From Anaerotruncus sp. G3(2012) (GTDB taxonomy: Bacteria > Bacillota > Clostridia > Oscillospirales > Ruminococcaceae), in contig NZ_KE159657.1 of NCBI RefSeq assembly GCF_000403395.2, positions 32,185-96,184 on the forward strand: a stretch of DNA of 64,000 nt, written 5' to 3'. The notes beneath the pieces were generated by a model. That model worked only from the letters and a program-made list of their open reading frames with translations. It was not told where the DNA came from and ran no database searches. Position numbers and translations under genes: made by a program. Of the stretch, positions 1-64,000 are shown in pieces (position 1 is the stretch's first letter; every line of letters begins with the position of its first letter).

Positions 1-36
1 GCCACCTTTGAAAAGGTGGACGAAACTTCTGGATAA
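1..36 (+). repeat. R1 twin-hairpin repeat, right half only
   Basis: The window opens with a stem of CCACC/GGTGG around the loop TTTGAAAA, followed by ACGAAACTTCTGGA. The same loop and tail occur at 8590-8619 (tail GGCGAAACTTTTGGA), and related copies lie at 19402-19459 and 61347-61404. Stem sequences differ but pairing is kept. The left hairpin, if present, is outside the window. Confidence 0.55.
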
Positions 37-80
37 AGGACAGGTAAAAAGCGGCACCCGGCCCGGAAGGGAGGGGCCTG

Positions 81-285
81 CGGGGAGGGGTCGCCGACCC
101 CTCCCCGTAAGGCAAACTGAGGGGGCGTCGCGCGAAGCGCGCTTCGGGCTGAAAGCCCGAGAAGTCCCCCGAAGAAGGGCGCTTGCGCCCCGGAAGTTTG
201 GGCTGGAATCCAAACTTCCGTTGCCTCACTGCCCCGCGCCTGAGCAGGAAAGCCTGCCGCTACGGCTAGGAACCGGCTTCCGGCC
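81..285 (+). other. Hairpin-dense structured region upstream of pckG
   Basis: No gene is credible here. Several strong inverted repeats follow one another: 81-93 with 95-107; an outer GGCAA (111-115) with TTGCC (211-215); a GGGGG (121-125) with CCCCC (166-170) enclosing two hairpins (CGCGC/GCGCG and TCGGGC/GCCCGA); GGGCGC/GCGCCC at 177-190; an 11-bp stem at 191-210; and GCAGG/CCTGC near 244-257. The nesting resembles a multibranch RNA fold. It lies upstream of the pckG promoter, so it may be a separate RNA, the 3' end of an upstream transcript, or a repeat. No known family was recognised. Confidence 0.45.
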
Positions 286-347
286 GCGATTTGCAGGAGG
301 CTCCAAAAAAGTGCTGTTCTATTGTAGAAAATTTAACAAAAATACCA

Positions 348-376
348 TTGCAATTTTTACAGCGGTGAACTATAAT
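348..376 (+). promoter_or_regulatory. SigA-type promoter of pckG
   Basis: TTGCAA (348-353), a 17-nt spacer and a perfect TATAAT (371-376). This predicts an untranslated leader of about 80 nt before the pckG start. Confidence 0.75.
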
Positions 377-461
377 GGTAGCTGTGGGAAGAGTTCATTT
401 TCCCGCCGATTGTTTTACTGTTTCAAGTTGCTATTTTAATACAACGAGAGGAGAACCGGAA

Positions 462-2228
462 ATGACAAACAACAAAAATGTCCTCAACTGGATTGAGGAA
501 ATGAAAGCGCTTGTCAAACCTGACAAGGTGGTCTGGATTGACGGCAGCGAGGAGCAGCTCAAGGAGCTGCGTGACCTTTCGATCTCGATCGGGGAGATGG
601 AGGAGCTCAACGAGGAGAAACTCCCGGGATGCCTGCTGCACCGCACTGCGGTCAACGATGTCGCGCGTGTTGAAGGCAGAACCTATATCTGCTCCAGAAA
701 CAAAGAGGATGCAGGCCCGACCAACAACTGGGAAGACCCGCAGGTCATGTATGAAAAGCTCAAAAAGCTGTATGACGGCTGTATGCAGGGCCGCACCATG
801 TATGTCATCCCCTACTGCATGGGTCCGATCGGTTCCCCGTTCTCCAAAGTCGGCGTTGAGCTGACCGACTCTACCTATGTCGTTCTGAACATGGACATCA
901 TGACCCGTATGGGACAGGCCGCTTTTGATCAGCTGGGCGATGAGTCCAACGATTTTGTCCGCGGCCTGCACTCCAAGGCGAAACTCGAGGAGGAGAACCG
1001 GTATATCGTCCACTTCCCCGAGGACAACGCGATCTGGTCGATCAACTCGGGCTACGGCGGCAACGTCCTGCTCGGCAAAAAGTGCTTTGCGCTGCGCATT
1101 GCTTCCTATCAGGCGAAGATGGAGGGCTGGATGGCAGAGCATATGCTGATCCTCGGCCTTGAGAATCCGCAGGGCGAGATCAAATATGTCTGTGCAGCGT
1201 TCCCGTCCGCGTGCGGCAAGACCAACCTGGCGATGCTGATTCCGCCCAAGAAGTTCCTCGAAGCAGGATACAAGGTCTGGACAGTCGGCGATGACATCGC
1301 ATGGCTGCGGATCGGTCCGGACGGGCGCCTCTGGGCGATCAACCCCGAGAACGGTTTCTTCGGTGTTGCACCGGGTACCAACGTCAAGTCCAATCCGAAC
1401 GCGCTTGAGTCCACCAGAAAGAACACCATTTTCACCAACGTGGTTCACAATCTGGACGACAACACGGTCTGGTGGGAGGGTCTGGACAAGAACCCGCCTA
1501 AGAACGCGGTCGACTGGATGGGCAACAAGTGGGATTGCACCGATGGTTCCAAGGGTGCGCATCCCAACTCCCGTTTCACCGCACCGGCGGTCAACTGCCC
1601 CTGCATCTCCTCAGAGTTTGCAAATCCGCAGGGCGTGCCGGTTTCCGCGATCATCTTCGGTGGACGCCGCGCCAAGACCGCTCCGCTGGTCTACCAGTCC
1701 CGTGACTGGCAGCATGGTGTGTTTGTAGGCTCGACAATGGCTTCCGAGACCACCGCTGCCGCAGCTGGTGCGGTCGGCGTTGTCCGCCGCGACCCGATGG
1801 CAATGCTGCCGTTCTGCGGTTACCACATGGGCGACTATTTTGCGCACTGGCTCGAGATGGGCAAAAAACTGGGTGACAAAGCGCCGAAGATCTTCAATGT
1901 CAACTGGTTCCGCACCGATGATGAGGGCCACTTCATCTGGCCGGGATTCGGCGACAATATGCGTGTGCTGAACTGGATCGTTGACCGCTGCGAAGGCAAG
2001 GCCGATGCAGTGGAAACCCCGATCGGCTACGAGCCGAAGCCGGAGGATATCGACACCGAAGGGCTTGACATTGATCTCGATACCCTCAAGGGCCTGCTGA
2101 ATGTCGACAAAGACCTCTGGAAAGAGGAAGCAAAGGGCATCCACGAGTTCTACGCGAAGTTTGGCGACAAGCTGCCCAAGGAGCTCGAGGCTGAGTTGGC
2201 AAATCTGGAAGCCAACCTGAACAAATAA
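462..2228 (+). CDS. pckG: Phosphoenolpyruvate carboxykinase, GTP-dependent
   Basis: Cytosolic enzyme converting oxaloacetate plus GTP to PEP, CO2 and GDP; in fermentative anaerobes the reverse, CO2-fixing direction is also common. The 588-residue product has the GTP-type kinase-1a loop PSACGKTN near residues 248-255 with its reactive cysteine, and the nucleotide-site segment FGGRRAKTAPLVYQSRDW further on. The length fits the GTP family (about 590-620) rather than the ATP family. The ATG at 462 was chosen because AGAGGAGAA lies just upstream; an in-frame ATG at 375 overlaps the promoter -10. It is transcribed alone or with the tiny ORF that abuts its stop. Confidence 0.95.
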   Translation: MTNNKNVLNWIEEMKALVKPDKVVWIDGSEEQLKELRDLSISIGEMEELNEEKLPGCLLHRTAVNDVARVEGRTYICSRNKEDAGPTNNWEDPQVMYEKLKKLYDGCMQGRTMYVIPYCMGPIGSPFSKVGVELTDSTYVVLNMDIMTRMGQAAFDQLGDESNDFVRGLHSKAKLEEENRYIVHFPEDNAIWSINSGYGGNVLLGKKCFALRIASYQAKMEGWMAEHMLILGLENPQGEIKYVCAAFPSACGKTNLAMLIPPKKFLEAGYKVWTVGDDIAWLRIGPDGRLWAINPENGFFGVAPGTNVKSNPNALESTRKNTIFTNVVHNLDDNTVWWEGLDKNPPKNAVDWMGNKWDCTDGSKGAHPNSRFTAPAVNCPCISSEFANPQGVPVSAIIFGGRRAKTAPLVYQSRDWQHGVFVGSTMASETTAAAAGAVGVVRRDPMAMLPFCGYHMGDYFAHWLEMGKKLGDKAPKIFNVNWFRTDDEGHFIWPGFGDNMRVLNWIVDRCEGKADAVETPIGYEPKPEDIDTEGLDIDLDTLKGLLNVDKDLWKEEAKGIHEFYAKFGDKLPKELEAELANLEANLNK

Positions 2229-2357
2229 ATGATGCGGGTGTATCGTGCAAACCCGTGGCGCGGAGTCACTGCGATTGCGCTGGTTGCTGCGGCAGCGGCG
2301 ATTTCGGTGGTCTACGGGGTTATGGCAGTATTGGTTCTCAATCCGCGCCAGCATTGA
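2229..2357 (+). CDS. Tiny single-span membrane protein abutting pckG
   Basis: This 42-codon ORF starts with two ATGs directly after the pckG TAA, with no gap, so translational coupling is likely. The product has a short basic N-terminus (MMRVYRANPWRG), one hydrophobic, alanine-rich span of about 25 residues, and a short polar tail. It is followed at once by an intrinsic terminator, so pckG and this ORF form a complete unit. No family was recognised. Its exact abutment and membrane-like composition argue for a real gene, but its small size keeps this tentative. Confidence 0.45.
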   Translation: MMRVYRANPWRGVTAIALVAAAAAISVVYGVMAVLVLNPRQH

Positions 2358-2361
2358 ATGG

Positions 2362-2393
2362 AACAGGCGGCCGCTGTTGCGGCCGCCTGTTTT
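2362..2393 (+). terminator. Intrinsic terminator of the pckG unit
   Basis: A 13-bp stem, AACAGGCGGCCGC / GCGGCCGCCTGTT, with a TGTT loop and a short T run. Confidence 0.8.
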
Positions 2394-2488
2394 GACTGTT
2401 GGGAAAATCTACAGGGGCCCGCTGCCTGGCGGCACAGATGTCAGCCGGCAGCTCATGGGGCGCCTCTTTGAGAAAGGGGACAATCCTT

Positions 2489-2914
2489 ATGCATATCCAA
2501 AAAGTAAAGATTGGAGAAAGTACCAGCCGGCAGGGGAATCGGCTTATAGAGCTGCTTTTTCTGTTCCTGCTCGTCTTTTTGCCTCTTGGCGAGCTTTATC
2601 AGAGCCGAATCCAACTGTCTGCATTCACAACCTCCCTATGCTTTCAGATGATCGGTATGATGGACCTCGTTTCCCCGCTCCTCTTCCGATTTGGATACCT
2701 GTTTTTAGCGGTTGCAAAGGTTCGGTCTTTCCGAAAGAGCCGATTGGTCCTGACGGCCCTGCTGCTGGCGTTTCTCTCCGCGGCGCTCTGGAACGCTCTT
2801 TCTCCACTGCCGCTGGACTTCCAGATTTCAAGGCCGAATCAGCTTCCCATCCTGCTCTGCAACTGGGTCTTTTACTGCTACCTGTTTGTCCATTTTTTCA
2901 GGACAGATCCATAA
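2489..2914 (+). CDS. Hypothetical membrane protein
   Basis: The product has 141 residues with about four hydrophobic segments (roughly 20-40, 50-75, 80-105 and 120-138 of the protein) separated by short basic loops, so it is probably an integral membrane protein. The ATG at 2489 is preferred because GAAAGGGG lies 9-16 nt upstream; a longer in-frame extension to 2399 starts inside the preceding terminator region. No conserved family or catalytic motif was recognised. It stands alone between the pckG terminator and the convergent HPr-like gene. Confidence 0.55.
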   Translation: MHIQKVKIGESTSRQGNRLIELLFLFLLVFLPLGELYQSRIQLSAFTTSLCFQMIGMMDLVSPLLFRFGYLFLAVAKVRSFRKSRLVLTALLLAFLSAALWNALSPLPLDFQISRPNQLPILLCNWVFYCYLFVHFFRTDP

Positions 2915-2939
2915 GCGTGCTTGCTGACTATGGAATGCA

Positions 2940-2989
2940 AAATGAAACAGGCGCATCCAACAGGTCGGTGTGGCCTGTGGGTGCGCCTG
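2940..2989 (-). terminator. Terminator of the HPr-like gene
   Basis: CAGGCGCATCC (2948-2958) pairs with GGGTGCGCCTG (2979-2989). On the minus strand the stem is followed by TTTCATTTT. It may also stop the convergent plus-strand transcript. Confidence 0.6.
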
Positions 2990-3047
2990 ACTGTGTATTG
3001 GGTTTCGGGTTGCCCGGTCAGAATCCTGGACCGGGCACTGTCCCCGC

Positions 3048-3266
3048 TTATTCCGCCCAGCGGTCGATCTGTTTCAGGAAATGGGGGTCCTCGGTCACGA
3101 CCCGGACCGGTTTGTTATAGTCGAGCGCCATCAGCCCGAGGATCGACTTCGCGTCCGCGATTTTCCCTTCGACTGTGTGCACACCGATGTCCTCCACAGA
3201 CTGCATCGCCAGATACATGAACTGGCGCAGGTCTTCTGCGGAATGGAGCATAATCTCTTTTACCAT
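3048..3266 (-). CDS. HPr-family phosphocarrier-like protein lacking the active-site His
   Basis: The 72-residue product aligns with the HPr fold of the sugar phosphotransferase system. The C-terminal two thirds contains the HPr signature region as AKSILGLMALDYNKPVRV, equivalent to the canonical stretch around the regulatory Ser46. The normal His15 segment (H-A-R-P-A type) is replaced by MYLAMQSVEDIGVHTVEG, and no histidine sits in the usual position. Known family role: HPr carries phosphate from enzyme I to EIIs and acts in CcpA regulation. Inference: this paralogue could serve only a regulatory, Ser-dependent role. It is preceded by AAAGGAGAG and its own promoter, and is monocistronic. Confidence 0.75.
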   Translation of the reverse strand: MVKEIMLHSAEDLRQFMYLAMQSVEDIGVHTVEGKIADAKSILGLMALDYNKPVRVVTEDPHFLKQIDRWAE

Positions 3267-3320
3267 GGATAAAACTCTCCTTTCAAAAAGGGTTTTGCTT
3301 GCTTTCTTTCCTACGCCTCT

Positions 3321-3349
3321 ATTAAACTACAAATTTTTCTAAAAGTCAA
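3321..3349 (-). promoter_or_regulatory. Promoter of the HPr-like gene
   Basis: Read on the minus strand: TTGACT (3349-3344), 17-nt spacer, TTTAAT (3326-3321). Confidence 0.65.
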
Positions 3350-3392
3350 TATATACAATTTGATTTTTTTTGTTTATACATATTCACTACAA

Positions 3393-3419
3393 TTAGCACT
3401 CGATATAATAGACTGCTAA
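3393..3419 (+). promoter_or_regulatory. CIRCE operator 1 (HrcA binding)
   Basis: TTAGCACTC, nine bases, GACTGCTAA. The left arm is a perfect CIRCE half; the right arm has one mismatch to GAGTGCTAA. It lies about 50 bp upstream of the hrcA promoter. Confidence 0.85.
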
Positions 3420-3447
3420 AAAATATGTAAACATTTCGTGAAGGGTA

Positions 3448-3477
3448 TTGACTTCTGCAAAAAATATGGTACATTAT
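3448..3477 (+). promoter_or_regulatory. SigA-type promoter of the hrcA operon
   Basis: TTGACT at 3448-3453. A suboptimal -10 (TACATT at 3470 or CATTAT at 3472) lies 16-18 nt downstream, between the two CIRCE elements, so transcription would start at about the left arm of CIRCE 2. Confidence 0.6.
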
Positions 3478-3482
3478 AGTTG

Positions 3483-3509
3483 TTAGCAATCAATTTACAT
3501 GAGTGCTAA
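3483..3509 (+). promoter_or_regulatory. CIRCE operator 2 (HrcA binding)
   Basis: TTAGCAATC, nine bases, GAGTGCTAA. The right arm is perfect and the left has one mismatch, the mirror image of CIRCE 1. It covers the predicted transcription start. Confidence 0.9.
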
Positions 3510-3532
3510 AGCCTGATGGAAAGGTGACAGCG

Positions 3533-4564
3533 ATGAAGCTGGATATTCGAAAACTGAAGATTCTGACTGCGATTGTAGAGACATATATCGACACCGGCGA
3601 GCCGGTCAGCTCGAAAATACTGGCGCAGCAGCTCGGTTTTTCGGTATCGTCCGCTACGATCCGCAACGATATGGCGGCCCTTTTCGAGATGGGCCTTCTG
3701 GAACAGCCCCATACCTCGGCGGGGCGGGTTCCCTCCCACCTTGGCTACCGGGTATATGTTGACCAGCTGATGCACTGCAAGCCGCTTTCGGAGGAGGAGC
3801 GCCGGGAGATCGACGCACTTTTCAATGTGCGCGATCCTGATCCCGACAAGCTCCTTGAGGATGCGGCGCAGGCGCTCGCGGACTACACCAACTGCGCGAC
3901 CGTCTCAACGACCATCACCCCAAAGACCGTTCTGGTCAAGCGGGTGGAGATCGTCCCGGCGGGCACGCGGACGGTTGTTGTCCTGGTGATCGCCACCAAT
4001 GGGGTCATCAAGAACAAGGTCTGCCGGGTCGATTTCCGGGTGACCGGAGAGATCGTCGAGTTCCTCAACCAGTTTGCCAACGGGCGGCTGGTCGGCAGGT
4101 CGGTTAACGACATCTCCCAGTGGTATATCAACTCGATCTCGGTCACGCTCGGGGATTACTCCCAGCTTTTTATCCCGGTGCTTGCCACCATCTATGAGCT
4201 TTGCCGGGAGATCAACGACGGGCAGTTCTACACCTCGGGCGGCGCAAACCTGCTCAACTACAAGGAGCTGGCGGACATTGCCCGGGACCTGTTAAGCGCG
4301 ATGGCAAACCGCGAACAGCTGCTTGGTGTGATCGGCTCCAAAAGTGACGCAGTGTTCATCACGATCGGCAAGGAGAACAACCAGAGCGAACTGACCGATA
4401 CCTCGGTGGTGGTTACCAAATACCGGATTGGGGAGCAGAATTCGGGTGCGATCGGGGTGATCGGGCCGGTGCGGATGGACTATGCAAAATTGATCCCACA
4501 TCTGGAATATTTTTCGCAGACACTAGGTAAATTATTGGCGGAGACGTTTGAACAGGAGAACTGA
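3533..4564 (+). CDS. hrcA: Heat-inducible transcription repressor HrcA
   Basis: The 343-residue cytosolic repressor binds CIRCE and represses the chaperone operon; in the family its activity depends on GroEL. The N-terminal winged helix is clear (DTGEPVSSKILAQQLGF followed by SSATIRNDMA, about residues 20-55), then the family segment EQPHTSAGRVPS and the GAF-like regulatory domain. The ATG at 3533 was chosen because GGAAAGGTGA precedes it; an upstream in-frame TTG would start inside CIRCE 2. It is the first gene of hrcA-grpE-dnaK-dnaJ, and the two CIRCE sites just upstream imply autoregulation. Confidence 0.96.
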   Translation: MKLDIRKLKILTAIVETYIDTGEPVSSKILAQQLGFSVSSATIRNDMAALFEMGLLEQPHTSAGRVPSHLGYRVYVDQLMHCKPLSEEERREIDALFNVRDPDPDKLLEDAAQALADYTNCATVSTTITPKTVLVKRVEIVPAGTRTVVVLVIATNGVIKNKVCRVDFRVTGEIVEFLNQFANGRLVGRSVNDISQWYINSISVTLGDYSQLFIPVLATIYELCREINDGQFYTSGGANLLNYKELADIARDLLSAMANREQLLGVIGSKSDAVFITIGKENNQSELTDTSVVVTKYRIGEQNSGAIGVIGPVRMDYAKLIPHLEYFSQTLGKLLAETFEQEN

Positions 4565-4612
4565 TCCATCATTTGGATAGAGACAAAACCGTCCGGAAAG
4601 GAAGCGAGCAGA

Positions 4613-5182
4613 TTGTCCCAGGAAAACAAACACGAAAAGCTGGACCCGGAGCAGGAACAGACTGTTTTGGACCAGGAGGAAGCGCAGAAAGCGCAGCCGG
4701 AGCCGACGGGGGAGCCCAAACCGGAGGAGCCGAAGCCCGAAAAGACCGAACCCCAACTGTTGCAGGAAAAGGTGGACGAACTCAACGACCGGCTTCTGCG
4801 TACGATGGCGGAGTACGACAACTTCCGCAAACGCAGCCAGAAGGAAAAGGAGGCCATCTACCCGCAGGCAACTGCGGCGGCGGTGGCGCAGTTTGTCCCG
4901 ATCCTGGATACCTTCGACCGCGCCCTCTCCGCCCCCTGTGCGGACGAGGAGTTCAAAAAGGGGGTCGAGATGATCCTCCAGAACTTCAAGGATGTGCTGG
5001 CCAAGATGGGCGTCGAGGAGTTTGGCGCACCGGGTGAGCAGTTTGACCCGGAATGCCACAATGCGGTGATGCATATTGAGGACGAATCGTTCGCCGAAAA
5101 CAGCATCGTCGAGGTGTTCCAGAAGGGTTACCGGATCGGCGACCGGGTGGTCCGTCACGCAATGGTCAAGGTTGCAAACTGA
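4613..5182 (+). CDS. grpE: Nucleotide exchange factor GrpE
   Basis: Cytosolic co-chaperone that releases ADP from DnaK. The 189-residue product has an acidic, glutamate/proline-rich N-terminus, a long helix with YDNFRKRSQKEKEAIY around residues 63-78, and the C-terminal beta-domain signature FQKGYRIGDRVVRHAMVKVAN at its end, all typical of the family. A TTG start at 4613 fits: GGAAAGGAAG lies 8-17 nt upstream and the N-terminus then matches usual GrpE length. It follows hrcA by 48 nt in the same operon. Confidence 0.95.
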   Translation: MSQENKHEKLDPEQEQTVLDQEEAQKAQPEPTGEPKPEEPKPEKTEPQLLQEKVDELNDRLLRTMAEYDNFRKRSQKEKEAIYPQATAAAVAQFVPILDTFDRALSAPCADEEFKKGVEMILQNFKDVLAKMGVEEFGAPGEQFDPECHNAVMHIEDESFAENSIVEVFQKGYRIGDRVVRHAMVKVAN

Positions 5183-5241
5183 ACAGGGACAGATTCTAAA
5201 TGTTGCAGATTATTATTTCGAAATAAATGGAGGACTGAATC

Positions 5242-7086
5242 ATGGGAAAAATCATTGGTATCGACTTAGGTACAACAAATAGCTGTGTATCCGTCATCGA
5301 GGCCGGCGAGCCGGTCGTCATCGCAAACGCTGAGGGCGCGCGGACAACCCCTTCGGTTGTCGCGTTCTCCAAAACTGGCGAGCGGATGGTCGGGCAGGTC
5401 GCAAAACGGCAGGCGATCACCAACCCGGACCGCACCATCTCCTCGATCAAACGCCATATGGGCACCGATTATAAGGTCTCCATCGACGGCAAGAGCTACA
5501 CCCCGCAGGAGATTTCCGCAATGGTCCTGCAAAAGCTCCGCGACGACGCGGAGGCATATCTCGGCGAAAAGGTCACCGAGGCGGTCATCACCGTCCCGGC
5601 ATACTTCTCGGATGCACAGCGTCAGGCGACCAAGGACGCGGGCAAGATCGCTGGGCTGGATGTCAAACGCATCATCAACGAGCCGACCGCTGCCGCGCTC
5701 GCATACGGTGTTGACAAGGAAGAGGATCAGAAGATCATGGTCTACGACCTCGGCGGCGGTACCTTCGATGTTTCGATCATTGAGATGGGCGACGGTGTAC
5801 AGGAGGTTCTCGCGACCAACGGCGACACCCGTCTGGGCGGCGACGACTTTGACGAGCGGGTCATCAACTACCTCGCGGACGAGTTCAAGCGGGAAAACGG
5901 CATCGACCTGCGCAACGATAAGATGGCTATGCAGCGCCTGAAAGAGGCGGCGGAGAAAGCCAAGATTGAGCTCTCCGGCATGACAACCGCGAATGTCAAC
6001 CTGCCGTTCATCACCGCCGATGCGACCGGCCCGAAACATCTCGACGTGACCATCTCCCGCGCAAAGTTCAACGAGCTGACCGCTGATCTCGTCGAGCGGA
6101 CGATGGTCCCGGTCCGTAAGGCGATGGCGGATTCTGGGCTGAAGGTTTCCGACCTCAACAAGGTCCTGCTGGTGGGCGGTTCCACCCGAATCCCGGCGGT
6201 ACAGGAGGCGGTCAAGGCGTTCTGTGGTAAGGAACCGTTCAAGGGGATCAACCCGGATGAGTGCGTTTCGATCGGTGCCGCGATCCAGGGCGGCGTGCTT
6301 GGCGGCGATGTCAAGGGCCTCCTGCTTCTGGATGTCACCCCGCTTTCCCTCGGCCTCGAGACCCTCGGCGGCGTCTGCACCAAGATCATCGAGCGCAACA
6401 CCACCATCCCGACCAAGAAGAGCCAGATCTTCTCGACCGCCGCGGATGGGCAGACCTCGGTTGAGATCAACGTCCTGCAGGGCGAGCGCGAGATGGCGCG
6501 CGACAACAAACAGATCGGCATGTTCCGTCTGGACGGTATTCCGGCGGCTCCCCGCGGCGTGCCGCAGATTGAAGTGACCTTCGACATCGACGCGAACGGC
6601 ATTGTCCATGTCACCGCGAAGGATCTCGGCACCGGCAAGGAGCAGAACGTCACGATCACCGCTTCGACCAACATGTCCAAAGAGGATATCGACAAGGCAG
6701 TCAAGGATGCGGAGATGTTTGCCGAAGAGGATAAAAAGCGCCGCGAGGAGATTGACGCCCGCAACGCGGCTGACAACATGGTATTCCAGTGTGAAAAAAC
6801 GCTGACCGACCTCGGCGACAAGGTGTCGGCGGATGAGAAAGCAAAGGTACAGTCCAAGATCGACGCGCTCAAAGAGGCGCTCAAGGGCACCAACACCGAC
6901 GAAATCAAGTCCAAACAGGAGGACCTCCAGAAGGATTTCTACGAGATGAGCGCCAAGATGTACCAGCAGCAGGCCCCGCAGGGTGCGCCGGATATGGGCG
7001 CACAGGACATGGGCGGCAGCAACGGTCAGGCAGGCGACTATGTGGATGCCGACTTCAAAGAGGTTGACGAGGACGGCCAAAAGTAA
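5242..7086 (+). CDS. dnaK: Molecular chaperone DnaK (Hsp70)
   Basis: ATP-dependent chaperone working with DnaJ and GrpE. The 614-residue product has all three Hsp70 signatures: [12 protein letters not shown] at the N-terminus, the phosphate-2 region [12 protein letters not shown] near residue 170, and [14 protein letters not shown] near 310, then the substrate-binding beta-sandwich and helical lid. The C-terminus ends in the acidic EVDEDGQK. It is followed by a hairpin (7106-7133) that may separate it partly from dnaJ. Confidence 0.98.
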
Positions 7087-7105
7087 TAGAATAGGCTGGC
7101 AGGTG

Positions 7106-7133
7106 TTAAGGCGGGGGTCTCCCTCCGCCTTAA
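7106..7133 (+). terminator. dnaK-dnaJ intergenic hairpin
   Basis: TTAAGGCGGGGG pairs with CCCTCCGCCTTAA around TCT. There is no T run, so attenuation or an mRNA-processing and stability element is more likely than full termination. Confidence 0.5.
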
Positions 7134-7194
7134 CCTGATGCAGTGGAACAGCCAATGCGATATGAAACAGATACACAAACAGGGGTGAACAGAT

Positions 7195-8349
7195 TTGGCA
7201 GATAAACGGGATTATTATGAAGTTTTGGGCGTTTCGAAGGACGCCTCGTCGGACGACCTGAAAAAGGCTTACCGCAAACTTGCAAAGCAGTATCACCCCG
7301 ACATGAACCCGGGGGATAAGACTGCGGAGACCAAGTTCAAAGAGGTCAACGAGGCGTATGAGGTTTTGAATGACCCCGCCAAGCGCCAGCGGTACGACCA
7401 GTTCGGCCATGCAGGGGTTGACCCGTCCTATGGCGGAGGCGGCGCGGGATACGGCGGAGGCGGTTTCGGCGGTTTTGACGTTGGGGACATTTTTGAGAGC
7501 TTTTTTGGCGGAGGCTTCAGCGGTTTTGGCGGAAGCAGCCGCACCCGCAATCCAAACGGCCCGATCCGGGGCAACGACATCAATGTGACGCTCGGGCTGT
7601 CGTTCATGGAAGCGGCCAAGGGCTGCAAACAGCAGATTCAAGTCCAGCGGCTTGAAAAGTGCGATGTCTGCGGCGGGAGCGGCGCCAAGAGCGGTACGAC
7701 CGCAGAAACCTGTACCGAATGCGGCGGTACAGGCCAGGTCAAGGTGTCCCAGCGGACGCCAATCGGTGTGATCCAGACCACCCGCACCTGTTCGAAATGC
7801 TCGGGCAAAGGCAAGGTCATCAAGGAGCCCTGCCCCGACTGCCGCGGGATGGGGCGTGTCCGGCATACCCGCACACTTGAAGTCTCGGTCCCTGCGGGCA
7901 TTGATGACGGACAGACATTCGTTCTGCGCGGGCAGGGCGATCAGGGGGTCAATGGCGGGCCTTCCGGTGATGTGAACATCATGGTCACTTTGCGTCCGGA
8001 TACCCTCTTCGAGCGGGATGGGTTCGATGTCTGGTGCGATATCCCCATCACCTTCTCACAGGCTGTGCTTGGGGACGAGATCACCGTCCCGACGATCGAC
8101 GGCAAGGTCAAATATACCGTCCCGGAGGGGACCCAGTCGGGGACCGTCTTCCGCCTGCGCAACAAGGGTATCCAGTATGTCAACGGGCGCGGACGCGGAG
8201 ACCAGTACGTCAAGGTGAATATCGAGGTCCCCCGCAACCTGACTGGCAAACAGAAGGAAGCCCTGCGCAAATTTGAGGAGCTTTCAACCGAGAAAAACTA
8301 CGAAAAACGCCGCAGCTTTTTCGACAAGCTCAAGGATGCAATGAAATAA
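7195..8349 (+). CDS. dnaJ: Co-chaperone DnaJ (Hsp40)
   Basis: Stimulates the DnaK ATPase and delivers substrates. The 384-residue type I DnaJ has a J domain (HPD motif in YHPDMNPG near residue 35), a Gly/Phe-rich linker (about 75-115), four CxxCxGxG zinc repeats ([32 protein letters not shown], about 155-220) and the C-terminal substrate domains. The start is TTG at 7195, preceded by AGGGGTGA. Its stop codon overlaps the left end of an R3 foldback repeat. Confidence 0.97.
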
Positions 8350-8434
8350 GAATCTGTATTCATCATCAGGGGATGCCGGATGGGCAAAAGACCCGCTCAG
8401 ACGGTGGCGAATGGTTGTGAATATGGGTTCTAAG
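8347..8434. repeat. R3 foldback repeat, copy 1
   Basis: The left end AAGAATCTGTATTCATCATC is inverted at the right end (read as TTAGAACCCATATTCACAACC on the minus strand). Related ends bound 42834-42887 and 46564-46638. The repeat begins at the dnaJ stop codon. No ORF lies inside. Confidence 0.5.
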
Positions 8435-8448
8435 CAGTCAGAACCCCC

Positions 8449-8488
8449 AGCCGCCTCTTTTTTCGATTTGAAAAAGAGGCGGCTTTGT
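8449..8488 (+). terminator. Intrinsic terminator after dnaJ
   Basis: AGCCGCCTCTTTTT pairs with AAAAAGAGGCGGCT across a short loop, followed by TTGTTG. Confidence 0.75.
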
Positions 8489-8560
8489 TGTATACTGTAT
8501 CTTGGAAAAGCTGCCGGGAGTGGCTTCACAGGAGAAAGGGTTCCGCTGCATGCGCGCAGC

Positions 8561-8619
8561 GGCCAAAGGCTCTGCCTTTGGAAACCGCAGCCTTTGAAAA
8601 GGCTGGCGAAACTTTTGGA
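8561..8619 (+). repeat. R1 twin-hairpin repeat, full copy
   Basis: Hairpin 1 is CCAAAGG/CCTTTGG with loop CTCTG; a spacer AAACCGC follows; hairpin 2 is AGCC/GGCT with loop TTTGAAAA; the tail is GGCGAAACTTTTGGA. A further stem, CCGCTGC/GCAGCGG, lies just upstream (8543-8562). Stem bases differ from the copies at 19402 and 61347 while pairing is kept. Confidence 0.6.
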
Positions 8620-8646
8620 TTTGCAATAAGGGAAGGAGAAACAGGT

Positions 8647-9573
8647 ATGCAGTACAGCGAGGTGCAGATTCGGGTTGCAACCGCGGATGTGGATACGGCT
8701 GCGGCGATCGCCAATCTGGTGGTTCCGTACGGCCTTTATATTGAGGATTACAGCGACATCGAGGAGCTTGCGCCCAAAATTGCGCATGTGGATCTGATCG
8801 AACAGGAGCTGCTCGACCGCGATCGGGATCACGCAATCATCCATCTCTACATCTCTCCCGAGGAAAACCCGGCAGAGGCGGTTTCATTCGTGCGGGAGCG
8901 GCTCGAGTCGGAACGGATCGGATTTTCGATCGAGCGGGCACAGGTCAACGAGGAAGACTGGGCGACCGCTTGGAAAAAATACTATTTTCCCACCAAAGTC
9001 GGGGAGCGTCTGGTCGTATGCCCCTCGTGGGAAACCTACTCCCCTGTTGAGGGGGAGGTCGTCCTGACGATCGACCCGGGCATGGCGTTCGGCACCGGCA
9101 CCCATGACACCACCCGCCTCTGCATGCAGCTGCTCGAAGAGCATGTCCGCCCGGGTGACCGGTTGCTCGATGTCGGCACCGGCAGCGGCATCCTCGCAGT
9201 TTCGGCGCTGCTGCTTGGCGCAAGCGCGGCGGTCGGGGTGGATATCGACGAGGTTGCGGTGCGGGTTGCAAACGAAAATGCTGCGGCAAACAACGTTTCC
9301 GATCGGGTGGACTTCTTTGCGGGCGACCTCGCGGACAAAGCCAGCGGACGGTTCCGGGTCGTGACCGCCAACATCGTGGCGGATGTCATCATCCGGCTGA
9401 TCCCCGATCTGGACCGGTTCCTCGAGCCGGATGGTGTATTCATCGCGTCGGGGATCATCGACATGCGGGAGCCGGACGTTATGCAGGCGCTCACCGCTGC
9501 CGGTTACCAACTGGCTGGCAGGAAAGAATCGGGCGGATGGGTCGCGCTTGCCGCCTGCCGCGCCGGAAACTGA
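8647..9573 (+). CDS. prmA: Ribosomal protein L11 methyltransferase PrmA
   Basis: SAM-dependent trimethylation of ribosomal protein L11. The 308-residue product has the family N-terminal L11-binding part, the conserved region IDPGMAFGTGTHDTT and the SAM-binding motif DVGTGSGILAVSALLLGA near residues 175-192, then VDIDEVAV. The ATG at 8647 follows AAGGGAAGGAGAA. It is the first gene after the dnaJ terminator and R1 repeat, and rsmE follows after 22 nt, a common clostridial arrangement next to dnaJ. Confidence 0.95.
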   Translation: MQYSEVQIRVATADVDTAAAIANLVVPYGLYIEDYSDIEELAPKIAHVDLIEQELLDRDRDHAIIHLYISPEENPAEAVSFVRERLESERIGFSIERAQVNEEDWATAWKKYYFPTKVGERLVVCPSWETYSPVEGEVVLTIDPGMAFGTGTHDTTRLCMQLLEEHVRPGDRLLDVGTGSGILAVSALLLGASAAVGVDIDEVAVRVANENAAANNVSDRVDFFAGDLADKASGRFRVVTANIVADVIIRLIPDLDRFLEPDGVFIASGIIDMREPDVMQALTAAGYQLAGRKESGGWVALAACRAGN

Positions 9574-9595
9574 CCAGAAAGGCGGTGGAGGCGGG

Positions 9596-10321
9596 ATGCC
9601 CAGATTTTTTACAGGCCAGGTGAACCGGGAACGGGCGCTGATCGTGGGGGAGGATGCGCGTCATATCGCGCTTGCTTTGCGGATGAAGGCCGGGGAACGG
9701 CTGACTGTCTGCGACGCGGATGGCCAGGACTATCAGTGCGTGATCGAGCGGATCAGCCCGGAACAGGTGGAACTGCGGGTCGAGGAGGTTGCGCCATCGG
9801 CTGGGGAGCCGGGTGTCTGGATCACCCTCTACCAGGCGCTGCCCAAGGGGGACAAGATGGAAACGATCGTCCAGAAGGCGGTTGAATTGGGGGTCGGACG
9901 GATCGTGCCGGTACTGACCCACCGGTGTGTCTCCCGTCCGGACGACAAATCCATGCGCAAAAAGTGTGAGCGGTACAACCGGATTGCGCTCGAAGCAGCC
10001 AAACAGTGCGGACGCGGACGGGTGCCCGAGGTTGCGCCGCTGGTCGGGTTTCGGGAGGCGGTCGCGCAGATGCGCGCCGACCCGCTCGCGCTCTTCTTCT
10101 ACGAGAACGCCGACCAGCCGCTCCGGGAAGTCCTCACCGGGCGTCTCGGGGACCGGGTTTCCATCCTGATCGGGAGCGAAGGCGGGTTTGAACCGTCCGA
10201 AGCGGCGTTTGCGGCAGAAAACGGCCTTGTCCCGCTTTCACTGGGGAGCCGTATCCTGCGGTGTGAGACCGCCCCGCTCGCCGCGATCACCGCGATTTTA
10301 TATCAGGCCGGGGATATTTGA
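9596..10321 (+). CDS. rsmE: 16S rRNA m3U1498 methyltransferase RsmE
   Basis: Methylates U1498 of 16S rRNA. The 241-residue SPOUT-class protein has an N-terminal PUA-like domain (PRFFTGQV) and the C-terminal knot motifs LIGSEGGFEPSEAAF and LGSRILRCETAPLAA that form the SAM site. The ATG at 9596 is preceded by GGTGGAGGCGGG. It follows prmA by 22 nt, so the two are probably cotranscribed. Confidence 0.95.
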   Translation: MPRFFTGQVNRERALIVGEDARHIALALRMKAGERLTVCDADGQDYQCVIERISPEQVELRVEEVAPSAGEPGVWITLYQALPKGDKMETIVQKAVELGVGRIVPVLTHRCVSRPDDKSMRKKCERYNRIALEAAKQCGRGRVPEVAPLVGFREAVAQMRADPLALFFYENADQPLREVLTGRLGDRVSILIGSEGGFEPSEAAFAAENGLVPLSLGSRILRCETAPLAAITAILYQAGDI

Positions 10322-10366
10322 CCCGCCTGGTGAACATACTTGAAACAGAGAAAGAAGGAGAGTGAC

Positions 10367-11161
10367 ATGAGAAAGATTGCAGCACTCCTGCTGGCCTGCC
10401 TGCTGTTTGGCGGATGCGAAGAGCGCCATGCGGCGCCGGTGCAGGCGGAGTCCTCGGAGGATGCCGCCCCGGTAAGCTCTCAATGGTGGGAGGAGGTCCC
10501 GGAGGAGCTATCTTCGGATCCGGAGCCGGAAGAGTCCTCCCCGGCATCGGAAGAGCCGCCCTCAGAGCCGGAAGAGCCGCCGCTCGAGCTGGAAGAGTGG
10601 GCGCTGGTCCTTGCCAACTATGACCACGACATCCGGGAGTACGAGCCCGAGTTGGAAGAGGTCCAGAACGGCTACCGGATGGATGTGCGCGTTGCCGAGA
10701 TCGCCCGGCAGATGATCGCGGACGCGGCGGAACAGGGGGTAAGCCTTCTGGTGTGTTCAGCCTACCGGCCGTATTCCTCGCAGGAGCGCAACTTTAACAA
10801 CAGTGTCAACACCTATCTTTCGATGGGCTACAGCCGGGATCAGGCGGTCGCGGCTACCGCGCAGCTGATCGCCTATCCCGGCAGGAGCGAGCATCAGACC
10901 GGGCTTGCAGCAGACATCGTAACTCCGGCCTACCAGGGGCTGGACGATGGGTATGCCGAGACCGACGCGGCAAAATGGCTGCTTGAAAACGCGGCGGACT
11001 ACGGGTTTATCCTGCGCTACCCGGCGGATAAAACCGAGATCACCCGGATCAACTTTGAGCCGTGGCATTACCGGTATGTGGGAATTGACGCGGCAAAGGA
11101 GATTATGGAAAACGGGCTCTGCCTTGAGGAGTTTCTTGAGCAGCAGGGAATGATCGAATGA
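10367..11161 (+). CDS. VanY-type D-Ala-D-Ala carboxypeptidase lipoprotein
   Basis: The 264-residue envelope protein has a lipoprotein signal (LLLACLLFGGC, lipid-linked Cys about residue 18), then a Glu/Pro/Ser-rich tether to about residue 75, then an M15B (LAS) peptidase domain. Zinc ligands are visible in SEHQTGLAADIV (His and Asp) and EPWHYRYVG (His), with the SAYRPYSSQ segment typical of VanY/DdcY. Likely role: trimming of peptidoglycan stem peptides on the outer face of the membrane. The ATG follows AAGAAGGAGAG. It lies 45 nt after rsmE and overlaps the next gene by 4 nt. Confidence 0.88.
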   Translation: MRKIAALLLACLLFGGCEERHAAPVQAESSEDAAPVSSQWWEEVPEELSSDPEPEESSPASEEPPSEPEEPPLELEEWALVLANYDHDIREYEPELEEVQNGYRMDVRVAEIARQMIADAAEQGVSLLVCSAYRPYSSQERNFNNSVNTYLSMGYSRDQAVAATAQLIAYPGRSEHQTGLAADIVTPAYQGLDDGYAETDAAKWLLENAADYGFILRYPADKTEITRINFEPWHYRYVGIDAAKEIMENGLCLEEFLEQQGMIE

Positions 11162-11736
11162 GCCGCCGGCAAAAAGCTGCGCGGGCCGCGTACCGCCTGC
11201 TGGAGGTGCGCGGACGGCGTGCGGCAACGGCTGCCGCATTCCTCCTGCTTGTGGTGGTGCTGGCCGCGGGTTGCCTGATCGCATGGCAGGTCCAGCAGAT
11301 GAAGGATCAGATCCTGAAAACCCAGCTTGTGCAGTCGCTCACAGGCGGGGCTGACCTGGGCAGGTTCTCCCAGTTATCCGATCAGGGCAGGCTGACCCAG
11401 CTCCTTTCCGACCCCCAAACCGCTGCCCTGCTGGTCAGCTATTTCGACTCGATGGCAGATTCCCTCCAAAACCTCGACCCGTCCGGACGGGGGGCTTTCG
11501 CCCGGTTTTGCGCCCTTCTGGACGCGGCGGAGGGTTCCGGCGCTGCGTTGACCGGGTTTCGATGGGAAGAAAATGCCCTGATGGCCGACTGTGTTTCCGA
11601 CCGGGAGGACGCCTCCAGGGAGATGATGGAAATTCTGGGGCGGGACAATCTGTTTTCAGATGCAGAACTTTCCTCCCTGATAGGAGAAAAACAGGGGATT
11701 TTCACAATCTGTTGCAAATTTTCCGATCTCGTTTAG
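11158..11736 (+). CDS. Hypothetical membrane-anchored protein
   Basis: The 192-residue product has a basic N-terminus (RRQKAARAAYRLLEVRGRR), one transmembrane helix at about residues 22-45 and a soluble, probably extracytoplasmic domain with no motif recognised. Its ATG overlaps the stop of the VanY-type gene (ATGA), so translation is coupled and a role in the same cell-wall process is plausible. No known family was identified. Confidence 0.6.
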   Translation: MSRRQKAARAAYRLLEVRGRRAATAAAFLLLVVVLAAGCLIAWQVQQMKDQILKTQLVQSLTGGADLGRFSQLSDQGRLTQLLSDPQTAALLVSYFDSMADSLQNLDPSGRGAFARFCALLDAAEGSGAALTGFRWEENALMADCVSDREDASREMMEILGRDNLFSDAELSSLIGEKQGIFTICCKFSDLV

Positions 11737-11840
11737 ATGGAATCCACAAATTTTTTGAATTCTATACATAAATATCGCTCCATCTCTGTAAATTTCGGAT
11801 GGTTTGTGGTAGAATGATTTTAAACTGGGAGATCGTAAAA

Positions 11841-13130
11841 TTGGCAAAAGAGAAACAGATGGTATGGCAGATCCCTCTTACCCGGAAACAGGCTGGGGTC
11901 TTTTTGGCGGCATTGCTCCTTTCCGCTGCGCTCGTGCGGCTGATCCTCGGCTATACGGCGGTTCACTATTTCGATTTGGGATACTATGTTGACTGGTCGT
12001 CCGGTGTGCTGGAGGATTTTTTCGGCGCATATGACCGGATCGAAAATCTGGATTATCCGCCGTTGTTTCTCTTCCCGCTCTATTTTACCGGGTGGGTGAT
12101 GTCCGACCCGCGGGTCTCGGAGTTTCACCCCTACGCGATGCTTGCTCTCAAGGGCTGGCAGATGCTCTTCGATCTGGCGCTCATCCCCATGCTGTATCTT
12201 CTTCTGCGCAGGCATAGCGAGCTTTTTGGACTGCTTGGAGCGGCGCTCTGGGCGGTCAACCCGACCATCCTCTACAACTCCGCCTACTGGGGCCAGACCG
12301 ACAGCATTATGCTCTTCCTGCTCGCGCTCGCATTCAGCCTGCTCGACAATGGCAGGCCGGTCTGGAGCAGCGTGACAATGGCGCTCGCCTGCCTGATGAA
12401 GTTCCAGTCGCTCTATTTTGCGCCGCTTTTTGCGTTGGTGCTCTTTACGCGGTATCCGTTCCGGAGGGCGGCCCTGGGCGGCTGTGCAGCCGTGGCAACC
12501 GCATTTGCGGTGTTTCTGCCTTTCATGCTCCGCTCAGGCTGGGATCTTCCGTTTCGCGTTTACTTTGGCGGATTTGCACAGTATCCAGGGGCGTCGCTCA
12601 ACGCATTCAACCTTTACAGTGCGGAAGGGCTGAACTATGCCAGCGTTGCAACCACTCTGGTTGGGCCGCTTACTGTCGGCGGATTTTCCGCCTGTGCCAC
12701 AGCCGCCGCGCTGCTTCTGTTGGCTTACTTCTACCTGACCGCGACCGAAAAAAGCGTCTGGCTGCTGGGGTTCTGGTTTATGCAGACGGTATTCCTGTTC
12801 ACCGCCCGGATGCATGAGCGGTATCAGATACCGGTGCTGTTGTTCGCACTTCTGGCGAGCGTTGTACACAGGAGTTATCCGCTTTTCTGGGGATACGCCG
12901 CGTTGACGGCAATCACCTTTTTTAACCATTTCCTTGTGCTGGAAGAGGCGTTTGCAGGCGACCCGCCAAAGGCCTGGACGCTCTGGTTCGGCGATCTCGT
13001 CGAACAGTTTTCGTGGGCGAACCTTGCTGTCTATGCACTGACAGCTGCGGTCTGCCTGCATATCCTGTATCGCAGGGGGCGGATCAGCCTGCGTGAGGGG
13101 ATTCAGCAGGCGGGTTCTTACAAATTTTGA
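11841..13130 (+). CDS. Multi-pass membrane glycosyltransferase-like protein
   Basis: The 429-residue integral membrane protein has about ten predicted spans. It resembles polyprenyl-phosphate-dependent GT-C mannosyl/glucosyltransferases: an early acidic loop (DWSSGVLEDFFGAYDRIENL, then DYPPLF) and NPTILYNSAYWGQTDS, the pattern of GT-C enzymes that put the catalytic acid in the first outer loop. Substrate unknown. A TTG start at 11841 is preferred because GGGAG lies 9 nt upstream and a TAGAAT -10-like box lies upstream; in-frame ATGs at 11799 and 11814 lack a Shine-Dalgarno site. The next gene starts inside its stop. Confidence 0.7.
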   Translation: MAKEKQMVWQIPLTRKQAGVFLAALLLSAALVRLILGYTAVHYFDLGYYVDWSSGVLEDFFGAYDRIENLDYPPLFLFPLYFTGWVMSDPRVSEFHPYAMLALKGWQMLFDLALIPMLYLLLRRHSELFGLLGAALWAVNPTILYNSAYWGQTDSIMLFLLALAFSLLDNGRPVWSSVTMALACLMKFQSLYFAPLFALVLFTRYPFRRAALGGCAAVATAFAVFLPFMLRSGWDLPFRVYFGGFAQYPGASLNAFNLYSAEGLNYASVATTLVGPLTVGGFSACATAAALLLLAYFYLTATEKSVWLLGFWFMQTVFLFTARMHERYQIPVLLFALLASVVHRSYPLFWGYAALTAITFFNHFLVLEEAFAGDPPKAWTLWFGDLVEQFSWANLAVYALTAAVCLHILYRRGRISLREGIQQAGSYKF

Positions 13131-13714
13131 ACAGAAAGCTGTGTGTTGGATTGAACGTATTTTCACATCTCACCATGGGGCGGTACCTCTACGCTTATTT
13201 TACCGAAAACCTCGGTGTAGAGCTGGATAAGGTCAGCTTTGTAAGCTGGAACATGCTTCCGGACGTCGCCCCAAGCCTGTTCAGGCTTTCCCACTTCAAA
13301 AAGGACATCTATGACCTCGTGATGGCGCGCGCGGAGCATCTTTCCAAAGAGGGCGAGCGGATGAGCGTCAAGGAATACAGCCGTCAGCTTGGCATCCTCT
13401 GCCATTTCATGTCGGACTTTTTCTGCTATGCACACGCCGAATATTTCAGCGGGAGCAAGGTGGGGCATCTCCGGTATGAACTGCTGATGCAGCTGTACGG
13501 GTACCGCCGCAAGGAGATGCTGCATGCAGTCGACCTGATTGCCAATGCCGCAGAACTCGACCATTCAGCGGCGCTCTATGAGCAGATCAACGAGCTGCAT
13601 GACCAGTACCGCCAGATAGCCCCTTCCTATGGGGTGGACTTCGTTTACTCGCTGACCGCCTGTGTGGACCTCCTGATGGGGATTCTCGACCAGCCAGCCT
13701 CATCGGCTACATAA
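13127..13714 (+). CDS. Zinc-dependent phospholipase C-like protein
   Basis: The 195-residue protein matches the zinc phospholipase C / S1-P1 nuclease-like fold family. Likely metal-ligand histidines occur in FSHLTMGRY, in LCHFMSDFFCYAHAEYF (H-x3-D-x5-H) and in HLRYE. No secretion signal is seen, as for many clostridial members of this family whose role is unknown. The assigned TTG at 13127 overlaps the previous stop and has only a weak Shine-Dalgarno site; a later in-frame TTG at 13151 or ATG at 13175 is possible. Confidence 0.7.
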   Translation: MNRKLCVGLNVFSHLTMGRYLYAYFTENLGVELDKVSFVSWNMLPDVAPSLFRLSHFKKDIYDLVMARAEHLSKEGERMSVKEYSRQLGILCHFMSDFFCYAHAEYFSGSKVGHLRYELLMQLYGYRRKEMLHAVDLIANAAELDHSAALYEQINELHDQYRQIAPSYGVDFVYSLTACVDLLMGILDQPASSAT

Positions 13715-13771
13715 CCGGTCGAAAAACCGGCGGGAAATGGCCTGCCCTTCTCTTTTCCGGACTGTGGATTC

Positions 13772-13816
13772 AAACACCCCCTGCTGCGAACCAGATGCGG
13801 CAGGGGGTGTTTTTGT
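13772..13816. terminator. Bidirectional terminator between PLC-like gene and hflX
   Basis: AAACACCCCCTGCTGC pairs with GCGGCAGGGGGTGTTT, followed by TTTGTT on the plus strand. The stem also works for the convergent hflX transcript. Confidence 0.85.
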
Positions 13817-13857
13817 TCCTGTTTCAGGGGCTTCTATTCTGTGAACCTCTGTCTGTT

Positions 13858-15114
13858 TCAAGTGTGCTGCTGATGCTGCGCATATTCCGCCACTTTATGC
13901 AGCAGCTTGCAATCGACCAATGCATCCACCAGGGTGCCATCGGCTTCATACGCCTGGGAAAAAACCTTCCCTTCCTGCATAATCTCATTGATAAGCCCGG
14001 TTTTGCTGTACGGGATCAGAAGCGTGAGCCGTTTATGCGTCGGTGCAAGGGCTTTGGCGGTTTTTTGCAGAAGCGCATCGAAGCCGAACCCGGTCCGGGC
14101 CGAGATCAGCGCGGTCTGATCGTTAATCGGCAGGGGCGCTTCGGATACCAGGTCGCATTTGTTCAACACGGTGAGCATCGGTATCTCCTGCGCGCCAAGC
14201 TCCTGCATCAGCTTTTTGGTGACCGCGATCTGTTCGTCCGCTTCCCCGGAGGAGATGTCGCAGACGTTCCAAAGCAGGTCTGCGCCGGCGGCTTCCTCCA
14301 GTGTCGATTTGAATGCTTCCACCAGATGATGCGGCAGCCGCCGCACCAATCCCACCGTATCGACCAGCATAACGGTCCTGCCATCCGGCAGGGTCAGTGC
14401 CCGCGAAGTGGGGTCCAGCGTTGCGAACAGCTTGTTCTCGGCGAGCACGCCTGCATCGGTCAGCGCATTGAGCAGCGTACTTTTCCCCACATTGGTATAA
14501 CCTACGATCGCCACAGTGGTCACACCGTCCTTTTTGCGGCGGCTGCGCAGCAGTCCGCGACGCTTTTCCAGCTCTGCAAGCTGTTCCTGCAATGCGGTAA
14601 TCCCGCGCCGGATATGCCGTCGGTCGGTCTCGAGCTGGCTTTCGCCCGGGCCGCGGGTGCCGATCCCGCCGCCCAGCCGGGAAAGCACGCTGCCAAGCCC
14701 AGCCAGGCGTGGGAGCTGGTATCTGAGCTGCGCCAGCTCGACCTGTAATTTCCCTTCTGCGGTGACTGCGCGCTGGGCAAAAATATCGAGGATCAGCGCT
14801 GTGCGGTCGATCACCGCGACGTCGCAGAGCTGCTCGATATTGCGGACCTGCGCGGGAGAAAGCTCATGGTCAAAGATCAGCAGGTCGATCTGATGGTCTT
14901 TGCAGAATGCTGCGGCCTCCTCCAGCCGCCCTTTGCCGATCACCGTAGCTGCTTCAAAAGCTGCGCGCTTCTGGGTCATCTTTGCCACAACTTCAGCCCC
15001 CGCGGTCGCCGCAAGCTCCTCCAGCTCGGCGAGCGAGACCTCCAGGTCAAATTCCCCGGTGTCTGCGGCGATCAGAACCACCCGCTGTGGTTTATTTTCT
15101 GTTGTTTCGATCAT
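13858..15114 (-). CDS. hflX: GTPase HflX
   Basis: Ribosome-associated GTPase that splits stalled 70S/100S ribosomes during stress. The 418-residue product has the HflX N-terminal domain, the glycine-rich GTRGPGESQLE, a coiled linker and a G domain with G1 GYTNVGKST, G3 DTVGL and G4 NKCD. The ATG at 15114 was chosen because TGGAG lies 7 nt upstream; a TTG at 15153 would add 13 residues without a good ribosome site. It is convergent with the PLC-like gene. Confidence 0.94.
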   Translation of the reverse strand: MIETTENKPQRVVLIAADTGEFDLEVSLAELEELAATAGAEVVAKMTQKRAAFEAATVIGKGRLEEAAAFCKDHQIDLLIFDHELSPAQVRNIEQLCDVAVIDRTALILDIFAQRAVTAEGKLQVELAQLRYQLPRLAGLGSVLSRLGGGIGTRGPGESQLETDRRHIRRGITALQEQLAELEKRRGLLRSRRKKDGVTTVAIVGYTNVGKSTLLNALTDAGVLAENKLFATLDPTSRALTLPDGRTVMLVDTVGLVRRLPHHLVEAFKSTLEEAAGADLLWNVCDISSGEADEQIAVTKKLMQELGAQEIPMLTVLNKCDLVSEAPLPINDQTALISARTGFGFDALLQKTAKALAPTHKRLTLLIPYSKTGLINEIMQEGKVFSQAYEADGTLVDALVDCKLLHKVAEYAQHQQHT

Positions 15115-15306
15115 GCGGAACTCCATTTCCGGGGAGGATTTTTTACTCCCCAATCGTTTGAGCTGCTTCCAGATGGGTTGCTTCTAGCATACCACATCTG
15201 CCCTGGGAAAACACCTCTCGGATTTTTACCAAATTCTTTGCATTGAAGATCGGCCCGGAATGGGATAAACTCAAGATAGTATTATTGAATTGGATGTGAA
15301 CAACCG

Positions 15307-15915
15307 ATGAAGATTCTCTTGTCAACCTCGCTTCCACTCCGGCCCTTTTTCGAACGGCTGCTCCCCGCATCCCCCCACGAGGTGGAACTCCTCTGTTTTG
15401 AGGAGGAGATGCCCGTTCCGGAGCTGCTGGAACAACAGCTCGCCCGTGTTACAGGCTGTGACGCGATCCTGCTTCCGGATGGCGCGGCCATCCTTGGGGA
15501 AACCGGGCTTCGGGCGGGCAGCATCCCGCTGGTCCTGCCCCGGGTACATAACTGCGTGGCGCTCCTGCTCGGCGGTGCAGACCGGTACCGCAGCCTGTTT
15601 GAGCGCTATCAGGGCGGCATCTGCTGGCAGACCGCCGGCCTTGCCGCGCTGCTCGGTTCCGACGCGCAGGAAGCGTACTCCTGTCTGTGCTATCTTGCGG
15701 ATACCCAGCTTGGCCTGCGGGACACTTCAGTAGAAGCACAGGCCGCTGCCAAACGGTACGGCTGGGACTTTTTCGAGGCCGAAACCGACCTCTCCTTGAT
15801 TGAGCGGATGCTCGCCGGGGACTGGGACACGGATGCGTTCCTGACTGTCCGTCCGGGGGAACAGGTCCTGCCCTCCTACACCCGTACCCTGATGGAAGCT
15901 GCCGCCTGCCGGTGA
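15307..15915 (+). CDS. DUF1638-type protein
   Basis: The 202-residue soluble protein resembles the DUF1638 family: the segment LPRVHNCVALLLGG, then a YRSLFERYQGG element and several conserved cysteines (in HNC, GICW, SCLCY). Members are often found near corrinoid methyltransferases, but none is seen here and no function is established. The ATG has only a weak upstream site. A strong bidirectional terminator follows. Confidence 0.6.
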   Translation: MKILLSTSLPLRPFFERLLPASPHEVELLCFEEEMPVPELLEQQLARVTGCDAILLPDGAAILGETGLRAGSIPLVLPRVHNCVALLLGGADRYRSLFERYQGGICWQTAGLAALLGSDAQEAYSCLCYLADTQLGLRDTSVEAQAAAKRYGWDFFEAETDLSLIERMLAGDWDTDAFLTVRPGEQVLPSYTRTLMEAAACR

Positions 15916-15932
15916 TCCGGCTTTCCCGCGCC

Positions 15933-15966
15933 AGAGAGGGCGCCGCAAATGCGGCGCCCTCTTTGT
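15933..15966. terminator. Bidirectional terminator
   Basis: AGAGGGCGCCGCA pairs with TGCGGCGCCCTCT, followed by TTGT. It separates the convergent DUF1638 and SPFH genes. Confidence 0.8.
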
Positions 15967-15974
15967 GATCCTCT

Positions 15975-16919
15975 TTATTTCCCGCCGGCGATCTCTTTCA
16001 GAGAAGTGACCATCCCTGCTAGGGACTGGATTTCACTTGGAATGATGATCTTAGTTGCCTTGCCATCTGCCGCTTTTGCAAACGCCTCCAGGCTTTTGAT
16101 CTGGATGACCCGGTCGGTCGGATCGGCTTCGTTCAGCATCTTGAGTGCATCCGCATAGGCGCGCTGCACCATCTGGATCGCTTCCGCTTCACCTTGCGCT
16201 TCACGGATCTTCTGCTCGCGGACACCCTCTGCACGCAGGATCGCGGATTCTTTCTCCGCTTCCGCGCGCAGAATCGCGGACTCCTTTTCACCCTCGGCCA
16301 CAAGGATCTGGCTGTGTTTTTCGCCCTCTGCACGCAGGATGGATTCGCGGCGTTCGCGCTCGGCCTTCATCTGTTTTTCCATCGCGTCCTGGATCTCGCG
16401 CGGCGGCAGGATATTTTTCAGCTCGACCCGGTTGACCTTGATCCCCCATTTGTCGGTTGCGACATCCAGCGTCGCGGTGATCTTGGAGTTGATGACATCA
16501 CGGGAAGTCAGGGTGCTGTCCAGCTCCATCTCGCCGATGATGTTGCGCAGGGTGGTTGCGGTCAGATTTTCGATCGCCGACATCGGGCGCTCGACCCCGT
16601 AGGTGTAGAGCTTGGCATCGGTCACCTGATAAAAGACAACCGTATCAATCTGCATGGTAACATTGTCCTTGGTGATTACCGGCTGGGGCGCGAAGTCGAC
16701 TACCTGTTCCTTCATGGACATCTTTTTGGCAATCCGGTCGATGAACGGCACCTTGACATGCAGCCCGGTCTCCCAGGTGGCATAATAGCTGCCGAGGCGC
16801 TCGACCACATAGACACTCGCCTGCGGGACGATCTTGATGTTCGAGATCACGACGATCAGCACAAACAGTACAATCGCGATCAGGATTGGGATTAAAAGCA
16901 TGGACGTTGAAATAAACAT
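15975..16919 (-). CDS. SPFH/Band 7 membrane protein
   Basis: The 314-residue protein has an N-terminal transmembrane helix (about 5-27), a prohibitin/stomatin-type SPFH domain beginning at VPQASVYVVERLGSYY, then a long charged coiled coil rich in AEGEKE repeats (about 190-260) and a conserved tail. Such proteins form membrane rings organising microdomains or controlling proteases. It lies downstream of an NfeD gene on the same strand, the usual partnership. The ATG at 16919 follows AAAAAAGGGGGAA. Confidence 0.92.
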   Translation of the reverse strand: MFISTSMLLIPILIAIVLFVLIVVISNIKIVPQASVYVVERLGSYYATWETGLHVKVPFIDRIAKKMSMKEQVVDFAPQPVITKDNVTMQIDTVVFYQVTDAKLYTYGVERPMSAIENLTATTLRNIIGEMELDSTLTSRDVINSKITATLDVATDKWGIKVNRVELKNILPPREIQDAMEKQMKAERERRESILRAEGEKHSQILVAEGEKESAILRAEAEKESAILRAEGVREQKIREAQGEAEAIQMVQRAYADALKMLNEADPTDRVIQIKSLEAFAKAADGKATKIIIPSEIQSLAGMVTSLKEIAGGK

Positions 16920-17072
16920 GGAAATTCCCCCTTTTTTAGAAATAAAACAGGCACTGCCTATCAAACACTACAACAGAAGTTCCCGAAGGGTTCCAACTGC
17001 CTGATGCCAGTCTGTTGTATGTATCCGTCTGGACGCTGAATCAGGCTGCGGAATTCTCTTGGCGGAGGGGCA

Positions 17073-17546
17073 TCATGTCGCCCCTTTGTGGGTATGCTGT
17101 GCTGTTTCGGCTGCAACGATCAGCTTCACCCCTTCGATCGCCAGCACCCGGATCCGTTCCCCCTCTTCGAGGATTTCGCCATCCTGGGTGCGGGCGGACC
17201 AGTCCATCCCAAGCACCGAGACCCGGCCCATTCCGGGAAGGTTATCCACCGTCTGGGTCACCACCCCGGTCTTTCCGATTACGCGGTCTGCGTTGGTCGG
17301 TTCCTTGCAGGTCTTAACCACCTTTCGGACAAATGGACGGGTAGCCAGCAGTGCAGCCAGAGAGACCCCCGCAAATAGAATCCATTGGGTGCGTACCGAC
17401 GCGCCCAGCGCCGCTGAAACCGCCGCGACCACTGCGCCCAGCGCAAACCAGATTGCATTGAGCTGTACCGTGATCCCCTCGGTAACCGCCATCGCGATTC
17501 CGAGAACCAGCCAGAACACCGGCATCATTGACCCAACAAACGACAT
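17073..17546 (-). CDS. NfeD-family membrane protein
   Basis: The 157-residue protein has about three hydrophobic segments in the first 75 residues (FWLVLGIAMAVTEG and following) and a C-terminal OB-fold (GKTGVVTQTVDNLPGMGRV to IRVLAIEGVKLIV), the short NfeD architecture. NfeD and SPFH proteins act together in membrane quality control. The ATG at 17546 follows AAGGGGG. It is preceded on the minus strand by a 280-nt leader containing an R4 element. Confidence 0.88.
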   Translation of the reverse strand: MSFVGSMMPVFWLVLGIAMAVTEGITVQLNAIWFALGAVVAAVSAALGASVRTQWILFAGVSLAALLATRPFVRKVVKTCKEPTNADRVIGKTGVVTQTVDNLPGMGRVSVLGMDWSARTQDGEILEEGERIRVLAIEGVKLIVAAETAQHTHKGAT

Positions 17547-17592
17547 AATCAGACCCCCTTGCTTTTTTTCATCTGGTGGTATCGTCAAGACA

Positions 17593-17714
17593 CTGAAAAA
17601 CAGGCATCTGCTTTTCAGAGGCGGGCAAAAGTCCGCCAGCACATTGTGTGCCGAATGACTATGTAACCCTAGAAGCAAGGCCGTAAACAGCAGCCTTTTT
17701 TAGAGAGACCGCTG
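17593..17714 (-). ncRNA. R4 candidate structured leader RNA, copy 1
   Basis: Read on the minus strand: CAGCGG...GGCTGCTG...CGGCC, the conserved string TTACATAGTCAT, then three successive hairpins (GCACA/TGTGC, GGCGG/CCGCC, CTGAAAA/TTTTCAG). Copy 2 at 39868-39991 has the same order and the same conserved string but different paired stem bases. It lies between a minus-strand promoter (17835-17864) and nfeD, so it would be in the 5' leader. It matches no riboswitch class I could recognise. Confidence 0.55.
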
Positions 17715-17761
17715 CGGGTTAAAAAAACCAGAAAAAGCTTTGCTCCTGTCCTAACCGGCAG

Positions 17762-17788
17762 GTACCAAAGCCGATTTCAGCTTTGGTG
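17762..17788 (-). other. Hairpin in the nfeD leader
   Basis: ACCAAAGC and GCTTTGGT form an 8-bp stem upstream of the R4 element in the same predicted transcript, next to a CCTG/CAGG stem. Confidence 0.4.
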
Positions 17789-17834
17789 TACGATCTTGCA
17801 GGCTGTCTGCAACATCGCCCCCGCCTTTGTGGAT

Positions 17835-17864
17835 ATTATAGCATAAAACGAGTGTTTTTCACAA
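17835..17864 (-). promoter_or_regulatory. Promoter of nfeD-SPFH
   Basis: Minus strand: TTGTGA (17864-17859), 18-nt spacer, TATAAT (17840-17835). The predicted leader to the nfeD start is about 280 nt. Confidence 0.65.
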
Positions 17865-17869
17865 TGCCT

Positions 17870-18090
17870 GAAACAGAGCCTTTTTTTCCCGGTGGGGTCC
17901 GGGCGGGTTTTGTAGATGGGCGCATCCTCCTCGAGCTTACCCAATCGCGTCCAATCTCGCGTATACGCGCTCATACACCACTTTCAGGCGGCAGTAGTTC
18001 CGAATCAGAATGTTCTAAGGACCGCCTATAGTATCCTGGCCCGATGGGAAAACGGCCTCGTTACGCCGGGAAAAAGGGCAGATGCGGCGG
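17870..18090 (-). other. Region without a convincing gene; possible gene remnant
   Basis: Between the MFS gene and the nfeD promoter, two adjacent minus-strand frames give coding-like pieces (RNYCRLKVVYERVYARLDA, then KLEEDAPIYKTRPDPTGKKR) broken by a stop and frameshift. This looks like a decayed small gene, but no family was recognised. Confidence 0.25.
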
Positions 18091-19311
18091 TCAGGGCTTC
18101 TGGTCGCAGCTGCGGATGGATGGAACCCCGACAATGAGAGAAGCGGCGGCCAGAGTGAGCACTCCTGCGACGATAAACCAGTTTTGCACCCCACAAAGCT
18201 CGGCAAATATGCCTGAAACCGACAGAGCGACCGGTGCGACCACCAGTTGAACACTGCTTGAGATCGAGAGAACTCTGCCGAGATACTGCTGTTCGAATCC
18301 CTGCTGGAGCAGAGGGGTGTACATCCCCCAGTAGAACGGTCCAGAGACTCCCATAAAGAACGAGCAGACAGAAAATGCCCAGAATCCGTCGGGCGGGAGC
18401 AGGCCGGAAAAAATCAGGCTGGCAGACATCAGCAGGAACGAAAACAGGATGGTACGGATTTTATTTTTGGAGCCGCCCCAGCCCCCGAGGACTAACGATC
18501 CAAGCAGCAGCCCGATCGAAAAAACGATCTCCGCAATGCTTGCGTGAACATTGGTGCCGCCAAAGTAGGACATACTCATCAGCGGAAAGAGCGCACTGGT
18601 GGGCATCAGCGCGAAGGTGTAAAGTGAGCTGACCAGCACCAGCCCAAAGAGGCCGCGGTTGGAGCGCAGGATGCGGAATCCGGCAGCGGCTTCCCGCAAA
18701 AACGACCCTTTGGGTTCTGCCGTTTCGGAGCGGGCGGGCAGAGGAGGGATATGGCAGATACAGAGGGTGCAGACCGCTGCCAACGCACCGATTACATCAA
18801 GAAAAACAATGCTGCTCAAGCTCCAGACGCTGTAAATGACCGCTGCCAACGCAGGGCTGAGAATCTGCGAAACCGATTGCAGCGACTGGGAATACCCGGC
18901 GCAGCGGGTGAGCTGATCCGCCGGGACGATCTGTGGGGTGACCGCCTGAAGCGACGGGTTGTGGAATGCCGACCCGACCGACCGGGCGAGCAGGACCGAG
19001 AGGATCAGCCAGACGGGGAGCGCTCTTCCGCCCAATCCGGCGGCAACCAGCAGGAGGCTTGCGAGTGCGATCAGCAGGTCGGAAACGATCATAATTTTTT
19101 TGCGGCTGTAGCGGTCGATGTAAACCCCGATGAATGGGCCGAGCACCGCTTGTGGAAGAAACCCGGCGAGCATTGCAGCGGAGAGGACTAATGCGGAACC
19201 GGTTTTTTCGGTGAGATACCAGACGATCGCAAATTGCAGGATCGAGCTGGAAAGCTGGGAAACCGCCTGTCCGGACCAGATTATAAAAAAGTTCTTTTTC
19301 CATTGGTACAT
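18091..19311 (-). CDS. MFS drug/macrolide-type efflux transporter
   Basis: The 406-residue protein has 12 predicted transmembrane segments of the major facilitator superfamily, close to the MefA-like group: N-terminal FFIIWSGQAVSQLSSSI, the loop 2-3 motif GVYIDRYSRKK after segment 2, and a repeat-like second half. Substrate unknown; export of drugs or metabolites is likely. The ATG follows GAGGGGG. A well-formed promoter with an inverted repeat over the -10 suggests local repression, although no adjacent regulator gene is present. Confidence 0.85.
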   Translation of the reverse strand: MYQWKKNFFIIWSGQAVSQLSSSILQFAIVWYLTEKTGSALVLSAAMLAGFLPQAVLGPFIGVYIDRYSRKKIMIVSDLLIALASLLLVAAGLGGRALPVWLILSVLLARSVGSAFHNPSLQAVTPQIVPADQLTRCAGYSQSLQSVSQILSPALAAVIYSVWSLSSIVFLDVIGALAAVCTLCICHIPPLPARSETAEPKGSFLREAAAGFRILRSNRGLFGLVLVSSLYTFALMPTSALFPLMSMSYFGGTNVHASIAEIVFSIGLLLGSLVLGGWGGSKNKIRTILFSFLLMSASLIFSGLLPPDGFWAFSVCSFFMGVSGPFYWGMYTPLLQQGFEQQYLGRVLSISSSVQLVVAPVALSVSGIFAELCGVQNWFIVAGVLTLAAASLIVGVPSIRSCDQKP

Positions 19312-19343
19312 ATCGAAGCCCCCTCTGCGCAGATACTTTGTCT

Positions 19344-19372
19344 ATTATATCCAATCTGGATAGAAAGCGCAA
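19344..19372 (-). promoter_or_regulatory. Promoter and possible operator of the MFS gene
   Basis: Minus strand: TTGCGC (19372-19367), 17-nt spacer, TATAAT (19349-19344). A perfect inverted repeat TATCCA-ATC-TGGATA (19348-19362) occupies the spacer and touches the -10, a usual repressor position. Confidence 0.6.
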
Positions 19373-19401
19373 GCGCCGGGGGCACACAGCGCGTACGGCG
19401 G

Positions 19402-19459
19402 CGGGGGCTCTGCCCCTCGACCCCGCGATTTTTTGAAAAAAATCGAGTAAAACTTTAGA
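19402..19459 (+). repeat. R1 twin-hairpin repeat, full copy
   Basis: Hairpin 1 GGGG/CCCC with loop CTCTG, a GACCCCGC spacer, hairpin 2 GATTTTT/AAAAATC with loop TGAA, and tail GAGTAAAACTTTAG. It is nearly identical to 61347-61404. The rest of 19460-19603 shows no gene. Confidence 0.65.
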
Positions 19460-19603
19460 GTTTAAAACAGAGAGGATTTCTCAGGCCGGGGAGGGACGTA
19501 TGATGATTGGCTGGTAAGAGAGCCAGAGGTGGTATTACGGCGGATCTTCCGGTTTCTGCCCGAGGGGCTGCCTTTGACAGATTGCATAAAACGGTAGAAG
19601 TAC

Positions 19604-19636
19604 AAAACAGGCATCCCGGAAACGGGATGCCTGTTT
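19604..19636 (-). terminator. Terminator of the V-ATPase operon
   Basis: AACAGGCATCCCG pairs with CGGGATGCCTGTT across a 4-nt loop; on the minus strand it is followed by TTGTACTTC. Confidence 0.8.
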
Positions 19637-19640
19637 GTGT

Positions 19641-20315
19641 TTAAGCAGGGGTCTTTTCCTGCCGTTCTTTGTAATGGTGCGCCTGCTCAAGCAGCATATC
19701 CTTGACCTTCATCAGACGGATCTGGGTAGAGCGTTCGCTCTCGTCCAGCTTCATCGTGATGTACTTGATGTTCTCCTGCGTTTCAGGGATCATGACATGT
19801 TCGAGCGCATTGACGCGCCGGCGGGTTTTTTCGATCTCCGCAGCCATGAGCTGGCAGGACTTTTCGCACTCGGCGAGACGGAGCATATCAGGCAGGATGT
19901 CCGCCAGCGACTTTACCGCGTCGTCGAGATCACTCGAAGTGAAAGCGTAGCCATAGGAATAGATGTTGTTTGCATCCGAGGTGCGCGTCTTATACTCAAA
20001 AACCGGGATGTCCACGCTCATGACATTGCGGTGGGAGGTCTCAAGATAGACCTCCTGCATCGGCGCCATCATCGCGACATTGAGCACCTCGTCGGCCATC
20101 CCTGCGCGGGCGAGCACGAAATTTTTGTTGGCAGCAGCGATGCCCGCTTCCACCTTTTCGCGCAGTGCTTTATTCTCCCGCACGAGATCGAGAAACTGCC
20201 GCATCAGCTCGTCACGCTTATCCTTGAGCAGCTTGTGGCCGCGGGTGGTGGTCGCCAGTTTCCGCTTGAGGCGGGTCAGCTCCATACGGGTGGGGTTTAC
20301 CTGTTGTTTCGCCAT
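19641..20315 (-). CDS. ntpD: V-type ATPase subunit D
   Basis: Central stalk subunit of the rotary V-ATPase. The 224-residue product shows the family N-terminus NPTRMELTRLKRKLATTTRG and long N- and C-terminal coiled coils (about 10-75 and 130-215) that form the rotor shaft. Last gene of the operon, 13 nt after ntpB, with AGGGGTGAGC before its ATG and a terminator right after it. Confidence 0.95.
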   Translation of the reverse strand: MAKQQVNPTRMELTRLKRKLATTTRGHKLLKDKRDELMRQFLDLVRENKALREKVEAGIAAANKNFVLARAGMADEVLNVAMMAPMQEVYLETSHRNVMSVDIPVFEYKTRTSDANNIYSYGYAFTSSDLDDAVKSLADILPDMLRLAECEKSCQLMAAEIEKTRRRVNALEHVMIPETQENIKYITMKLDESERSTQIRLMKVKDMLLEQAHHYKERQEKTPA

Positions 20316-20328
20316 GACAGCTCACCCC

Positions 20329-21699
20329 TTACTTTCCGTAGTATTCGTCGAGGAACTCGTCCTTGATTCGTTTCAGCTCGCTGCGGGGCAGGATGTTGAG
20401 CAGCTTCCAGCCGATCGCGAGGGTTTCCTCAATGTCGCGGTTGGCGTCGTAGCCCTGCGAGACATACTCGTTTTCAAATGCGTCGGCAAACTGCGCATAC
20501 AGCTTGTCGATATCGGTCAGTGCAGCCTCACCGAGGATGACCATGAGTTCTTTCGCCTCTTTGCCGCGTGCATAGGCGGCGAACAGCTGGTTCATGGTAT
20601 TGGCATGGTCGGCGCGGGTCTTACCCGCACCGATTCCCTTGTCCTTCAGGCGGGACAGGGAGGGCAGCACGTCGATCGGCGGCGCAATATTTTTGCGGTA
20701 GAGGTCACGCGAAAGGATGATCTGGCCTTCGGTGATGTAACCGGTCAGGTCAGGGATCGGATGGGTTTTGTCATCTTCCGGCATGGTCAGGATCGGGATC
20801 ATCGTGATCGAACCGTTTTTGCCCTTCTGCCGCCCTGCACGCTCGTACAGCGAGGCGAGGTCGGTATACATGTAGCCGGGATAACCGCGGCGTCCGGGGA
20901 CCTCTTTACGGGCGGCTGAAACCTCACGCAGCGCATCCGCATAGTTGGTGATGTCGGTGAGGATGACCAGGACGTGCATGTTCTTTTCAAATGCGAGGTA
21001 CTCGGCAGCGGTCAGCGCCATACGCGGGGTCGCAATACGCTCAACCGCCGGGTCATTCGCGAGGTTGATGAACAGGACGGTACGGTCGAGCGCGCCGGTC
21101 TCACGGAAACTCTCGATGAAGAAGTTGGATTCCTCGAAAGTGATGCCCATTGCGGCAAAGACAACCGCGAACGGCTCAGAGGTTCCGCGTACCTTCGCCT
21201 GCCGCGCGATCTGTGCGGCGAGGTTGGCGTGGGGCAGACCGGATGCCGAGAAGATCGGCAGCTTCTGGCCGCGGACAAGGGTATTCAGCCCGTCAATTGC
21301 TGAAACGCCGGTCTGGATGAACTCCTGCGGATAGTTGCGCGCAGCGGGGTTCATCGGCAGGCCGTTGATGTCCACCCGCTTGTCGGGCAGGATTTCGGGG
21401 CCGCCGTCGATCGGGCGCCCCAGCCCGTCGAACACGCGGGAGAGCATATCCTCCGAAACGCCAAGCTCCATGCTCCGCCCGAGGAAGCGGACCTTGGAAT
21501 TGGAGAGGTTGATACCGGTCGAGCTTTCAAAGAGCTGAACCAGCGCATTGCTGCCGTCGATCTCAAGCACCTTGCAGCGGCGTTTTTCACCGGAAGCAAG
21601 CTCGATTTCACCCAGCTCGTCGTAGGTGACGTTTTCGACGCCGCGCACCAGCATCAGGGGGCCTGCGACCTCCTGGATTGTGCGGTATTCCTTCGGCAT
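20329..21699 (-). CDS. ntpB: V-type ATPase subunit B (non-catalytic)
   Basis: Nucleotide-binding but non-catalytic subunit of the V1 hexamer. The 456-residue product begins [17 protein letters not shown] and has the B-type core ([19 protein letters not shown], in place of a Walker A P-loop) and the [33 protein letters not shown]-type region, read here in separate segments [10 protein letters not shown] and [17 protein letters not shown]. Its ATG shares one base with the ntpA stop (TGATG). Confidence 0.96.
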
Positions 21700-23471
21700 C
21701 AGAATTCCTCCTTCCGTGATACAATCTCTTCGATCTCCTGCTCGAGGGCTTTAAAGACCGCGTTATATTCGGCCTCCAGCTGCTCGGCAGGGGTATATTT
21801 GTAGCGGCCGATCCGCTCGCGGACCGGCATCTTGACCAGGTCGTCGATCGGCGCGCCTTTTTCGAGCGCAGCAACCGAGCGGTCGTAGAACGCCAGCACC
21901 AGCTCCATCATGATATACTGCTTCTGGAGCGGGGTAAAGGTGTCCACCTCGTGGAACGCATCCTGGTGGAGGAAGTCCTCGCGGATCGAACGGGCGGCCT
22001 CAAGCTTGAGGCGGTCGGGCGCGGAGAGCGCATCCATACCGACCAGCTTGACGATCTCATCCAGCTCGGATTCGTCCTGCAAAAGCCGCATGATCCGGGC
22101 GCGCAGCTCCATCCAGTCGGGCTGGACATGCCCGTTGAACCATTTGGACATCGAATCGGTGTAGAGCGAATAACTGGTCAGCCAGTTGATCGCGGGGAAG
22201 TGGCGGCGGTAGGCGAGCTGGGCGTCGAGGCTCCAGAACACCTTGACGATCCGCAGGGTCGCCTGTGTGACCGGCTCGGAGATGTCGCCGCCCGCAGGGG
22301 AAACCGCACCGATCACCGAGAGCGCGCCCTCGCGCCCATCCGCGCCGAGCGCAACCACGCGCCCGGCACGCTCATAGAACTGCGCCAGACGGCTGCCGAG
22401 GTAAGCGGGATAACCCTCTTCACCAGGCATCTCCTCGAGGCGTCCGGACATCTCGCGCAGCGCTTCCGCCCAACGGGAGGTCGAATCGGCCATCAGCGCG
22501 ACCGAATAGCCCATGTCGCGGAAATATTCGGCGATCGTGATACCGGTATAGATCGACGCCTCACGCGCCGCAACCGGCATATCCGAGGTGTTTGCGATCA
22601 GGACGGTGCGCTCCATCAGCGAACGGCCGGTTTTCGGGTCTTTCAGCTCGGGGAACTCGTTCAGAACGTCGGTCATCTCGTTGCCGCGCTCACCGCAGCC
22701 GATGTACACAACGATGTCCGCGTCCGCCCACTTGGCGAGCTGATGCTGTACGACCGTCTTGCCCGAACCGAACGGGCCGGGGACCGCCGCAACACCGCCT
22801 TTGGCGATGGGGAACAGGGTGTCGATGACCCGCTGACCGGTGACCAGCGGTTTATCCGGGGAGAGCTTCTGTTTATAGGGCCGCCCGACGCGGACCGGCC
22901 ATTTCTGCATCAGGGTAAGTGCCTGTTCGGAACCGTTTTCGGTCTCAATAACCGCGACCGTCTCCGAGATGGTGTAATCCCCCTCGGTGATCGACTTCAG
23001 CTTGCCGACGATCCCGGCCGGCGCCATGATCTTGTGCAGAACCACTTCGGTTTCCTGCACCGTACCGATTACATCGCCGCCCACGACCGGGTCCCCAGCA
23101 GCCATCACCGGGGTGAAATGCCATTTCTTATCGCGGTCGAGCGAGGGAACCTCAACGCCGCGCTCAAGGGAGTTGCCGCTCTTGGCCATGATCGCCTCAA
23201 GCGGACGTTGGATACCGTCATAGATATTCGAGATCAGGCCGGGGCCAAGCTCAACGCTCATCGGGACGCCGGTGGACTCCACCGGTGCGCCCGGGCCGAG
23301 GCCGGAGGTCTCTTCGTAGACCTGCACCGAAGCCTGGTCGCCGTGGATCTCGATGATCTCACCGATCAGGCGCTGGTCGCTGACGCGCACGACGTCGAAC
23401 ATGTTCGCATCGCGCATCCCCTCGGCGATAACCAGCGGGCCGGCTACTTTTTTGATCGTACCTTTGCTCAT
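21699..23471 (-). CDS. ntpA: V-type ATPase subunit A (catalytic)
   Basis: ATP-hydrolysing subunit of the V1 head. The 590-residue product has the P-loop [11 protein letters not shown] near residue 230, the A-specific non-homologous insertion upstream of it and the [29 protein letters not shown]-region (seen as [13 protein letters not shown] and [14 protein letters not shown]). The start at MSKGTIKK (23471) is preferred because AGGTGA lies 9 nt upstream; an ATG three codons earlier overlaps that site. Confidence 0.96.
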
Positions 23472-23494
23472 TTTATGCATTCACCTACTATCTA

Positions 23495-23815
23495 TTAGTT
23501 GCCGTTGAAGATAATATCGGAGCCGACCGCCTGCTCCACAGATTTTTTGACATTGAGGATCCCCATGCCGGTGTTGCCCGAGACGCCGGGGATCGGGATG
23601 ATCGCGGGGAGCGGGGCCAGGCGGTAGCGGTCGATCTCGGCTTGGATCTGTGCCGCGAGTGCTTCGGTGATATAGACGACCGCATACTCCCCTTCGGCGA
23701 GCTGGCGGAGTTTTTTGGAAGCCTCTGCCGGGTCGGTGACAGGGAAGGTATCCAGCCCGAGCGCGGCGAAGCCGTAGATGCTGTCGCGGTCCCCCATGAC
23801 TGCTGTCCTATACAT
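23495..23815 (-). CDS. ntpF: V-type ATPase subunit F
   Basis: The 106-residue central-stalk regulatory subunit. It shows the family start MGDRDSIYGFAALGLDTFPV and the ...YAVVYITEALA... core of the small Rossmann-like fold. Its ATG overlaps the last codons of ntpC by 8 nt, so translation is coupled. Confidence 0.93.
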   Translation of the reverse strand: MYRTAVMGDRDSIYGFAALGLDTFPVTDPAEASKKLRQLAEGEYAVVYITEALAAQIQAEIDRYRLAPLPAIIPIPGVSGNTGMGILNVKKSVEQAVGSDIIFNGN

Positions 23816-24776
23816 ACATCTCCCTTACCCTTTCCCGGATCGACTGGTCGGAAAGCTGGTTGAGCTTGCCCGAAAGGATGATCCGAACCGATTTGATTTC
23901 GTTTTCGCGCCCAAGGATGTAGGCCGCCAGCGGCCCGACGCCGAAGCTCTGGAACTGCTGGGGACGGATATAACGGATGATGAGGTTATCGCACCACCGC
24001 TCAAATGCGGACGGGGACTGCCGCAGCACCTCGACCGCGTCCGCGTAGTCGGTCGTCGAGAGCAGGTCGCAGATCGAATCCAGCCCTTCGGCGGCCGCTT
24101 TCGCGAGCCGGGAGACACTCAGAGAATCGCACTCGGCCAGCGCGCGGCGGATGAAATCCATCGGCTTGCCGGTGCGTGCGCACCGCACCGCTGTTTTGAT
24201 GTCAGCGGCGGCGACGGTCAGCTCCGCATACCTGCGGACCAGCTCGTCACGCGAGGCTTTGCCCGCTGCATAGACCGCATCAAGCGCCGCGCGGTCGAGG
24301 ATGATGTCGCACAGCTGCCCGTCGCGGGTCTGGGCGAGCGCGGTATAAGCCTCCTCCGCAGGGCCGCGCATCGGGTCGGGCAGGGAACCCCAGTCCCGCT
24401 CCTGCACCGCGTGCAGCAGTTCCCGATGGTCGATCGTGCCATGTGAGATGAACAGCCCGAAGTCCTCCGAGCCGGTGCAGACCAGCTTGATTGCGGCTTT
24501 CAGGTTGTGGTAATCGTTGGTGTAGAGGAATACGTCAAAAACCGAGAGGTCGGGCACCAGCTCGCGCATCAGCGCCCAGGTCTTTTCCCGCTCTTCGGCA
24601 AGCAGGCTTTCGGCGGTGGGGTTGGCTTCCATCCCGCCCCAGCCTTTGTCCTGCAGCAGCCGGATGCATTCCTCATAGCTTTTGGCGGCGAGAAGCTGCT
24701 CGATCGCCTGGTCGTTGAAGAGTGCAAGCTCGTTTGCGCGGATGCGTGCGACCGCATAGGTATATGATTCAGACAT
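23808..24776 (-). CDS. ntpC: V-type ATPase subunit C (V0 d-type)
   Basis: Links the central stalk to the membrane K ring. The 322-residue helical protein starts SESYTYAVARIRANELALF and has the family pattern of repeated helical bundles (AKSYEECIRLLQDKGWGG, DYHNLKAAIKLV). AAAAGGAGGTC precedes the ATG. Confidence 0.92.
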   Translation of the reverse strand: MSESYTYAVARIRANELALFNDQAIEQLLAAKSYEECIRLLQDKGWGGMEANPTAESLLAEEREKTWALMRELVPDLSVFDVFLYTNDYHNLKAAIKLVCTGSEDFGLFISHGTIDHRELLHAVQERDWGSLPDPMRGPAEEAYTALAQTRDGQLCDIILDRAALDAVYAAGKASRDELVRRYAELTVAAADIKTAVRCARTGKPMDFIRRALAECDSLSVSRLAKAAAEGLDSICDLLSTTDYADAVEVLRQSPSAFERWCDNLIIRYIRPQQFQSFGVGPLAAYILGRENEIKSVRIILSGKLNQLSDQSIRERVREMYV

Positions 24777-24809
24777 TTCTTGACCTCCTTTTACCGGACT
24801 GCACGCGCG

Positions 24810-25394
24810 TCATGCGAACAAAAGGGCATGCACCTTATCCTGAAGCGACTCACGCGCCGCATAGAACAGCGCCTCGAGCGAACAGTTCTCTTCGACGCCG
24901 CCGTAGGTCAGCACAAAGCCGCCGTCGATGGTGCAGGGATTGGCGGAGATCGAAAGGGGGCCTTTCGCGGCCTTGGAGAGCGCCTCCGAAAAACCCTCGG
25001 GCAGGCGGCCCAGGTCAGCGGCGGAGAAAGCGATTTCCCCTTCCTGCGGCAGCGAAAATTTACCGGCCATCTTGAGAATCAGGTCGAAATACTCCTTGTC
25101 GGGCAGCGAACGGATCGACTGCTGCGCATCCGCGATCACCTCGGAGATGATCCGCTGTTTTGCGGCGAGAACCTCCCGGCGCACCGCAAGGTCAGCAGCG
25201 GATTTTGCCGCGGCGGAAGCGGCTTCCGCCGCTGTTTTCGCCTGCGCCGCAATCGCAGCACAGTCCGCCTTGGCCTGTTTCTGGGCCTCGGCGGTATATG
25301 CAGCAGCCTCTTCTTTCGCCTGTGCGATGACCTCGCTGGCCGACTGGGCAGCTTCGTCCCGGATCTGCTTTACGATTTTTTCTAATCCTGTCAT
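24810..25394 (-). CDS. ntpE: V-type ATPase subunit E
   Basis: Peripheral stalk subunit. The 194-residue protein has an Ala/Glu/Lys-rich N-terminal coiled coil (about 5-110, with many AQAKEEA-like heptads) and a globular C-terminal domain (IDGGFVLTYGGVEENCSLEAL). The ATG follows TTTAGGAGGATT. Confidence 0.92.
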   Translation of the reverse strand: MTGLEKIVKQIRDEAAQSASEVIAQAKEEAAAYTAEAQKQAKADCAAIAAQAKTAAEAASAAAKSAADLAVRREVLAAKQRIISEVIADAQQSIRSLPDKEYFDLILKMAGKFSLPQEGEIAFSAADLGRLPEGFSEALSKAAKGPLSISANPCTIDGGFVLTYGGVEENCSLEALFYAARESLQDKVHALLFA

Positions 25395-25437
25395 CGCAGA
25401 ATCCTCCTAAACTTTGTAAGTACGGAACCGATTCCGC

Positions 25438-27938
<2,501 letters not shown>

Positions 27939-27987
27939 AAAACGATACCTCCTTTTTAGATGGGATCAGCGGGCTGTCAAAACCCGC

Positions 27988-28296
27988 CTAGACCAGTTCG
28001 GAGAGGATCAGGTTGAGCGCCTCTTTCCGTCTGGACTGCGCCTGTGCGCGCAAGCCGTCAATCTTCGACTCCGCCGCTGTGAGCGCCTCTTTCTGGAGGC
28101 CTTCACCGAGCAGGCGCGCCTGTTCAACCTCGAGGGCGGCACGCGCTTTGGCGTCACTGATCATTTTGGAGGCCGACTGTGCACAGTCGCTCTTGGCCTT
28201 GGCAAGGATAGATTCCCGCTCAAGAGCCGCTTTTTTAGCGGTTTCTTCCGCTGCAAGCTCTGCATCCCGGATCGTCTGCACCGTATTCTGGTTCAT
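27988..28296 (-). CDS. ntpH: V-type ATPase subunit G/H (peripheral stalk)
   Basis: The 102-residue, almost entirely coiled-coil protein (AELAAEETAKKAALERE...) occupies the first position of the operon as expected for the small subunit that pairs with E. The ATG at 28296 is used because AGGTGGTGA precedes it; an in-frame extension to 28482 would overlap the operon promoter. Confidence 0.85.
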   Translation of the reverse strand: MNQNTVQTIRDAELAAEETAKKAALERESILAKAKSDCAQSASKMISDAKARAALEVEQARLLGEGLQKEALTAAESKIDGLRAQAQSRRKEALNLILSELV

Positions 28297-28387
28297 GCTT
28301 ATCACCACCTGTTTTGCACCGTTTGAAGATGTATTTTTGTAGCCATCCTTTAGAAAGGAGAGGGTCTCCATCAGAGACACCTTTGTT

Positions 28388-28416
28388 ATTGTACACGAAA
28401 ATAAGGCAAAATGCAA
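28388..28416 (-). promoter_or_regulatory. Promoter of the V-ATPase operon
   Basis: Minus strand: TTGCAT (28416-28411), 17-nt spacer, TACAAT (28393-28388). This predicts a leader of about 85 nt. Confidence 0.7.
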
Positions 28417-28837
28417 TATAATTGGTACGAAAAAAGAGCATCTTTTTCTGGATTTCGCAAGATTTACATCGGTATCCTGCATTTTGCATTCGAGGGCTTA
28501 TCAAGGGGGCTGGAGGGCTCTGGTGATATGCTCTGCAGCGCCTCTCGGCTTCCTTTTATGCCGTTGATACCGGGTTCTTCAAGCCCTTCACCAAAAAGGG
28601 CCACAACAGGTAATTGCCCATTGTGGCCCACTGCTTAACAAAGCAGAATTCAGCGTTTTCCAGTCTTTGATAAATCTGAATGGCAGCCACAGCATTTTAT
28701 ATTTTCTGAACACAGGCAGCAAGCAAGCCCGCATCTGGCAGTTCAAGGTTCTCTTTTCACGATATGCACTCACTTTCCCTGCAAATAAGGAATTCTCCTG
28801 CGGCTCTGGATGCCGCAGACAGGGAGCAGGGCCAATG
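28417..28837. other. 420-bp intergenic stretch without a supported gene
   Basis: Divergent promoters flank it. The only clear structure is the minus-strand terminator at 28591-28629 and a CTGCTT/AAGCAG stem at 28631-28646. A 61-codon minus frame (28588-28773) runs through the terminator and is not credible, so a short minus-strand RNA ending at the hairpin is possible. Confidence 0.35.
28591..28629 (-). terminator. Orphan minus-strand terminator
   Basis: GGGCCACAA pairs with TTGTGGCCC; on the minus strand the stem is followed by TTTTTGG. No gene on that strand precedes it. Confidence 0.6.
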
Positions 28838-28866
28838 TTGCCGGGCCAGGATTTTTGTGCTATAAT
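28838..28866 (+). promoter_or_regulatory. Promoter of the GTPase-NYN fusion gene
   Basis: TTGCCG (28838-28843), 17-nt spacer, perfect TATAAT (28861-28866). Confidence 0.65.
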
Positions 28867-29136
28867 CGAGTAATTGGAAAGACGCAGAATGGGTTCTTTT
28901 CGGGCTTACGGCAGGGGCGGCGGCAGCGCTGGATTGGATTGCGCAGTTATCTTGCGCGCAGAGCGTGCCGGCGGGCTTTTGCCCTCCACTTTAGTGCAAA
29001 GCAAGCGCTCGCTTTTGCGTGTGCTGACGATATCCGAAAAAGCAAAGTTGGATTTGCTGATTTGATCCGCCGGAAAAGACTGTTTTCGCGGCGGTCTTGG
29101 CGTCTGCCAAAAATGCAGGAACGAGGAAAATGGAGT
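28867..29136 (+). promoter_or_regulatory. Long leader of the GTPase-NYN fusion gene
   Basis: About 265 nt separate the promoter from the start codon. The leader contains a stem at 29067-29077 / 29083-29094 (CCGCC...GAAAA with TTTTC...GGCGG) just before the ribosome site. Ribosomal-protection genes of the Tet(M) type often carry attenuators in such leaders; whether this one does is inference. Confidence 0.35.
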
Positions 29137-31791
29137 ATGGGAAAGCTGGCTGTTGGGATACTGGCCCATGTTGACGCGGGAAAGACCACCCTTTCGGAGG
29201 CGATGCTCTACCGGAGCGGCTGCCTGAAGAAGCTTGGGCGGGTGGACCATCGGGATGCGTTTCTGGATACCGATGCGCTCGAACGGGAGCGGGGAATCAC
29301 GATCTTTTCCAAGCAGGCGGAGCTGCCGGTGGGGGAATGGGGGATCACCCTGCTGGACACACCGGGGCATGTTGATTTTTCGAGCGAGATGGAGCGGGTT
29401 CTCGGCATCCTGGATTACGCAGTCCTTGTCATCAGCGGCGCCGACGGGATACAGGGCCACACCCGTACCCTTTGGGACCTGCTCGCCAGATACCGGGTGC
29501 CGGTATTCCTGTTTGTCAACAAGATGGACCTGCCGGGCAGCGACCGGGAGGGGCTGCTGTCCGCGCTCAAAAGCCAGCTTGAGGAGGGATGCGCCGCATT
29601 CGGCGGCGAGGAAGGGGAGGCGTTCTGGGAGGAGGTCGCGCTCTGCGATGAGCAGGCGATGGCCCGCTATCTGGAGGACGGTGTTCTCCCGGACGGATTT
29701 GTCGCCTCGCTGGTTGCGCAGCGCAGACTGTTCCCCTGCTATTTCGGCTCGGCGCTCCGCCTTGACGGGGTGGACGCCCTGTTAAAAGGGATTGAACGGT
29801 TCACCCAGATGCCCGACTATCCGGAGACGTTCGGTGCGCGGATTTACAAGATTGGCCGCGACCCGGGCGGCGCGCGTTTGACCTTTCTCAAGGTCACGGG
29901 CGGGAGCCTGCGTGTGAAGGCCCTGTTGACCAACCGCCGGGAGGGGATGCCGGAAGGTGCGGTCTGGGAGGGAAAAGCCGACCAGCTGCGCATCTATTCG
30001 GGGAGCCGGTACCGGTTGGCAGAAGAGGTGTTTGCAGGGGAGGTCTGCGCGGTGGCCGGCCTGGACGGGAGCCGCCCGGGCGAAGGGCTTGGCTGTGAAG
30101 CCATGGGGGAGCCGCCCAGCCTCGAACCGGTGCTGACCTACCGGGTGGAGCTGCCCGAGGGCTGTGACCCGCACCTCGCGTTCCGGAAACTGCGGCAGCT
30201 CGAGGAGGAGGACCCGCAGCTCCGGCTTTCGTGGGACGGACAGCTGCGGGAAATACAGGTCCGGCTGATGGGTGAGGTGCAGATGGAGGTGCTCCAGCGG
30301 CTGATCCGGGAGCGGTTCGGCTGGGAGGTTTCGTTCGGGACAGGGAGCATCGTCTACCGAGAAACGATCGCCGCCCCCGTGGAAGGGATTGGGCATTTCG
30401 AGCCGCTGCGCCACTATGCGGAAGTGCATCTCCTGCTCGAACCGGGCGAACCGGGGAGCGGTTTGGAGTTCGGGACGGCGTGCAGCGAGGAGATGCTCGA
30501 CCGCAGCTGGCAGCGGCTGATCCTTACCCATCTGGAGGAGCAGGTACAGCCCGGCGTGCTGACCGGATCTCCGGTCACCGATCTTCGGATCACGCTGGTT
30601 GCCGGGCGCGCCCATGAAAAGCACACCGAAGGCGGGGATTTCCGGCAGGCGACCTATCGAGCGGTACGTCAGGGGCTGATGTCCGCTGAAAGTATCCTGC
30701 TCGAACCGTGGTACCGCTTCCGGCTGGAGCTGCCCGCCGGGTCGGTGGGCCGGGCGCTCAACGATCTGCAGCGGCGGCATGGACAGGTCGACCCGCCCGA
30801 GACAGCAGGCGCGGATGCGGTGGTGACCGGTTCGGCCCCGGTTGCCTGTATGCGGGATTATGCGGTCGAGGTCGCGTCCTATACCCGCGGCCAGGGAAGG
30901 CTCTCCTGCACGCTTCTGGGGTATGCGCCCTGCCACAACCAGCAGGAGGTGGTGGAGGCGCTCGGCTACGACAGCGAGCGGGACCTTGAGCATCCGGCCG
31001 ATTCGGTGTTCTGCGCGCATGGCGCGGGTTTTACCGTCCGGTGGGACCGGGTGCGGGAATATATGCATGTCGAAAGCGGGCTTCCGTCCAGAAACCCGGG
31101 GATGCAGGGGGCGGAACCCGCAGCAGGGGTGCCCCGGCGTGCCGGCCCGGCCTACGGGGGAAGCCTGGAGCAGGACAAGGAGTTACAGGCGATCTTTGAG
31201 CGCACCTATGGCCCGATCAAGCGCCGGGCGATGGCGCCGCAGTCCGCCCTTTCCCGCGTCGAACGGGAGGGTGCGGAAAAGCCTGTTCCGGCACCGGTCC
31301 CCAGCGGGCCGGAATACCTCCTGGTTGACGGGTACAATATCCTCCACGCGTGGGACGAGCTGAAAGAGATCGCCCGGGACAATCTGGACGCCGCCCGTGG
31401 AAGTTTGATGGACCTGATGAGCAACTATCAGGGATATTGCGGCTGCGAGGTGATCCTGGTGTTCGACGCTTACAAGGTGCCGGGAAACCCGGGGTCGGTC
31501 ACCCGGTACCACAATATCCACGTGGTCTACACCAAAGAGGCGGAAACAGCCGACGCCTATATCGAGAAGGCCACCTATGAGATCGGGAAAAACCATCGGG
31601 TGCGGGTGGCCACCTCGGACAGCGCGGAACAGCTGATTATTTTGGGGCATGGTGCGCTGCGGCTTTCGGCGCGGGCGTTCCGTGAGGAGGTTGAGCTGGT
31701 CGAGGGGAAGATTTCCGCTGCGCTGGCACGCAGCAACCGGCGGGTCAAATCCGATGCCATGCGGGATGCATTCGAAAAAGCCGGACGGTGA
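29137..31791 (+). CDS. TetM/EF-G-like ribosomal GTPase fused to a YacP/Rae1-type NYN domain
   Basis: The 884-residue product is a fusion. Residues 1 to about 650 form a translation-factor GTPase of the ribosomal-protection/EF-G type: G1 AHVDAGKTT (about 10-18), G2 ERGITIFSK, G3 DTPGHVDF, G4 NKMD, then EF-G domains II-V. After a linker, residues about 725-884 are a YacP-type NYN ribonuclease domain: LLVDGYNILHAW (Asp about 731), LVFDAYK (Asp about 777), ETADAYIE and ATSDSAEQ. Rae1 (YacP) is known as an A-site mRNA endonuclease. The ATG follows GAGGAAAATGGAG. It is monocistronic, with its own promoter, leader and terminator. Tetracycline resistance should not be assumed. Confidence 0.9.
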   Translation: MGKLAVGILAHVDAGKTTLSEAMLYRSGCLKKLGRVDHRDAFLDTDALERERGITIFSKQAELPVGEWGITLLDTPGHVDFSSEMERVLGILDYAVLVISGADGIQGHTRTLWDLLARYRVPVFLFVNKMDLPGSDREGLLSALKSQLEEGCAAFGGEEGEAFWEEVALCDEQAMARYLEDGVLPDGFVASLVAQRRLFPCYFGSALRLDGVDALLKGIERFTQMPDYPETFGARIYKIGRDPGGARLTFLKVTGGSLRVKALLTNRREGMPEGAVWEGKADQLRIYSGSRYRLAEEVFAGEVCAVAGLDGSRPGEGLGCEAMGEPPSLEPVLTYRVELPEGCDPHLAFRKLRQLEEEDPQLRLSWDGQLREIQVRLMGEVQMEVLQRLIRERFGWEVSFGTGSIVYRETIAAPVEGIGHFEPLRHYAEVHLLLEPGEPGSGLEFGTACSEEMLDRSWQRLILTHLEEQVQPGVLTGSPVTDLRITLVAGRAHEKHTEGGDFRQATYRAVRQGLMSAESILLEPWYRFRLELPAGSVGRALNDLQRRHGQVDPPETAGADAVVTGSAPVACMRDYAVEVASYTRGQGRLSCTLLGYAPCHNQQEVVEALGYDSERDLEHPADSVFCAHGAGFTVRWDRVREYMHVESGLPSRNPGMQGAEPAAGVPRRAGPAYGGSLEQDKELQAIFERTYGPIKRRAMAPQSALSRVEREGAEKPVPAPVPSGPEYLLVDGYNILHAWDELKEIARDNLDAARGSLMDLMSNYQGYCGCEVILVFDAYKVPGNPGSVTRYHNIHVVYTKEAETADAYIEKATYEIGKNHRVRVATSDSAEQLIILGHGALRLSARAFREEVELVEGKISAALARSNRRVKSDAMRDAFEKAGR

Positions 31792-31818
31792 CAGCCTGTC
31801 CGGCTTTGGAAGATAAGG

Positions 31819-31856
31819 AGAGGGCTTTTTCACTGGCAAAAAGCCCTCTTTTTTGT
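31819..31856 (+). terminator. Terminator of the GTPase-NYN gene
   Basis: AGAGGGCTTTTT pairs with AAAAAGCCCTCT, followed by TTTTTGT. The loop CACTGGC resembles that of the yebC terminator at 61301. Confidence 0.9.
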
Positions 31857-31897
31857 CGCTGGCTGTCGGCGGGAGACGCCGCGCTTGCCGAGGCCCT

Positions 31898-31999
31898 TTA
31901 AAAGACACCTTTTGTTCCCTGTAGCTGTGGCAGCAAAAAGAGCACCGCTGCAAGGAAGAGGATGGCCACACGGATCATCTGACCGTTCTGTCCGGACAT
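31898..31999 (-). CDS. 33-residue single-span membrane protein
   Basis: The ORF follows AAAAAAGGGGGGA with good spacing. The product is a short polar head (SGQNGQM), then one hydrophobic helix (IRVAILFLAAVLFLLPQL) and a short tail. Upstream on the minus strand is AC-N17-CATATCCT, resembling a SigK-type promoter. It may be a spore membrane micropeptide. No family was recognised. Confidence 0.5.
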   Translation of the reverse strand: MSGQNGQMIRVAILFLAAVLFLLPQLQGTKGVF

Positions 32000-32055
32000 G
32001 GAAAGTCCCCCCTTTTTTCACAGGATATGCGGGAAAGGGAGGGGACGTGCGTGGA

Positions 32056-32190
32056 TCAGAAGAACAGCATCCAAAGGACACAGGACAGCAGCAGAATGCC
32101 GGCGGCGATCAACAGGATCGGAAGGCATCCGGGGCGGCAGCCGCTCGGACGGCACCGGCGCAGCGGCGGGCGGCAGTCACAGCATTTCAT
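32056..32190 (-). CDS. 44-residue Cys/Arg-rich membrane micropeptide
   Basis: The ATG follows TTTTGGAGGCTG. The product has a cysteine- and arginine-rich head (KCCDCRPPLRRCRPSGCRPG) followed by one hydrophobic helix (LPILLIAAGILLLSCVLWML). It sits next to another micropeptide on the same strand and divergent from the 67-residue protein. Such proteins are common near spore-coat genes, but the function is unknown. Confidence 0.5.
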   Translation of the reverse strand: MKCCDCRPPLRRCRPSGCRPGCLPILLIAAGILLLSCVLWMLFF

Positions 32191-32264
32191 ATAGGCAGCC
32201 TCCAAAATAGAAAAGTCAAAAGGGCGGGACCCTGCATAGGATAGAGCGGGAGGTGAACAGACAT

Positions 32265-32468
32265 ATGAACCGTCATCGTCAGATCGGGTATATAGGACGC
32301 AGGCACTGCGGCCAGCCGGGTTTTTCACCGCAGCAGGACTGGAACCACCCGCGTCAGGCGCCGGTACCTGAACCGGTCCGTCCGAAAATCCCGGAACCGC
32401 TCCCGGTCTACCGCGCGGAGCCCCAGTACCGGATCAATTCGGCCGAAGCCAGGCTGGTGCGATTTTAA
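32265..32468 (+). CDS. Hypothetical Pro/Arg-rich small protein
   Basis: The 67-residue protein is rich in Pro, Arg, His and Gln (RQAPVPEPVRPKIPEPLPVY), with no hydrophobic segment, a composition seen in small spore-coat proteins. The ATG at 32265 lies 10 nt after GGGAGGT; a GTG at 32253 overlaps that site. A CATAGGATA box lies 29 nt upstream without a clear -35. It is convergent with the ferritin-like gene, 1 nt apart. Confidence 0.5.
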   Translation: MNRHRQIGYIGRRHCGQPGFSPQQDWNHPRQAPVPEPVRPKIPEPLPVYRAEPQYRINSAEARLVRF

Positions 32469-32469
32469 A

Positions 32470-32991
32470 TCATGAGGGAGGCAGGCAAAAGGCCGACAGG
32501 GCATCCTCAAACAGCCGGATATGCAGCTGTTCGTCCAGTGCGAGGCGGCGCAGCATCGCTGAGACCTTTTTGTCCCGGATTTGGCCGGCGTGTACGCGGT
32601 AGGTGCGGCAGGAGAACCGCTCGGCTTCGATGTTGTTCCGGAGCATCTGCGCAAGGCTGCGGCTGGTATAGTCAACCATTCCCCCATTCCATGGAACACA
32701 GCCCGGCGGGCTGGGGACATAGTAGCGTGGTTCCCCGCCGAGCAGAAGGATGAGCTGTCCGAGGATGTCCAGATGCTTCATCTCGACCATTGCAATGCGG
32801 ATCAGCAGATGGGAGAGCTCGGGAGTGGTTTTTTGAAGCATCCAGCTCTGGTAGCAATACCGGGTAATGGCGGTCAGCTCCCCGCGCCGGGAGGCAAAAC
32901 TCTTGGAAAGCAGCTCTACATAGCGGCAGTCCTGCCCGCAGACAGCGATCTCGGGATAAGGGGCAGGGTCGGCAGTGGGCGGAAGCGGCAT
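32470..32991 (-). CDS. Ferritin-like/CotJC-related di-iron protein
   Basis: The 173-residue protein looks like a four-helix-bundle ferritin-like protein. Candidate metal ligands fall in VEMKHLDILG (E-x2-H), EAERFSCRTYR and DEQLHIRLFEDAL (E-x2-H). It resembles rubrerythrin/CotJC-type proteins found in clostridial spore coats or oxidative defence. The ATG at 32991 follows CAGGAGGAG. Neighbouring tiny genes support a spore-related cluster, which is an inference. Confidence 0.65.
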   Translation of the reverse strand: MPLPPTADPAPYPEIAVCGQDCRYVELLSKSFASRRGELTAITRYCYQSWMLQKTTPELSHLLIRIAMVEMKHLDILGQLILLLGGEPRYYVPSPPGCVPWNGGMVDYTSRSLAQMLRNNIEAERFSCRTYRVHAGQIRDKKVSAMLRRLALDEQLHIRLFEDALSAFCLPPS

Positions 32992-33081
32992 AAAAACTCC
33001 TCCTGAAGGTTTCTGAAAAAAGGTTCGGTATGAGACATCTCTATGTGCACCACGCCGGTGATATGCCTGCAAACAGATAGA

Positions 33082-33126
33082 AAAGCCTGTTTCCACGTCC
33101 CAGACAGGGGGACCGGAAACAGGCTT
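33082..33126 (-). terminator. Terminator of the 58-residue protein gene
   Basis: AAGCCTGTTTCC pairs with GGAAACAGGCTT; the minus strand continues TTTCTATC. Confidence 0.7.
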
Positions 33127-33144
33127 CTGTTGTTGTGGGAGCGG

Positions 33145-33321
33145 TCAGGACTGCGCCCCGCCGCTCTGACGCATCAGCTTTTCCGCATAGCTGCGCAGCT
33201 CCTCTTCGCTGGAAAACTTGACGCCGCACTGTTTGATGGTAGCCTGTACCACCGGCGGGAGGGATGAGAAATACTGCCCGTCAGATGCGCCCTTGTTGCT
33301 GTTTAAAAGTGGATTCTGCAT
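33145..33321 (-). CDS. Small helical protein of unknown function
   Basis: The 58-residue product contains SSLPPVVQATIKQCGVKF and EEELRSYAEKLMRQ, a pattern of two amphipathic helices. The ATG at 33321 follows CAGGAGG. A TCATAGA-N15-CATACTGT element upstream on the minus strand resembles a SigE promoter. It is divergent from the next small gene. Confidence 0.55.
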   Translation of the reverse strand: MQNPLLNSNKGASDGQYFSSLPPVVQATIKQCGVKFSSEEELRSYAEKLMRQSGGAQS

Positions 33322-33416
33322 GGAAAAACCTCCTGATTTGATCGGTTGCTGGTAGGGGGACAACGCCCCTGAAAAACAGTATGTCCGGAAATCGGGCGTC
33401 TATGACAGCAGCGGCA

Positions 33417-33442
33417 ACAACCAGCCGGGGAAGGCATACAAT
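33417..33442 (+). promoter_or_regulatory. SigK-like promoter motif
   Basis: AC (33417-33418), 16-nt spacer, CATACAAT (33435-33442), 22 nt before the start of the 70-residue gene. It fits the AC-N16/17-CATAnnnT mother-cell pattern. The motif is short, so the call is tentative. Confidence 0.4.
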
Positions 33443-33463
33443 GGGTTGACAGGAGGTGAGAGG

Positions 33464-33676
33464 ATGAATCTGAAAAACGGACAGATTACGGTGGGGGAGG
33501 TTCTTTCAAACCCAAATGCGCGCGCCCTGCTCCAGCGGGAATATCCCGCGCTGCTCAACCATCCGATGCTGGGGATGGCGCGGGGGATGACACTGAATCA
33601 GGTGCTGGGCATGGCACGCGGGAAGGTTTCCCAGCAGCAGGTAAACCGGCTGTTTGAGCAGTTAAGCCGGATCTAG
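33464..33676 (+). CDS. Small helical protein of unknown function
   Basis: The 70-residue protein starts MNLKNGQITVGEVLSNPNAR and repeats a Met-Ala-Arg-Gly element (GMARGMTLNQVLGMARGKV), suggesting a duplicated helix-turn unit. The ATG follows AGGAGGTGAGAGG. It is divergent from the 58-residue gene and probably part of the same process. No family was recognised. Confidence 0.55.
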   Translation: MNLKNGQITVGEVLSNPNARALLQREYPALLNHPMLGMARGMTLNQVLGMARGKVSQQQVNRLFEQLSRI

Positions 33677-33701
33677 TTCAGAGGTTTTTTGAGAAAAGGA
33701 A

Positions 33702-33730
33702 TTGTATTTTGCATGGATTTGCCCTATAAT
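33702..33730 (+). promoter_or_regulatory. SigA-type promoter
   Basis: TTGTAT (33702-33707), 17-nt spacer, TATAAT (33725-33730), upstream of the 80-residue gene. Confidence 0.65.
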
Positions 33731-33839
33731 CAAACTGCTGAAGCCGGCGGTCAAAGGCGGCTTGGGACTGTATCGCCAGCAAACTGGAAAACAAGCGGAA
33801 GAGAACCAAAAATCGAACAGACAGAAAAAGGAGAAACAG

Positions 33840-34082
33840 ATGGCAAAGATGTGCGAACTGCCGAACCTGGATTATTTCAGCTTTGGCAACCCTTACATTG
33901 GAAGCGTGGAGTCCTTCCGGTACCGGATTTCCCCGTCCGGGGAGGCGATGACAGCCGAGGTCTACCTCGATGTCTGTTACGAGAAGGCGCAGGTGCTTGA
34001 TCGGGAGGAGTTCCCGATCGACGCGGATGGACTTGCCCGGATGGCCGAATGGCTCACCGAAAAACAGCGGGTTTATGGATGA
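33840..34082 (+). CDS. Conserved-looking hypothetical protein, 80 residues
   Basis: The soluble acidic protein starts [20 protein letters not shown], with alternating hydrophobic strands ([20 protein letters not shown]) and a C-terminal helix ([18 protein letters not shown]). The ATG follows AAAAAGGAGAAA. It is monocistronic, with its own promoter and terminator. No family was recognised. Confidence 0.6.
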
Positions 34083-34100
34083 ACCCGTCCCAACCAGAGA

Positions 34101-34156
34101 AACAGAGGCTTTGCGGTATGAATTTACAAAAGGTTCATAAGCGGCCTCTGTTTTTG
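34101..34156 (+). terminator. Terminator with a long loop
   Basis: AACAGAGGC pairs with GCCTCTGTT, followed by TTTG. A TATACT box with an extended TG (34157-34165) follows directly and may be the promoter of the cyclophilin gene. Confidence 0.6.
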
Positions 34157-34258
34157 TGCTATACTGGTTCACGTTATTTGACGAGATCGTCAACACACGG
34201 GAAAACCATTCTGTTGGCATCTGCCAACATCAGAAGTTCAACTGGAGGATTTTTGGAA

Positions 34259-35263
34259 ATGAAAAGATGGATTTCAATACTGCTTGCGCTGGCATTGGCC
34301 GCAGGCATCTCGGCCTGCGGTACGCAGGGGGCCGATTCCTCGTCCGGGGCTGGATCGGAGGGGGAATCTTCGTCCTCCTCCGAGGCGGAGAGCAGCAGCT
34401 CGGACAGTGCTTCCGATGTGGAGGTCCCAGAGATTCCGGCGGAAAAGCCGCTTCCGGGGGATGAGCTTTCGGCGGCGGAGCTGGCGGAACAGATCGACGC
34501 GCTTTATAACGGGACCGGCGACTATGCCGGGCTGCCGGTTCTGACCCTCGAGACCAGCGAAGGGACCATCAAAATCCGGCTGTTCCCCGAGCAGGCGCCC
34601 AAGGCGGTCGAGAACATTGTGACCCATGCGAAGGAAGGTTATTATGATGGGCTGACCTTCCACCGGGTCATCAAGGATTTCATGATCCAGGGCGGCGACC
34701 CCGAGGGGACCGGGGCTGGCGGTGAGAGTATCTTCGGCGAGCCGTTTGAGGACGAGTTCACCGACCTGCTGCACAACTTCCGGGGTTCCCTTTCGATGGC
34801 GAATGCGGGCTACACCACCAACGGCAGCCAGTTCTTTATCGTGCAGAATCCCAGCGCGATCAAAAGCGATGAAGAAGTTGACCAGTTTCTGACCATGATG
34901 TACCAGAACAGGATCGTCTATCAGGCGAGTATGCGTCTGGATGCAATGATCGACCAGATCACCACACAGGAGCAGTTCAATGCGGTATATGAGCAGCTCA
35001 ACAACGAGCTGCTTGCAAAGATGAACGAAGGCGTCCCGGATGATTACCGGGAGCGGATGAAGCCGGTGATTGAGAAATACCGGGAGCTTGGGGGGACCCC
35101 GCATCTGGACTACATGCATACTGTGTTCGGCTTTGTGACCGAGGGGATGGATGTCGTGGACAAGATCGCCGCGCTCCAGAGCGATGAGGTGGACGAGGGC
35201 GGAAACCCGACCGGCAAGCCGACCAAGGAAATCAAAATTGTGAAGGCAACTGTGGCGGAGTGA
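34259..35263 (+). CDS. Cyclophilin-type peptidyl-prolyl isomerase lipoprotein
   Basis: The 334-residue envelope protein has a lipoprotein signal ([12 protein letters not shown], lipid-linked Cys about 20), a Ser/Glu-rich tether to about residue 65, then a cyclophilin domain: [19 protein letters not shown] and GSQFFIVQ are the hallmark segments. About 90 residues rich in Glu, Gln and Met are inserted between SQFFIVQN and the expected [10 protein letters not shown] strand. Likely role: folding of exported proteins outside the membrane. The ATG follows ACTGGAGG. Confidence 0.92.
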
Positions 35264-35283
35264 GTACCTGCCCGGCATTTCGC

Positions 35284-35306
35284 AAAAAGCCCGCCGGGCT
35301 TTGTTC
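35284..35306 (+). terminator. Terminator-like hairpin after the cyclophilin gene
   Basis: AAAGCCCG and CGGGCTTT form the stem, followed by GTTCC. The T run is weak. Confidence 0.45.
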
Positions 35307-35448
35307 CAGCCCGCGGGCCGCTGCGGCGGCATCCAAAGGCTGCGGGGCCGAAGGGCATCCAGCAAGCGGATACAGGGAGATATAGCAACAACCGAAAGGC
35401 GGCGGGCGCAAAAACCCGCTGCCTTTACATCTGTGACGGAGGGGAAAC

Positions 35449-36804
35449 ATGAAACTGTTCGTGCGTGAAAAAGCGTTTTACAAGCTGCTTTTGACGATTG
35501 CAGTACCAATCGCGCTGCAAAACCTGATTACCGTATCGGTCTCGATGATGGATACCCTGATGATCGGGCAGCTCGGTGAAACCCAGCTTTCGGCAACTTC
35601 CATCGCAAACCAGCTCTGGTTTATGCTGATGATTGTCTGCTTTGGGGTAGCGGGCGGCGCAAACGTCCTGATTGCCCAGTATTGGGGCAAGGGTGACGTG
35701 GAAGTCATCAAACGGGTGCAGGCGATGACCTACAAGATCAGCCTTGCGGCGGCGCTCTTTTTCGGGTCGGTCGCCCTCTTCTTTCCCCGCCAGTTTATGG
35801 GCATTTTCACCACCGAGCAGGCGGTAATCGAATACGGTGCGCAATATCTGCGGATCATCGGCTGGTCCTATCCGCTCTATGCGATGGCCAATGTCGCGAT
35901 CATGATGCTCCGTTCGGTCGGGACAGTCAATATCTCGGTGGTTGTCTACCTCAGCTCACTGGTGGTCAATACCTCGCTCAACTATTGTTTGATCTTCGGG
36001 AAATTCGGATTCCCTCGGCTGGAGGTGCGCGGCGGCGCAGCTGCAACCGCCTGCGCGCGGGTGGCGGAGTTTGCAATCACTGCTTATTATATCCTGCGCA
36101 GGGAGGGGAAAATCAGGTTCCGGCTCCCGGACCTGCTTCCCAATAACCGCGCCCTCTACCGCAAATATATTGCAATCTCGATACCGGTGATCGGCAATGA
36201 ACTGATGTGGGGGCTGGGGACCTCGATGGTTGCGGTGGTGATCGGTCGGATGGGCACCAATTTTGTCGCGGCGAACAGCATCTATACCGTACTGAACCAG
36301 TTTGTCTCGGTGATGATCTTCGGGGTGGGCAACGCCGCGCTGACCATTGTGGGCAATACGATCGGCAGCGGGGATTACGAGCTGGCCAAACAGCGCTCGG
36401 TGACCCTGCTGATGCTTTCGCTCGGGCTGGGGCTTTTTTCGGCAGGGGTCACCCTCCTGCTCGGCCCGATGGTCGTTTCGATGTACAACCTCTCCCCCGA
36501 GACGGTGGAGATCGCACTCGCCATCACCCGGCTTGGCGCGCTGATCGTCTTTTTCCAGTCGATCGCGCTCATCGGGATGGTCGGGGTGCTCCGCGCAGGC
36601 GGGGACGCCAAGTTCGTCCTGCTCTGTGAGGTGGTCTTCCTCTGGTTTGTGGCGGTGCCCGCCGGATTCTATACCGGGCTGGTGCTCGGATGGCCTGCCG
36701 CACCGGTATTCCTGCTGCTCAAATGCGACGAAATCCTAAAATCCCTGATAACAATGGTGCGGATCGTCCGGTTCCGGTGGCTGCGGGATGTAACAGGCCG
36801 TTAG
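35449..36804 (+). CDS. MATE-family efflux transporter
   Basis: The 451-residue protein has 12 predicted membrane segments in two six-span bundles, the multidrug and toxin extrusion architecture. N-terminal IAVPIALQNLITVSVSMMDT, FGVAGGANVLIAQYWGKGD and second-half SIPVIGNELMWGLGTSM are typical of the NorM/DinF group. Cation/drug antiport across the membrane is the family role; substrate unknown. The ATG follows GGAGGGGAAAC. Confidence 0.92.
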   Translation: MKLFVREKAFYKLLLTIAVPIALQNLITVSVSMMDTLMIGQLGETQLSATSIANQLWFMLMIVCFGVAGGANVLIAQYWGKGDVEVIKRVQAMTYKISLAAALFFGSVALFFPRQFMGIFTTEQAVIEYGAQYLRIIGWSYPLYAMANVAIMMLRSVGTVNISVVVYLSSLVVNTSLNYCLIFGKFGFPRLEVRGGAAATACARVAEFAITAYYILRREGKIRFRLPDLLPNNRALYRKYIAISIPVIGNELMWGLGTSMVAVVIGRMGTNFVAANSIYTVLNQFVSVMIFGVGNAALTIVGNTIGSGDYELAKQRSVTLLMLSLGLGLFSAGVTLLLGPMVVSMYNLSPETVEIALAITRLGALIVFFQSIALIGMVGVLRAGGDAKFVLLCEVVFLWFVAVPAGFYTGLVLGWPAAPVFLLLKCDEILKSLITMVRIVRFRWLRDVTGR

Positions 36805-36861
36805 TTTTGGAGTTTTTCACAAAAATACCAGCTTTTTTGCGCCCGGTTTTGCAAATGCATC

Positions 36862-36891
36862 TTGACAAAAGGCGGACAGATCGAGTATAAT
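36862..36891 (+). promoter_or_regulatory. Near-consensus SigA promoter of the sigma-factor gene
   Basis: TTGACA (36862-36867), 18-nt spacer, TATAAT (36886-36891). Confidence 0.8.
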
Positions 36892-36953
36892 GGCAATATG
36901 TTAATTTTGTTGTTGGGACTTTGGCACGTCGCAGGCGAGCAGGGGGAGATCGG

Positions 36954-37565
36954 ATGAATGCAGTTTCCCATCCGGAAGCTGTGCTGTTCCGGGCAGAAAG
37001 CGATGAGCAGCTCGTGGCGCGTGCGAAAGACGGCGATGATGAGGCGCTGACAGCTTTGATCCAGCGGTACGCGCCTTTTGTCCGGATGAGGGCAGGCGCC
37101 TACGGCGTGAAGGAACTGGATGCGGATGACCTGTATCAGGAGGGAATGATTGCCCTGCTGACCGCAGTGCGCAATTACTGTGCAGGTTTGAACAGCAGTT
37201 TCCGGACGTTTGCGTCGGTCTGTATCAACAACAAGTTAAACAGTGCATTGCGTGCGCATATGCGGGAGAAAAATGCCCCGATGCGCGGATATCTTTCACT
37301 CAGCGAGCCGGAGGTTCCAGAGGAGGCGCTCACCGCGCATACGCTGGATCCGGAACAGCTTGTGATCCAGAGTGAGGAGACCGATGCACGCAACAGGCGG
37401 ATCGAAACTCTTTTGTCCTTGTTTGAACGGCAGGTTTTAAAACTGTATCTCAGCTCATATTCTTATGAAGAGATGTCGAAACAACTCGGTTCATCCACCA
37501 AAGCTGTTGACAATGCCTTGCAAAGAGTGCGGCGAAAGCTGCGGACAGTATTTACCCTTGAGTGA
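36954..37565 (+). CDS. SigH-like sigma-70 family factor
   Basis: The 203-residue protein has sigma region 2 (DADDLYQEGMIALLTAVRNY, then FRTFASVCINNKLNSALR, about 55-105) and region 4 (about 145-200, SYEEMSKQLGSSTKAVDNALQRVRRKL). Its closest recognisable relative is SigH/Spo0H: the R-x2-NAPMRGYLSLSEPE segment corresponds to the SigH linker. Likely role: stationary-phase or early sporulation transcription. The ATG follows GGGGGAGATCGG. No anti-sigma gene is adjacent. Confidence 0.82.
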   Translation: MNAVSHPEAVLFRAESDEQLVARAKDGDDEALTALIQRYAPFVRMRAGAYGVKELDADDLYQEGMIALLTAVRNYCAGLNSSFRTFASVCINNKLNSALRAHMREKNAPMRGYLSLSEPEVPEEALTAHTLDPEQLVIQSEETDARNRRIETLLSLFERQVLKLYLSSYSYEEMSKQLGSSTKAVDNALQRVRRKLRTVFTLE

Positions 37566-37708
37566 TGTGCCCGCGTATCCCCTATTTTGTGACAGTCCCG
37601 TAGAGGGATTGCATATATACCCTTTGGCACCTATTGGCAGAGCTTGAAATCAATCTCGGTCTACGCAGTTCCAGCGGGTAAATCCAATTTTTAAGCGAGG
37701 TTATCAAA

Positions 37709-37987
37709 ATGTACACAGACAAAACACTAACATGCAAAGAGTGCGGAGCCGAGTTCGTTTTTACTGCTGGCGAGCAGGAGTTTTATGCTGAAAGAGGCTT
37801 TGTGAACGAGCCGCAGAGATGCAAAGCTTGCCGCGATGCGCGCAAGAACAATGCAAGACCCCAGAGAGAGATGTTTACCGCTGTCTGCGCGAGCTGTGGA
37901 GCCGAGGCGAAAGTCCCCTTCCAGCCCCGTGAGGACCGCCCGGTCTATTGCTCTGACTGCTTCGCCAAGATGAAAGACGCGCAGTAA
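37709..37987 (+). CDS. Double zinc-ribbon protein (CxxC-x17-CxxC type)
   Basis: The 92-residue protein begins YTDKTLTCKECGAEFVFTAG and carries CKEC, CKAC, CASC and CSDC pairs, giving two treble-clef/zinc-ribbon units of the kind annotated as probable zinc-binding domain. The RCKACRDARKNN segment is basic, so nucleic-acid binding is possible. The ATG follows AAGCGAGG. Function unknown. Confidence 0.85.
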   Translation: MYTDKTLTCKECGAEFVFTAGEQEFYAERGFVNEPQRCKACRDARKNNARPQREMFTAVCASCGAEAKVPFQPREDRPVYCSDCFAKMKDAQ

Positions 37988-38048
37988 TTTCCGTAAAATG
38001 AAACGGTATCCTCTCGGGTGATCTGCCCAGAGCGGATATGCGTAAAAT

Positions 38049-38087
38049 AAGCGGTACATGGATGACATTCATGTACCGCTTTCTTCG
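38049..38087 (+). terminator. Intrinsic terminator
   Basis: AAGCGGTACATG pairs with CATGTACCGCTT, followed by TCTTCG. Confidence 0.75.
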
Positions 38088-38225
38088 TATCCGGGTTCTG
38101 CTTTCCCGCTTTTACACGCCCGCTGGCTTTTACAAATATAAAAATCAGGACCGGGATTGCCTGAGAAATCGGGAGTGTCACGCTGCCCCGCTTTCAAACA
38201 GGCCCCGCCCCCAGAGGTGAACGAT

Positions 38226-39344
38226 ATGAAAAAACTCGGTTTTGGCACGATGCGGCTGCCCTTGACAGATCCCGACAACGCTGGGAGCGTCGATCTCGAA
38301 CTGTTCAAGGAGATGGTGGACACCTATCTTTCCAACGGATTCTCCTATTTTGACACAGCCTGGCCTTACTGTAGGGAACAGAGCGAGTGCGCAGTCCGGA
38401 CAGCGCTCGTGGAACGCTACCCGCGTGACCGCTATCAGCTGACAGATAAGCTGCCGGCTTATGTCCTGCACTCTTTTGATGACAGAGATCGGATTTTTCA
38501 GGAACAGCTTCGAAAAACCGGGGTGCGCTATTTTGATTACTATTTTTTGCACAATATCAACGCCTCCACCCTCCCGGACTTCGAGCGCTTTGACTGTTTC
38601 GGCTGGATCAAGCGGAAAAAAGCCCAGGGGGATACCAGGCATATCGGTTTTTCCTATCACGATGGGCCGGAGCTGCTCGACAAACTGTTGACAGAGCATC
38701 CAGAATTTGAGGTCGTACAGCTACAGCTCAACTACCTTGACTGGGAGAGCCTTGGCATACAGTCAAAAAAATGCTACGAGGTTTGTGTAAAGCATGGAAA
38801 GCCGGTTTTTGCGATGGAGCCGGTCAAGGGGGGCACACTGGCAGAGGTGCCGCAAGCGGTCGAAGAGCTGTTCCAGGGATATGCTCCGGGCCGCTCGGCA
38901 GCGTCGTGGGCCATTCGATTTGCCGCAAGCCATGAGCAGGTTCAGCTTGTTCTGTCGGGGATGAGCAATCTCCAGCAGCTTTTGGATAACATCAGCTATA
39001 TGTCGGCGTTTCAGCCGCTGGACGAGACCGAGATGGCTTTGGTAAAACAGGCCGCGGAGCAGATCAACAAACAGGTGGAAATCCCCTGTACGGCCTGCGC
39101 CTACTGCACAGAAGAGTGTCCAAAACGGATAGCAATTCCTCAATATTTCTCTCTGTATAATGCGGAGGCGCAGGAACGGAAAACGAAAACCTTTACCGTA
39201 CAAGCAGCATATTACGAAAATCTGGCCTTGGCCTTTGGAAAAGCCAGTGATTGCATCAAATGTGGAAAGTGTGAGAAGCATTGCCCGCAGCATCTCCCAG
39301 TCAGGAATTATCTGGAGGATGTTGCGGCGAAATTTGAAAGATAG
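38226..39344 (+). CDS. Aldo/keto reductase with C-terminal 2[4Fe-4S] ferredoxin domain
   Basis: The 372-residue protein has an N-terminal TIM-barrel aldo/keto reductase domain (FGTMRLPL, then YFDTAWPYC with the catalytic Asp/Tyr region) and a C-terminal domain with two clusters: CTACAYCTEECP and CIKCGKCEKHCP. This fused type is common in anaerobes and probably couples ferredoxin or flavin electrons to carbonyl reduction; substrate unknown. The ATG at 38226 follows AGAGGTGA. Confidence 0.92.
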   Translation: MKKLGFGTMRLPLTDPDNAGSVDLELFKEMVDTYLSNGFSYFDTAWPYCREQSECAVRTALVERYPRDRYQLTDKLPAYVLHSFDDRDRIFQEQLRKTGVRYFDYYFLHNINASTLPDFERFDCFGWIKRKKAQGDTRHIGFSYHDGPELLDKLLTEHPEFEVVQLQLNYLDWESLGIQSKKCYEVCVKHGKPVFAMEPVKGGTLAEVPQAVEELFQGYAPGRSAASWAIRFAASHEQVQLVLSGMSNLQQLLDNISYMSAFQPLDETEMALVKQAAEQINKQVEIPCTACAYCTEECPKRIAIPQYFSLYNAEAQERKTKTFTVQAAYYENLALAFGKASDCIKCGKCEKHCPQHLPVRNYLEDVAAKFER

Positions 39345-39360
39345 CCGCGCATATTCCAAA

Positions 39361-39404
39361 AAACGCACCATGCAGGAACCGATGCCCTGTATCGTGCGTT
39401 TTGG
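39361..39404. terminator. Terminator between convergent genes
   Basis: AAACGCAC pairs with GTGCGTTT, with an inner ATGCAGG/CCTGTAT stem, then TTGG. Confidence 0.65.
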
Positions 39405-39443
39405 TGGTGCGGTCGTTGCTGGAGGCATTCTTACAGGCCCGTT

Positions 39444-39821
39444 TTAATCCCCTTCCCGCACCAGATAGAGGTTGTGATCCTGGTCGAAGAACGAGAACAT
39501 CCGCCCGTAGGGGAACTCTTCCAGCTTGCCGACCTCGATCCCGTTCTTTTTCATCTTGCGGTGGAGCCGGTCGAGGTTGTGCGCGCAGAGGATCACCGAG
39601 GGATGCCCCACAGGTACCTCCGGGTTCTGGGCCTGCATGACGGCTTTTGGGTAGAGCACAAAGCTGATGCGGGAATCGGGTGCGGCAACCTCCAGCCAGT
39701 TCAATCCAGGGCCGGCCGCCTGTTCGTATGCGACCCGGTACCCCATCCGGTCGACCCAGAAATGTTTTGCCTGCTGCTGGTCCTCGACATAGATGGTCAC
39801 TTTTGAAAGTTTAGGTATCAT
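39444..39821 (-). CDS. VOC/glyoxalase-bleomycin-resistance fold protein
   Basis: The 125-residue protein has the beta-alpha-beta-beta-beta repeat of the vicinal oxygen chelate family: KVTIYVEDQQQAKHFWVDRMGYRV and the C-terminal SFFDQDHNLYLVRE. Exact activity cannot be told. The ATG at 39821 lies 6 nt after AGGAGG; an ATG two codons earlier is too close to the site. The gene is preceded by an R4 element in its leader. Confidence 0.85.
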   Translation of the reverse strand: MIPKLSKVTIYVEDQQQAKHFWVDRMGYRVAYEQAAGPGLNWLEVAAPDSRISFVLYPKAVMQAQNPEVPVGHPSVILCAHNLDRLHRKMKKNGIEVGKLEEFPYGRMFSFFDQDHNLYLVREGD

Positions 39822-39867
39822 ATGCATCCTCCTGACTTTGATTGAAAATATCTTCTGATATCGTGAA

Positions 39868-39991
39868 CACACGCCAAAACAACGGGTTGTTTTGGCGTGT
39901 CGGGCCAAAGCCCGCAAGCACGCTTTGCGTGCCTGATGGCTATGTAATAGGAGCAGTACGGCCCCAGTAGCTTTCTGTGGCGGCCCCGCTG
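39868..39991 (-). ncRNA. R4 candidate structured leader RNA, copy 2
   Basis: Minus strand: CAGCGGGGCC...GCTACTGGGGCCG, the conserved string TTACATAGCCAT, then three hairpins: GCACGC/GCGTGC, CGGGC/GCCCG and ACACGCCAAAACAA/TTGTTTTGGCGTGT. Compared with copy 1 at 17593 all three stems have changed in both arms. A TATACT box (minus, 40026-40021) lies just upstream and the VOC gene starts 47 nt downstream, so the RNA would be in its leader. The remaining stretch to 40200 holds no gene. Confidence 0.55.
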
Positions 39992-40204
39992 GATCATACT
40001 GCCTCTTTTTAACTACTTTTAGTATAGTCTGCCCTGTCTATTCCAAAATTACTTGAAAACAGGAAAAAGATTGTCCCCGGATCACCCGGCTGCATGGGAA
40101 AAGGCTCACTTTTAGACATAATACAGAATATGTGCAAAATCGTCTGCGGAGAAGTGCGCGGCCCAGAAAAAACCTGGGGACAAGGTGTTCTGGGAAGAAA
40201 AAGG

Positions 40205-40233
40205 TTGACCTTTCCAGGCGGATAAATTATACT
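40205..40233 (+). promoter_or_regulatory. Promoter of the cytidylate-kinase-like gene
   Basis: TTGACC (40205-40210), 17-nt spacer, TATACT (40228-40233). Confidence 0.7.
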
Positions 40234-40303
40234 GGAAGAAAGGCCGGTATGCAGATTTCGGCAGCCGGGCCGTTCAACGAGACGATGCGAGGGAGGGCCT
40301 GCC

Positions 40304-40927
40304 ATGAAAAAATTTGTGATTACGATTGCGCGTGAATATGGAAGCGGCGGAAAGCAGATCGGGAGACTGCTGGCGAAAGAGCTGGGGGTCGGTTACTACG
40401 ACCGGGAGCTGCTCCGGATGGCCTCGGATGACAGCGGGATCAACGAATCCCTCTTCGCCAATGCGGATGAAAAATTCAAGCGTACCCTGCTCTTCAAAAC
40501 CGCGCGGGGCGCCTATACCGGTGAACTGATCCCGCCGGATAAGGGGGAGTTCACCTCCAACGAAAACCTGTTCAATTTTCAGGCGAGGGTGATCCGGCGG
40601 CTGGCCGAGAGCGAATCCTGTATCATTATCGGACGGTGTGCCGACTATATCCTGCGGGATATGGAGCATGTCGTGCGGATCTATGTGCATGCGCCGTTCG
40701 AACACTGCGTCAATGAGTCGATGCGGATTCATCCGCAGATGACCCGCGATGAGGTCACCCGCTATATCACCAGAATCGACAAGGAGCGCGCGCTCTACTA
40801 CAAGTACTTCACCGGTCTGGACTGGAAAAATGCGGATAACTATGATCTCTGCCTGAACAGCAAGGAACTGGGTTGGGAGAAATGCGTTTCGCTGGTCAAG
40901 GCATATCTGGAAATCAAACTGAGCTGA
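40304..40927 (+). CDS. Cytidylate kinase-like family protein
   Basis: The 207-residue protein has a nucleotide-binding N-terminus, ITIAREYGSGGKQIGRLLA, of the cytidylate kinase-like P-loop family, followed by YYDRELL and a mid-protein GRCADYIL. The family is common in Firmicutes; its true substrate is not established. It has its own promoter and a strong terminator. Confidence 0.88.
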   Translation: MKKFVITIAREYGSGGKQIGRLLAKELGVGYYDRELLRMASDDSGINESLFANADEKFKRTLLFKTARGAYTGELIPPDKGEFTSNENLFNFQARVIRRLAESESCIIIGRCADYILRDMEHVVRIYVHAPFEHCVNESMRIHPQMTRDEVTRYITRIDKERALYYKYFTGLDWKNADNYDLCLNSKELGWEKCVSLVKAYLEIKLS

Positions 40928-40942
40928 ACAGGAAAACAGAAA

Positions 40943-40980
40943 GGAACCCCCGCTGCCCCAAATGGGGCAGCGGGGGTTCC
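40943..40980. terminator. Strong bidirectional hairpin
   Basis: A perfect 17-bp stem, GGAACCCCCGCTGCCCC with its complement, around AAAT. It lies between convergent genes, with no long T run. Confidence 0.7.
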
Positions 40981-41011
40981 GCTCATACTTTAAACTTTCC
41001 ATTATGTGGAA

Positions 41012-42775
41012 TTATGTGTTGGATTCCTCATACATACTGTACAGGCTGTGGTAGATGCCCCGTTTTTCCATCAGTTCTGCATGGTTCCCCTGTTCGGCGA
41101 TACCATCTTCGGTCAGGACAAGAATCGTATCCGCCCCGCGGATGGTGGTCAGCCGATGGGCGATCGTGAAGGTGGTACGCCCATGCGCCAGTTTTTCGAG
41201 CGACTGCTGCACAATCCGCTCGCTTTCGTTGTCGAGCGCGGAGGTGGCCTCGTCGAGGATCAGGATGGGCGGGTTTTTGAGGAATACGCGTGCGATACTG
41301 ATCCGCTGTTTCTGGCCTCCGGAGAGCCGCACCCCGCGTTCCCCGACATAGGTGTCATACCCGTCCGGGAACTCGCTGATAAAGCCATGTGCGCCCGCCA
41401 GCTTGGCCGCCTCAATGACCTCCTGCCGGGAGGCGCCCGGCTTCCCGTAGGCGATGTTTTCATAGACCGACCCGGCAAACAGGTAGACATCCTGCTGTAC
41501 CACCCCGATCTGCTGCCGGAGGGAGTGGAGGGTGAGGGAGCGGATGTCCTGCCCGTCGATCAGGATGCGTCCGCTGGTCACGTCGTAGAACCGCGGGATC
41601 AGGTTGCAAAGGGTGGTTTTGCCACTGCCCGAAGGCCCGACCAGCGCGACGCTTTCCCCTGGCTTGACCGTCAGGTTGATGTCCGCAAGCACAGGGGCAG
41701 GGTCATCCGCATAGTGGAACCCGACCTGCTCGAACCGGATGTTCCCCTCGACCTGCCCCAGCTCGGACGCGTCTGGTGCATCCTCAATGTCGACCGGCGC
41801 ATCAATCACTTCAATGAACCGTTCGATCCCAGTCATGCCGCGCTGGAACTGCTCGGTAAACTCGACAATGCGCCGCACCGAGGCCAGCAGCGTCGTGACA
41901 TAAAGCAGGTAGGCGATGAAATCAGCGGCGGTGATCTTTCCATAGGTCATGAACAGCCCGCCGATCACCATGACCGCCAGATACATCACCCCGTCATAGA
42001 TGCGGGTGGTGCTGTTGAACCCCGCCATATAGCGGTATTGCTCTTTTTTGATCTCGAGAAACGCCTGATTTCCTTCGTCAAACTTTTCCTTCTCCAGCTC
42101 CTCATTAGCAAAGGATTTGACCACGCGCACGCCAAGGAGGCTGTCCTCGACCTGTGCGTTGATCTCGCCTGTCTGGTTGCGGGACTTTTTAAACGCCCGG
42201 CGCATCCTGCGGTTGAAATAGATGGTCGAAAGCAGCATGAGCGGGATGATCGCGAAGATAATCAGGGTCAGCGTGAGGCTGTAGTTCGAGAGGATCGCAA
42301 ACGATACCACGATTTTCAACCCGGCGATGAAAAATTCTTCGGGGCAGTGGTGGGCAAACTCGGTCACATCGAACAGGTCGCTTGTAATCCGCGCCATGAT
42401 TTGCCCAATCTTGTTGCTATCGTAAAAGGTGTAGGACAGCCGCTGGAGATGGTCAAACAGATCGCGGCGCATGTCGGTTTCGATCCGGGCTCCCATCACA
42501 TGCCCGATGCTCTGCATAAAATAGTTTGCGGATGCATCGACGATCCGCAGAACCAGATAGAGCAGCCCGACCCGCAGGATGAGCGGGACAGTCAGCCCGA
42601 TTGCACCGCCGGTGCCGCGGTTGGTGAGAAACCGCACGATCAGCGGCAGCACCAATTCGCAGACGGTGGTGAGCGCCGCGCAGACCAGGTCGATCAGCAT
42701 AATTGCGGCGTAAGGTTTGAAATAGGGGGCGAAGCGGCGTAAAAGCACGCTCGTCTTCATCTGTCGATTGTTCAA
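41012..42775 (-). CDS. ABC exporter, fused permease and ATPase
   Basis: The 587-residue half-transporter has a six-span type I exporter domain (about 20-320) and an ATPase domain with Walker A GPSGSGKTT (about residue 375), signature LSGGQKQRIS and Walker B LILDEATSALD. It resembles the MdlB/LmrA group exporting lipids or drugs. The TTG at 42775 lies 7 nt after GGGAGGG; an ATG five codons later is possible. It probably acts as a homodimer, since no partner is adjacent. Confidence 0.92.
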   Translation of the reverse strand: MNNRQMKTSVLLRRFAPYFKPYAAIMLIDLVCAALTTVCELVLPLIVRFLTNRGTGGAIGLTVPLILRVGLLYLVLRIVDASANYFMQSIGHVMGARIETDMRRDLFDHLQRLSYTFYDSNKIGQIMARITSDLFDVTEFAHHCPEEFFIAGLKIVVSFAILSNYSLTLTLIIFAIIPLMLLSTIYFNRRMRRAFKKSRNQTGEINAQVEDSLLGVRVVKSFANEELEKEKFDEGNQAFLEIKKEQYRYMAGFNSTTRIYDGVMYLAVMVIGGLFMTYGKITAADFIAYLLYVTTLLASVRRIVEFTEQFQRGMTGIERFIEVIDAPVDIEDAPDASELGQVEGNIRFEQVGFHYADDPAPVLADINLTVKPGESVALVGPSGSGKTTLCNLIPRFYDVTSGRILIDGQDIRSLTLHSLRQQIGVVQQDVYLFAGSVYENIAYGKPGASRQEVIEAAKLAGAHGFISEFPDGYDTYVGERGVRLSGGQKQRISIARVFLKNPPILILDEATSALDNESERIVQQSLEKLAHGRTTFTIAHRLTTIRGADTILVLTEDGIAEQGNHAELMEKRGIYHSLYSMYEESNT

Positions 42776-42833
42776 AAAGGTCCCTCCCGGTGAATTTGTT
42801 GCCTGTCAAAGGCGGTTTGGCAGGCGGGCAGGC

Positions 42834-42887
42834 TTAGAACCCGTATTCATAATCCGGCGCTCCCGGATTATGAATACAGGTTCTTAA
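42834..42887. repeat. R3 foldback repeat, copy 2
   Basis: TTAGAACCCGTATTCATAAT and its near-perfect inverse enclose only CGCTC. The ends match 8347-8434 and 46564-46638. Confidence 0.6.
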
Positions 42888-43053
42888 TATTGGCTTGCAT
42901 TTCACTGATCCCGCAGATTATTCTATCACAAATCCGGACAGACTACAACCGTACCCGACTGCGCACAAAGGCTGTGTATCAGCGCTTTTTACGCCCTTTT
43001 CAGGGAAGGCGGATTTTTTTCGGAATTTATTTTGCATTTTTTCAGAAAAACTA

Positions 43054-43082
43054 TTGACAAACCGGTCCATATCGCGTATAAT
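43054..43082 (+). promoter_or_regulatory. Promoter of the tRNA cluster
   Basis: A consensus TTGACA (43054-43059), 17-nt spacer and TATAAT (43077-43082), 46 nt before the first tRNA. The preceding 42888-43053 shows no gene. Confidence 0.85.
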
Positions 43083-43127
43083 AAGCAAGCACTCTTCAAG
43101 AAAGCATAAAGAACGCAACGCCGTTAT

Positions 43128-43203
43128 GGGAGCATAGCTCAGCTGGGAGAGCATCTGCCTTACAAGCAGAGGGTCACAGGTTCGAGCCCTGTTGTTCCCA
43201 CCA
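43128..43203 (+). tRNA. tRNA-Val (anticodon TAC)
   Basis: Acceptor GGGAGCA/TGTTCCC, anticodon loop CTTACAA, T-loop TTCGAGC, encoded CCA. It is first in a cluster of five. Confidence 0.95.
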
Positions 43204-43209
43204 TAAAAT

Positions 43210-43286
43210 GGCCCGGTAGTTCAGTTGGTTAGAACGCTAGCCTGTCACGCTAGAGGTCGTGGGTTCGAGCCCCATCCGGGTCGCCA
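43210..43286 (+). tRNA. tRNA-Asp (anticodon GTC)
   Basis: Acceptor GGCCCGG/CCGGGTC, anticodon loop CTGTCAC, T-loop TTCGAGC, encoded CCA. Confidence 0.95.
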
Positions 43287-43292
43287 GAGTGT

Positions 43293-43368
<76 letters not shown>

Positions 43369-43371
43369 CAC

Positions 43372-43447
43372 GCGGGTTTAGCTCATTTGGTAGAGCGCCA
43401 CCTTGCCAAGGTGGAGGTAGCGAGTTCGAGCCTCGTAACCCGCTCCA
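43372..43447 (+). tRNA. tRNA-Gly (anticodon GCC)
   Basis: Acceptor GCGGGTT/AACCCGC, anticodon loop TTGCCAA, T-loop TTCGAGC, encoded CCA. Confidence 0.95.
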
Positions 43448-43505
43448 AAAAAAGGGGATCTTTTGTGTCACACAAAGTCCCTTTTTCCATATACTAAGTA
43501 TATGG
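43448..43505 (+). terminator. Hairpins between tRNA-Gly and tRNA-Cys
   Basis: A terminator-like stem (AAAGGGGA...CTTTTGTG with CACAAAG...CCCTTT, T5 tail) is followed by CCATATACT/AGTATATGG. tRNA-Cys may therefore be transcribed by readthrough or from its own start. Confidence 0.6.
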
Positions 43506-43509
43506 AGAC

Positions 43510-43584
43510 GGCGCCATAGCCAAGCGGTAAGGCAGGAGTCTGCAAAACTCTCATTCCCCGGTCCGATTCCGGGTGGCGCCTCCA
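43510..43584 (+). tRNA. tRNA-Cys (anticodon GCA)
   Basis: Acceptor GGCGCCA/TGGCGCC, anticodon loop CTGCAAA, T-loop TCCGATT, encoded CCA. Confidence 0.95.
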
Positions 43585-43594
43585 AATCATTTTG

Positions 43595-43628
43595 AAAGAC
43601 CTCTTTCGTTAGAAAGAGGTCTTTTTTA
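43595..43628 (+). terminator. Terminator of the tRNA cluster
   Basis: AAAGACCTCTTTC pairs with GAAAGAGGTCTTT around GTTA, followed by TTT. Confidence 0.9.
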
Positions 43629-43775
43629 CGTTCAAAATTCGATCCGCCTATTCAAGGATCTTTTCGACAAGTGAAATCCGGGTTCCCGGTCGAAGGTCTG
43701 GGGAAATAGCGGCAGGTACAGAAATACCTGCCGCTATTTGCGGTTTCAGCCGCTTTTCGGAATATGACAGGCTTC

Positions 43776-44903
43776 TCACCCCTGTTCGACCCGTTCAAAG
43801 ACATCCGCGATGGCGCCATATGCGCTTGCATATTTTCCAAGGGTGGCCAGGCTGATTTCGGCGTGCATCGGGGAAAGACTAAAAGCAGTGTCGCGAATCT
43901 CCTGGATAACTCCGGACATCGCCTCAATAACCGGTCCCCCCAGGATCACCCGTTCGGGATTGAGCAATCCGATGAAATTTGCCAGAACAACCGAGAGCTC
44001 CAGAACAAATTGAGAAACGGTCTCACGCGCCAGGATATCCCCTGCGCAATAGGCGTCAAAGAGCGCCTGACAGCTCCCGAATGTTTTTGACAGGGTGTGT
44101 GCGGAAACCTTCTGTTCAAAAACACCGGTTTCCCCCAGCACATTAAACCGTTTTTGGCGGATGTCATCGGTTCCGATCTGATAGCAGATTTCCCCCGACA
44201 GTGAGTGGCTTCCATCAACGACCTTGCCGTTGCAGATGACCGCCCCTCCGACGCCGTTCCCGATCGAGAGAAACAGCATATCGTCGGTTCCTTTGCCCGC
44301 GCCCAGCCAGCGTTCTCCCAGAGCTGCGCAGTTGGCGTCGTTGCCCAAAAAGACCGGGTATGGGAACTGGGATTGCAGAACCGAACCGGCATTGTAGTGG
44401 TGCCAGTTCAGGGTTCCGGAATGGAGCACGATGCCTTCGCGGGTGACGGTACCTGGCACGCTGATGCCAAGACCCGAGATCGTCTGGTCGGCAAGGCCGC
44501 TCTCCGAAATCCCGTGTTGGATGCGCTCGATCAGCGCGGAAAGCTGGTTCGTAGAGGGGAAGGTGGTCTTAAACACACAGCTTCCAAGCAGATTGGTTAT
44601 GACCAGCAGGGTTTCGCTCCGGGCGATCGAAACCCCGATTCCATAGGCGGAGTCAGGGTTGAAGCCGAGCATCCAGGCGGGCCTCCCAGCCCCCTTTCCT
44701 GCTGTGCATTCTCCCAGATCAATAATCATGGACTTTTTCAGAAGGTCCTCTACGATCAGCGAAACGGTGGTTTTGCTCAGAGAAAGCTCCCGCGCGATTT
44801 GGGCGCGGGAAACCGGCTGACATTCCTTAATCATGTCAAGCACAAGCGACCGGTTGATTTTTTTGATGAGTTCTGCTCTGGCAGCTCTCTTATTTCCGGA
44901 CAT
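43776..44903 (-). CDS. ROK-family transcriptional regulator lacking the zinc motif
   Basis: The 375-residue NagC/XylR-type regulator has an N-terminal winged helix (VSRAQIARELSLSKTTVSLIVEDLL, here read as VSRAQIARELS and SKTTVSLIVEDLL, about 30-65) and a ROK sugar-kinase fold with GLGISVPGTV, FLGNDANCAALGE and FLSIGNGVGGAV. The usual CxCGxxGCxE zinc motif after GEICYQIG is absent. Likely role: sugar-responsive repression of a divergent operon. The only divergent feature left is a promoter and a permease fragment, so its original target may be lost. Confidence 0.85.
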   Translation of the reverse strand: MSGNKRAARAELIKKINRSLVLDMIKECQPVSRAQIARELSLSKTTVSLIVEDLLKKSMIIDLGECTAGKGAGRPAWMLGFNPDSAYGIGVSIARSETLLVITNLLGSCVFKTTFPSTNQLSALIERIQHGISESGLADQTISGLGISVPGTVTREGIVLHSGTLNWHHYNAGSVLQSQFPYPVFLGNDANCAALGERWLGAGKGTDDMLFLSIGNGVGGAVICNGKVVDGSHSLSGEICYQIGTDDIRQKRFNVLGETGVFEQKVSAHTLSKTFGSCQALFDAYCAGDILARETVSQFVLELSVVLANFIGLLNPERVILGGPVIEAMSGVIQEIRDTAFSLSPMHAEISLATLGKYASAYGAIADVFERVEQG

Positions 44904-45113
44904 GACATTCTCTCCAATAAAAGTTGTCCACTTAATAATACGGATTACAGACTAAATCTGTAATAACAGAAAATCTCATAATTGTATTATATTATAAATA
45001 GAAATTTAGAGAATGTCAATAGAATAGAAGGTTGTTTTGTTGGATTTTACCGTTAAAAATTAAGGTCATGTAAACAAAACCGGTTTTTTATCCAGAACTG
45101 TGCACAATGGTTC

Positions 45114-45141
45114 TTGACAAAAGATATCCCTGTGTTATAAT
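45114..45141 (+). promoter_or_regulatory. Strong promoter divergent from the ROK regulator
   Basis: A consensus TTGACA (45114-45119), 16-nt spacer and TATAAT (45136-45141). It faces a degraded gene. The AT-rich 44904-45113 may hold the ROK operator. Confidence 0.7.
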
Positions 45142-45208
45142 GGTTGCAAATAAATAATCCATATCATTTACTAATTAAGGCGGAAAGAGAGAGGGGAAGA
45201 TATACTGT

Positions 45209-45421
45209 GTGCAGGCGGATGGCTGGTCTTCTTGCTTTCCTGGAATTAAGGTGATCGTCTTTTTTATGTCCTATCTGGCGCCGGGCAGCCCACTGGACTA
45301 TCTGCTTGCCGATCCCACGATCTCTGTGGAAGAACTGATATGTACGCTTTCGCGCGGGTCCAAAGCGTGCGAAACCAGGGAACGCAACTTCTCATCAAGC
45401 ATACGAAGCAACAGGTTATAA
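45209..45421 (+). pseudogene. Fragment of a peptide/sugar ABC transporter permease
   Basis: The frame gives VIVFFMSYLAPGSPLDYLLA followed by DPTISVEEL, which resembles the N-terminal loop of DppB-type permeases (normally ...FFL-x-LAPGDP...). The upstream membrane helix and everything downstream are missing and the frame then turns non-coding. From here to 45650 no intact gene is visible. Inference: the remnant of the operon once controlled by the ROK regulator. Confidence 0.45.
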
Positions 45422-45657
45422 GCATCCCAAAGGGTTTGCCATCTGTGAAGAACAGGCGGCAGGCCCTTTTCTTTTTTCCAGCCTGCTGTAACAGAATGGA
45501 AACGGCAGGAGCCAATGCGGTGGAAGGCTTATCATGCGTCCTGGTTCGCATTCCGAAGCCAATGGGCCTGCTCACAGGCATTTGCCTGCTGTTTGGAAAC
45601 AGGATTGTTTTCAAGTGAGTTGACGATATATCAAGTGGTATTTTGGGGAATCCATGC

Positions 45658-45684
45658 ACAAAAAAATCAAATGCTCATAAACTG
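45658..45684 (+). promoter_or_regulatory. SigK-like promoter motif of the interrupted gene
   Basis: AC (45658-45659), 16-nt spacer, CATAAACT (45676-45683), with transcription expected about 30 nt before the ATG at 45724. It fits AC-N16/17-CATAnnnT; the last base of the fuller CATAnnnTA consensus differs. Confidence 0.4.
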
Positions 45685-45723
45685 GTAGTGAGTATAGCTC
45701 AAAACAGAACTAGGAGGATTCAT

Positions 45724-45824
45724 ATGGCAGAGCAAAGAACAGCTCCGGTCACCGCGACAGGGGCGAACTGTTTTAAGGAAGCGGTATGCATTGACGCCGG
45801 TCGGATCTACGACTCTTGTACTGA
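45724..45824 (+). pseudogene. Interrupted conserved gene, segment 1 (N-terminus)
   Basis: Strong start: TAGGAGGATTCAT then ATG. It encodes MAEQRTAPVTATGANCFKEA and VCIDAGRIYDSCT, then meets a TGA at 45826 just inside element 1. From memory, clostridial genomes encode a conserved protein of about 250 residues whose N-terminus reads ...CFKEAVCIDAGRVYDSC.DKDCLEDLQVFF. The continuation DKDCLTDLQVFF is found at 47356. Joining at the TGA core shared by the two ends restores ...DSCTDKDC... in frame. Whether the gene is dead or rebuilt by excision is the key question. Confidence 0.75.
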
Positions 45825-46043
45825 ATGACATGATCCAAGATAACCGACAGACGATACCCAGTCCGGCTGGCTGCGGTATCGGTCCGGTTAGGCGGTTTTG
45901 CGTTTCAACGCCGCAGCATGAGACCGGGATGCCCCCAGTTTATGTCCTGTCCAGCGCACAAGCCCACATGGTTTCCCACGAGTGAGTTGGCCCCGCCGAC
46001 AGGAGCTTTGTTTTTGGCGGTCGGCGCGGCGTCCCGCATCCAG

Positions 46044-46116
46044 CCTGTTTGAAGCGAGAAAAGTGGGCGTCCCTTTCTGGCGGAAAAAGGAGCCATTTCG
46101 ATTTTTCAAACCCGGG
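46044..46116. repeat. Small foldback related to the R2 element ends
   Basis: CCTGTTTGAAGCGAG at the left and ATTTCGATTTTTCAAACCC at the right are inverted. The right end matches the R2 terminus at 61547-61560. The surrounding 45829-46159 has no gene. Confidence 0.4.
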
Positions 46117-46159
46117 TCAGCCAGAATCCCGGACAGAGCGCCGCCATTGCAGGCAGGTT

Positions 46160-46510
46160 CTAGCCGAAGCACTCCGGAAATTTTCTGAGCGCTTCATAAT
46201 AGGAGATTCCGAAATGCGCGTAGACCGCGAGGTAGAGGATGATGTCCTTTGGGGTATGGATTTCCTCCAACGGGTCCCCAATAACCACTTCCTTCATCTT
46301 TTTTTCCTTCAGCTCCCAGCAGCGGCGGGCGGCTCTCTCAATATTTCTGGTGATATTGGCCTGAGAATCACCCAACTGTCTGGCCACTTCAGGATAAATC
46401 TGCTTGGTCACCCGTATGTCATAAACCGAGAGCTTCTCCTCCAACAGCAGCTTTTCCATGACCGTAACCGCGCAGCTCAACGCCTTGAATTCTTTTCCTC
46501 TCTGTCCCAA
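46160..46510 (-). CDS. Spo0A C-terminal-domain protein, possibly 5'-truncated
   Basis: The 116-residue product is homologous to its divergent neighbour at 46920 and to the Spo0A DNA-binding domain: KEFKALSCAVTVMEKLLLEE, VTKQIYPEVARQLG, then NITRNIERAARRCW correspond to the Spo0A recognition helices. No receiver domain is present. The frame continues upstream without a stop to about 46549 with residues matching the paralogue's N-terminus (TEARIYEVL), but only an ATT is available there and an R3 repeat follows directly, so the original start was probably lost; the TTG at 46510 is the fallback. Confidence 0.6.
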   Translation of the reverse strand: MGQRGKEFKALSCAVTVMEKLLLEEKLSVYDIRVTKQIYPEVARQLGDSQANITRNIERAARRCWELKEKKMKEVVIGDPLEEIHTPKDIILYLAVYAHFGISYYEALRKFPECFG

Positions 46511-46563
46511 TACTTCATAAATACGTGCTTCTGTCTGTGTCGTGGCAATCCAACCCTTTCCTG

Positions 46564-46638
46564 CAACTGGTATTCATAACCGGGTCATTTCGGGTAGGCG
46601 AAAGAACTGTCCAGCTGGTTGTGAATACGGCTTCTTAG
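46564..46638. repeat. R3 foldback repeat, copy 3 (degenerate)
   Basis: GGTATTCATAACCGG at the left and GGTTGTGAATACGGCTTCTT at the right are inverted and match copies at 8347 and 42834. It sits at the 5' edge of the minus-strand Spo0A-domain gene. Confidence 0.5.
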
Positions 46639-46692
46639 AGTTTTCTTTTTATAATAGAGTAAAAACGGCAGTGACAGACGAAAAACGATGTT

Positions 46693-46725
46693 ATACGACA
46701 TAATACGACAAATCTATTGTCGCAT
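46693..46725. promoter_or_regulatory. Cluster of Spo0A-box-like sites
   Basis: ATACGACA occurs at 46693-46700 and 46703-46710 (TGTCGTAT on the minus strand), and TTGTCGCAT at 46717-46725. They resemble the Spo0A box core TGTCGAA, with changes at the last positions, and lie between two divergent genes for Spo0A DNA-binding-domain proteins. Confidence 0.45.
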
Positions 46726-46809
46726 TCTTAAATAGGAGAAGTGGTTTTATCAGGATTTTCGCAGGGGATAGAGGTGGTGCAAATATATACAGGAATTGAC
46801 TGAAAAATG

Positions 46810-46858
46810 AAAAGATATCTTTTTAAGTCGAATTTTAAGTCTAAAAAAGATATATTTT
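46810..46858 (+). other. Inverted repeat upstream of the Spo0A-domain gene
   Basis: AAAAGATATCTTTTTAAG (46810-46827) and CTAAAAAAGATATATTTT (46841-46858) can pair. It may be an attenuator stem or operator in the leader. Confidence 0.4.
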
Positions 46859-46919
46859 GTCCATCCGCTCTTTTTTACTTTATGCTGTTTCTAAATGACG
46901 ATAAAAGGGGGTGAGCATT

Positions 46920-47303
46920 GTGACAACAGTTGAATCTCAGATTTATGAGTTTTTGAGAAAGGGTGGAAAAGAGTTTAAAGCCCTGTCCTGTGCGATTATG
47001 GTTATGGAAAGGCTGTTGTTTGAAGAAAAGAAGTCGATCTATGATATTCAGGTGACAAAGGATATCTATCCCGAGGTTGTAAAGCTAATGGGGGGCGGGC
47101 CGGCAAGCGTCACCAGGAATATCGCCCGGGCAGCGAGGAAGTGCTGGAAATCGCAGGAGGCACAGATACGGGAGAAAGTCATCGGAGAGCCCTGTGAGGA
47201 TATGCACGCCCCAAGAGACCTGATCCTCTATCTTGCGGTTTACGCGCATTTTGGGATTCCCTATTATGAAGCGATCCGCAAATTTCCGGGGGATTTTGGC
47301 TGA
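46920..47303 (+). CDS. Spo0A C-terminal-domain protein
   Basis: The 127-residue product is a stand-alone homologue of the Spo0A DNA-binding domain: KEFKALSCAIMVMERLLFEE, VTKDIYPEVVKLMG, SVTRNIARAARKCW and a C-terminal extension (LILYLAVYAHFGIPYYEAI). Spo0A is the master regulator of sporulation; proteins without the receiver domain could bind 0A boxes constitutively or compete with it. The GTG at 46920 lies 5-6 nt after AGGGGGTGA; a GTG at 46911 overlaps that site. It lies 50 bp from the right end of element 1. Confidence 0.8.
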   Translation: MTTVESQIYEFLRKGGKEFKALSCAIMVMERLLFEEKKSIYDIQVTKDIYPEVVKLMGGGPASVTRNIARAARKCWKSQEAQIREKVIGEPCEDMHAPRDLILYLAVYAHFGIPYYEAIRKFPGDFG

Positions 47304-47355
47304 CGGGACACCGCTTCCTACAATACGATCTCCGGGGTCCTGCATATTGTTATGA

Positions 47356-47721
47356 TAAGGATTGTTTAACCGACTTGCAGGTGTTCTTTACAGACCGGGC
47401 GCAGCCGGTAATTGATAATGCGCTGAGCGTCAAATGTAAAGATGTCGAGATTATCACCGTCTATCTGGATGTCGAGCCGGTTCCATTCAATAAGGGGTTT
47501 TATTCGGTCGATATTACCTTCTTCTTTAAGGTAACCCTCAGCGCATACAGCTCTCCGGTGGTGCCTCCGGCGACAGTGGTTGGGGTAGCGGCATTCTCCA
47601 AAAAGGTGATCCTGTTTGGAAGCGACGGCAATGTCAAGGTTTACTGTTCGACGGACCCCCGTAATTGCAGTGAACACGACAATACCAACATGCCCAAGGC
47701 AAGTGTACACACAGTGGACCC
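47356..47721 (+). pseudogene. Interrupted conserved gene, segment 2 (middle)
   Basis: Starts mid-codon at the element 1 right core and encodes DKDCLTDLQVFFTDRAQPVI, then long beta-strand-like stretches (TVYLDVEPVPFNKGFYSVDI, TFFFKVTLSAYSS), ending NMPKASVHTVDP at the element 2 left core (GACCC, 47717-47721). It has no start codon of its own. Beyond the core the frame runs on as KQGGTEKG, which is not conserved-looking. The segment joins in frame to segment 3. Confidence 0.75.
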
Positions 47722-47742
47722 AAAACAGGGGGGAACAGAAAA

Positions 47743-47770
47743 GGGGAGGCTGCCAGTTTGCAGTCTCCCC
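47743..47770 (-). terminator. Terminator of the DUF134-NifX gene
   Basis: GGGGAGGCTGC pairs with GCAGTCTCCCC; the minus strand continues TTTTCTGTT. Confidence 0.75.
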
Positions 47771-47914
47771 CCGGCATGTGCCCGGACGATTTATCATCAG
47801 AATGCTTCTCAAGAAAGAATCTGGACATCCTATTGAAGTCCTTGGATATTGTCTGCGACAGACCGCCAGAAACGGTTCTGTTTCACCCTCCACAGTTAAT
47901 CAATGCCGGCCCTG

Positions 47915-48685
47915 TCAGCCGCAGCTATGCCCACCGCAGCCATGTTCCCCGCATGAATGCCCATCCTCATGATGGCTGTGTTCATGGTGGCTGCACTGGA
48001 TGCCCGGGTTGTAAGAAAGATTACCCGCCAGAAATGCCTTTACAGCGTCATCCGCAGGGCAGGAAACCCCGCCGTAGAGCTGAATCCCAGCCTGCGCCAG
48101 GGCGGTTTTGGCCCCGGCGCCAATCCCCCCGCAAAGCAGCACATCCACCTTTGCGGCTTTCAGAAAACCGGCCAGTGCCCCATGGCCGCTCCCACTGGTA
48201 TCGGCAAGCTGCTCTTTGACTACCAGCCCGTTTTCAACGTCATAAAATTTAAACTGTTCGGTATGTCCAAAGTGCTGGAACACCTGGCCATCCTCGTATG
48301 GAACTGCAATTCTCATCATCAACACTCCTTTTTCCGCAATCGTTTGCCTGATTTGGCTCCATTGACAATGCCGTACACAACCGTGTCCCCGTTCCCCCTG
48401 GCAGATGCGGTAATGCCCGCCCGCAATGACCAGTGCCTTTCCGTTGACCAGGACGTCGGAGAGCTTAAACCGCGCGGATTCGTAGATCTCTGTTACGGTG
48501 GTGCGGGAGATTTCCATCTGTGCGGCACACTGTTCATGCGTCCTTTTTTCGTAGTCAACCAGCCGGACCACTTCGTATTCGTCCACGGTGAGAACGGTGA
48601 TGCCTGTATGCGTTTCGCCATTGGGGATAAAGCCACAGTAGGCCGGTTCCATGCAAACCCTCCGGCATCGGCTCGGTCTGGCCAT
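47915..48685 (-). CDS. DUF134 regulator fused to a NifX/dinitrogenase-cofactor domain
   Basis: The 256-residue fusion has an N-terminal DUF134 part (ARPSRCRRVCMEP, VLTVDEYEVVRLVDYE, then a helix-turn-helix ISRTTVTEIYESARFKLSD, to about residue 105) and, from about 123 (MRIAVPYEDGQVFQHFGHTE), a NifX/NifB-type domain. The tail is a His/Cys metal-binding stretch (CSHHEHSHHEDGHSC and more). It is probably a metal or redox-responsive DNA-binding protein. A perfect 28-bp palindrome lies 21 bp upstream, suggesting autoregulation. An internal ATG at 122-123 could allow separate NifX synthesis. Confidence 0.88.
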   Translation of the reverse strand: MARPSRCRRVCMEPAYCGFIPNGETHTGITVLTVDEYEVVRLVDYEKRTHEQCAAQMEISRTTVTEIYESARFKLSDVLVNGKALVIAGGHYRICQGERGHGCVRHCQWSQIRQTIAEKGVLMMRIAVPYEDGQVFQHFGHTEQFKFYDVENGLVVKEQLADTSGSGHGALAGFLKAAKVDVLLCGGIGAGAKTALAQAGIQLYGGVSCPADDAVKAFLAGNLSYNPGIQCSHHEHSHHEDGHSCGEHGCGGHSCG

Positions 48686-48706
48686 GCGGTCACCTCCATT
48701 TCAGAA

Positions 48707-48734
48707 GCTATTATCGACATATGTCGATAATAGC
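48707..48734. promoter_or_regulatory. 28-bp perfect palindromic operator
   Basis: The sequence is GCTATTATCGACAT followed by its exact reverse complement, just upstream of the DUF134-NifX start. It is probably the binding site of that protein. Confidence 0.7.
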
Positions 48735-48783
48735 ATACTGCATATAGCGGAAAAAAGCAAGCCCTTTGAGACGCTCGTGGAAA

Positions 48784-48819
48784 ATGAAAAAACGGTGTGA
48801 CCCTGAGATCACACCGTTT
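48784..48819 (-). terminator. Terminator of the flagellin gene
   Basis: AAACGGTGTGA pairs with TCACACCGTTT; the minus strand continues TTTCATTTT. Confidence 0.85.
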
Positions 48820-48875
48820 CCGATCAAAAATACATGGGAACCCACCTGGGAATGAACCGGATTTTAGAACCCGGT

Positions 48876-49691
48876 CTACCGCATCAGCATCGAAACCGCA
48901 TTGTAGGCCATCATCTGTTGGGCATTCTTCATCATTGCGATCGAGGTCGCATTGAGCGCCATGCTGATGCTGCGGTTGGTCGACTCTTTTGCAATATCCG
49001 CGTCCATGATCCGGGAAAGCCCGGCCTGAAGGTTTTCATTGGTGTTGTCAAGCGCGTTGATCGTGCTGGCAAGGCTGTTTTCGGTTGCGCCGAGGTTTGC
49101 ACGCTGGGAGGAAACCCGGTCGGTCGCGCTGCTGATCCGGTCCAGTGCGCTCTGAGCGCCGCTGAGGGAGGAAAGGTCAACCTTATCCAGCCCAAGCGAA
49201 GCGGCGGAAAGCTTACCGGCCTCGACCGTAATCTGCTCGCCCGCGGTCGCGCCTACCTGCATCTGCTGGGAACTTCCGTCAAACGGCTTCAGACCGTTGA
49301 AATCGGTCGACTGGCCGATCCGGTCGATCTCGCTCGAAAGCTGTTTGTACTCCGCCTGGATCATATTGCGCTCGGTCGAACTGAGAAGGCCGTTGCTCGC
49401 GCGGGTCGCCAGCTCGGTCATCCGGTTGGTGATCGAATGCACCTGGTCCATCGCGCCCTCCGCAGTCTGAATATAGGAAATCGCATCCTGTGCATTCATG
49501 CTGGCGGTCGAAAGGCCGGTGATCTGCGCGTTGATCCGTTTCCCGATCGCAAGCCCCGAAGCATCGTCGCCCGCGCTGTTGATCCGGTATCCGGACGCAA
49601 TCCGGCGGATCTGCATCGCCTGCATCTTCTGCGCGCCCGAGAGCATCCGCCGCATCGACTGTTGTAAACCGACATTGCCATTTACTTTCAT
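48876..49691 (-). CDS. Flagellin
   Basis: The 271-residue short flagellin has the conserved N-terminal D0/D1 (RIASGYRINSAGDDASGLAI, ISYIQTAEGAMDQVHSI) and C-terminal D1/D0 (LGATENSLASTINAL, ESTNRSISMALNATSIAMM), with almost no variable D2/D3 between. It would be exported by the flagellar type III system and polymerise into a filament. The ATG at 49691 follows CAGGGGGTTG. No other flagellar structural gene is in the window; the FliS-like gene is divergent from it. Confidence 0.95.
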   Translation of the reverse strand: MKVNGNVGLQQSMRRMLSGAQKMQAMQIRRIASGYRINSAGDDASGLAIGKRINAQITGLSTASMNAQDAISYIQTAEGAMDQVHSITNRMTELATRASNGLLSSTERNMIQAEYKQLSSEIDRIGQSTDFNGLKPFDGSSQQMQVGATAGEQITVEAGKLSAASLGLDKVDLSSLSGAQSALDRISSATDRVSSQRANLGATENSLASTINALDNTNENLQAGLSRIMDADIAKESTNRSISMALNATSIAMMKNAQQMMAYNAVSMLMR

Positions 49692-49739
49692 AAAACACAA
49701 CCCCCTGTCATATGGAGTGAAAGATTCTTATCCATTTCC

Positions 49740-49768
49740 AGTATACTAAAATGATCCTGAAAATGCAA
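49740..49768 (-). promoter_or_regulatory. Promoter of the flagellin gene
   Basis: Minus strand: TTGCAT (49768-49763), 17-nt spacer, TATACT (49745-49740). It is SigA-like; no SigD-type GCCGATAA box is seen. Confidence 0.55.
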
Positions 49769-49786
49769 GTAGCTGCGGAAAGATTC

Positions 49787-49815
49787 TTGGAAAATTTACC
49801 GGTCTGTGTTAGAAT
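49787..49815 (+). promoter_or_regulatory. Promoter of the FliS-like/recombinase unit
   Basis: TTGGAA (49787-49792), 17-nt spacer, TAGAAT (49810-49815), divergent from the flagellin promoter. Confidence 0.6.
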
Positions 49816-49871
49816 ATTTTTGAATCGCAGGCTGTTTCCGGGGAGCAACCGGGAAAAGGGAGGTGCGGACG

Positions 49872-50225
49872 ATGCAGAATCCGAAGGAAATCCGGAAAAA
49901 ACAGTATTTTTCGATGGACCCCAAACATCTGGTTGGCGGGCTGGTGGAAAAGTGCGTTACCCATGCGTCGGGGGCAAGGCTGGCGATCGAGCGGAAGGAG
50001 TTTGCGCAGGCGAATGAGCATCTGAAAAATGCACAGGATATCCTGATACAGCTCCAGTCGCTCATCCCCAAGGACGGGGACGAGACTTCTCAACAGGGAA
50101 GGCAGGTGCTGGGGCTGTTGATCCGGGAGCTTTTTTTCTGCAACATCAATAAGGATGCCGGGCGGCTGGATGAGGCCATAAACATTTTGAACCGGCTTGC
50201 GAGCGTCACCCGGTGCGACCAGTGA
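49872..50225 (+). CDS. FliS-like flagellin chaperone
   Basis: The 117-residue helical protein resembles FliS, the cytosolic chaperone that caps flagellin before export: ARLAIERKEFAQANEHLKNA then QDILIQLQSL corresponds to the FliS helix 2-3 region, and LFFCNINKDAGRLDEAINIL to its ...ANIKND..L.EV... helix. It differs from classic FliS in an N-terminal KEIRKKQYFSMDP. The ATG at 49872 follows GGGAGG. Its position opposite flagellin supports the call. Confidence 0.65.
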   Translation: MQNPKEIRKKQYFSMDPKHLVGGLVEKCVTHASGARLAIERKEFAQANEHLKNAQDILIQLQSLIPKDGDETSQQGRQVLGLLIRELFFCNINKDAGRLDEAINILNRLASVTRCDQ

Positions 50226-50271
50226 AAGATGGACAGCCCGCCCCGCATAGACTTGGGCGGGAGGTGTTTGG

Positions 50272-50445
50272 ATGGCACAGAAGAGAAAGCCGCAGTTTTT
50301 CTGGATCGACCCCAACCCGCCGGGGGCGGTCGAACAGAGGCTGGAACAGTTGTTTGTGGGCAGGCTGCTGGACGGGTACGCGGAATTGACGAACCGCGGG
50401 GAAGATGGTAAAATAAAATGCGATAAGGCTGGTGAACCGGGATGA
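50272..50445 (+). CDS. 57-residue ORF coupled to the recombinase; candidate directionality factor
   Basis: Good start (GGGCGGGAGGTG before the ATG). The product MAQKRKPQFFWIDPNPPGAV continues with a short helix (EQRLEQLFVGRLLDGYAEL) and a charged tail. Its stop overlaps the recombinase ATG (ATGA), so the two are translationally coupled. Small proteins next to large serine recombinases can be recombination directionality factors, for example SprB of SPbeta; assigning that role here is inference. Its N-terminus echoes the K-R/K-K-x-Q-Y/F-F-x2-DP of the FliS-like protein. Confidence 0.5.
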   Translation: MAQKRKPQFFWIDPNPPGAVEQRLEQLFVGRLLDGYAELTNRGEDGKIKCDKAGEPG

Positions 50446-51896
50446 GGCTCGCGGCCTACTGCCGGGTGAGCACCGACCGGGAGGCGCAGCTCGAATCGCT
50501 CGAAAACCAGAAGGCATTTTTCGCGGAATTTGCCGGGAAGTATGGGCATGAGCTGGTGCGGGTCTACGCCGACGAAGGGCTTTCGGGCAGGCAGATGTCC
50601 AACCGTAAGGCGTTTTTGCAGATGCTCTCGGATGCGGAGACAGGGCTGTTCGAGATGGTCGCGGTCAAGGATATCAGCCGGTTTGCCCGCAATACGGTCG
50701 ATTTCCTCTGCGCTACCCGGCGTCTGCGCGCATTGCGGATCGAGGTGCAGTTCCTCTCCAACAGCCAGACCATCCTCGGCGGTTCGGAATTTGTACTCAC
50801 CCTGTTCAGCGCGCTGGCACAGGAGGAGAGCGCCAACCTCTCCAAACGGGTGCGGTTCGGCAAACGGGTCAACGCGCGCCGGGGCAGGGTGCCCAACCTG
50901 ATCTACGGCTACGACCAGCTGGACACCTTTACCCTCGCGGTCAACCCGCAGGAGGCGGAGGTTGTCCGGCGGGTGTTCTCCCTCTACCAGAACGAGGGAA
51001 TGGGTGCGCACCGGATCGCGCTCCTGCTCAACGGGGAGGGGGTCCCCGGGAAGAAGGGCGGGCGGTGGACCTCCAAGACGGTCCGCCGGATGCTCCGCAA
51101 CCCGATCTACTGCGGGATACTGGTCAACAACAAATATGAGACGGTCGATTTTCTGACCGGTCGGCAGGTCCGCCTGCCTGCTGACCAGCAGTTTGTCCAC
51201 GAGCGGCCCGCTTATGCGATCGTCCCGAAAGCCCTGTTTGAGCAGGTGCAGCGCACCGCTGACGCGCGCGCCGGCCAATATGCGGCCAACGAGAGGCACA
51301 GCAGCAGGCATCTGTTCAGCGGGCTGATCCGATGCGGGAGCTGCGGGCATCTGTTCACCCGCAGGCAGTATACCTACCGCAATACCTTTCTGAAATGGGG
51401 TTGTTCGGGGCATAATCAGTATACGGCAGATTTCTGCCCCAACGCCGTTTCAATCGACGAACAGATGCTGCTGGAGGAATTGGAGCGGTTCCTTGACCGG
51501 GCAGTCCCTGACCGGGAAGCGTTTTTGGAGAGGGTTGCCCGGATATGCAGGCGCTCGGACAGAGCGTCGGACAGGTCCGATGCGGGGCGCAGGCTGGCGC
51601 AGCTCAACCGCCGGGCGGAGCGGTATCGGGCCATGTGTGCCGATGGGCTGATCGGATTCGAGGAGCTTGCACGTCAGGTCGCCTGTCTGGACGCGGAACG
51701 GGAGCGGCTCTGCGGCAGGCTGCGGGAGGATTGCCCGGAGGCCGACTGGACGTCCCGCGTACGGGAGCGGTTTGCTCTCCCCGGCTGGACCAATGCCGAC
51801 CTGCGGGAACTGATCGACCGGATCACCGTCTTTCCGGACGGACGGGTGGAAATCGCAGTGAAACCCCTGTTTGGGGGCAGCGACACATGTGGTTGA
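50442..51896 (+). CDS. Large serine recombinase
   Basis: The 484-residue site-specific recombinase has an N-terminal catalytic resolvase domain starting RLAAYCRVSTDREAQLESLE (nucleophile Ser10) with the RFARNTVDFL region, a recombinase domain (about 150-260, PNLIYGYDQLD, MLRNPIYCGILVNN), a zinc ribbon (CGSCGH...CSGHNQYTADFC) and a C-terminal coiled coil (about 365-430). This is the architecture of phage integrases and SpoIVCA-type excision recombinases. Its stop TGA forms part of the right junction core GTTGACCC. Confidence 0.93.
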   Translation: MRLAAYCRVSTDREAQLESLENQKAFFAEFAGKYGHELVRVYADEGLSGRQMSNRKAFLQMLSDAETGLFEMVAVKDISRFARNTVDFLCATRRLRALRIEVQFLSNSQTILGGSEFVLTLFSALAQEESANLSKRVRFGKRVNARRGRVPNLIYGYDQLDTFTLAVNPQEAEVVRRVFSLYQNEGMGAHRIALLLNGEGVPGKKGGRWTSKTVRRMLRNPIYCGILVNNKYETVDFLTGRQVRLPADQQFVHERPAYAIVPKALFEQVQRTADARAGQYAANERHSSRHLFSGLIRCGSCGHLFTRRQYTYRNTFLKWGCSGHNQYTADFCPNAVSIDEQMLLEELERFLDRAVPDREAFLERVARICRRSDRASDRSDAGRRLAQLNRRAERYRAMCADGLIGFEELARQVACLDAERERLCGRLREDCPEADWTSRVRERFALPGWTNADLRELIDRITVFPDGRVEIAVKPLFGGSDTCG

Positions 51897-52230
51897 CCCG
51901 ATGTGTCTCGACAGCAAGCTGGTTGAATGCGGGCCGCAGCGGATGTTCGACAGTGGCGTGACCCTGCCCGCCTCGGTCTGCGCCAAGTTTGACGGCGATT
52001 TCGCCGCCTGTAAACCCCAGAAGGTGGTCCTGATTACGATCGGCCTGTTCACCATTGTCCAGCTCGAACGGAGTGTGCAGATGATGATTCCTGCATACGA
52101 CTACGCGGTCCCGGACAAAGAGGGCAGCACCAACACCGGCTCGGACGATCCATGCGAGGTGTTCAAGAAGATCAAATTCCCGGTGAACCAGTTTTTCCCG
52201 CCCAAATTCAACGAAATCGGGCAGGCTTAA
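51895..52230 (+). pseudogene. Interrupted conserved gene, segment 3 (C-terminus)
   Basis: From the right core the frame reads DPMCLDSKLVECG, VCAKFDGDFAACKPQKVVLI, TIGLFTIVQLERSVQMMIPA, YDYAVPDKEG and ends KFPVNQFFPPKFNEIGQA. No ribosome site or start belongs to it. With segments 1 and 2 it makes exactly 798 nt, a 265-residue frame with no stops. From memory, the clostridial homologues end in a similar ...VQMLIPAYDFCVPDKE...DDPCDLFRKIKFPTDEFFPP pattern. Confidence 0.75.
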
Positions 52231-52257
52231 CCGACCGGGTGCGGCAGCGTGCGGATA

Positions 52258-52280
52258 GGGAGCAGGCAGAACCTGCTCCC
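52258..52280 (+). terminator. Hairpin after the interrupted gene
   Basis: GGGAGCAGG pairs with CCTGCTCCC; there is no T run. Confidence 0.4.
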
Positions 52281-52323
52281 ACGCGCCGGGCCTGCGAAAC
52301 CATACAGGAGGAAGTTATAAACC

Positions 52324-53103
52324 ATGCCACAAGTTACCCTGCTTACCCATACCCCCGCCCCCGAGCGGACGATTGCGGCTGCGGCCAGGCTCTGTTATTC
52401 CCCCGCGTCCATCGCCGACCTGCTGGACAACCTCTCGGATGAAAAAGCATCCGGTTTTGTCGGGATGCTCGCCGAGATCGGGCACGAAAGCCCGATCGAA
52501 CATGCCAGCTTCACCTTCGGGATCGAGGGGGTCTCCCGCTCGCTGCTCGCGCAGATCACCCGGCACCGGATCGCATCTTACAGCGTCCAGAGCCAGCGGT
52601 ATGTGCGGGAAGACGCGTTTGCGTTTGTCACCCCGCCCCAGATCGCGCAGAACCCGGAAGCGCAGGCACTGTTTGACGAGGCTATGCGTTCGGCACAGGA
52701 CTATTACGACCGGATTGCCGCCCTGCTGAAAGCGGACCATACCGCCCGGCTCGCCGCCGCTGGGGTGCCCGAACAGGATGCGGTGCGTCAGGCGGAAAAG
52801 CTGGCGATCGAGGATGCGCGGTTTGTGCTTCCGAATGCGTGCGACACCAAGCTGGTGGTCACGATGAACGCGAGGAGCCTGCTCAACTTTTTCTCCCATC
52901 GGTGCTGCAACCGGGCACAGTGGGAGATCCGCGAGGTGGCCGACCGGATGCTCGCGCTGGTGAGCGAGGTCGCGCCGACCCTTTTTGCCAAGGCTGGCCC
53001 TCCCTGTGTGCGGGGCGGATGCACCGAAGGGAAGATGTCCTGCGGCAGGCCGGAAGAGGTCCGCGCCCGGATCGCCCGGCTCAAAGAGGAGGCGCAGGGA
53101 TGA
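52324..53103 (+). CDS. thyX: Flavin-dependent thymidylate synthase ThyX
   Basis: Makes dTMP from dUMP using methylene-THF and FADH2/NADPH. The 259-residue product has the diagnostic RHRxxSxxxxSxR motif as RHRIASYSVQSQRY (about 79-92) and the C-terminal FFSHRCCNRAQWEIRE. Its ATG follows AGGAGGAAG. It overlaps tmk by 4 nt, giving a dTMP-to-dTDP pair. Confidence 0.95.
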   Translation: MPQVTLLTHTPAPERTIAAAARLCYSPASIADLLDNLSDEKASGFVGMLAEIGHESPIEHASFTFGIEGVSRSLLAQITRHRIASYSVQSQRYVREDAFAFVTPPQIAQNPEAQALFDEAMRSAQDYYDRIAALLKADHTARLAAAGVPEQDAVRQAEKLAIEDARFVLPNACDTKLVVTMNARSLLNFFSHRCCNRAQWEIREVADRMLALVSEVAPTLFAKAGPPCVRGGCTEGKMSCGRPEEVRARIARLKEEAQG

Positions 53104-53771
53104 ACGGGACCCTGATTGTGATCGACGGCCTGGATGGCTCGGGCAAGCAGACCCAGGCCCGGCTTTTGCGGGAGCGACTGGAACGGGAGCGGGTGCCGGT
53201 GCGGGCGATCAGCTTCCCGGATTACGGGCAGCCCTCCTCCGCACTGGTCCGGCTCTATCTGGACGGGAGGTTCGGGCAGGCGGACGAGGTTTCCGCCTAT
53301 GCCGCCAGCAGCTTCTATGCGGTGGACCGGTTCGCAAGTTACATGCAGTTCTGGAAGGATGACTATCTTTCGGGGCATACTATCCTTGCCGACCGCTACA
53401 CCACCTCCAATTTGATCCATCAGATGTCCAAGCTCCCGCGTGAGGAGTGGGGGCGGTTTATCGCGTGGCTGGAAGCCTACGAGTATGATGAGATGAAGCT
53501 CCCACGGCCGGACCTGGTGCTTTATCTGGACATGTATCCGGACGTTTCACGCGAGCTGCTTTCGGTGCGCTACAGGAGGGATGAACGGAAAAAGGACATC
53601 CACGAGGCCAATTTCGCCTATCTCCAGCGGTGCAGGGGCTGTGCGCTCTATGCCGCGGAACGGTTTGGCTGGCGGGTGATCCCCTGTTCGGACGAGCGTC
53701 GGCCGTTTGGGATCGAGGAGATTGCAGAGCGGGTTTATGAGGCGGCAGCCGCCTGTATCCGTAGGCCATAG
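53100..53771 (+). CDS. tmk: Thymidylate kinase
   Basis: Phosphorylates dTMP to dTDP. The 223-residue product has the P-loop GLDGSGKQT (10-18), the DRYTTSNLIHQ region (DRX motif) and the LVLYLDMYPDVS nucleotide-binding strand followed by the lid RRDERKKD. Its ATG overlaps the thyX stop (ATGA), so the pair is translationally coupled. Confidence 0.94.
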   Translation: MNGTLIVIDGLDGSGKQTQARLLRERLERERVPVRAISFPDYGQPSSALVRLYLDGRFGQADEVSAYAASSFYAVDRFASYMQFWKDDYLSGHTILADRYTTSNLIHQMSKLPREEWGRFIAWLEAYEYDEMKLPRPDLVLYLDMYPDVSRELLSVRYRRDERKKDIHEANFAYLQRCRGCALYAAERFGWRVIPCSDERRPFGIEEIAERVYEAAAACIRRP

Positions 53772-53937
53772 ACCAAACTTACAGGCGCCCGCGCTTTCCT
53801 CAGAGCACGGAATGCTTATCCTGTGAAGCGCTTTTTCGGGTGAATTGCCGCGAGGTGGCAGGCGGAGGCTTCTTGCAAGAGAGAAAGCCCCTGCTCCCGG
53901 GAAAGATAAAAAGGTATAGAAAAGGGATGTACACCAT

Positions 53938-54846
53938 ATGCTGGAGTTTCAACCGATTACCCTCAGCGATCAGGAATGGATCGCGCCGCTGCTCGCGATG
54001 TCCAACCGGCGCGGGAGCGAATACACCTTTTCCAACAACTACGTCTACCGGACGATCTATCAGATCGAGGTCGCCCGGATGGAAAACTACTATCTGGTCC
54101 GCTCCCGCAAGGATGGGGAACCGCCTTTCTATCTCTTCCCGGCGGGCAGCGGCGACCTCGCCCCCGTGATCCGGGCGATGCAGCTTGACGCACAGGAACG
54201 CGGATTTCCCCTGCTCATCAGCGGTGCGGTGAAAGAGGATGTCGCGCAGCTCGAAACCCTCTTCCCGGGTGTGTTTTCGTTTGAGGAAGCGCGGGATAAT
54301 TTTGACTACCTTTATGAGAGCGAATCGCTCATCACGCTGGCGGGCAAAAAGCTGCATTCCAAACGAAATTTTATCAACCGGTTCAAGGCGGAGCAGGAAG
54401 GGAACTGGCGCTATGAGCCGATCGACGCGCGGAACATCGGGGACGCATGGAGGATGAACGTCGAGTGGTGCGCCGAAATGGGGTGCGGGGAGGACCCGAG
54501 CCTGCTGGAGGAGTCATGCGCGGTGCGCAACTGCTTTGAAACGTTCGATGCCCTCGGGCTGCGGGGCGGGCTCCTGCGGGTAGGGGACCGGGCCGTCGCC
54601 TTCTCGATGGGCAGGCCGCTTTCGTCGGACACGTTTATTGTGCATATCGAAAAGGCGTTCGCCTCGGTAGCGGGCGCCTACCCGATGATTAACCAGCAGT
54701 TTGCTGCGCATAACTGTGCGGAATACCGATATGTCAACCGGGAGGATGACGTGGGGGACGAGGGGCTTCGCAAGGCAAAACTCTCCTACCGCCCTGCCAT
54801 CCTGCTGGAGAAATATCTGGTGTCCGAAAAGGGTGCAAAACAATAG
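53938..54846 (+). CDS. DUF2156/phosphatidylglycerol-lysyltransferase-like protein
   Basis: The 302-residue soluble protein belongs to the DUF2156 family, which shares the tandem GNAT-like fold of the MprF C-terminal domain. Visible segments are FSNNYVYRTIYQIEVARMEN, then KKLHSKRNFINRFKAEQEGN and the C-terminal YRYVNREDDVGDEGLRKAKL, all typical. No membrane domain is present. Substrate unknown. It is cotranscribed with the following GNAT gene, 16 nt away. Confidence 0.85.
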   Translation: MLEFQPITLSDQEWIAPLLAMSNRRGSEYTFSNNYVYRTIYQIEVARMENYYLVRSRKDGEPPFYLFPAGSGDLAPVIRAMQLDAQERGFPLLISGAVKEDVAQLETLFPGVFSFEEARDNFDYLYESESLITLAGKKLHSKRNFINRFKAEQEGNWRYEPIDARNIGDAWRMNVEWCAEMGCGEDPSLLEESCAVRNCFETFDALGLRGGLLRVGDRAVAFSMGRPLSSDTFIVHIEKAFASVAGAYPMINQQFAAHNCAEYRYVNREDDVGDEGLRKAKLSYRPAILLEKYLVSEKGAKQ

Positions 54847-54862
54847 AGGAGGCGTTTGGCAG

Positions 54863-55738
54863 ATGATCCGATTTGCAGATGAAAGTATGCGGGAGGCGCT
54901 GCGCCAGCTCTGGCACGAGTGCTTTGGGGACAACAATGATTATGTTGACCTGTATTTTGCCCAGCACGACATTGCCCGGCATACAATGGTGTTCATCGAC
55001 GGGGAAACCCCGGTTTCGATGCTCTCGCTTCTGCCGATGACGGTGGTGACCCGGGCGGGGATTCTGCCTGCGCGGTACATCTATGCGGTGGCGACCAAGG
55101 CCAGCCACCGGGGGCGGGGGATCAGCACAAAGATGCTCGAAGCCGCCCACAAACATATGCGGCAGGCGGGCCTGAAACTTTCGGTGCTCGTCCCTGCGAG
55201 CGGGCCGCTCTATAATTTCTACGGCAAGCGGGGGTTTGAGGCGGCGTTCTATGCAGGGCACACGATTGTCACCAGGGATCAGATCCCGGAATACAACGGG
55301 AGTTTTGCGGTCAGCGAATCAACGGCGGAAGAGTTTATGGGCATCCGGGAAAATGCGTTTTCCGGGCGCACGATGTTCGTCCGGTGGGATGGGGACGCCC
55401 TCTCCTACCGGCTGACCGACACCGCATTCAATGGCGGCGAAACCCTCACCCTCACCACCGGGGGGGCGCGTGCGGTCGCGGTCTGCTACAGCCGGAGCGG
55501 GTCGGTGCTGGTCAAGGAGCTTGCGCTCGATGGAATGACGATCGAAACCGCATTGGCCATCCTTCAGCGCAAGTATGACGCGCAGGAATACCATCTGCGC
55601 CTGCCGATGGACATCGAATGCCCCTATCCGCTTGAGCGGGTCGCTTCGGGTGCGGCCTACTGGTACGACACCGACGCAAAAGCCCGGACATTCAGCACCG
55701 ATGGCAGGGCGCCCTATATCAGTCTGGTATTGGATTAA
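54863..55738 (+). CDS. GNAT-family N-acetyltransferase (Eis-like)
   Basis: The 291-residue protein has an N-terminal GNAT domain with acetyl-CoA motif ATKASHRGRGISTKMLEAA (about 78-96) and a C-terminal sterol-carrier-like half, the layout of Eis-type acetyltransferases. The ATG follows AGAGGAGGCG. It pairs with the DUF2156 gene upstream, another acyltransferase fold. Confidence 0.85.
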   Translation: MIRFADESMREALRQLWHECFGDNNDYVDLYFAQHDIARHTMVFIDGETPVSMLSLLPMTVVTRAGILPARYIYAVATKASHRGRGISTKMLEAAHKHMRQAGLKLSVLVPASGPLYNFYGKRGFEAAFYAGHTIVTRDQIPEYNGSFAVSESTAEEFMGIRENAFSGRTMFVRWDGDALSYRLTDTAFNGGETLTLTTGGARAVAVCYSRSGSVLVKELALDGMTIETALAILQRKYDAQEYHLRLPMDIECPYPLERVASGAAYWYDTDAKARTFSTDGRAPYISLVLD

Positions 55739-55842
55739 ACAGCAAGGCCCCTGGCCGCCCTTTTGGGCAGCGGGAGAAATTGGTCAGGCTTTCAGGAACG
55801 CGTCCCCGCAGGTGCGGGAGGACAGAAAAGGAGTGTATCGAG

Positions 55843-56385
55843 ATGATTTATGTATTCCTTGCGGATGGCTTTGAGGAGATCGAGGGATTGACCGCAGTGG
55901 ACGTTCTGCGGCGTGCGGAGCTGGAGGTCAGGACGGTCGGTGTGGGCGGCAGGACGGTGGCCGGCTCGCATGGGATCGTGGTCGGGACCGACCTGTCCGA
56001 GCAGGAGGTGGAGCCATCGGAAATCGAGATGATCGTTCTGCCGGGCGGGATGCCGGGAACCCTCAACCTCGAGCGTTCCCAGGCGGTTCAGGCAGCGATC
56101 GACTTCTGCGCCGCAAACGACAGATGGATTGCGGCGATCTGCGCGGCCCCGTCGATTTTGGGGCATAAAGGGCTTCTCGACGGGCGGGAGGCGACCTGTT
56201 TCCCCGGTTTTGAAGAGCAGCTCACCGGTGCCCGGCTTTCGGAGTCGTATGTCTGCGTCGATGGCCGGTTTGTCACCGGGCGCGGGATGGGTGTCGCGCT
56301 CGAGTTCGCCCTCAAGCTGGTGGAGCTGTTCAAGGGCAGGGAGCGGGCCGCGGTTCTGGAGGCATCACTGCAATGCAGAGGGTAG
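55843..56385 (+). CDS. DJ-1/YajL/PfpI-family protein
   Basis: The 180-residue protein has FLADGFEEIEGLTAVDVLRR at the N-terminus and the nucleophile-elbow cysteine in IAAICAAPSILGHKGLLDG (about residue 103), placing it in the DJ-1 family (putative glyoxalase/deglycase or redox sensor). The ATG follows AAAAGGAG. The next gene starts 13 nt before its end. Confidence 0.92.
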   Translation: MIYVFLADGFEEIEGLTAVDVLRRAELEVRTVGVGGRTVAGSHGIVVGTDLSEQEVEPSEIEMIVLPGGMPGTLNLERSQAVQAAIDFCAANDRWIAAICAAPSILGHKGLLDGREATCFPGFEEQLTGARLSESYVCVDGRFVTGRGMGVALEFALKLVELFKGRERAAVLEASLQCRG

Positions 56386-56993
56386 ACATCCGCCCGCTCA
56401 AGCAGAAGCTGCGCGCTGAGATCAAGGAATGGCGCAGGGCAATGCCCGATGGGCAGAAAAAGCGTGCGGACCGTAAAATACGGGAACGGCTGGTCCGCCT
56501 GCGGGAGTACGCGCGGTGTCATACCCTGCTTGCCTATGTATCCTTGCCGATCGAGGTGGACACGCTTGGGCTGATTGAACGTGCCCTCGCGGATGGCAAG
56601 CGGGTGGCGGTTCCGCGGTGCATCGAGGGCAGCCACGAAATGGAGTTCTACTATATCACCGGGATGGATGACCTAGCCCCACAGACGTTCGGGGTTCTGG
56701 AACCGGTTCCCGGACGGTGTGAGCTGGTCACCCGATACGACGGGAGCATCTGTATCGTACCAGCGCTCGCCTACGACCGCTCGGGGTTCCGGCTCGGCTA
56801 TGGCGCTGGCTACTATGACCGGTTCCTTTCGCGGTATCCGCACCCGAAAATCGGGATCACCTATGCGCATAACCTCTGCAAGGGGCTGTGGCATGGGCGG
56901 TATGATGTTGCGGTCGATCTCGTGGTAACCGAATCGCGGCTGTGTGTCTGCGCCGCACAGCCGCAGCGCACCAAATCGAAGAGAAGCAGGTGA
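56373..56993 (+). CDS. 5-formyltetrahydrofolate cyclo-ligase
   Basis: Converts 5-formyl-THF to methenyl-THF with ATP, feeding the folate pool. The 206-residue product has a basic N-terminal helix, the AYVSLPIEVDT strand and the conserved ATP-site motif RLGYGAGYYDRFL (about 147-159). Overlap with the DJ-1 gene suggests cotranscription. Confidence 0.94.
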   Translation: MQRVDIRPLKQKLRAEIKEWRRAMPDGQKKRADRKIRERLVRLREYARCHTLLAYVSLPIEVDTLGLIERALADGKRVAVPRCIEGSHEMEFYYITGMDDLAPQTFGVLEPVPGRCELVTRYDGSICIVPALAYDRSGFRLGYGAGYYDRFLSRYPHPKIGITYAHNLCKGLWHGRYDVAVDLVVTESRLCVCAAQPQRTKSKRSR

Positions 56994-57132
56994 ACCGGTT
57001 GAGCCTCATTGGGCCTGGCGTTTCATCCGGCCTTTTTCATGGTGATCGCCGGTCGCTGGAAAGACCGAACCCGGAAGCTGTACGTCCAGCCTTGGGCGTG
57101 CGGTGGGCGTTTGCGTTCAAAATTGCAGAAAA

Positions 57133-57165
57133 GAGGAGTCCGGGAATACCCCGGGCTCCTTTTTC
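57133..57165. terminator. Terminator between convergent genes
   Basis: GGAGTCCGGG pairs with CCCGGGCTCC, followed by TTTTT on the plus strand and TCTTTT on the minus strand. Confidence 0.8.
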
Positions 57166-57187
57166 CGGTCGATGTACGCGGGAAGGA

Positions 57188-57358
57188 TCAGCAGCAGCCG
57201 CCCCAACCAAACAGGATGATGATAATGAGAAGAATCCAGATCCAGCTTGCGTTGGAGCCGCCGAATCCCAGACCGTTGCCGCCGCAGCATCCGCACCCGC
57301 AGTTGCAGTTGTTGCAAACCGGTACGCATCCACATCCACAGTTACAGTTGTTCATCAT
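57188..57358 (-). CDS. 56-residue Cys/Gly-rich YjcZ-like protein
   Basis: The product starts MMNNCNCGCGCVPVCNNCNC, continues with more Cys/Gly, then one hydrophobic segment (SWIWILLIIIILFGWGG) and a final CC. It resembles small YjcZ/YnzL-type sporulation proteins. The ATG pair follows GAGAGGTG. A SigK-like promoter lies just upstream, supporting mother-cell expression. Confidence 0.65.
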   Translation of the reverse strand: MMNNCNCGCGCVPVCNNCNCGCGCCGGNGLGFGGSNASWIWILLIIIILFGWGGCC

Positions 57359-57393
57359 GATTGATTGACACCTCTCTAGTTAGTGATTTGTTT

Positions 57394-57421
57394 TATACTA
57401 TGTGGGGGGCCAAAAATGGGT
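57394..57421 (-). promoter_or_regulatory. SigK-like promoter of the YjcZ-like gene
   Basis: Minus strand: AC (57421-57420), 17-nt spacer, CATAGTATA (57402-57394). It matches AC-N16/17-CATAnnnTA completely. Confidence 0.55.
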
Positions 57422-57600
57422 TACAACAGGGGCAGAGCGGCGAACGGAAAAAATTTACGAATTATTTATGATTAAATCTCCCGAAGGATTTGATTATTGT
57501 GCCAATTTGAGGTATTATATATGATATATCGGCAAATTGTACTTTTCCGCCCGCAAAAGAACGACAAAAATGGCGTTCCGGCGGAGGATAAGGAGGACAT

Positions 57601-59250
57601 ATGAGCACCAATGATGAGTTTGAAAGCCTGATCCGCAACTTCAAGCTGGATGATATGGAACCGCCTCCCGGTTCGGGGGCTGCGGGACGCAGGGCTTTTG
57701 ACTTTGACCGTGAGGAACAACAACCCAGCCCCCGCGCCGCACAGGCGACCGCTCCGCGTCCGTCCGCACAGCAGGCGCGCTCCTCCGCGCAGCAGCGGCA
57801 GCAGATGCGGACAGGCCATCCGCAGCAGAGGGCAGTGCGCCCGTCCCGACAGGGGGTGGCGGCGCCTCAATATCAGCAGGCGACCGCTCCGCAGTATCCG
57901 ATGCAGCCGCAGTACCCTGCACCGCAGACGAATCCCCCACAGATGCAGGCTCGCCGGAAGGAGTTTCAGGTGCAGATTGATGAGGATGCGTACGGCCCGT
58001 CCGGGTCGCCGCGCAGTTACCCGGCCATGCAGCCGGTCCGCGCAGCAGGCGGCGGAGGCGGTGGATATGGCGGCGGCTACGATGACGAAGAAGATGAGGA
58101 CGAGTATGAAGGCGGCGGAGGCGGACGCTGGTTCAAAGCGATCATCGCGCTGATCGTTGTTCTGGCGGTTTCGGTTTTCCTGGCGTTTTTCGCGCTTGAA
58201 ACCGCCAGCGACCTGTTCGGCCTAAACAAGGCGGAGGGGGAGGTCGAATTTACCCTCCCGGCGGGGCTTACTACTGCGGAAATCGCGGAAAAGCTGCAAA
58301 CCGAAGGGATCATCACCCAGCCGCTGGTCTTTCAGATTTATGCCGACTTCAAGGACGATACCGCCAAATACGAGCCGGGAAACTACACCCTCAACAAGAA
58401 CATGGGGTATGACCAGATCATGATGAAGTTCCGCACCGGCTCCAAGATCCTGATTGAGGTCCGGGTGTTGTTCTATGAGGGTATGACCCTCAGCGAGATG
58501 GCGCAGAGCCTCGAAGAGGCGGAGGTCTGTACGGCGGACGCGCTTTATGAATATCTCAATACTGCTGATCTTTCGGATTACGACTTTGTCGCGGAGATTC
58601 CGCGCAGCGCGGACCGGTTCCGCAAATATGAAGGGTATTTCTTCCCGGACACCTACAATTTCTATAAAGACATGAAACCGGCACAGGTGGTGCAGCGGTT
58701 CTTCAATAACTTCTATAACCGGGTGATAGCGGATGAAGAACTGACCGAGCGGCTGTCGGCTGTCGGGATGAGTGTCGATCAGGCGATCACCCTTGCTTCG
58801 GTGATCCAGAAAGAGGCGAGCAACGCCGAGCAGATGGGGAATGTGTCGGGCGTATTCCACAACCGCCTTGCGGAGGGAAGCCAGCTGCCGCAGCTTCAGT
58901 CGGATGTTACGCGTGATTATGTTAACAACTATATTAAACCGTTTCTCGACGATGCGGTGGACAAAGAGTCCAACCCCGATGCGGTTGACCCGAATCAGGC
59001 GATGTATGATGCGTACAACACCTATGTCTGCAAAGGGCTGCCGGTCGGACCGGTCTGCAACCCGGGCTTGGAGGCGATCCGGGCAGCGCTCTACCCGGCC
59101 CAGAACAACTACTATTACTTTGTTACCGATGAGGCGGGCAACTATTACTATGCATCCACCCTCGCCGAGCACGACCAGAATGTTGCGGTTGCGGCGCAGA
59201 ACGGCAAGGTACACGGCACCGCCGCGGACACCGATGCGCCGGAGGCGTAA
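57601..59250 (+). CDS. mltG: Endolytic transglycosylase MltG
   Basis: Inner-membrane enzyme that cleaves nascent glycan strands and sets their length. The 549-residue product has a long cytosolic Gln/Pro/Ala-rich, low-complexity N-terminus (1-175), one membrane helix (about 177-205), a LysM-like region (FTLPAGLTTAEIAEKLQTEG) and the YceG domain with catalytic Glu in LASVIQKEASN, plus LPQLQSDVT. The ATG follows ATAAGGAGGAC. The N-terminal extension is unusually long. Confidence 0.93.
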   Translation: MSTNDEFESLIRNFKLDDMEPPPGSGAAGRRAFDFDREEQQPSPRAAQATAPRPSAQQARSSAQQRQQMRTGHPQQRAVRPSRQGVAAPQYQQATAPQYPMQPQYPAPQTNPPQMQARRKEFQVQIDEDAYGPSGSPRSYPAMQPVRAAGGGGGGYGGGYDDEEDEDEYEGGGGGRWFKAIIALIVVLAVSVFLAFFALETASDLFGLNKAEGEVEFTLPAGLTTAEIAEKLQTEGIITQPLVFQIYADFKDDTAKYEPGNYTLNKNMGYDQIMMKFRTGSKILIEVRVLFYEGMTLSEMAQSLEEAEVCTADALYEYLNTADLSDYDFVAEIPRSADRFRKYEGYFFPDTYNFYKDMKPAQVVQRFFNNFYNRVIADEELTERLSAVGMSVDQAITLASVIQKEASNAEQMGNVSGVFHNRLAEGSQLPQLQSDVTRDYVNNYIKPFLDDAVDKESNPDAVDPNQAMYDAYNTYVCKGLPVGPVCNPGLEAIRAALYPAQNNYYYFVTDEAGNYYYASTLAEHDQNVAVAAQNGKVHGTAADTDAPEA

Positions 59251-59257
59251 AGACTGC

Positions 59258-60499
59258 ATGAAAAAGGGGAATCCTGTTTTGCAGATGCCAGAGCTGCTCT
59301 CCCCGGCGGGTGACCGGGAATGTCTGGAAGCCGCGATCCGCTATGGAGCGGATGCGGTTTACCTCGGCGGCACACAGTTCGGTATGCGTGCCGCTTCGGC
59401 CAACTTCGACGCGGACGGACTGAAAGCCGCTTGCACCTATGCACACGAACGCGGGACGCGGGTGTATCTCACCTGCAATACCCTCCCGACCAACGAGGAG
59501 GCCGAACAGCTTCCCGAATTTCTGCGGATGGCGCAGGAGGCCGGAGTGGACGCGTTGATCGTGGCGGATGTGGGTATTCTGATGCTTGCCCGTCGGGTCG
59601 TCCCCGCGCTGCCGGTCCATATCTCGACGCAGGCGGGGGTCGTCAACTATCTCACCGCGACCGAGCTTTTTCGGCTGGGGGCGTCCCGTGTGGTACTCGC
59701 GCGCGAGCTTTCGCTCGATACGATCCGTGTCATCAGGGACAAGGCCCCGCCCGAACTCGAACTGGAAGCGTTCGTCCATGGGGCGATGTGCATGTCCTTT
59801 TCAGGCCGGTGCCTTATCAGCAGTTATCTGACCCGGCGGGATGCCAACCGCGGTGAATGTGCGCAGCCCTGCCGCTGGAATTACCGTCTGGTTGAGGAGA
59901 AGCGTCCGGGGCAGTATTTCCCGATCTTTGAGGATGAGCGGGGCAGCTACCTGCTCAATGCGAAAGACCTCTGTATGATCGAGCATATTGACAAGCTGGC
60001 GCAGGCGGGGATCACCTCGTTCAAGATCGAAGGGCGGGCAAAATCCGCCTACTATACCGCAGTGATAACCAATGCCTACCGCGGCGCGATTGACGCTTAT
60101 CGGCGTGACCCCGAGCGGTTTGAGCCGCCCCCATGGACATTGGAGGAGGTCAACCGGGTCAGCCACCGGGAATATTCGACCGGGTTTTACTTTGACCGCC
60201 CCGACCAGCGCGACCGGGATGGCGGCTATATCCGCGAATGGGAGATTGTCGCGGTGGTGGGCGGCTGGGAGGACGGCAGTTTGGTGGTCACCGAGCGCAA
60301 CCGGTTCACCCGGGGCGACCGGGTGGAAATCATGATCCCGCACAGCAGGCCGGTTTTATTTGAGATCGGGATGATTCTCGATCCGGAGTGCGGGGAGGTT
60401 GAGTCCGCCTGCCATCCAATGCGGCGTTATCTGCTCCCATATGACACCCCCCTGCCAGCCGGGTCGATCCTGCGCAGGCAGGCGGCAGAAACGATTTGA
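59258..60499 (+). CDS. U32-family peptidase / tRNA-hydroxylation-type protein
   Basis: The 413-residue protein starts near MPELLSPAGDRECLEAAIRY and has the U32 signature EAFVHGAMCMSFSGRCLISS (about 175-195) with further cysteines in ECAQPCRW. Family members are collagenase-like peptidases or act in tRNA hydroxylation (TrhP); the latter is more common for this form. ATG 59258 has GGAGG 12 nt upstream; ATG 59285 is an alternative. It follows mltG by 7 nt. Confidence 0.9.
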   Translation: MKKGNPVLQMPELLSPAGDRECLEAAIRYGADAVYLGGTQFGMRAASANFDADGLKAACTYAHERGTRVYLTCNTLPTNEEAEQLPEFLRMAQEAGVDALIVADVGILMLARRVVPALPVHISTQAGVVNYLTATELFRLGASRVVLARELSLDTIRVIRDKAPPELELEAFVHGAMCMSFSGRCLISSYLTRRDANRGECAQPCRWNYRLVEEKRPGQYFPIFEDERGSYLLNAKDLCMIEHIDKLAQAGITSFKIEGRAKSAYYTAVITNAYRGAIDAYRRDPERFEPPPWTLEEVNRVSHREYSTGFYFDRPDQRDRDGGYIREWEIVAVVGGWEDGSLVVTERNRFTRGDRVEIMIPHSRPVLFEIGMILDPECGEVESACHPMRRYLLPYDTPLPAGSILRRQAAETI

Positions 60500-60534
60500 A
60501 AGTCAGCACACCATGGAAAGAAAGGTTGAAAAAA

Positions 60535-61278
60535 ATGTCAGGACATTCCAAATGGGCGAATATCAAACGGAAAAAAGAGAAAACGGATGGCGCAAAAGCC
60601 AAAATTTTTACCAAAATTGGACGGGAAATCACGGTTGCCGCGCGCGAGGGCGGTTCCGACCCGAATAACAACAGCCGGCTGGCTACACTGATCGCCAAAG
60701 CCAAAGCGAACAATGTCCCGAACGACAACATTGAGCGTCTGCTCAAGAAAGCGAGCGAGGGCAAGGAGAACTACGAGGAGATTACATACGAGGGCTATGG
60801 GCCTTCGGGTGTAGCAGTCATCGTTGAGACTCTGAGCGACAACCGTAACCGCACTGCCGGCGACCTGCGCCACTATTTCGATAAATGCGGTGGCAACCTC
60901 GGGCAGAGCGGGAGCGTGTCGTTCCTTTTCGAGCGTAGAGGCATGATCTACATTGAGAATGAAGACAACCAGATCGACGAGGAAAAGGTGATGGATGACG
61001 CATTTGCGGCGGGTGCATCCGACTTTGACTATGAGGACGGGATGATTACGATTGTCACCGAGCCGAATGATGTGACCAAGGTCGCATCCGCGCTTGAAAA
61101 GCTGGGCTATACCTACGATTCCGCCGAGGCTGAGTATATCCCAATGACCAAAACCCAGATCACCGATGAGGAACTGGTCAAAAAGATGGAAAAACTGCTC
61201 GATCTGTTTGACGACAACGATGATGTGCAGAACGTCTATCACAACTGGGACATGCCCGAGGAGCCGGACGAGGATTAA
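60535..61278 (+). CDS. yebC: YebC/PmpR-family regulator
   Basis: The 247-residue cytosolic protein has the invariant start SGHSKWANIKRKKEKTDGAK and the three-domain YebC fold (GGSDPNNNSRLATLIAKAKA, ETLSDNRNRTAGDLRHYF, GGNLGQSGSVSF). Members act as transcriptional regulators, and some as ribosome-associated elongation factors relieving proline stalls. The ATG at 60535 follows AAAGG. Confidence 0.96.
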   Translation: MSGHSKWANIKRKKEKTDGAKAKIFTKIGREITVAAREGGSDPNNNSRLATLIAKAKANNVPNDNIERLLKKASEGKENYEEITYEGYGPSGVAVIVETLSDNRNRTAGDLRHYFDKCGGNLGQSGSVSFLFERRGMIYIENEDNQIDEEKVMDDAFAAGASDFDYEDGMITIVTEPNDVTKVASALEKLGYTYDSAEAEYIPMTKTQITDEELVKKMEKLLDLFDDNDDVQNVYHNWDMPEEPDED

Positions 61279-61300
61279 AATTCTGTTTTGCAATTTTGAT

Positions 61301-61335
61301 GAGGGGGCTTTTTCACTTGCAAAAAGCCCCCCTCT
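61301..61335 (+). terminator. Terminator of yebC
   Basis: GAGGGGGCTTTTT pairs with AAAAAGCCCCCCTC around CACTTGC. The stem-loop resembles the terminator at 31819-31856. Confidence 0.75.
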
Positions 61336-61346
61336 TGCCGCCGGCG

Positions 61347-61404
61347 GCGGGGGCTCTGCCCCCTGACCCCGCGATTTTTTGAAAAAAATCGAGTAAAACT
61401 TTAG
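61347..61404 (+). repeat. R1 twin-hairpin repeat, full copy
   Basis: Hairpin 1 GGGGG/CCCCC with loop CTCTG, a GACCCCGC spacer, hairpin 2 GATTTTT/AAAAATC, tail GAGTAAAACTTTAG. It is almost identical to 19402-19459. Confidence 0.65.
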
Positions 61405-61565
61405 GGCTTGTTTGAAAATAGAGAAATAGACGGATGGTTCGTAAAAAGCGAGCGGTTGCAAGGAAAAAAGCACAGGAATACTTGCTGTATTCCGCGCATT
61501 TTTGACGCGGCAGCTGCCGCTTTTTGTAGAAAAAGACGGCTATTTCGATTTTTCAAACAGCCCCT
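61403..61565. repeat. R2 MITE-like foldback element
   Basis: 163 bp with terminal inverted repeats: AGGGCTTGTTTGAAAATAG at the left, AGGGGCTGTTTGAAAAATCG (minus strand) at the right, plus inner AAAAAGCG.GCGG / CCGCTTTTT pairing. There is no ORF. It overlaps the tail of the R1 repeat. Related ends occur at 46044-46116. Confidence 0.6.
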
Positions 61566-61642
61566 AGGTTTAGGTCGGGGAAGAAGGAAGTTGCGCCCAG
61601 CCTGCCGGGGCGGGTCCGAACTGTGAATTGGAGGAAAGATGG

Positions 61643-62077
61643 ATGGAAAATCGAGTGGAACGGGCGGTCACAAACCATGATAGAGGGTATAACTGTGCAC
61701 AGTCGGTCGTCTGCGCCTACTGCGAACTGTTCGGGATGGACGAATCCACCGCGTTCCGGCTGGCGGAAGGGTTCGGCGGCGGCATGGGCGGCATGCAGGA
61801 CGGGACCTGCGGCGCAGTGACCGCAATGTATATGCTGGCAGGGGTGAAAGGCAGCAGCGGCGGGGTCGAAAACGGGATCAGCAAGGTGGAAACCTATGAG
61901 CAGGTACAGAAGCTCTGCGCGGCGTTCAAGGAGCAGAATGGTACGGTGATCTGTCGCGAGCTGCTCGAAAAGAATGATATGTCGCTCGAACGGCCATGCA
62001 ACCGCTGGATTGCGGATGCTGCCCGGATCGTGGAGGCACAGCTTGTCGGGGATGCAGAGGCACAGACCCAAAAATGA
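61643..62077 (+). CDS. C-GCAxxG-C-C family protein
   Basis: The 144-residue protein contains the family cysteines: GYNCAQSVVCAYCELFG, then FGGGMGGMQDGTCGAVTAM and later ICRELL and RPCNRW. It is probably a redox or metal-binding protein of unknown function. The ATG at 61643 follows GGAGGAAAG; a TTG at 61628 is less likely. Its stop overlaps the radical SAM gene start (ATGA), a pairing that suggests joint function. Confidence 0.85.
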   Translation: MENRVERAVTNHDRGYNCAQSVVCAYCELFGMDESTAFRLAEGFGGGMGGMQDGTCGAVTAMYMLAGVKGSSGGVENGISKVETYEQVQKLCAAFKEQNGTVICRELLEKNDMSLERPCNRWIADAARIVEAQLVGDAEAQTQK

Positions 62078-62958
62078 TCCGGATTACGAATTGCAGGCTT
62101 TGTCCGCGCGTCTGCGGGGCTGACCGCACATCCGGGCAGGGAGACTGCGGCGGCGGAAATCAGGTGCGGGTGGCGCGTGCTGCCCTGCACTTTTGGGAGG
62201 AACCCTGTATCAGCGGTCAGAACGGATCGGGCACTGTCTTTTTCTCGGGATGCCCGCTGCGCTGCTGCTTCTGCCAAAATGGAAAGATCAGTGCGGGGAA
62301 TTTTGGAAAAGAGATTTCGGTCAATCGGTTGGCCGAAATTTTTCTTATGTTGCAGGCACAGGGGGCACATAACATCAATCTGGTGAACCCGACCCATTAC
62401 CTCCCGTGGGTGCGGGACGCATTACAGCTTGCCAGGCTGCGGGTGCCGGTGGTCTGGAACTCGGGCGGCTATGAGCGGGCGGAAGCCCTGCGCGCGATGG
62501 AGGGACTGGTGGATATCTACCTGCCTGATCTGAAATATGCCGGCTCTGTCCGGGCGGAGCGTTATTCCGGTGCGTCCGATTATTGGGCGGCAGCTACCAA
62601 AGCAATCCGGGAGATGCACCGCCAGACGGGAAAACCAGTGTGGGATGCGTCCGGCCTGCTTCGGAAAGGGGTGGTGATCCGGCATCTTGTGCTGCCAAAG
62701 GGGGTACAGGATGCGGCAGCAGTGCTCGACTGGATCGCGGGGACTTTCCTGCCGGGGGAAGTGCTTGTCAGCCTGATGAGCCAGTACACCCCATGCGGTG
62801 ATCTGGAGCGGTTCCCTGAGCTGCGACGGAGGGTCAGCAGCTATGAATATAAAATAGTGTTGGCACATGCGCAGTCGCTCGGGCTGGAAGGGTTTATGCA
62901 GGAGCGTTCCTCCGCGCGGGAGGAATACACACCGCCGTTTGATCTGGAAGGAGTCTGA
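62074..62958 (+). CDS. PflA-like radical SAM protein
   Basis: The 294-residue protein has an N-terminal Cys-rich segment (CRLCPRVCGADRTSGQGDCG), then the radical SAM triad in SGCPLRCCFCQN (C-x3-C-x2-C, about 70-77) and a partial TIM barrel (INLVNPTHYLPWV, VDIYLPDLKY). It is of the pyruvate-formate-lyase-activating-like group that generates 5'-deoxyadenosyl radicals; the target is unknown. It is translationally coupled to the preceding gene. Confidence 0.92.
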   Translation: MIRITNCRLCPRVCGADRTSGQGDCGGGNQVRVARAALHFWEEPCISGQNGSGTVFFSGCPLRCCFCQNGKISAGNFGKEISVNRLAEIFLMLQAQGAHNINLVNPTHYLPWVRDALQLARLRVPVVWNSGGYERAEALRAMEGLVDIYLPDLKYAGSVRAERYSGASDYWAAATKAIREMHRQTGKPVWDASGLLRKGVVIRHLVLPKGVQDAAAVLDWIAGTFLPGEVLVSLMSQYTPCGDLERFPELRRRVSSYEYKIVLAHAQSLGLEGFMQERSSAREEYTPPFDLEGV

Positions 62959-62969
62959 AAACGCTGGGG

Positions 62970-63224
62970 TCATGCGGCGTGCAGGATGGTCCGCCGGTGT
63001 CTGGAAAAGGGCAGGTGCCGGAGGTCTTTCAGCCGGATAAAAAATCTCCGGCGGCTCATCCGGGCACAGAAAACCCCAAAACCAGTGCAGGCGGTGAGCT
63101 GCACAGCAAACTGTACCGGGTTAATCATGTCGGTTTCCAATGCACCGACTGTGCCAAATACCAGAAAGAATGCGAGCAATACGCCTGCCTGGAAAAGGAA
63201 GCGGACCCGCCTGACCAGTTTCAT
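62970..63224 (-). CDS. Small membrane protein with a LexA-like box in its promoter
   Basis: The 84-residue protein has a basic N-terminus, a membrane helix (about 10-28, FLFQAGVLLAFFLVFGTVG), a second hydrophobic stretch (VQFAVQLTACTGFGVF) and a strongly basic tail. The ATG follows GCAGGTGAAGGT. It is divergent from an XRE-S24 repressor and has a consensus promoter with a LexA-box-like sequence over its start. Small membrane proteins under LexA include division inhibitors such as YneA, but no LysM domain is seen, so the role is open. Confidence 0.65.
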   Translation of the reverse strand: MKLVRRVRFLFQAGVLLAFFLVFGTVGALETDMINPVQFAVQLTACTGFGVFCARMSRRRFFIRLKDLRHLPFSRHRRTILHAA

Positions 63225-63251
63225 ACCTTCACCTGCTTTTTTTTAAAATTA

Positions 63252-63265
63252 GGAACGTTTGTTTC
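63252..63265. promoter_or_regulatory. LexA-box-like operator
   Basis: GGAACGTTTGTTTC matches 12 of 14 positions of the Gram-positive LexA box CGAACRNRYGTTYC. It lies at the predicted start of the minus-strand transcript. Confidence 0.45.
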
Positions 63266-63269
63266 TAAA

Positions 63270-63298
63270 ACTATAATACAACTTTTTGGAGTTGTCAA
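63270..63298 (-). promoter_or_regulatory. Promoter of the small membrane protein
   Basis: Minus strand: TTGACA (63298-63293), 17-nt spacer, TATAGT (63275-63270). A CAAC/GTTG inverted repeat and ACAACTTTTT direct repeats (from 63278 and 63307) lie between the divergent promoters. Confidence 0.7.
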
Positions 63299-63329
63299 GC
63301 TAAAGAACAACTTTTTATCGAAATTTGAA

Positions 63330-63358
63330 TTGACAAAAACAACTACTCGCTGTATAAT
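63330..63358 (+). promoter_or_regulatory. Promoter of the XRE-S24 repressor
   Basis: Consensus TTGACA (63330-63335), 17-nt spacer and TATAAT (63353-63358). Confidence 0.8.
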
Positions 63359-63390
63359 GGAAAAAGAAGGGACGAAAGGTGGTCGGCAGG

Positions 63391-63996
63391 ATGTTTGCAG
63401 AGCGGTTGAAGGAGCTGCGTAAGATGCGCAGATTCTCCCAACATGCACTGGCGGAACGGCTGGGGATCAGCCAGCAGGCGGTCGGAAAATGGGAAACTGG
63501 GAAGTCCACGCCTGATCCCGCCACCTTGCGGGAGATCGCGGATATTTTTGAGGTGTCAGTCGACCTGCTGCTAGGGCGGGAGCTGATCCCGCCAGCGTCC
63601 GCGGGGGCGGCAGGGGAGGTTCTTCTGCCCATCCTGGGGACTGTCCGCGCGGGCTATGGGGCGCTTGCTTTTCAGGAGTACCGCGGGACGGAACCCGCCA
63701 GCGTGCATAATCCGGAGGAATATTTCTATCTGGTGGTGAGCGGCGACAGCATGGAACCGCGGATCAGCAGCGGGGATCTCGCGCTGGTCCACAGGCAGCC
63801 GGATGTCGAGAGCGGCGAGCTGGCGGTGGTGCTGGTCGACGGGGAGGAAGGAACCCTCAAGCGGGTGGTGAAACGGGATGGCGCGGTGATTTTGCAGCCG
63901 TTTAACCAGTCCTACCAGCCACAGATTTTTATGGGGGAGGAGCTTTCCCAGCTCACGATTGTGGGGAAGGTCGTGGAAACAAAAACCAAATGGTGA
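63391..63996 (+). CDS. XRE-family repressor with S24/LexA-type peptidase domain
   Basis: The 201-residue protein has an N-terminal Xre/Cro helix-turn-helix (RFSQHALAERLGISQQAVGKW, read as RFSQHALAERLG and SQQAVGKWETGKS, about 12-45) and a C-terminal S24 domain with the Ala-Gly cleavage site in VRAGYG, catalytic Ser in VSGDSMEPRI and catalytic Lys in EGTLKRVVK. It is a self-cleaving repressor of phage-CI/LexA type, probably regulating itself and the divergent small membrane gene. The ATG at 63391 is preferred over a GTG at 63379. Confidence 0.92.
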   Translation: MFAERLKELRKMRRFSQHALAERLGISQQAVGKWETGKSTPDPATLREIADIFEVSVDLLLGRELIPPASAGAAGEVLLPILGTVRAGYGALAFQEYRGTEPASVHNPEEYFYLVVSGDSMEPRISSGDLALVHRQPDVESGELAVVLVDGEEGTLKRVVKRDGAVILQPFNQSYQPQIFMGEELSQLTIVGKVVETKTKW

Positions 63997-64000
63997 TTGC

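Follow-up and report, generated by a model that had tools for sequence, protein, structure and literature searches.

How can a gene that lies in three pieces on the chromosome be kept as a gene, and how would its product be made? The locus that raises this question belongs to Anaerotruncus sp. G3(2012) (genome code G000) and lies in a stretch of 64,000 nt, hereafter the window (GCF_000403395.2, NZ_KE159657.1, positions 32,185-96,184, forward strand), to which coordinates given without a genome code refer. An earlier note on this DNA had proposed that three ordered segments on one strand join into a stop-free frame of 798 nt, and this proposal holds. Segment 1 (45724..45824, + strand) encodes the N-terminus up to RIYDSC and ends with the core GA; segment 2 (47354..47709, +) runs from DKDCLTDLQV to KASVH and ends with the core CA; segment 3 (51886..52230, +) starts with VVDPMCLDSK and encodes the C-terminus. 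Precise removal of the two intervening elements, with joins at GA (45823/47354) and CA (47708/51886), restores the interrupted coding frame, in which the sole stop is the terminal one. The 265-residue product, for which the note had suggested a protein search, aligns from end to end, bridging both junctions, with an intact homologue in the same genus (G064); 215 of 265 residues are identical. Homologues are usually a single open frame, mostly of 260-300 amino acids from stop to stop, and Anaerotruncus colihominis DSM 17241 is another genome with the gene intact. The same two interruptions recur in G302, a separately assembled genome of the genus, and the split in the window is therefore not an assembly fault. 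The assembly of the window's organism contains the split state only, with no joined gene or excised molecule.

One detail of the original proposal had to be corrected. The second junction had been placed at a core GACCC, which gives HTVDP; this core is rejected by the intact relative and by six further elements at the same position in the gene (site 2; G004, G083, G467, G554, G486 and G591), where in every case the sequence common to both ends takes in the first two bases of the His, Gln or Glu codon just before. Joining at CA gives VHVVDP in the window, matching the intact relative, and leaves the length of the frame unaffected.

The gene could simply be dead, inactivated by phage-derived elements and left as decaying remnants. 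No single segment can yield the whole protein, and loss is tolerated, because no copy was detected in 171 of 396 family genomes. Decay, which the earlier note had named, together with a lack of excised molecules in sporulating cells, as a sign against its own reading, is nevertheless not seen. Between G000 and G302, both interrupted, dN/dS is 0.014 (62 synonymous and 4 non-synonymous changes over 266 codons), compared with 0.018 for the closest intact gene pair; the segments of both genomes contain no stop or frameshift, and both junctions are still frame-restoring. The recombinase of element 2 and the stand-alone recombinase described below are also constrained (dN/dS 0.163 and 0.114, respectively). 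In the lineage of the window, strong purifying selection acts on the gene in its split state. The dN/dS comparison largely refutes inactivation, which we consider very improbable.

The encoded protein is conserved and uncharacterised: neither a PDB sequence search nor Pfam on 21 members gave a result, and when a structural model (mean pLDDT 79) was compared with PDB folds, nothing matched at an E-value of 0.001 or below. Its upstream region is more informative. A predicted mother-cell promoter (AC, 16 nt, CATAAACT; 45658..45683, +) lies 48 nt before the ATG. The motif CATANNNT is present in 36 of 39 homologue upstream regions (shuffles: mean 5.3, maximum 13), and AC-N15-19-CATANNNT in 31 of the 39 (shuffles: mean 0.9, maximum 5); from its consensus we take this motif to be SigK/SigE-like, that is, of the mother-cell type. 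The gene was detected in 219 of 369 SpoIVA-positive and 6 of 27 SpoIVA-negative genomes (p = 0.0002, uncorrected for relatedness). It is not universally needed for sporulation, since 171 of the 396 family genomes lack it though 369 have SpoIVA. On these sequence patterns, the interrupted gene looks like a late, mother-cell sporulation gene. Upstream of the integrase genes themselves, CATANNNT is inconsistent, occurring within 200 nt in 7 of 18 cases at very different distances.

Element 2, the site-2 insertion with core CA (47708..51885, +, 4178 nt), encodes its own large serine recombinase at its edge (50442..51896, +), with Resolvase, Recombinase and Zn_ribbon domains (PF00239, PF07508, PF13408) and a position in the site-2 clade of the integrase tree. 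The start of this gene is overlapped by a 57-aa ORF (50272..50445, +), a candidate recombination directionality factor; six of the eight site-2 elements read have a comparable short ORF with a D-x-N motif directly 5' of the integrase, which was not seen in G083 and G591. The cargo consists of a protein with DUF134 and dinitrogenase-cofactor domains (47915..48685, -; dN/dS 0.094), a flagellin (48876..49700, -; 0.096) and a FliS-like protein (49863..50225, +; 0.124). Pfam bears out the initial annotation of Spo0A_C domains, flagellin and the edge recombinase. None of the six Pfam-searched ORFs of elements 1 and 2 (two Spo0A_C, DUF134, flagellin, FliS and recombinase) contains a phage structural domain; PHROGs was applied to the relatives' elements only.

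Element 1, the site-1 insertion with core GA (45823..47353, +, 1531 nt), contains no recombinase ORF, and a recombinase of the site-1 clade is encoded elsewhere in the genome. Lacking its own enzyme, it is classed as working like gene-intervening elements and not as a standard member of them. It encodes two Spo0A_C-domain proteins, A (46160..46510, -; PF08769, E 2.6e-09; dN/dS 0.028 vs G302) and B (46911..47303, +; PF08769, E 1.5e-07; dN/dS 0.080), which share about 63-65% identity. Protein A is a candidate control protein of the element. Upstream of gene A is a tandem TGTCGTA motif (46694..46710, -). With up to one mismatch allowed, nothing else in the window matches it (0.05 matches expected), and in the G302 locus (L056) the single match is likewise upstream of its gene A; we presume the tandem to be Spo0A-box-like from the consensus. 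Of 247 family genomes, five contain a relative of protein B, and one of these is the genome of the window. Spo0A_C proteins as a general component of site-1 elements are thus rejected, and their role is a guess.

Which enzyme, then, would remove element 1? The stand-alone recombinase (G000:C20:129923-131407) occurs among ten Anaerotruncus genomes only in G000 and G302, exactly those with element 1, and both copies fall inside the site-1 clade (support 94/91). With a site-1 integrase profile, 12 of 396 genomes reach at least 632 bits, the next match being at 489; ten of the 12 high scorers adjoin the split gene, a high rank that follows by construction, the same ten integrases having been used to build the profile. 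What is informative is that the remaining two are G000 and G302, both with an integrase-free site-1 element. Because these two genomes have both elements in common, the pairing of stand-alone enzyme and element 1 probably reflects one evolutionary event. Excision of element 1 by the element-2 recombinase or by another serine recombinase, the stand-alone gene being unrelated, is conceivable given 32 recombinase-domain matches in the genome, any of which might act in trans. We consider it rather unlikely: site-1 and site-2 integrases form separate clades with about 23-29% identity, and apart from the stand-alone enzyme no recombinase in G000 or G302 exceeds 150 bits with the site-1 profile. A trans-acting recombinase step for element 1 is our preferred reading, and from the sequence comparisons a likely one.

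The same gene is split well beyond Anaerotruncus. It is present in 225 of 396 family genomes and 203 of 247 order genomes. Split copies were recognised in at least 15 of these 225 and, beyond the family, in no fewer than 15 of 189 genomes of the order. The insertions occupy four or more sites, and the elements, some of which are prophages, range from 1.5 to about 42 kb. Within the family, the gene is split at site 1 in 12 genomes, at site 2 in four and at site 3 in two (15 genomes, three with two insertions). These counts are lower bounds. Of the 44 family genomes with at least two matches (among 225), 38 were re-examined, together with G037, G089, G218 and G228, and G255 (two full copies), G357, G369, G381, G391 and G409 were left out; in the order, re-examination covered 21 genomes, without the two-match genome G598 and without the integrases of G530 and G563. 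Excluded from the splits were G027 (fragments, one with a stop), single pieces in G218, G228, G519, G540, G657 and G656, and genomes with both matches inside one open frame. G037 shows an apparent site-2 cut with overlapping pieces on two contigs and is 84% complete, and it stays outside the count. In G131 a distance of 371 kb separates the two pieces, both on the same contig, and synteny with G013 fits one element or a rearrangement.

Of the 19 site-1 junction pairs read, 18 carry GA on the two sides at an identical position in the codon and one carries GC, and the site-2 (8/8) and site-3 (2/2) integrases each form a single clade (100/100). The possibility that the pieces are expressed separately and work as assembled fragments, or that the gap is bridged at the RNA level, fits poorly with element ends that match the integrase att cores common to same-site prophages, with a segment 1 of only about 33 residues, and with the lack of any Rfam family reaching threshold in 44000-54000. 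We regard it as extremely improbable; a self-splicing intron is rejected by the same Rfam search.

Both states of the gene are found in one assembly. In that of G114, the joined gene is accompanied by another contig that carries attL, prophage and attR at site 1, whose exact 95-nt flanks overlap by 2 nt. A second candidate, G465, was rejected, its extra piece being a diverged second copy. The mixture in G114 could come from prophage induction and not from sporulation, which leads to a further alternative: excision may be stochastic or follow phage induction in growing cells, as a phase-variable or damage-induced switch with no spore programme. The G114 assembly shows both states without a known sporulation step, and PHROGs identified phage structural genes in three site-1 elements, those of G114, G078 (isolate Marseille-P2935) and G161, phages that must also exit for lytic growth. 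However, 36 of 39 homologues have the mother-cell-type promoter, purifying selection requires regular expression of the joined product, and the G032 element carries a run of fatty-acyl-CoA metabolism genes that would be lost from growing cells if excision were common. Such a switch is accordingly unlikely.

Since the same gene has been struck repeatedly at the same few sites by phages and other elements, sporulating cells very probably rebuild it by DNA excision. The earlier note had read the locus as a gene of the skin/spsM type. The bridging homologue, purifying selection, edge integrases, mother-cell-type promoter and both states in G114 speak for this reading; element 1 without a recombinase and the moved second crossover point depart from it. 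That the gene is developmentally rebuilt in this manner, by excision and functional joining, is strongly suggested by the comparative data. In the mother cell, both elements would be cut out by serine-integrase recombination (attL x attR), restoring one frame of 265 codons, and the germline would retain the split copy. The integrase of element 2 would excise that element, with the coupled 57-aa protein as its probable directionality factor, and element 1 would be removed in trans by the stand-alone site-1-clade recombinase, perhaps under control of the two Spo0A_C-domain proteins. We infer the mother-cell timing, the pairing of enzymes with elements and the roles of the small proteins. With about an even chance of being right, a broader picture may be drawn: an order-wide spore gene would serve as a dedicated landing pad for several serine-integrase lineages, each tuned to its site; element 1 of Anaerotruncus would be fully domesticated, reduced to att arms and two Spo0A-like DNA-binding proteins, its recombinase relocated and acting in trans; and two cuts, each under separate control, would work together as an AND gate for a single gene of late sporulation.

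Known systems share parts of this layout. In skin/sigK of Bacillus subtilis and Clostridioides difficile, an element inside a sporulation gene, a serine recombinase, in-frame rebuilding and a germline copy that stays split (PMC4191935, PMC5025042) resemble the present case, with its probable sporulation gene and predicted mother-cell timing; unlike there, the window has another gene, two elements in it, and a likely enzyme for element 1 encoded elsewhere. SPbeta of B. subtilis, a prophage in the SigK-dependent spore-envelope gene spsM with integrase SprA and likely directionality factor SprB (PMC4191935), looks similar to the site-1 prophages of G114, G078 and G161, whereas here many different elements occupy one gene at four or more sites in several families. 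The 28.6-kb gin in gerE of B. cereus ATCC10987 is likewise a non-phage gene-intervening element with serine recombinases, in a mother-cell gene as the gene here is predicted to be, but has three recombinases inside (PMC5595907), whereas element 1 has none in 1.5 kb. For yin in yabG of C. botulinum, integrated and excised states were described in one culture, as a single case in one strain (PMC10747680); the interrupted gene there is a conserved sporulation gene, as is probable here, with both states together as in the G114 assembly, whereas here interruption is recurrent and involves two elements in one gene. The spore genes described in these papers as rebuilt by DNA excision are sigK, spoVFB, spoVR, spsM, gerE and yabG. 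Among the open-licence papers that literature searches listed, no title or abstract opening describes this gene, a pair of intervening elements within a single spore gene, or a trans-acting recombinase.

The gene would thus be a new target on a short list, in gut Clostridia where sporulation underlies transmission. Its repeated invasion makes it possible to ask why phages choose mother-cell genes, and the system bears on the evolution of serine-integrase specificity for coding sequence and on how an invading element may become a host switch and lose its recombinase along the way. There is also a warning for annotation, as at least 15 of the 225 family genomes that carry the gene have it in pieces.

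The three segments of the gene (45724..45824, 47354..47709 and 51886..52230 on the forward strand of the window, G000:C1:32185-96184, from a 3.6-Mb genome in 24 contigs) join at GA (45823/47354) and CA (47708/51886) into 798 nucleotides with no internal stop, bearing out the earlier claim that one conserved gene is split by two precisely removable elements. The joined product is identical at 215 of 265 residues to the intact protein of G064, the nearest genome by segment 2 search, where the gene is a single frame. Searched singly against Pfam and NCBIfam, the segments gave no match; segment 2 alone matches once per genome in 80 of the 148 family genomes searched. The gene proved widespread: a profile (A1) built from 21 intact proteins finds it in 225 of 396 family genomes and in 203 of 247 order genomes; of the latter, 189 lie outside the family. 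An AlphaFold model of the protein is beta-rich (mean pLDDT 79, pTM 0.68); a PDB fold search with this model gave no match at E 0.001 or better, and a PDB sequence search found no relative. Upstream of the locus, five clustered tRNA genes (Val, Asp, Phe, Gly, Cys) lie at 43128-43584.

Another Anaerotruncus genome, G302, carries both interruptions at the same positions, and the split is thus real and common to the two genomes. Comparing the split gene of the two over 266 codons gives a dN/dS of 0.014, from 62 synonymous and 4 non-synonymous changes. Among pairs with an intact gene, the closest (L076 and A. colihominis DSM 17241) has a ratio of 0.018 and three more have values of 0.041-0.078; in six pairs the synonymous sites are saturated. 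The associated genes are also constrained, with ratios of 0.163 for the element-2 recombinase, 0.114 for a stand-alone (orphan) recombinase described below, 0.028 and 0.080 for the two Spo0A_C proteins of element 1, and 0.094-0.124 for the element-2 cargo. These substitution patterns are not those of a gene decaying in pieces, which was part of the outcome that the earlier note had set against its own reading.

Splitting of this gene is recurrent: at least 15 of the 225 gene-bearing genomes among the 396 of the family are affected. Site 1 (DSC/SDKDC, cut between DSC and SDKDC) is occupied in G000, G302, G061, G275, G078, G161, G288, G032, G097, G104, G261 and G114, site 2 (between V[HQ] and VVDP) in G000, G302, G004 and G083, and site 3 (between PDK and EC) in G131 and G261. 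Three family genomes have two insertions each, G114 has an intact gene besides the split one, and in G097, G104 and G261 the site-1 pieces are on separate contigs. Outside the family at least 15 of the 189 gene-bearing order genomes are split. Site 1 accounts for eight of them, site 2 for four and a fourth site, near position 77, for two; in one more, G457, the gene is in three pieces with the middle one inverted. Rebuilding the latter would need inversion plus excision; two site-1-type integrases lie near the three pieces (L223/L224, G457:C2:66543-97126). In G131 the site-3 N- and C-terminal pieces are 371 kb apart on one contig (G131:C11:1167228-1539097), with an integrase adjoining the C-terminal piece; the gap could reflect a rearrangement or else a giant region that is excised. 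G131 aside, the smallest element is element 1, at 1.5 kb, and the largest, of about 42 kb, is that of G114. GA occupies an identical codon position on either side of the insertion in 18 of the 19 site-1 junction pairs read; the G114 pair has GC.

A large serine recombinase lies no more than 2 kb from one junction of every family element in the 15 genomes, except element 1 in G000 and G302. Outside the family, the 13 split genomes fetched (all of the 15 but G530 and G563) each yielded an integrase of the same kinds. In a tree of 35 sequences all eight site-2 integrases form one clade (100/100), both site-3 integrases form a separate one (100/100), and the site-1 integrases fall in a third (94/91). 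One G457 sequence labelled as site 4 is also placed in this third clade, and the two remaining site-4 sequences fall outside it, together with two family members that are unrelated. The tree program flagged long branches separating the site-2 group from the site-3 group, and the order of these two groups relative to each other was not used. As judged from the tree, the integrases match their sites. Of 80 IMG/VR loci examined, a single contig (L254) carries an attR fragment of the gene next to a site-1-type integrase; within the flanks fetched, no such fragment was seen in the remaining 79. A 57-residue ORF (50272-50445) is coupled to the site-2 integrase, and a similar small frame occurs in six of eight site-2 elements; these are a candidate family of recombination directionality factors. 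Element 2 (47708..51885) also carries an odd cargo, flagellin and a FliS-like gene (48876-50225), and DNA similar to its flagellin region occurs elsewhere in the G000 genome. The PF07508 recombinase domain has 32 matches in G000, and 7 to 23 in four other Anaerotruncus genomes searched.

In G114, a chromosome contig holds the intact gene, and contig C6 is a 42-kb prophage (terminase, portal, tail sheath and tape measure by PHROGs) between 95-nt ends of the same gene, and the overlap of these two flanks is exactly the 2-nt core GC. This is what an assembler produces when both states are present, and it shows precise, gene-restoring excision of a site-1 element, which bears on precision and not on timing. 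With regard to timing, we took 41 of 80 loci, dropped three whose start could not be placed, and added the window (n=39): CATANNNT occurs in 36 of 39 upstream regions (shuffle mean 5.3) and AC-N15-19-CATANNNT in 31 (shuffle mean 0.9), a motif that we take to match the SigK/SigE consensus. The gene is present in 219 of 369 SpoIVA-positive and 6 of 27 SpoIVA-negative genomes (Fisher p = 0.0002, not corrected for relatedness). The 9.6-kb site-1 element of G032 (L064, G032:C28, 4188-11915) carries central metabolism genes inside a gene-intervening element: thiolase, enoyl-CoA hydratase, 3-hydroxyacyl-CoA dehydrogenase, acyl-CoA dehydrogenase, ETF and CoA-transferase, presumably a set of butyrate type. 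This cargo argues for use in the mother cell, because frequent excision would cost growing cells these functions. Counting against mother-cell timing, CATANNNT motifs before the integrase genes are inconsistent.

Element 1 (45823..47353, 1531 nt) encodes two Spo0A_C-domain proteins and has no recombinase gene. Read by eye, a pairwise alignment of G000 and G302 suggests conservation of the two terminal att arms, both genes and a short promoter block. With a site-1 integrase profile (A2), 12 of 396 genomes score at least 632 bits (next match 489); ten of these supplied the profile, all from beside a split gene, and rank high by construction. The remaining two are the orphans, G000:C20:129923-131407 and G302:C101:39388-40860, both within the site-1 clade of the tree. 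They are single genes around which no other element genes were seen; the two loci share one flank, with glycerol-kinase-, cation-efflux- and cytidylate-kinase-like neighbours as identified by eye, and differ in the other. Eight other Anaerotruncus genomes examined, all with the intact gene, have no comparable match (maximum 441 bits). The simplest reading of these sequences is that element 1 has passed its recombinase on to a separate gene, which would act on it in trans. As G000 and G302 are related to each other, the arrangement counts as one event, not two. A tandem motif resembling what we take to be the Spo0A-box consensus has a single match in the window, where 0.05 would be expected. 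In both genomes it lies upstream of Spo0A_C gene A, a tentative pointer to regulation by Spo0A or by proteins of the element itself. Spo0A_C domains are described as enriched on gut mobile elements (PMC6907783), so that on this account their presence alone is not new.

Known elements of this kind, as outlined in PMC4191935, PMC5025042, PMC10747680, PMC6907783 and PMC5595907, sit in a spore gene, carry their own serine recombinase and a small directionality factor, and are excised in the mother cell. At the level of sequence, element 2 fits this pattern; element 1 lacks a recombinase of its own and is classed as working like such an element. In agreement with the earlier impression that two elements in one gene had not been described, our search of open-licence literature, by title and start of abstract, found neither a double interruption of one spore gene nor a recombinase encoded outside its element, and we therefore judge the arrangement in these Anaerotruncus genomes to be new within a known kind.
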